A stretch of 17,207 bases of DNA from Clostridia bacterium (GTDB lineage: Bacteria > Bacillota > Clostridia > SK-Y3 > JACMMQ01). Under the pieces are notes generated by a model. The model saw only the letters and a program-made list of their open reading frames with translations. It was not told where the DNA came from and searched no databases. Each line of letters begins with the position of its first letter. The stretch's first letter is position 1. Shown here one piece after another: positions 1 through 17,207 of the stretch. The stretch is taken from the NCBI GenBank assembly GCA_014378955.1, contig JACMMQ010000262.1, positions 1 to 17,207 on the forward strand. Reading direction: 5' to 3'. The translations under genes were made by a program, and so were the position numbers.

Positions 1-217
1 AAAACCTTACTTTCTTTTTCTATCGCAAAAAGAAAGTAACAAAGAAAAATACTCTTTGAGTGTTTGGATTTCGCCGTCTGCGGACGACGATAAGGGATTC
101 CATCCCTTAACCCTGCAATTTTTTGAAAAAAATTGATTAAAACTTTGATATAAAAACCCCCCAACTAAAGTTTTTGTCCCCTTTTTTCAAAAAGGGGCGG
201 GTGTGGGCAGCGCCCAC
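1..217 (+). repeat. Element A, copy 1: chain of short inverted repeats upstream of rimP
   Basis: Non-coding stretch built of successive hairpins. A 13-bp perfect stem has arms 7-19 and 27-39. The rest are a 5-bp stem (40-44/54-58), a CG-rich stem with TGCG loop (72-78/83-89), a 7-bp stem (91-97/103-109), an AT stem (116-123/128-135), an 8-bp stem (139-146/167-174), a C4T5/A5G4 stem (178-186/189-197) and GTGGGC-AGC-GCCCAC (203-217). The same modules recur in the same order at 9919-10214 and, partly rearranged, at 7051-7274. The first 72 bases match copy 3 except for one loop base. There are no terminal inverted repeats and no coding potential. The left edge coincides with the window edge, so it may extend further. 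The right end lies about 20 bp ahead of the rimP ribosome binding site. Function unknown; REP/BIME-like repeat or structured RNA are both possible. Confidence 0.85.
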
Positions 218-251
218 TGCTTTTACACAATCATGAAAGGGTGAAGCTGAT

Positions 252-704
252 TTGTCAAAAATCGAACAAGTGGTTTGGGATGCGGCACGTCCAATCGCAC
301 AGGAACAAAATGTAGAAATTTATGATGTAGAGCTCAAAAAAGAAGGTACTTACTGGTTTTTGCGGGTGTACATTGAAAAGGATGAGGGCATTGGCTTAGA
401 GGATTGTGAGCACTTTAGCCGTGCTTTGAATGAAAAGTTAGATGCATTAAACATCACCCAACATGACTTTTTTGAAGTATCATCCCCGGGCTTAGACCGT
501 GTACTGAATCGGGAGAAACATTATATCGATGCGATTGGAAAAGAAGTAGAGATAAAACTCTTTCGTGCATTGGACGGGACAAAACACTTGGAAGGCGTTT
601 TGATTAGCTATTTGGATGGCGAGCTTACCATTCAAGGTGCAAATCAGTCAATCACCATTCCTAAAGATAATGTTGCATTAACTAAATTGAAAATAGCGTT
701 TTAG
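252..704 (+). CDS. rimP: Ribosome maturation factor RimP
   Basis: RimP assists late maturation of the 30S subunit in the cytoplasm. The 150-residue product has the family's usual length. An N-terminal alpha/beta domain (about 1-84) includes the conserved VSSPGLDR stretch at 76-83. A small SH3-like C-terminal domain (about 85-150) follows. The start is TTG, preceded by a purine-rich AAAGGGTG at 236-243 with about 8 bases of spacing; no ATG is better placed. It is the first gene of the rimP-nusA-ylxR-rplGA-infB cluster, and nusA begins 14 bases after its stop. Element A copy 1 fills the region just upstream, so the operon promoter is probably outside the window or hidden in the repeat. Confidence 0.95.
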   Translation: MSKIEQVVWDAARPIAQEQNVEIYDVELKKEGTYWFLRVYIEKDEGIGLEDCEHFSRALNEKLDALNITQHDFFEVSSPGLDRVLNREKHYIDAIGKEVEIKLFRALDGTKHLEGVLISYLDGELTIQGANQSITIPKDNVALTKLKIAF

Positions 705-718
705 GAGGAACTATTGTA

Positions 719-1762
719 ATGGCTTATATTTTAGACTTAGATGCTTTTGATCAACTTACCAAAGAAAAAAACCTTAAAAAAGACTACTTATTGGAATCCA
801 TTCAAATTGCTTTGGTGAAGGCATATCAAAAAGATATCGGGGTAAATGTGTCGAATATTGAGGTCACCATTGACCATTCGAATGGCGAAACAAAGGTGAT
901 TGCCAAGAAAAAGGTCGTAGACGATGTGCTTGATCCTTTAACAGAAATTGAACTACAAGCGGCTTTGAGCATTAGCAAACGCTATGAGTTAGGGGACATG
1001 GTAAGCGTTGATGTTACCCCTAAAACCTTTGGTCGTATTGCCGCACAAACTGCGAAAAATGTCGTCGTACAGAGAATACGTGAAGCGGAACGTGACAAGG
1101 TATTTGATGAATATACGGACAAACAAAACGAAATGGTTGTAGGGGTCATTCAACAACGTGAAAATGGTGGCATTACCATCAAGGTAAACGGTGTTGAAGC
1201 GACTATGCCAGAGAGTGAACAGATTTCAGGGGAAAAATACGAATTCGGTAAAATGATGAAGCTTTATGTGCTGGATGTTAAAAAGACAGGCAAGGCGGCA
1301 CGTGTCGTATTATCACGTAGTCATCCAGGTCTTGTGAAGCGATTGTTTGAACAAGAAGTACCTGAAATACACGACGGCATTGTTGAGATTAAGAGCATTT
1401 CCCGTGAGGCTGGTAGTCGTACTAAAATTGCTGTGCATTCGGTTGATTCAAATGTGGATGCAATCGGTGCTTGCGTTGGGCAAAAGGGCGGACGTGTACA
1501 GGTTGTGAGTGATGAATTGGGTGGCGAAAAAATCGATATTATCAAGTGGCATCAAGAAATTACTGCCTACATTGCAGAAAGCTTAAGCCCAGCAAAGGTC
1601 ATATCGGTATCTGTCATTGAACAGGAAAAAGCGGCAAAGGTGATCGTGCCAGATGCGCAATTGTCACTTGCTATTGGCAAGGAAGGGCAAAATGCACGCC
1701 TAGCGGCTCGTCTGACTGGCTGGAAAATTGATATAAAAAGTCAATCACAGGTGAATGGTTAA
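719..1762 (+). CDS. nusA: Transcription termination/antitermination factor NusA
   Basis: NusA binds RNA polymerase and nascent RNA and modulates pausing, termination and antitermination. The 347-residue protein shows the N-terminal polymerase-binding domain (about 1-125), an S1 domain (about 130-200) and two KH domains (about 205-345). KH signatures are GACVGQKGGRVQ and, near the end, LAIGKEGQNARLAARLTGWKIDI. It stops after KH2 and lacks the C-terminal acidic repeats of proteobacterial NusA, as expected for Bacillota. The ATG start has an AGGAGG at 703-708 overlapping the rimP stop, so translation of the two is probably coupled. Unusually for this operon, 162 bp separate it from ylxR, and that gap carries element B. 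Confidence 0.97.
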   Translation: MAYILDLDAFDQLTKEKNLKKDYLLESIQIALVKAYQKDIGVNVSNIEVTIDHSNGETKVIAKKKVVDDVLDPLTEIELQAALSISKRYELGDMVSVDVTPKTFGRIAAQTAKNVVVQRIREAERDKVFDEYTDKQNEMVVGVIQQRENGGITIKVNGVEATMPESEQISGEKYEFGKMMKLYVLDVKKTGKAARVVLSRSHPGLVKRLFEQEVPEIHDGIVEIKSISREAGSRTKIAVHSVDSNVDAIGACVGQKGGRVQVVSDELGGEKIDIIKWHQEITAYIAESLSPAKVISVSVIEQEKAAKVIVPDAQLSLAIGKEGQNARLAARLTGWKIDIKSQSQVNG

Positions 1763-1813
1763 GAGGCATATGTATAGAGCATGTAAATTATGTATAAGAT
1801 AATGCTACCTCCG

Positions 1814-1897
1814 AATATTGCGTAGCAATATTTCTGCTATTCGACCGAATGAATGCGTTTTTTGCATTCATAGCCACGAAGGTGGCGTGGTCATCGC
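1814..1897 (+). repeat. Element B, copy 1: three-hairpin repeat between nusA and ylxR
   Basis: Three hairpins follow one another: AATATTGC-GTA-GCAATATT (1814-1832), ATGAATGC with a 7-base loop and GCATTCAT (1849-1871), and GCCAC-GAAG-GTGGC (1873-1886), then GTGGTCATCGC to 1897. The reverse complement recurs at 10117-10199 with three substitutions and one single-base indel. All of these fall in spacers or the second loop, none in a stem. The rest of the 1763-1924 gap (1763-1813 and 1898-1924) shows only AT-rich sequence and the ylxR ribosome binding site. The element lies within a transcribed operon. It is either a mobile hairpin repeat (REP-like) or an RNA processing/attenuation element; I cannot tell which. 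Confidence 0.85.
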
Positions 1898-1924
1898 ATC
1901 ACTTTTATCATTTAGGGGGATTTT

Positions 1925-2200
1925 ATGCTGATTAAAAAGAAAATGCCAATGCGACTGTGCTTAGGGTGCCAAGAGATGAAGCCAAAGCGTGAGCTCATAC
2001 GTGTGGTGAAAAACCAAGAGGGCGTTATTGCGATTGACTTCAAAGGGAAAAAGCCTGGCAGAGGCGCATACATTTGCAATCAGTTAGCTTGCTTTCAAAA
2101 AGCACGTAAAGCCAAAAGGCTTGAAAGGGCATTTGAAAGCGCAATCGATCCTATGGTGTACGAGATTTTGGAGGAGGAATTATCAAAACAACATGATTGA
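1925..2200 (+). CDS. ylxR: YlxR/RnpM family RNA-binding protein (DUF448)
   Basis: This 91-residue basic protein belongs to the YlxR family, encoded between nusA and infB in Gram-positive bacteria. The Bacillus subtilis homologue has been described as an RNase P modulator (RnpM). Visible hallmarks are the N-terminal MRLCLGCQEMKPKRELIRVV with a CxxC pair (C12, C15), the GRGAYIC motif in mid-protein and a following helix rich in Lys/Arg. The start is ATG with an AGGGGGA at 1914-1920. The stop codon overlaps the start of the next gene (ATG at 2193), implying translational coupling with rplGA. Confidence 0.93.
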   Translation: MLIKKKMPMRLCLGCQEMKPKRELIRVVKNQEGVIAIDFKGKKPGRGAYICNQLACFQKARKAKRLERAFESAIDPMVYEILEEELSKQHD

Positions 2201-2498
2201 AAATAAAGTGTATCAAATGATAAGCTTGGCACAAAAGGCTGGCAAAATAACCGCAGGAGAGGAAATGGCGGAACGTGAAATCAAGGATAACAAGAGCAAG
2301 CTGGTTATTGTAGCGACCGATAGCTCGCAAAATACCATCAAGCGTTTCACCGACAGATGTACCTTTCGACATGTTCCAATGTTTATATTTGGTACAAAGG
2401 AAGAACTAGGGCAACATATCGGCAAGCAGTTTCGGGCGGTTCTGTCAGTACATGACAAAGGACTTGCAGCTGCTATCATTAAATTATTAGAAATGTAA
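2193..2498 (+). CDS. rplGA: L7Ae-family ribosomal/kink-turn RNA-binding protein (YlxQ)
   Basis: A 101-residue protein of the L7Ae/L30e/S12e/Gadd45 fold, the YlxQ relative that sits between ylxR and infB in Bacillota and binds structured (kink-turn type) RNA. The signature is MISLAQKAGKITAGEEMAEREI near the N terminus, followed by KLVIVATDSSQNTIKRF and a C-terminal LSVHDKGLAAAIIKLL. I chose the ATG at 2193 rather than the upstream in-frame ATG at 2121. It matches the family N terminus and has GGAGGAGGAA at 2170-2179, somewhat distant (about 13 bases). It overlaps the ylxR stop by 8 bases. Confidence 0.93.
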   Translation: MIENKVYQMISLAQKAGKITAGEEMAEREIKDNKSKLVIVATDSSQNTIKRFTDRCTFRHVPMFIFGTKEELGQHIGKQFRAVLSVHDKGLAAAIIKLLEM

Positions 2499-2531
2499 CT
2501 GTGAAGTGAAAACAATTCGGGGGTGTATGAT

Positions 2532-4784
2532 TTGATTCAAAAAGCAAAAGTACATGAAGTGGCAAAGGATCTTAGCAAGCAAAGTAAGGAAATCATGAAC
2601 ATATTGAAGGACTTCGGTGTTCCTGCAAAGACTTATGCGTCAGCAATCGAAGACGTTCAAATTGACATATTGTTAGAGTACTATACACAAAGCTTTGAAA
2701 AACACGGCAACTTTGATTTTTCCGTGTTTGATATGAAGCGTGAAGCACCAAAGCCTGTAAAAGAGGAGAAAAAGACCTCTGATGTGCCTAAAGCACCTAA
2801 AACGGTTGTGATGCGTCATGTTGATATGCGTCAAACGATGGTTGAGCTGGATAAATTGGACACTGAAAAGATAGAAGAATTGGTGCCAACGCATGTGAAG
2901 GCGGATGATAAAAAGGTACAAAAAATCATCAAAAAACCACCACAACGCCCGCTTCCAAGACAACAACACGGAAGACAAAATCAACAACAACATCATCAAG
3001 TGTTGCAACAACCAAGGCCAGAAAAGAAAAAGGAAATCATTGAAGCTTCTATTCAAGATGAAATTGTTATTTCTGACTTAGCAGCAAAGTTGAAAATTTC
3101 ACCCACTGTAATTATCAAAAAGTTGTTTGCGATTGGTATTATGGCAACCATCAATCAAGTGATTGATTATGACACAGCAGCCTTAGTAGCGGAAGATTTA
3201 GGTGCTATTGTAACGCATGAAATTGTCGTATCTGATGAAGAAAAGCTCTTTAACGATATAGAAGATCAAGCGGATCAGCTTAAAGGTCGCTCTCCGGTTG
3301 TCGTGGTTATGGGACATGTCGATCATGGTAAAACATCATTGTTAGATGCCATTCGCTCTACGACCGTTACCATGAATGAAGCAGGCGGCATTACCCAACA
3401 TATTGGCGCTTACCGTGTGAATATACATGACCAAGAAATTACCTTTTTAGACACACCAGGACATGAAGCGTTTACCGCAATGCGTGCCCGTGGTGCACAG
3501 GTAACAGATATAGCGATTTTGGTGGTAGCGGCAGATGATGGTATTATGCCACAAACAATTGAAGCGATTAACCATGCCAAAGCGGCAAATGTTAACATCA
3601 TCGTTGCAATCAATAAAATTGACAAAGAAGGCGCAAACGCAGACCGCGTTAAGCAAGAATTGACGGAATACGGTATGGTTTGTGAAGAATGGGGCGGCGA
3701 TACCATTTGCGCACCTGTTTCTGCAAAAACTGGCGAAGGCATTGACCATTTGCTAGAAATGATTTTGTTGGTTTCCGAAATGAAGGAATTGCGTGCAAAT
3801 CCTGACCGTTTGGCAAAAGGCACAGTCATTGAGGCAAAATTAGATAAAGGTAGAGGCCCTGTTGCAACCGTATTGGTTCAAAACGGCACCCTGCACATTG
3901 GTGATATTATTGTTGCTGGCACATCGGTAGGACGTGTGCGTGCGATGATGGATGATAAAGGCAAGCGTGTTAAAAAGGCTGGACCATCCTATCCAGTTGA
4001 AATCGTTGGACTGTCTGAAACACCAGACGGCGGTGACTTATTCTATGCGGTGCAGGATGAAAAGATGGCACGTGACGTTGTAGAAAAAAGAAAGCACAAG
4101 CAAAAACAAGAAAAATTTGCTTCACATCATAAAGTTTCCCTTGAGGATTTGTTTGACCAGATTAAACTGGGCGAAGTCAAGGATTTAAATTTAATTATCA
4201 AGGCAGACGTACAAGGTTCTGTAGAAGCCGTTAAGCAATCGCTAGAAAAATTATCCAATGAAGAAGTGCGTGTGCGTGCAATTCATGGTGGCGTTGGGGC
4301 AATTACAGAAAGTGACGTTATGCTTGCAATGGCGTCAAGTGCTATTATTATCGGCTTTAATGTTAGACCGACAGTGGGTGCGGCGGTTACCGCAGAGCAT
4401 GAGCAGGTGGATGTTCGTTTGTATCGTATTATTTATAATGCCATTGAAGAAATAGAATCCGCAATGAAGGGCATGCTAACACCTATGTATAAAGAAGTTG
4501 TACAGGGACATGCAGAAGTACGTGCGGTATTTAAAGTAACAGGCGTTGGCACAATTGCTGGTACGTATGTCACAGCTGGTAAAATTCATCGCAACGATAG
4601 CGTACGTGTTGTGCGTGATGGTATCGTGGCACACGAAGGCACATTGACCTCGCTGAAGCGCTTTAAGGATGATGCAAAAGAAGTGGCAGCGGGTTATGAA
4701 TGTGGTATTGGCGTTGAAAAGTTTAATGATATCAAAGAAGGCGACATCATTGAATGCTTCATAATGGAAGAAGTCAAAAGATAA
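2532..4784 (+). CDS. infB: Translation initiation factor IF-2
   Basis: GTPase that brings fMet-tRNA to the 30S subunit and promotes subunit joining. With the start at TTG 2532 the protein has 750 residues. An IF2_N domain (about 1-55) is followed by a charged linker with a Q/H-rich patch (about 137-165) and a second IF2_N domain (about 170-225). The G domain has GHVDHGKT at 261-268, DTPGHE from 307, NKID at 361-364 and SAK at 397-399. Domains II, III and IV (fMet-tRNA binding) complete the protein. An in-frame GTG at 2523 is possible, but the best ribosome binding site, GGGGGTG at 2519-2525, would overlap it. That site is 6 bases from the TTG, and the resulting N terminus ([14 protein letters not shown]) fits the family. 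rbfA follows after 13 bases. Confidence 0.97.
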
Positions 4785-4797
4785 GGAGCTACTGACA

Positions 4798-5157
4798 ATG
4801 GCAAAACATCGTTTCGATCGTATGAATGAAGAGGTAAAGCGTGAATTATCAGAAATAATTAGAGAGCTCAAGGATCCACGCCTGTCAACCATGATTAGCG
4901 TAGTGGATGTGGAGGTTACAAAGGATTTACGCCACGCAAAAGCATTTATTTCTGTGCTCGGAGATGAAGAAGCACAGATACATGCTATGACCGGCTTGAA
5001 AAGTGCAGCAGGCTTTATTCGCAAGGCAATAGGCGAGCGCATCAATTTACGCAATACCCCAGAATTTCATTTTGAATTAGACCTTTCCATTGCGCACGGT
5101 GCTCACATCAATGAATTGCTTGAGCAAATGCACAGAAATGAAGGCCCATCGAAATAA
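4798..5157 (+). CDS. rbfA: Ribosome-binding factor A
   Basis: RbfA binds the 30S subunit near the 5' end of 16S rRNA and is needed for late maturation and cold adaptation. The 119-residue, single KH-like-domain protein has typical features: the N-terminal RFDRMNEEVKRELSEIIRELKDPRL, then VEVTKDLRHAKAFISVLG, and the end region LRNTPEFHFELDLSIAHGAHINELLEQ. ATG start with AAGGAG overlapping the infB stop, 9 bases upstream. It works in the same pathway as RimP at the other end of the cluster. Confidence 0.96.
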   Translation: MAKHRFDRMNEEVKRELSEIIRELKDPRLSTMISVVDVEVTKDLRHAKAFISVLGDEEAQIHAMTGLKSAAGFIRKAIGERINLRNTPEFHFELDLSIAHGAHINELLEQMHRNEGPSK

Positions 5158-5190
5158 TGTTTGACATTTTACGTTGGTGTGGAGGTTAAT

Positions 5191-6135
5191 ATGCAGCATA
5201 TAGCAAAAATAATGATGGCATCCAACCGTATAGCACTATTATCCCATGTCAGTCCAGATGGCGATACCTTGGGGTCGTGCTTCGCTTTACAATTGGCATT
5301 ACAGGCATTAGGGAAAGAGGTTGAAGTGGTCACTGGGGAGGAAATACCACCCATTTTTGACTTTTTAAATGGACGGTATTTGATTGAAACTGAAAAGATT
5401 TATGACACCGTGGTGTGCCTAGATTGTGGTGATATAGGACGATTGAAGGATCGGAAAGCGCTGTTTGATCGAGCAACCACCACGATAAATATTGACCATC
5501 ACATGACCAATTCGAATTTTGCACAGCATAATGTTGTGGAGGAACACGCTTCAACTAGCGAAATGGTGTTAGCATTAATTGAAAGGTTAGGGGCTCCCCT
5601 TACAAAAGAAATTGCTACCTGGCTTTATGTAGCGATTACCACTGATACCGGGGGCTTTAAATATTCGAATACCAAGGCAGAGACGCATGTGACCATTGCA
5701 AAGCTGATGGCGTATGATTTAGATATTGCAGAAATCAATCGTCGTATATTTGAAATGATGACACTGACCAAGCTGAAGCTCACAGCCCATACCATGTCCA
5801 ATATTCATTTTTATGAAAATGGCAAAATTGCAGTTGCTACCTTGGATTATGAAACATTACATCAGGCACAAGCGGAAAGTGGTGACATTGACGGCTTGAC
5901 GCGCATTCCCATTTCAGTGGAGGGCGTGGAGGTTGGCATGTTGGCAACGGAAGTTGTAAAAGGTGAAATTAAAATTAGCTTTCGCTCCAATCGCTATGTC
6001 AATGTAGCGGAAATTGCTACAAAATATGGTGGTGGCGGTCACGCAAAGGCAGCAGGCTGTAGCGTGAATGGCGAAATGGAACATATATTGGCAGATATTT
6101 TACTTACCGTAACAAATGCTTTAAACAAGGAGTGA
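5191..6135 (+). CDS. nrnA: DHH/DHHA1 phosphoesterase NrnA (nanoRNase / pAp phosphatase)
   Basis: Cytoplasmic Mn-dependent phosphoesterase that degrades 2-5-nt RNA and dephosphorylates pAp in Bacillota. The 314-residue product carries the DHH-domain metal motifs HVSPDGD (19-25), DCGD (78-81), NIDHH (DHH at 102-104) and TDTGGFKYSNT. The C-terminal DHHA1 domain has the substrate-binding GGGGHAKAAG (280-289). A longer reading from TTG 5161 exists, but GGAGG at 5181-5185 lies 5 bases before the ATG at 5191, so I use the latter. This gene commonly lies between rbfA and truB in Clostridia. truB begins 4 bases after the stop. Confidence 0.94.
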   Translation: MQHIAKIMMASNRIALLSHVSPDGDTLGSCFALQLALQALGKEVEVVTGEEIPPIFDFLNGRYLIETEKIYDTVVCLDCGDIGRLKDRKALFDRATTTINIDHHMTNSNFAQHNVVEEHASTSEMVLALIERLGAPLTKEIATWLYVAITTDTGGFKYSNTKAETHVTIAKLMAYDLDIAEINRRIFEMMTLTKLKLTAHTMSNIHFYENGKIAVATLDYETLHQAQAESGDIDGLTRIPISVEGVEVGMLATEVVKGEIKISFRSNRYVNVAEIATKYGGGGHAKAAGCSVNGEMEHILADILLTVTNALNKE

Positions 6136-6139
6136 ACGC

Positions 6140-7033
6140 ATGGACGGCATTTTGAATGTGCTAAAACCACGAGGCATGACCTCACATGATGTCGTGAGCT
6201 TTGTGCGTAAATGTATTGGGCAAAAAAAGGTCGGACATACAGGCACCTTAGACCCAGAGGCAGTGGGTGTATTGCCCATTTGTATTGGCAAAGGAACAAA
6301 ATGCTGTGACCTCTTAACCGCAGCGCAAAAGAGCTATCGCACCGAATTGATTTTGGGGTTCAACACCGATACTGAGGATATTTGGGGCAATGTGTTAGCG
6401 CAAAACGACTGTACGCATTTAACAAAAGAGGAAATCACAAGCGTGATTGTATCGTTTGTGGGTGAAATAGAGCAAGTGCCACCGATGTATTCGGCGGTAA
6501 AAGTAGGCGGACAAAAGCTTTATGCTTTAGCAAGACAGGGTGTAACAGTGGAAAGAGCGTCACGTGTTGTCACGATATTGGACATACATATTGTGCAAAT
6601 AAACGGCAACCGTATCTTGATGGATGTGCATTGCTCGAAGGGCACATACATCCGCACGCTTTGTCAAAACATTGGTGAAAAGCTTGGTGTGGGTGGCTGT
6701 ATGGGGTTTTTGTTACGGACAAGCAGTGGACAATTTGACCTGCAGCAGTCAATCACCGTGGAGCAATTTTCAGCTGCCGCACAAAATGGCGAAGCGGAGC
6801 AATTGTTAATACCTATTGAAGAGATTTTATCCGAATATCCAGTTATACAAATTATAGAAGAAGATGTGCAAAAGGTTTTGAACGGTGGAAAACTATCTGG
6901 GCGGTATATTACTAAAAAAGCAATGTTTTATCGTGTTGTGGATACACAGCAAAACTTTTTAGCGTTGTATGAACCGATTGATACCGAGACACAAAAGGGG
7001 CTTAAACTGGCTAAGGCTTTTTTTACGTTATAG
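6140..7033 (+). CDS. truB: tRNA pseudouridine(55) synthase TruB
   Basis: Converts U55 of the tRNA T-loop to pseudouridine. The 297-residue protein has the TruB core: GILNVLKPRGMTSHDVV at the N terminus, GHTGTLDPEAVGVLP with the catalytic aspartate at D38, then the YRTELILGFNTDTED and MYSAVKVGGQKLYALAR stretches and GTYIRTLCQNIGEKLG. A smaller PUA-like C-terminal domain begins at about 235. ATG start with AAGGAG at 6128-6133. The next gene, ribF, is normally directly adjacent; here 264 bp containing element A copy 2 separate them. Confidence 0.96.
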   Translation: MDGILNVLKPRGMTSHDVVSFVRKCIGQKKVGHTGTLDPEAVGVLPICIGKGTKCCDLLTAAQKSYRTELILGFNTDTEDIWGNVLAQNDCTHLTKEEITSVIVSFVGEIEQVPPMYSAVKVGGQKLYALARQGVTVERASRVVTILDIHIVQINGNRILMDVHCSKGTYIRTLCQNIGEKLGVGGCMGFLLRTSSGQFDLQQSITVEQFSAAAQNGEAEQLLIPIEEILSEYPVIQIIEEDVQKVLNGGKLSGRYITKKAMFYRVVDTQQNFLALYEPIDTETQKGLKLAKAFFTL

Positions 7034-7050
7034 AGGGAATATGAAATAAG

Positions 7051-7274
7051 GGGTTTCGCATGCTGTGGCATGCAACAATTTTTTTGAAAAAAATTGAGTA
7101 AAACTTGAAGTGTTTGGGTTTCGCCGTCTGCGGACGACGACAAAGGGCGCCGCCCTTTTGAAACCCGCAATTTTTTGAAAAAAATTGATTAAAACTTTAG
7201 TTATCTAAATCAACCACATTAAAGTTTTTTGCCCCCTTTTTTTCAAAAAAGGGGTGGGTGTGGGCAAAGCCCAC
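7051..7274 (+). repeat. Element A, copy 2 (rearranged) between truB and ribF
   Basis: From 7111 to 7274 this matches the later modules of element A. They are the CG stem with TGCG loop (7122-7128/7133-7139), AAAGGGC-GCC-GCCCTTT (7142-7158), the AATT-rich stem, the AAAACTTTA/TAAAGTTTT pair, the C/T-run stem and GTGGGC-AAA-GCCCAC (7260-7274). The first 13-bp hairpin module is missing. In its place are GCATGC-TGTG-GCATGC (7058-7073) and an extra copy of the AATT-rich module (about 7074-7106), so the copy looks like a mosaic. Arms GGGTTTC (7116-7122) and GAAACCC (7160-7166) could enclose two hairpins in a junction; this outer pairing is not present in the other copies. The GCATGC hairpin followed by T7 could act as a weak terminator after truB. 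Confidence 0.8.
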
Positions 7275-7297
7275 TTCGTTCCATCATGAGGAAAATT

Positions 7298-8248
7298 ATG
7301 AAGATTATTGAGGATTTGAAGCAATTGAATATGACCTTTTTAAACGGGTCAGGCGTTGCACTAGGCAATTTTGACGGACTGCACAAGGGGCATATATCGC
7401 TTCTTCGTCGCCATTTGGAGGCATGTCACAAAAAGGGCTTAGCGGCTGGCGTATTTACATTTTCCAATCATCCTGCACACGTGCTTTTGAAGGGCAGACC
7501 GTTTTCGCTCATCATGTCCAATGATGAGAAAATCGCCTTGCTCGGTGCATCTGGGTTGGATTTTTTAATTTTGCAAGCATTTGATGAAGCGTTTCGTGAA
7601 ATCTCTGCAAACGACTTTATCATGAATATATTGGTGCACACACTCAATGCCAAGCACATCACAGTGGGACAAAACTTTCGTTTTGGTAAGCAAGGCTTAG
7701 GCACAGTCGAGATGCTCGAAAAAGCAGGCGCAGCGCATGGCTTTTCAGTAACGGTCGTACCGCTGTATGAAGCCAAGAGCAAGGTGGTATCAAGCACAGC
7801 CATTCGAAAACTCGTACAAATAGGGGACATGAGCGGTGCACAAACCATGCTGGGTAGACCGTACACGGTGACAGGTGTCGTGAAGCTAGGCAAGCAATTA
7901 GGGAGCAAAATCGGCTTTCCTACGCTTAACATTTTACCCGAGAGCTGGCGGTTGTTACCCAAATTCGGTGTTTACATGACCAAGACGACCATTGGCGACC
8001 ATACCTATAAAAGCATCACAAACGTAGGGATCAACCCCACAGTAGGCGACCCATCCCCACGCATTGAAACACATTTACTGGATTTTTCGGGCGATTTATA
8101 CGGTCAAATCATTACCGTGAGCTTTTTGGGGAAAATTAGAAGCGAAAAGAAATTTGAATCGGTACAAGCATTACAAACACAGATTGCAATTGATGTCAAG
8201 AAGGCGAGGGATTATTTTGCTCTCATTCAGAACTGTACAGGCAAATGA
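7298..8248 (+). CDS. ribF: Bifunctional riboflavin kinase / FAD synthetase
   Basis: Makes FMN from riboflavin and then FAD, using ATP. The 316-residue protein has an N-terminal adenylyltransferase domain (about 1-185) with VALGNFDGLHKGH (HxGH-type motif at 29-32) and the SSTAIRKL motif. The C-terminal riboflavin kinase domain (about 185-305) has GSKIGFPTLNI, NVGINPTVGD and a following RIETHLLDF that contributes the catalytic glutamate. The reading frame stays open back to 7229, but that part is inside element A copy 2. GAGGA at 7288-7292 is 5 bases from the ATG at 7298, which gives a family-like N terminus. The end overlaps the next gene by 32 bases. Confidence 0.94.
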   Translation: MKIIEDLKQLNMTFLNGSGVALGNFDGLHKGHISLLRRHLEACHKKGLAAGVFTFSNHPAHVLLKGRPFSLIMSNDEKIALLGASGLDFLILQAFDEAFREISANDFIMNILVHTLNAKHITVGQNFRFGKQGLGTVEMLEKAGAAHGFSVTVVPLYEAKSKVVSSTAIRKLVQIGDMSGAQTMLGRPYTVTGVVKLGKQLGSKIGFPTLNILPESWRLLPKFGVYMTKTTIGDHTYKSITNVGINPTVGDPSPRIETHLLDFSGDLYGQIITVSFLGKIRSEKKFESVQALQTQIAIDVKKARDYFALIQNCTGK

Positions 8249-9317
8249 AATTGAGGCGGTAAAAGACCTATGGGCATACAGCTTTGGCAATGATGAACCA
8301 TTCTTTTCACGCTATTTTAAAGAAATGTATAGCCCTGCGCTCACGTGTGGGCTTTTTTTGCACAATCAATTAATCGTATGTGGGCAAGTGCGTACGCACG
8401 AAATTATGCTGAGAGGGAAACCGAGAAAATGTGGCTATCTCATTGGCATTACCACCCATGTGGCTTTTCGGGGTCAAGGATATTTTAAACAATGGATGCA
8501 ACACATAAAAACATGGATGCAGGAGCAGGGCTATGTGTGTGCCGTGTTAGTGCCGTTTGAAATCGGCGCATACAAGCCATTCGGGTTTGAAACGTGCTAT
8601 TTGAAGCAAAGGTTAACACTGCCGATACAAGCACTCACCGGCAAGCTTCATACTACCATGCAGGAAGTTTTAAATGTATCTGAATTAAAGAATATTTACA
8701 CACAATACATCAAGCCCTACCACGGTGCAATCATACGAGACCAAACCGCATGGGATTACGCCTTTTTAGATTTAGCACACATACAAGGACACGCCTATCG
8801 CATCGCCGATGATAGTGGTTATGTGCTGTATGCGATACACGATAACATTTTAAAAGTAAGAGAAATGGTGTATTTGAATGGTCAAGCAAGAGCAACCTTG
8901 TTTGCATTTTTAAAAGGTCACATAGGACAAGTCACCAAAGTGGTGATGGAATTACCTGCATCAGACAAGACGATTTTTACAATAAATGATGGCATTTCAC
9001 CAACAAGGCGTAATGTTACGGAGTTGCTTCCGTATGCGAGTGGGTTGGTGCTGTCGGTTGAAGAGGCTTTAGATGGATTAGAAATTCCAAAATATTTGAA
9101 ACAAAGTGTCATTGTTACGATAGGAGAAAACCATTATCAACTATCCGCAGAAAATGGCATATTAAGCGTGCAACCATCTATGCAGGCAGATGAAATTATG
9201 ATGAGTATTGGGGCGTTTAGCCAATACTATTTTGGGGCAGTTACATGTGAGAAAAACCTATTTTTGCAAAAGATATTGCCTAAAATGGATAATTATATGG
9301 TTGAGGATTATTTATAA
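8217..9317 (+). CDS. Eis-like GNAT family N-acetyltransferase
   Basis: Probable acetyl-CoA-dependent N-acetyltransferase of the Eis type; the substrate cannot be inferred. In the 366-residue reading the N-terminal GNAT domain shows LWAYSFGNDEPFFSRYF and the acetyl-CoA-binding region GITTHVAFRGQGYFKQWM, followed by VPFEIGAYKPFGFE. The C-terminal part resembles the SCP2-like domain of Eis proteins (QADEIMMSIGAFSQYYFGA). The start is uncertain. TTG 8217 has GCGAGGG at 8204-8210 with 6-base spacing and gives MLSFRTVQANEIEAVKDLW, which fits the family. The ATGs at 8193 and 8154 have no visible ribosome binding site. The gene overlaps the end of ribF, so the two are probably coupled. It is not part of the conserved superoperon and is likely a lineage-specific addition. 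Confidence 0.8.
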   Translation: MLSFRTVQANEIEAVKDLWAYSFGNDEPFFSRYFKEMYSPALTCGLFLHNQLIVCGQVRTHEIMLRGKPRKCGYLIGITTHVAFRGQGYFKQWMQHIKTWMQEQGYVCAVLVPFEIGAYKPFGFETCYLKQRLTLPIQALTGKLHTTMQEVLNVSELKNIYTQYIKPYHGAIIRDQTAWDYAFLDLAHIQGHAYRIADDSGYVLYAIHDNILKVREMVYLNGQARATLFAFLKGHIGQVTKVVMELPASDKTIFTINDGISPTRRNVTELLPYASGLVLSVEEALDGLEIPKYLKQSVIVTIGENHYQLSAENGILSVQPSMQADEIMMSIGAFSQYYFGAVTCEKNLFLQKILPKMDNYMVEDYL

Positions 9318-9322
9318 ACCTT

Positions 9323-9445
9323 ATGAGCTATGCGATGATGAATGCAGAGCAGGCAAAGCATTTTTCACCCAAGGTTATCTTAGTAAACGAAAAAAATCAA
9401 GTAATCGACCAACATTTTCATGAAAAACACGGCGAAATTAGATAA
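9323..9445 (+). CDS. Possible 40-residue ORF or gene remnant
   Basis: An ATG six bases after the acetyltransferase stop opens a 40-codon frame ending in HFHEKHGEIR and TAA. The amino-acid composition (balanced charged and hydrophobic residues, segment KVILVNEKNQVIDQHF) looks protein-like. There is no ribosome binding site ahead of the first ATG and I do not recognise a family. It could be a small protein translated by coupling with the upstream gene, or the tail of a deleted gene. Confidence 0.25.
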   Translation: MSYAMMNAEQAKHFSPKVILVNEKNQVIDQHFHEKHGEIR

Positions 9446-9470
9446 CCATGTATATTTTTAGCGAAAACTA

Positions 9471-9499
9471 TTTACAATAACATTGTATCATGGTAAAAT
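9471..9499 (+). promoter_or_regulatory. Sigma-A-type promoter for rpsO
   Basis: TTTACA at 9471-9476 and TAAAAT at 9494-9499 are separated by exactly 17 bases. The TG at 9491-9492 makes an extended -10 (TGG-TAAAAT). Transcription would start near 9506, giving an untranslated leader of about 85 bases before rpsO. It lies after the acetyltransferase gene, so rpsO is probably transcribed on its own as well as by any read-through. Confidence 0.75.
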
Positions 9500-9527
9500 G
9501 TGTTGTGTTAAATTTAACCTATTGCAA

Positions 9528-9555
9528 AGTCACTCGGGTTCACCGTCCGATGGCT
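9528..9555 (+). promoter_or_regulatory. Structured rpsO leader, candidate S15 autoregulatory site
   Basis: Within the leader, AGTCACTCGG (9528-9537) pairs with CCGATGGCT (9547-9555), leaving one bulged C and one G-U pair, around a 9-base loop (9538-9546). S15 represses its own mRNA by binding leader structures in several bacteria, though the structures differ between groups. The assignment to S15 is inference; the hairpin itself is visible. No T-tract follows directly, so it does not look like a terminator. Confidence 0.5.
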
Positions 9556-9591
9556 CAGTTTTAGGCGTTTATGAATTAGGAGGTGAAAGGC

Positions 9592-9855
9592 ATGTTAAAG
9601 GAAGTAAAAAATATCATTATTGATACTTACAAAACCCATGAAGGAGATACTGGTTCTCCTGAAGTTCAAGTAGCGATTTTAACCCATCGTATCAATCACT
9701 TGAATGAGCATTTACAAACAAACAAGAAAGATCATCACAGTCGTCGTGGTCTTCTTAAAATGGTTGGTCAACGTCGTGGCTTATTAAACTATTTGACGAA
9801 AAAGGATATCGAAAGATACCGTGCCATCATTGAAAAACTTAATTTAAGAAAATAG
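9592..9855 (+). CDS. rpsO: 30S ribosomal protein S15
   Basis: Primary 16S rRNA-binding protein of the small-subunit platform. The 87-residue protein matches S15 over its whole length: [26 protein letters not shown], then [24 protein letters not shown], and [17 protein letters not shown] at the end. The start is ATG 9592. The AGGAGGTG at 9578-9585 is 6 bases upstream and would overlap the alternative in-frame GTG at 9583. It has its own promoter and terminator. rpsO next to pnp is a widely conserved arrangement. Confidence 0.97.
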
Positions 9856-9862
9856 TGAAAAT

Positions 9863-9884
9863 GAGCGGTGGTTCCGCTCTTTTT
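9863..9884 (+). terminator. Intrinsic terminator after rpsO
   Basis: GAGCGG (9863-9868), loop TGGTT, CCGCTC (9874-9879), then five T (9880-9884), eight bases after the rpsO stop. This separates rpsO from pnp at least partly. Confidence 0.85.
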
Positions 9885-9918
9885 GCATTGTAAGAAATAT
9901 CAAATTTTGGCACTGGTC

Positions 9919-10214
9919 AAAACCTTACTTTCTTTTTCTATCGTAAAAAGAAAGTAACAAAGAAAAATACTCTTTGAGTGTTAAGATTTCGTTGTCTGCG
10001 GACAACGCCAAGGGTTCCACCCCTTGACCCCGTAATTTTTTGAAAAAAATTAAGTAAAACTTTAGATATAAAAACCCCAACTAAAGTTTTTGTCCCCTTT
10101 TTTCAAAATGGGGCGGGCGATGACCACGCCACCTTCGTGGCTATGAATGCAGAAACGCATTCATTTGGTCGAATAGAAGAAATATTGCTACGCAATATAT
10201 TGGGCAGCGCCCAC
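9919..10214 (+). repeat. Element A, copy 3, interrupted by element B
   Basis: The left part (9919-10117) follows copy 1 module by module, starting with the same 13-bp stem with one loop change. The CG stem has changed to CGTTGTC-TGCG-GACAACG (9990-10007), a paired C-G to T-A change plus repair of the C/A mismatch seen in copy 1. The next hairpin is CAAGGG/CCCTTG (10009-10026). After GGGGCGGG the sequence is broken by an inverted element B (10117-10199) and resumes with TGGGCAGCGCCCA (10201-10213), the last hairpin of copy 1. The repeat fills most of the 454-bp stretch between the rpsO terminator and pnp. Confidence 0.85.
10117..10199 (-). repeat. Element B, copy 2, nested inside element A copy 3
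   Basis: Reverse complement of the nusA-ylxR repeat. It begins GCGATGACCACGCCACC and ends with the AATATTGC/GCAATAT hairpin (10181-10198). All three hairpins are retained. It lies between the GGGGCGGG and TGGGCAGCGCCC parts of element A that are adjacent in copy 1, with at most a base or two lost. No clear target-site duplication is visible. The nesting shows that B arrived after A at this site. Confidence 0.85.
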
Positions 10215-10338
10215 AAAGTACCATTTACACAAAAAGCCTGAGGTAGTTAGCCGTTATATGTGTAATTCAACGCTGTTGAACTATAGATATAATTGCTAAA
10301 CACCGACGGCAAGAGAAAACTAGAGGAGGAAATTATCC
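10215..10338 (+). promoter_or_regulatory. pnp upstream region: candidate promoter and foldable leader
   Basis: A perfect TATAAT sits at 10288-10293, but the best -35 (TTCAAC, 10266-10271, spacing 16) is weak. TTCAAC-GCT-GTTGAA (10266-10280) forms a hairpin, and outer arms GCCGT (10250-10254) and ACGGC (10306-10310) could close a longer structure. pnp mRNA leaders are autoregulated through such structures in Escherichia coli; whether this holds here is inference. AGGAGGA at 10324-10330 is the pnp ribosome binding site. Confidence 0.4.
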
Positions 10339-12441
10339 ATGCAAAGAATATTTAAAACGGAGCTTGCCGGCAGACCGTTAACTGTTGAAACGGGCAAAAT
10401 GGCACAGCTTTCCAACGCATCCGTAATGGTGCGATATGGTGAAACGGTCGTGTTGGTCAATGCGACCATGTCACAAAAACCAAGAGACGGTATTGACTTT
10501 TTCCCATTGAATGTGGATTATGAAGAAAGACTTTATGCAATTGGCAAAATTCCAGGTAGCTTTATGCGTAGAGAAGGCAGACCAAGCGAACGTGCGGTCT
10601 TGACCTCTCGTTTGATTGATAGACCGATGCGTCCACTTTTCCCAAGTGATTTGAGAAATGATGTATCTGTTATTACAACCGTTATGTCAGTGGAACAAGA
10701 CAATTCCCCAGAAATCACAGCAATGATAGGCGCATCCATGGCAGTTTGTATTTCGGATATTCCTTTCAATGGACCGATTGCAGGTGTCTCCGTTGGCTTA
10801 GTGGACGGTGAATATGTCATCAACCCAACCGCTGAACAACGTGAAAAAAGCCGTATGGATTTGACCGTTGCAGCTTCTAAGACAAAAATTGTTATGATTG
10901 AAGCAGGCGCAGACCAAGTACCTGAGGACGTTATGCTAGGTGCTATCTTATTTGCACACGAAGAAATCAAAAAGATTTGTGCATTTATAGATGAAATGGT
11001 TGCAGCGATCGGCAAACCAAAATTATCCTATCCATCCATTGTGGTGGATGCTAATCTTTATGAAGAAATCAAAGCATTTGCAATTGATGCAATGAGGGTT
11101 GCGCTTGACACCGATGATAAAACCGTGCGAGATGAAAATCTTAAAAAGCTTTATGCAGATGTGCATGAAAAATTTGATGCAATCTATCCTGAATTAATAT
11201 CACAATTTTCAGAAGTGCTTTACAAGCTTCAAAAATACGTTGTACGTCGTTGGTTGCTAGATGATTGTAAACGTGTAGATGGACGTGGCATGGATGAATT
11301 GCGTAAGCTTGAGGCGGAAGTTGATTTATTGCCAAGAACACACGGAAGTGGTATGTTTACAAGAGGACAAACGCAGGTATTAACCGTTGCAACACTAGGC
11401 GCTTTAGGCGACCAACAGATGTTAGACGGCATTGACGAGGAAGAATACAAGCGTTATATGCATCACTATAATTTCCCTTCATACAGTGTAGGGGAAACTA
11501 GACCGTCCAGAGGTCCTGGACGCCGTGAAATCGGTCATGGTGCGTTGGCTGAGCGTTCATTAATCCCAGTATTACCAGATGAAATTGAGTTCCCTTATGC
11601 AATTCGTTTGGTATCAGAAGTGTTGAGCTCAAACGGTTCTACCTCACAGGGTAGCGTGTGCGGTTCATCCTTAGCACTTATGGATGCAGGTGTTCCTATT
11701 AAAGCCGCTGTTGCTGGTATTTCTGTTGGTTTGATTACAGAAGGTGATCGTTTCATCACGATGCTTGACATTCAAGGGTTAGAGGACTTTTTCGGCGATA
11801 TGGACTTTAAGGTCGCTGGTACGAAAAAAGGCATCACTTCCATTCAAATGGATTTGAAAAATGATGGCTTGACGAGTGAAATTGTTGAAGAGGCACTCAC
11901 CAAAACAAGAGATGCTCGCTATTATATATTAGATGAGATTATGGCAAAGGCGATTGATAAGCCACGTGCGGAGCTGTCACAATACGCACCGAAGATTATC
12001 ACCATCAACATCAATCCTGACAAAATCAGAGAAGTTATTGGGCCTGGCGGTAAAATCATTCAAAAGATTATCGCTGATACTGGCGTTAAAATTGATATTG
12101 AGGATGATGGTCGTATCTTTATTTTAACCGCTGATGCAGAGGCTGCTAAAAAAGCCGTTGCAATCATCGAGGGCATCACAAAGGAAGCTAAGATTGGTGA
12201 AATTTACAAGGCTAAGGTTGTCCGCTTGATGGCATTTGGCGCATTTGTAGAGTTTTTACCAGGCAAAGAGGGCTTGGTACACATTTCTAAGCTCGATACC
12301 AAACGTGTTGACAAGGTAGAGGACGTTGTGAATGTTGGCGATGAAATTATGGTTAAGGTTATGGAAGTCGACAAACAGGGCAGAATAAACCTCTCTCGTA
12401 AAGACGCCATGATGGATGAAGAAAAGCCAAAGGCAGAATAG
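10339..12441 (+). CDS. pnp: Polyribonucleotide nucleotidyltransferase (PNPase)
   Basis: Trimeric 3'-5' phosphorolytic exoribonuclease of mRNA turnover. The 700-residue protein has the full domain order: RNase PH-like 1 (about 1-215) with [11 protein letters not shown], a helical linker, RNase PH-like 2 (about 315-545), KH (about 553-612) with [12 protein letters not shown], and S1 (about 617-690) with [22 protein letters not shown]. The second core carries the phosphate/catalytic stretch [17 protein letters not shown] and the metal-binding aspartates of [11 protein letters not shown] (D483 and D489). ATG start with AGGAGGA 8 bases upstream. The last residues after S1 are short and acidic/basic mixed. 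Neighbouring rpsO is a conserved partner. Confidence 0.98.
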
Positions 12442-12445
12442 GAAG

Positions 12446-12460
12446 GCAGGCTGAGCCTGC
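12446..12460 (+). other. Small GC-rich hairpin just after pnp
   Basis: GCAGGC-TGA-GCCTGC directly after the pnp stop, without a T-tract. It may protect the 3' end of the pnp mRNA or assist the terminator that follows; function is inferred only from position. Confidence 0.4.
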
Positions 12461-12497
12461 ACCCAGTTCATACCTTTGCAATGATAATTAAAGCTAG

Positions 12498-12523
12498 CGG
12501 ACGGCTCACAAGCCGTCCGTTTT
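12498..12523 (+). terminator. Intrinsic terminator after pnp
   Basis: CGGACGGCT (12498-12506), loop CACA, AGCCGTCCG (12511-12519), then TTTT (12520-12523). The perfect 9-bp GC-rich stem followed by T makes this a strong terminator. The next start codon is only 30 bases downstream and no good promoter is visible in between, so the M16 gene may depend on read-through or on a promoter I cannot recognise. Confidence 0.85.
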
Positions 12524-12553
12524 CAACTCATTATTTAAAATGGAGGAACCCGA

Positions 12554-13810
12554 TTGGACATTAAACAATATACGTTAAAAAATGGTGTACGAGTCGTTCA
12601 AGAAGCAGTGCCTTATGTGCGTTCAGTTGCATTTGGTATTTGGCTAGGGGCTGGCTCACGTCGTGAAACAGCGCACAACAACGGTATTTCGCATTTTATT
12701 GAGCATATGCTTTTCAAAGGCACAAGTACAAGAACGGCGAAGGAAATTGCAGAATATATGGACAGCATTGGCGGTCAGTTGAATGCCTATACGGGCAAGG
12801 AAAACACATGTTTTTATGCAAAAACACTAGACAATCATGTGGAAAAAGCCATTTCATTATTGTGTGACATGCTTTTTCAATCCACCTTTTTGGAGGAGAA
12901 TATTGACACCGAGCGCAGTGTTATTTTAGAAGAAATTAACATGTATGAGGACTCTCCAGAGGACTTGGCATATGATAATATGACAGAGGCTGTTTGGGCA
13001 GGCGATGCTTTGGGCAGACCTATTTTAGGCACAGAGCAGTCACTAGCAAACATCAACGCTCAAACCATGAGGCAGTACATGGCACAATATTATGTGCCGA
13101 AAAACGCAGTGATTTCCGTTGCAGGTAATTTTGATCATACAGCTATGCAAGCGTTGATTGAACAATATTTTAGCCAATGGGCAATAGGTGCAGATGTACC
13201 CTATGAAGATTACGAACCCCTTTCTTTTCAAGCAGAGCAGATTTATCGTCCAAAGGAAATTGAGCAGGTGCATTTATGCTTGGGCTATGAAGGCTTTGCC
13301 TATGAGGACAATCGCTTTTATACGTTGCAGGTAATGAATGCCATTTTTGGCGGCGGCATGAGCTCACGCATTTTTCAAAGCATTCGAGAAGAAAAGGGCT
13401 TGGCGTATACGATTTATTCCCATGCGGCACGCTACCAAAAGGCTGGCATTTTCTCGATATATGGAGGCTTTAACCCCAATCAAACAGAGGCGGTCATGGT
13501 AACCTTGAAAAAGGAAATTGAGCTGTTCAAGCAAAAAGGTGTAACTCCAGAGGAGCTAAACCGTGCGAAGGAGCAAATCAAGGGAGGCTACATCATGTCT
13601 CTTGAAAGTGTTAGCACACGTATGCAATATTGGGGAAAATCAATCATTTCCGCTGGTAAAATTCAATCAATTGATGATGTAATGACACGTATAGACAATG
13701 TCAATCAGCAAAAGGTGCATGAAATCGCACAAGTTATTTTTAATCTTGAAACATTTTGCATTTCTGCTGTCGGTGCACTGAAAAATGTCGAAGCGATGAA
13801 AGCATTTTAA
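12554..13810 (+). CDS. M16 family zinc peptidase (YmxG-like)
   Basis: Processing-peptidase-like metalloprotease found beside pnp in many Bacillota (Bacillus ymxG/mlpA position). The 418-residue protein has the inverted zinc motif HFIEH (H47 and H51 as ligands, E50 catalytic) in NGISHFIEHMLFKGT. The downstream glutamate ligand is in VILEEINMYEDSPED (E126/E127). The C-terminal half has FGGGMSSRIFQSIREEKGLAYTIYS, the substrate-binding R/Y region of the family. The active-site half is intact, so this is the active rather than the degenerate paralogue type. TTG start with GGAGG at 12542-12546, 7 bases upstream. There is no signal peptide, so it is probably cytoplasmic. Natural substrate unknown. 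Confidence 0.93.
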   Translation: MDIKQYTLKNGVRVVQEAVPYVRSVAFGIWLGAGSRRETAHNNGISHFIEHMLFKGTSTRTAKEIAEYMDSIGGQLNAYTGKENTCFYAKTLDNHVEKAISLLCDMLFQSTFLEENIDTERSVILEEINMYEDSPEDLAYDNMTEAVWAGDALGRPILGTEQSLANINAQTMRQYMAQYYVPKNAVISVAGNFDHTAMQALIEQYFSQWAIGADVPYEDYEPLSFQAEQIYRPKEIEQVHLCLGYEGFAYEDNRFYTLQVMNAIFGGGMSSRIFQSIREEKGLAYTIYSHAARYQKAGIFSIYGGFNPNQTEAVMVTLKKEIELFKQKGVTPEELNRAKEQIKGGYIMSLESVSTRMQYWGKSIISAGKIQSIDDVMTRIDNVNQQKVHEIAQVIFNLETFCISAVGALKNVEAMKAF

Positions 13811-13832
13811 TGGGCAATATTTCGTTAAATTA

Positions 13833-13861
13833 TTGACGAACAATGGGAATTCATGTATAAT
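13833..13861 (+). promoter_or_regulatory. Sigma-A promoter for serC-serA
   Basis: TTGACG (13833-13838) and a perfect TATAAT (13856-13861) are separated by 17 bases. The start site would be near 13868, leaving a leader of only about 40 bases. That is too short for a T-box or similar riboswitch. Confidence 0.85.
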
Positions 13862-13909
13862 TAAAAAGTATTATTTATGAAAAAAATGCCAATGAGGGGG
13901 TAATTGAAT

Positions 13910-14992
13910 ATGGAAAGAGTATACAATTTTTCAGCAGGGCCTTCCATGCTACCAGTACCCGTGCTTGAAAAAGCACAACAAGAAATGTTAAACTGTGGCA
14001 ATTCGGGTATGTCAGTGATGGAGATGAGCCATCGATCCAAACCGTATGAAGCGATTATTGGTGCGGCTGAAAGCTTACTGAGAGAACTTATGGGAATACC
14101 TGATCATTATAAGGTGCTATTTTTGCAAGGGGGCGCATCCTTGCAGTTTTCTATGGTTCCGTTAAATTTATTTAAAAATAAAAAGGCTGACATTGCCATC
14201 ACTGGCTTGTGGGCTAAAAAAGCCTATAAAGAAGCTTCAAGATATGGTCAAGTCAATGTGATTGCATCGTCAGAGGATAAGAACTTTAATTACATTCCTG
14301 ACCTAGATAAAAGTAAATTCTCGAAAGATGCGGATTATTTCCACATTACCACCAACAACACCATTTATGGTACACGTTTTATAGATTTGCCGGATACGGG
14401 CAATGTACCATTGGTAGCAGATATGTCCTCCAACATTTTATCGCAGGCTTATGATATTTCAAAATTTGGTATCATTTATGCAGGTGCACAAAAGAATTTA
14501 GGCCCGGCTGGCGTAACGGTTGTGATTATCCGTGAGGATTTAATTGGTAGTGCGCTTGATTTTACGCCAACCATGTTAAATTACAAAACACATGCAGATG
14601 AAGGCTCGATGTTTAACACACCACCGACCTATTCGATTTACATCGTCAAATTGGTTTTAGAATGGCTCAAGGAGCTAGGTGGCATCGCTGCAATTGAAAA
14701 AATAAATATCGATAAAGCCAACATTTTGTATGACTACTTAGATCAATCCAAAATGTTTAGAGGTACCGTGGAAAAGGAATTCCGTTCGCTTATGAACATT
14801 CCTTTTGTATGCCCATCAGAGGAGCTAGATGCAAAGTTTGTGAAGGAAGCAACTGCAAATGGCTTTGTCAATTTAAAAGGGCATCGTAGCGTAGGCGGTA
14901 TGCGTGCAAGCATTTATAATGCAATGCCAGTAATTGGCGTGCAAAAGCTCGTGGATTTCATGAGACAGTTTGAAAAAGATAATGAGATATGA
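13910..14992 (+). CDS. serC: Phosphoserine aminotransferase
   Basis: PLP-dependent enzyme that converts 3-phosphohydroxypyruvate to 3-phosphoserine with glutamate as amino donor. The 360-residue protein is of standard length. It begins [25 protein letters not shown] and contains [10 protein letters not shown], the PLP-site region [13 protein letters not shown], and the Schiff-base lysine K195 in [12 protein letters not shown]. It ends with the typical [17 protein letters not shown] substrate motif. An in-frame TTG at 13904 is only 3 bases from GAGGGGG (13894-13900), whereas ATG 13910 is 9 bases from it, so I start there. It lies in an operon with serA, overlapping the first possible serA start. 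Confidence 0.96.
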
Positions 14993-15012
14993 TAAAGACA
15001 GAAAAGGTGGTT

Positions 15013-16182
15013 ATGAATTTGTATGAAATTAAAACTTTAAATAAAATCGCACAAATTGGCGTCAATATGCTTGGCGACCATTTGAGCATCAACGACCAAT
15101 GCGAAAATCCTGATGGCGTTTTGGTGCGTAGTGCAGACATGCACGCAACAGAATTGTCAGCAAATTTAAAAGCCATTGCAAGAGCTGGCGCTGGCGTGAA
15201 CAACATTCCAGTGGAAAGATGCTCAGAAAAAGGCATTGTGGTTTTTAACACACCGGGTGCAAATGCAAACGCTGTAAAGGAATTAACGATAGCAGGCTTG
15301 TTGCTGTCCGCGCGTAAAATTGCGGATGGAATCATATGGGCAAAAACCTTGAACGGTACTAGCACAGACGTGGCAAAGGATGTAGAAAAAGGCAAAGCAT
15401 CGTTCGTAGGACCTGAACTTCTGGGCAAAACATTGGGCGTCATTGGACTTGGTGCAATTGGTGTGATGGTCGCAAATGCAGTGGAAGCACTTGGTATGGA
15501 TGTGATTGGGTTTGACCCATACATTTCTGTGGATGCGGCGTGGGGCTTGTCACGTACCGTTAAAAAAGCAATGGGCATAAATGAAATATTGAGCAAGGCA
15601 GATTATATCACCCTGCATGTGCCTTTGAACAAGGACACAAAGGGCATGATCAACAAGGAAAGCTTTGGCTTAATGAAGCAAGGCGTGAGAATTGTAAACT
15701 TCTCTCGTGGTGAATTGGTCAACGATGTCGATATGCGTACCGCATTGGCAAACGGCTTGGTCGCAACCTATGTGACTGATTTCCCAAATGAAGAAATTTT
15801 GCAATGTGAAAATGTAGTGGCTATTCCACATCTAGGCGCATCAACCCCTGAGTCAGAGGACAATTGTGCGATTATGGCAGCAAGAGAATTACGTGAGTAT
15901 TTAGAAAATGGCAATATTGTCAACAGCGTAAATTTCCCAACCTGCGATTTGCCACGTTCGTCTGAAACACGTATCTGTATCGCACATCAAAACATTCCAA
16001 ATATGTTGAGCCAAATTTCAACAGCAGTAGCGAAGCATGAAATAAACATTCAAAACATGCTCAACAAGAGCAAGGGCAATATGGCGTATACAATTTTAGA
16101 CATTGACGGTAGCTGTTCAGATGTGATGACAAATGAGTTTAGCAGCATTGCAGGGGTTTTGAAGGTTAGAGTTTTAAGCTAG
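15013..16182 (+). CDS. serA: D-3-phosphoglycerate dehydrogenase
   Basis: NAD-dependent first step of serine synthesis, supplying the substrate of SerC. The 389-residue reading has a Rossmann domain with GLGAIG (145-150) and acidic D168. The catalytic set is R232 (NFSRGELV), E261 (DFPNEE) and H273 (IPHLGASTPES). A C-terminal ACT domain (about 317-389) suggests serine or other amino-acid control. An ATG at 14989 overlaps the serC stop and would add eight residues. The AAAGGTGG just before ATG 15013 and the family-like start MNLYEIKTLNKI favour the shorter form. The catalytic glutamate lies 29 residues after the arginine, as in other SerA enzymes; the E-to-H gap is shorter than in the Escherichia coli enzyme. 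Confidence 0.95.
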   Translation: MNLYEIKTLNKIAQIGVNMLGDHLSINDQCENPDGVLVRSADMHATELSANLKAIARAGAGVNNIPVERCSEKGIVVFNTPGANANAVKELTIAGLLLSARKIADGIIWAKTLNGTSTDVAKDVEKGKASFVGPELLGKTLGVIGLGAIGVMVANAVEALGMDVIGFDPYISVDAAWGLSRTVKKAMGINEILSKADYITLHVPLNKDTKGMINKESFGLMKQGVRIVNFSRGELVNDVDMRTALANGLVATYVTDFPNEEILQCENVVAIPHLGASTPESEDNCAIMAARELREYLENGNIVNSVNFPTCDLPRSSETRICIAHQNIPNMLSQISTAVAKHEINIQNMLNKSKGNMAYTILDIDGSCSDVMTNEFSSIAGVLKVRVLS

Positions 16183-16196
16183 GTTTTATAAAAAAG

Positions 16197-16233
16197 ACCG
16201 ATAATGTACATATAATGTAGATTATCGGTTTTA
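16197..16233 (+). terminator. Intrinsic terminator after serA
   Basis: ACCGATAAT (16197-16205) pairs with ATTATCGGT (16221-16229). Inside, TACAT and ATGTA add five more pairs past a G/G mismatch. TTT follows the stem and an A-run precedes it, so it could work in both directions. Confidence 0.75.
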
Positions 16234-16280
16234 ATTATAATTAAGAACTGGATGGATATTTGGCAAGGGGGGTAACGGAA

Positions 16281-17207
16281 TTGCGTAAAAAAGAGTATCT
16301 ATATTTTTATATCTTTTTATTCTCTGTTTTTGCATTAACGAGTTGCTCAAAAGATTTTGATAAGCTACCTATTATGAATTCTAAGCAATTGGAGCAAACG
16401 GATATTTCTTCCCATATGGAAGCAAGGATTGTAGGAGGAAAAAATTTGGTATATTGCTCTACGTTTCAGTTGTCGTGGAATGAATTGAAGAATAATATTA
16501 TAAAAGAAGATATTAAACTCAATCAAGAAATAGACATTGTTAGCAAATTAAATAAAGGATTATCGACAAAGCTTGACATAGATGATAAGGATTATGTTGC
16601 AATGGTTGGCATGAAGAAAGATAATATTGTGCAGACGATAAATACACAATTAGTGAAAAAATTCAATCCATCTACGCCAAAATTGATAGATGAACTTAGA
16701 AATGATGATGACATATTAGCATACTCATATTTGTATAAAAGTTTAAAATTTGCACATAAATTTGAAATAATAAAAAATGATATTGTATTTAAGGATGGTA
16801 CAAAATCAAAAAATGTTAGTGCATTTGGGCTTGAAGAATATTCCAGTAATAATCATCAAAAGTATCGTGATTTGGTGGATATAATTGATTATAAGAGTGA
16901 TTTGGATTTCATTATAAGACTTCATTCAAATACACAGAGCGATGAAATTATAATTGCGAATATATCCCCACAGGATACCCTGTTGAAAACATTAGAGATG
17001 ATTGATAATAGGGTGAAAAATGGAAAACAACAATCCTTAGCTGAAAGAGACACCTTGCAAATTCCAAAGTTGTCCTTTAATCTTTCTCATTCATTTTCTG
17101 AATTAACAGGAAAATATTTATCAAATAATAATTTTACAAAGTATTATATTAGTGAAGCAAAACAAGATATTACCTTTCAGCTGGACGAAAATGGTGCACA
17201 GTTAGAA
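16281..17207 (+). CDS. Unrecognised lipoprotein, 3' end outside the window
   Basis: An open frame of 309 codons runs to the window edge from TTG 16281, which has AAGGGGGGT at 16265-16273 with 7-base spacing. The N terminus is a lipoprotein signal: basic RKKE, a hydrophobic stretch (about 6-19) and lipobox LTSC with C22 as the predicted lipidated cysteine. It is therefore probably anchored outside the membrane. The mature part is mostly alpha/beta with many Lys, Asp and Asn and no enzyme motif I recognise. Its last visible segment is YISEAKQDITFQLDENGAQLE. Base composition differs from neighbours: 14 G+C of 60 at 16681-16740 against 28 of 60 at 15061-15120. A possible -10 TATAAT lies at 16236-16241, without a good -35. 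It follows a terminator, so it is likely a separate and perhaps acquired gene. Confidence 0.8.
   Translation, partial: MRKKEYLYFYIFLFSVFALTSCSKDFDKLPIMNSKQLEQTDISSHMEARIVGGKNLVYCSTFQLSWNELKNNIIKEDIKLNQEIDIVSKLNKGLSTKLDIDDKDYVAMVGMKKDNIVQTINTQLVKKFNPSTPKLIDELRNDDDILAYSYLYKSLKFAHKFEIIKNDIVFKDGTKSKNVSAFGLEEYSSNNHQKYRDLVDIIDYKSDLDFIIRLHSNTQSDEIIIANISPQDTLLKTLEMIDNRVKNGKQQSLAERDTLQIPKLSFNLSHSFSELTGKYLSNNNFTKYYISEAKQDITFQLDENGAQLE

Follow-up and report, generated by a model that had tools for sequence, protein, structure and literature searches.

The chain of hairpins that opens the window (the whole stretch of 17,207 nucleotides that was analysed, contig C30 of the host assembly G000) is one copy of a modular, non-coding repeat, Element A, which is probably a BIME/REPIN-like, non-autonomous DNA element mobilised in trans by an enzyme. 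Its copies are dispersed, modular and intergenic, their units are mostly paired in inverse orientation, the stems covary, and no target duplication accompanies them; moreover, related units recur in unrelated families of Clostridia, and close relatives carry differing module sets at one and the same site. Mobilisation itself is what we infer from these observations. The sequence-only reading of this DNA had proposed either a large composite repeat of the REP/BIME type or a dispersed structured RNA. The former fits the composite build, the mostly alternating inverted units, the intergenic position and the high copy number, although strict membership among REPs or REPINs does not hold; the latter is weakened by mixed orientation, terminator-like hairpins before many copies and the rarity of G-U pairs outside H2. 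A literature search, with most subscription journals outside its scope, returned no description of the repeat, and the element is apparently undescribed. The 40 genomes on which a 2008 survey of stem-loop families was based include Clostridium perfringens and C. tetani (PMC2267715).

The window contains three related hairpin chains, whose features are collected in Table 1. A full element reads H1, H2, H3, R', a loop of variable sequence and length, and R. The order H1 to H8 is common to copies 1 and 3 and the left part of copy 2 differs, so that the earlier claim of the same ordered set of inverted repeats at three places is borne out as to the repeats, which occur at all three, but not as to the set, copy 2 being without H1 and H2. 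R is made up of AAAGTTTTTG, H7, CGGGTGT and H8, followed by a foot of about 8 bases that is weakly kept, and R' of H4, CCCGC, H5 and TAAAACTTT. The R consensus, about 50 nt long, consists of AAAGTTTTnG, a hairpin closed by TTTTTC-AAAA, the bases GGGTGT and a second, GC-rich hairpin; the outer stem of the first hairpin changes freely. A model built from R units only also recognises R', which in many copies it detects on the opposite strand (46 bits in L103). Within copy 1, residues 120-146 pair with 167-193 (81% complementary) as a large internal inverted repeat, and the R'/R pair can fold either into its separate hairpins or into a single long one. RNA folding with short flanks gave -73.8, -79.1 and -100 kcal/mol for copies 1, 2 and 3, with z-scores of -6.0, -4.0 and -7.0 relative to dinucleotide shuffles, each copy beating every shuffle made.

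Table 1. Coordinates of Element A copies and of their parts in the window.
Feature	Position	Strand	Remarks
Copy 1, full element	1..217	+	upstream of rimP; contig starts at the first base of the copy
H1	7..39	+	TTACTTTCTTTTT-loop-AAAAAGAAAGTAA
H2	47..65	+	small hairpin, U-G pair almost invariant
H3	69..89	+	CGCCGTC-TGCG-GACGACG; stem changeable, core TCTGCGGA retained
R' of copy 1 (contains H4 and H5)	95..146	-	R unit in inverse orientation; 28.7 bits with the R-only model
Variable loop separating R' and R, copy 1	147..166	.	half-elements stop here
R unit of copy 1	167..216	+	H7 CCCCTTTTTTCAAAAAGGGG and H8 TGGGCAGCGCCCA
Copy 2, mosaic	7051..7274	+	without H1/H2
GCATGC hairpin of copy 2, in place of H1/H2	7058-7073		
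Weak extra R'-like half, copy 2	7071-7107		17.3 bits, E 0.047
H3 of copy 2	7119..7139	+	
R' of copy 2	7145..7198	-	R model
R of copy 2	7222..7273	+	R model
Terminator-like hairpin with T run	9863..9879	+	separates copy 3 from the gene upstream
Optional 5' extension of copy 3	9890..9918	+	GTAAGAAATATCAAATTTTGGCACTGGTC
Copy 3, full element with extra module	9919..10214	+	
R' of copy 3	10012..10063	-	R model
R of copy 3, split by the inserted module	10083..10130	+	R model
Inserted module of copy 3	10120..10200	+	ATGACCACGCC...GCAATATAT; core TGACCACGCC

The host assembly (1.53 Mb in 330 contigs) contains the H1 core 76 times, 51 forward and 25 reverse, as 71 exact and 5 near copies, with none found by the reversed-pattern control; for the 3' hairpin of R plus its foot the count is 91, compared with 0 in the control. 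The assembly is 61% complete, and the three copies in 10 kb of the earlier reading become at least 76. This genome-wide spread rules out a local duplication, the outcome under which that reading would have had to be given up, and an assembly artefact is ruled out by copies that lie inside contigs with differing flanks. Several host contigs start or end in or near copies (C30:1, C40:5, C179:22, C217:9 and C219:1), which accounts for copy 1 beginning at base 1; the element probably fragments the host assembly. Of the 76 copies, 75 were read with their flanks, the match in C156 being left out. R is in reach in 50 of these 75 and not in reach in 12, and H5 is not in reach in a further 13. Seven of these 12 have flanks long enough to show a stop in the loop and no R (L069, L071, L079, L096, L101, L107 and L115), and the remaining ones run out at a contig end. 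The left part with R' thus exists without R, and R exists without the left part: solo R units, of another subtype (GGGTCAAGGGG...CCCCTTG), lie at L109:648-702 and L111:529-580. The optional 5' extension precedes 20 of 67 scored copies (minimum score 15, and in every case higher than any of 100 shuffles), its consensus having been derived from the same copies that were then scored.

Further modules are nested within the element. The core TGACCACGCC of the module inserted in copy 3 is found forward in 4 of the 75 copies and reversed in 7, the reversed module being placed in the left arm in the copies examined (L080, L094, L096 and L100), and a TTTGCAGGC hairpin lies within R in 4 of the 75. Another 4 of the 75 copies carry a palindrome of about 118 nt after the 5' arm of H2; this insert, in L084, L086, L104 and L113, has long inverted ends (ATACTAATCTT...AAGATTAGTAT) and looks like a separate, MITE-like element. 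In each copy examined the insert sits at the identical internal site despite unrelated flanks, and composites are therefore copied as wholes. Outside the host, a GGCAGTTGCGAAGCAACTG hairpin is nested in the R' hairpin of a unit upstream of rimP (L255, genome G298).

All three copies of the window lie in spacers whose neighbouring housekeeping genes share a single direction, in agreement with the gene junctions described from the letters. Among these genes are rimP, nusA and nrnA, named by NCBIfam, and others that we take from their translations to be truB, ribF, rpsO and pnp. The window also encodes, at 8154-9317, a GNAT-type protein with Acetyltransf_9 and Acetyltransf_17 domains and a weak match to Eis-like models. 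In the host as a whole the copies are intergenic; called ORFs overlap the nominal ends of some of them by at most 85 nt and one called ORF crosses a copy (L103), the crude longest-ORF rule used for gene calling permitting ORFs to overlap with copy ends. A constant orientation relative to transcription, as had been claimed, is seen in the window but not genome-wide: the flanking genes of the 45 copies with genes on both sides are oriented ++ in 24 cases, -- in 10, convergent in 6 and divergent in 5 (tandem bias of 24 versus 10, p = 0.024). The element is faced by its upstream gene in 46 of 64 copies (p = 0.0006) and has a downstream gene of like orientation in 34 of 56 (p = 0.14). A terminator-like hairpin is present within 110 nt upstream, on the strand of the element, in 25 of 65 copies, compared with 1.4 expected from mononucleotide shuffles and with 11 on the other strand; it is found in 22 of 46 copies located after a co-oriented gene versus 3 of 18 located after an opposed one. 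The upstream genes facing the element, together with these terminator counts, therefore indicate a preference for sites 3' of genes, frequently past the terminator.

Pairing within the stems was analysed in alignments of host copies and of units from other genomes. Alignment A1 holds 35 of 39 standard-length copies (the 4 with the TTTGCAGGC hairpin being left out), A2 21 of 41 host R units together with 6 from the relative G023, A3 50 of 75 copies, and A4 28 of 56 host segments with all 15 segments from elsewhere. Over 50 copies of the host left unit, 95.0% of the cells are paired, compared with 46.7-54.0% when partners are slid, and 85 cells are double-changed versus 28.1 in shuffles. For H3-H4 across three families (43 segments), 93.1% of the cells are paired versus 34.4-60.7% with slid partners, 93 cells are double-changed versus 31.0 in shuffles, and G-U occurs in 2 of 595 cells. 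The cross-family set weighs most, because related sequences can exceed shuffles by descent. Further pair types do not rise above the shuffles (15 versus 16.7 in the host left unit, 13 versus 16.3 in the three families), nor does the number of pairs with a double change in the three-family set (8 versus 7.0, with 141 of 500 shuffles as high). The R stems of 91 cores from other genomes and the window comprise 876 pairs, of which 867 are Watson-Crick and 6 G-T; a further set of 92 cores includes the window and a few host loci. Without host loci (88 cores, 33 distinct arm pairs), the R arms are 91.5% Watson-Crick, compared with a shuffled mean of 43.8% and maximum of 58.8%, and G-T makes up 5 of 165 pairs in the fixed five-base arms. 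H1 shows T-A/A-T and T-A/G-C exchanges with 6 double-changed cells and 1 unpaired cell at those pairs. H3 in the host is only 85.1% paired, the unpaired cells being mostly C-A on the + strand, which would be G-T on the other and does not decide between the two strands. A functional RNA is expected to show a clearly larger share of G-U pairs, and the low share therefore suggests that pairing is maintained at the DNA level, be it in single-stranded DNA hairpins, in cruciforms or by palindrome correction. Against this stand the U-G pair of H2, present in 48 of 49 host copies, and the loop of H3, which on the + strand is mostly a UNCG tetraloop (TGCG, TTCG, TACG; one TGAG) and fits RNA.

These data bear directly on the reading as a dispersed structured RNA, that is, a portable 5'-leader regulator, co-transcribed with the downstream gene, whose hairpins act on mRNA stability or translation. 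Strong folding, covariation and the UNCG loops agree with it, and so does the short distance, at most about 50 nt in many co-oriented copies, from the nominal 3' end (base 217) to the start called next. The mixed orientation of the flanking genes and the terminator-like hairpins that separate nearly half of the co-oriented copies from the upstream gene do not, and G-U pairs are rare outside H2. Moreover, by eye, the units in the genus of G143 stand upstream of the apparent rimP promoter. Rfam gave no match above the gathering score in the window and only a tRNA in 9 further loci, the matches below threshold looking like chance, and the known family that could have overturned the earlier reading did not appear. 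A portable promoter, for which H5 would supply TTGAAA and the loop a -10, was considered as well and rejected, promoter-like matches across R' and the loop being found in 24 of 58 copies versus 20.0 expected with the loop shuffled. We thus regard a regulatory RNA as unlikely, and as less likely than a BIME/REPIN-like mobile repeat.

The DNA of copy 1 is matched at full length in the host only; short matches occur in 3 of 40 relatives, at 11 places, 9 of which are in G023, and a BLAST search of copy 1 against plasmid and phage records gave no match. The R model reaches further. The count in host and relatives that had been called for gives, beside the H1 cores of the host, R-model matches in 13 of 291 genomes of the class, host included (E of 0.001 or less, 20 candidates scored per genome): at least 20 in G143, 19 in G023, 8 in G251, 7 in G014 and fewer in the others. 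Within the phylum (398 genomes including the host, 14 candidates scored per genome), 3 genomes have a match at E of 1e-4 or less, all from the class of the host. A plain R pattern was found in at least 107 stretches of a contig database; among the matches listed, 79 of 80 loci, several of them per genome, are titled Clostridia or Firmicutes, and the carriers include Acutalibacter, Neglectibacter, Oscillospiraceae, Defluviitaleaceae and uncultured Clostridia. The remaining locus, from the alphaproteobacterium Kangsaoukella, has an unpaired left arm and was taken as chance. The H3 pattern is present in 8 of 291 genomes, the reversed control giving 1 match, and is multi-copy in G000 (42), G143 (42), G281 (8) and G165 (3); the matches in G075 and G081, with unpaired stems, and those in G040 and G206, which are singletons, were read as chance or uncertain. 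The order H3-H4-H5 is kept in G000, in G143 and in G281/G165, hence in three families, although the stems differ. H1 was rejected as a widespread module: it is multi-copy only in the host (67), G064 (9) and G201 (2), and elsewhere its pattern occurs as singletons at about the frequency of the reversed control.

Among loci from other genomes, 40 pairs of R neighbours lie less than 600 nt apart; 33 of the 40 are oppositely oriented and 7 share one orientation (31 of 38 opposite when duplicate loci are removed); this tally covers all 170 rows, a part of which gave 29 of 33. An element of about 350 nt in Oscillospiraceae SIG683 is bounded, as judged by eye, by R on one side and R' on the opposite one and encloses H1-like hairpins, which is the host arrangement turned inside out. 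This element, at L137:6930-7390 and in homologues from SIG683, is near-palindromic and matches itself in both orientations at about 74%. Pairs of R units are also found beside genes for a tail sheath, an XkdN-like chaperone and a tail tube (L243:824-2642 and L245:6261-8078, IMG/VR contigs that are alike in the parts compared); the repeat therefore also enters prophage-type operons.

REP-type repeats are best known from Proteobacteria. They are tied to RAYT transposases (PMC3116915, PMC3733652). REPINs, as described in PMC3116915, consist of two inverted palindromic units around a variable spacer, show compensatory stem changes, are extragenic and of high copy number, occur as singlets and doublets, and fold as hairpins or clovers, in all of which Element A resembles them. 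On the other hand, the units of the latter are about 50 nt long with two hairpins each, compared with about 20 nt in REPINs, and it has the extra modules H1-H3, no GTAG tag and no visible association with a RAYT; the agreement is one of geometry only (inverted units, capacity to form hairpins), the units not being REPs. REPs are palindromes of 20-40 bp with a GTAG or CGTC tag at one end (PMC3733652), of which the CGTC repeats are reported there to have no dedicated transposase. R units are likewise palindromic and intergenic, but differ from these in their length of about 50 nt, their two hairpins and their lack of a fixed tag: by inspection, neither our consensus nor the R units of other genomes have GTAG or CGTC fixed at an end, and in the many copies that do contain CGTC it belongs to the H3 stem, which is changeable. 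The main text of PMC3733652 contains neither the word Firmicutes nor Clostridi. BIMEs are composites of REPs in alternating orientation (PMC2817692). Element A is similar to them, by description, in being a mosaic of mostly alternating units, as in the neighbour tally above, with linkers and optional modules, whereas its units are not REPs and its host is of the class Clostridia. The BOX element of pneumococcus, built as boxA-boxB(n)-boxC, is also modular, structured and dispersed, nests with other repeats and is thought to be parasitic (PMC3049150); it is reported there to have terminal inverted repeats and target duplications, neither of which is seen in Element A, and this comparison too is one of descriptions.

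That the element is a true REPIN or REP moved by a RAYT, a Y1 HUH transposase, would agree with this geometry, with the compensatory changes and with the hairpin or clover folds (PMC3116915). Y1_Tnp, the enzyme covered by our search, gave no match in the host assembly, nor in G143, G251, G064 and G281 (98-100% complete) or in G292 and G293. The missing enzyme in the host is weak evidence because of the 61% completeness of that assembly. Y1_Tnp was found in 4 of 10 R-positive genomes versus 6 of 11 genomes without an R match, and shows no association with R units in this small set. Unsystematic inspection showed no transposase flanked by R units. The spread of Y1 enzymes is treated in PMC6006769. 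Together with the lack of a GTAG tag in the consensus, these results make mobilisation by a RAYT quite unlikely.

A MITE of the classical kind, belonging to a DDE transposase and delimited by terminal inverted repeats, would likewise be small, non-coding, intergenic and of high copy number, and the insert nested in H2 looks like one. The ends of Element A, AAAACCTTAC (AAAACC...) and GCCCAC, are by inspection not inverse to each other; the early statement that terminal inverted repeats are lacking is accurate in this respect, though a large inverted repeat does exist in the interior. No target duplication had been visible in the window, and in the 40 copies with both flanks the repeats at the boundaries do not exceed those of shuffled pairs. 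Both hallmarks of a standard MITE are thus lacking, as the sequence-only reading had concluded, and half-elements and solo R units occur, so that we consider a MITE a highly improbable explanation. The site upstream of rimP in the genus of G143 shows turnover rather than a clean empty site: units are present in G143, G298 and G300, with module sets that differ at 89-94% identity, G302 begins inside a unit, and the spacer of G299 is without a unit, yet its sequence is unrelated, and the comparison yielded no insertion that has a matching empty site as its counterpart. Finally, it is scarcely credible that an otherwise inert repeat owes its paired stems to a mutational process in replication, be it template switching or palindrome correction, and not to selection: the double changes with few visible intermediates in H1 and the rarity of G-U would follow, but the recurrence across families of the unpaired feet (AAAGTTTT, GGGTGT) and of the H3 core TCTGCGGA, and the dispersal of the copies, would be left unexplained; such a process and mobilisation in trans may act together.

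For a BIME/REPIN-like element mobilised in trans, the following course may be proposed. The core is R together with the inverse R' across the variable loop, the left module H1-H3 and the optional inserts riding along. Spread would occur when single-stranded DNA, such as that of replication forks, folds into the hairpins and a trans-acting enzyme recognises the R/R' hairpins with their unpaired feet and moves the stretch between them; the copies that persist would be chiefly those in spacers and downstream of genes, which may do little harm. The mover need not be a Y1/RAYT transposase. We further put forward, tentatively and as a rather doubtful extension, that the R-unit elements of Clostridia could form a separate superfamily of single-strand-hairpin mobile elements that spread without a Y1/HUH enzyme (RAYT), through an undescribed enzyme or through host replication and recombination alone, with stems that renew themselves by paired Watson-Crick changes.

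With this repeat, the contig breaks met in assembly and annotation acquire a named cause. It also allows one to test what maintains palindromic stems, be it selection, a transposase or palindrome correction. As a modular repeat of several families of Clostridia, dense in the host and in certain further genomes that gave no RAYT, it would mean, if the above holds, that this lifestyle arose or persists without RAYT.
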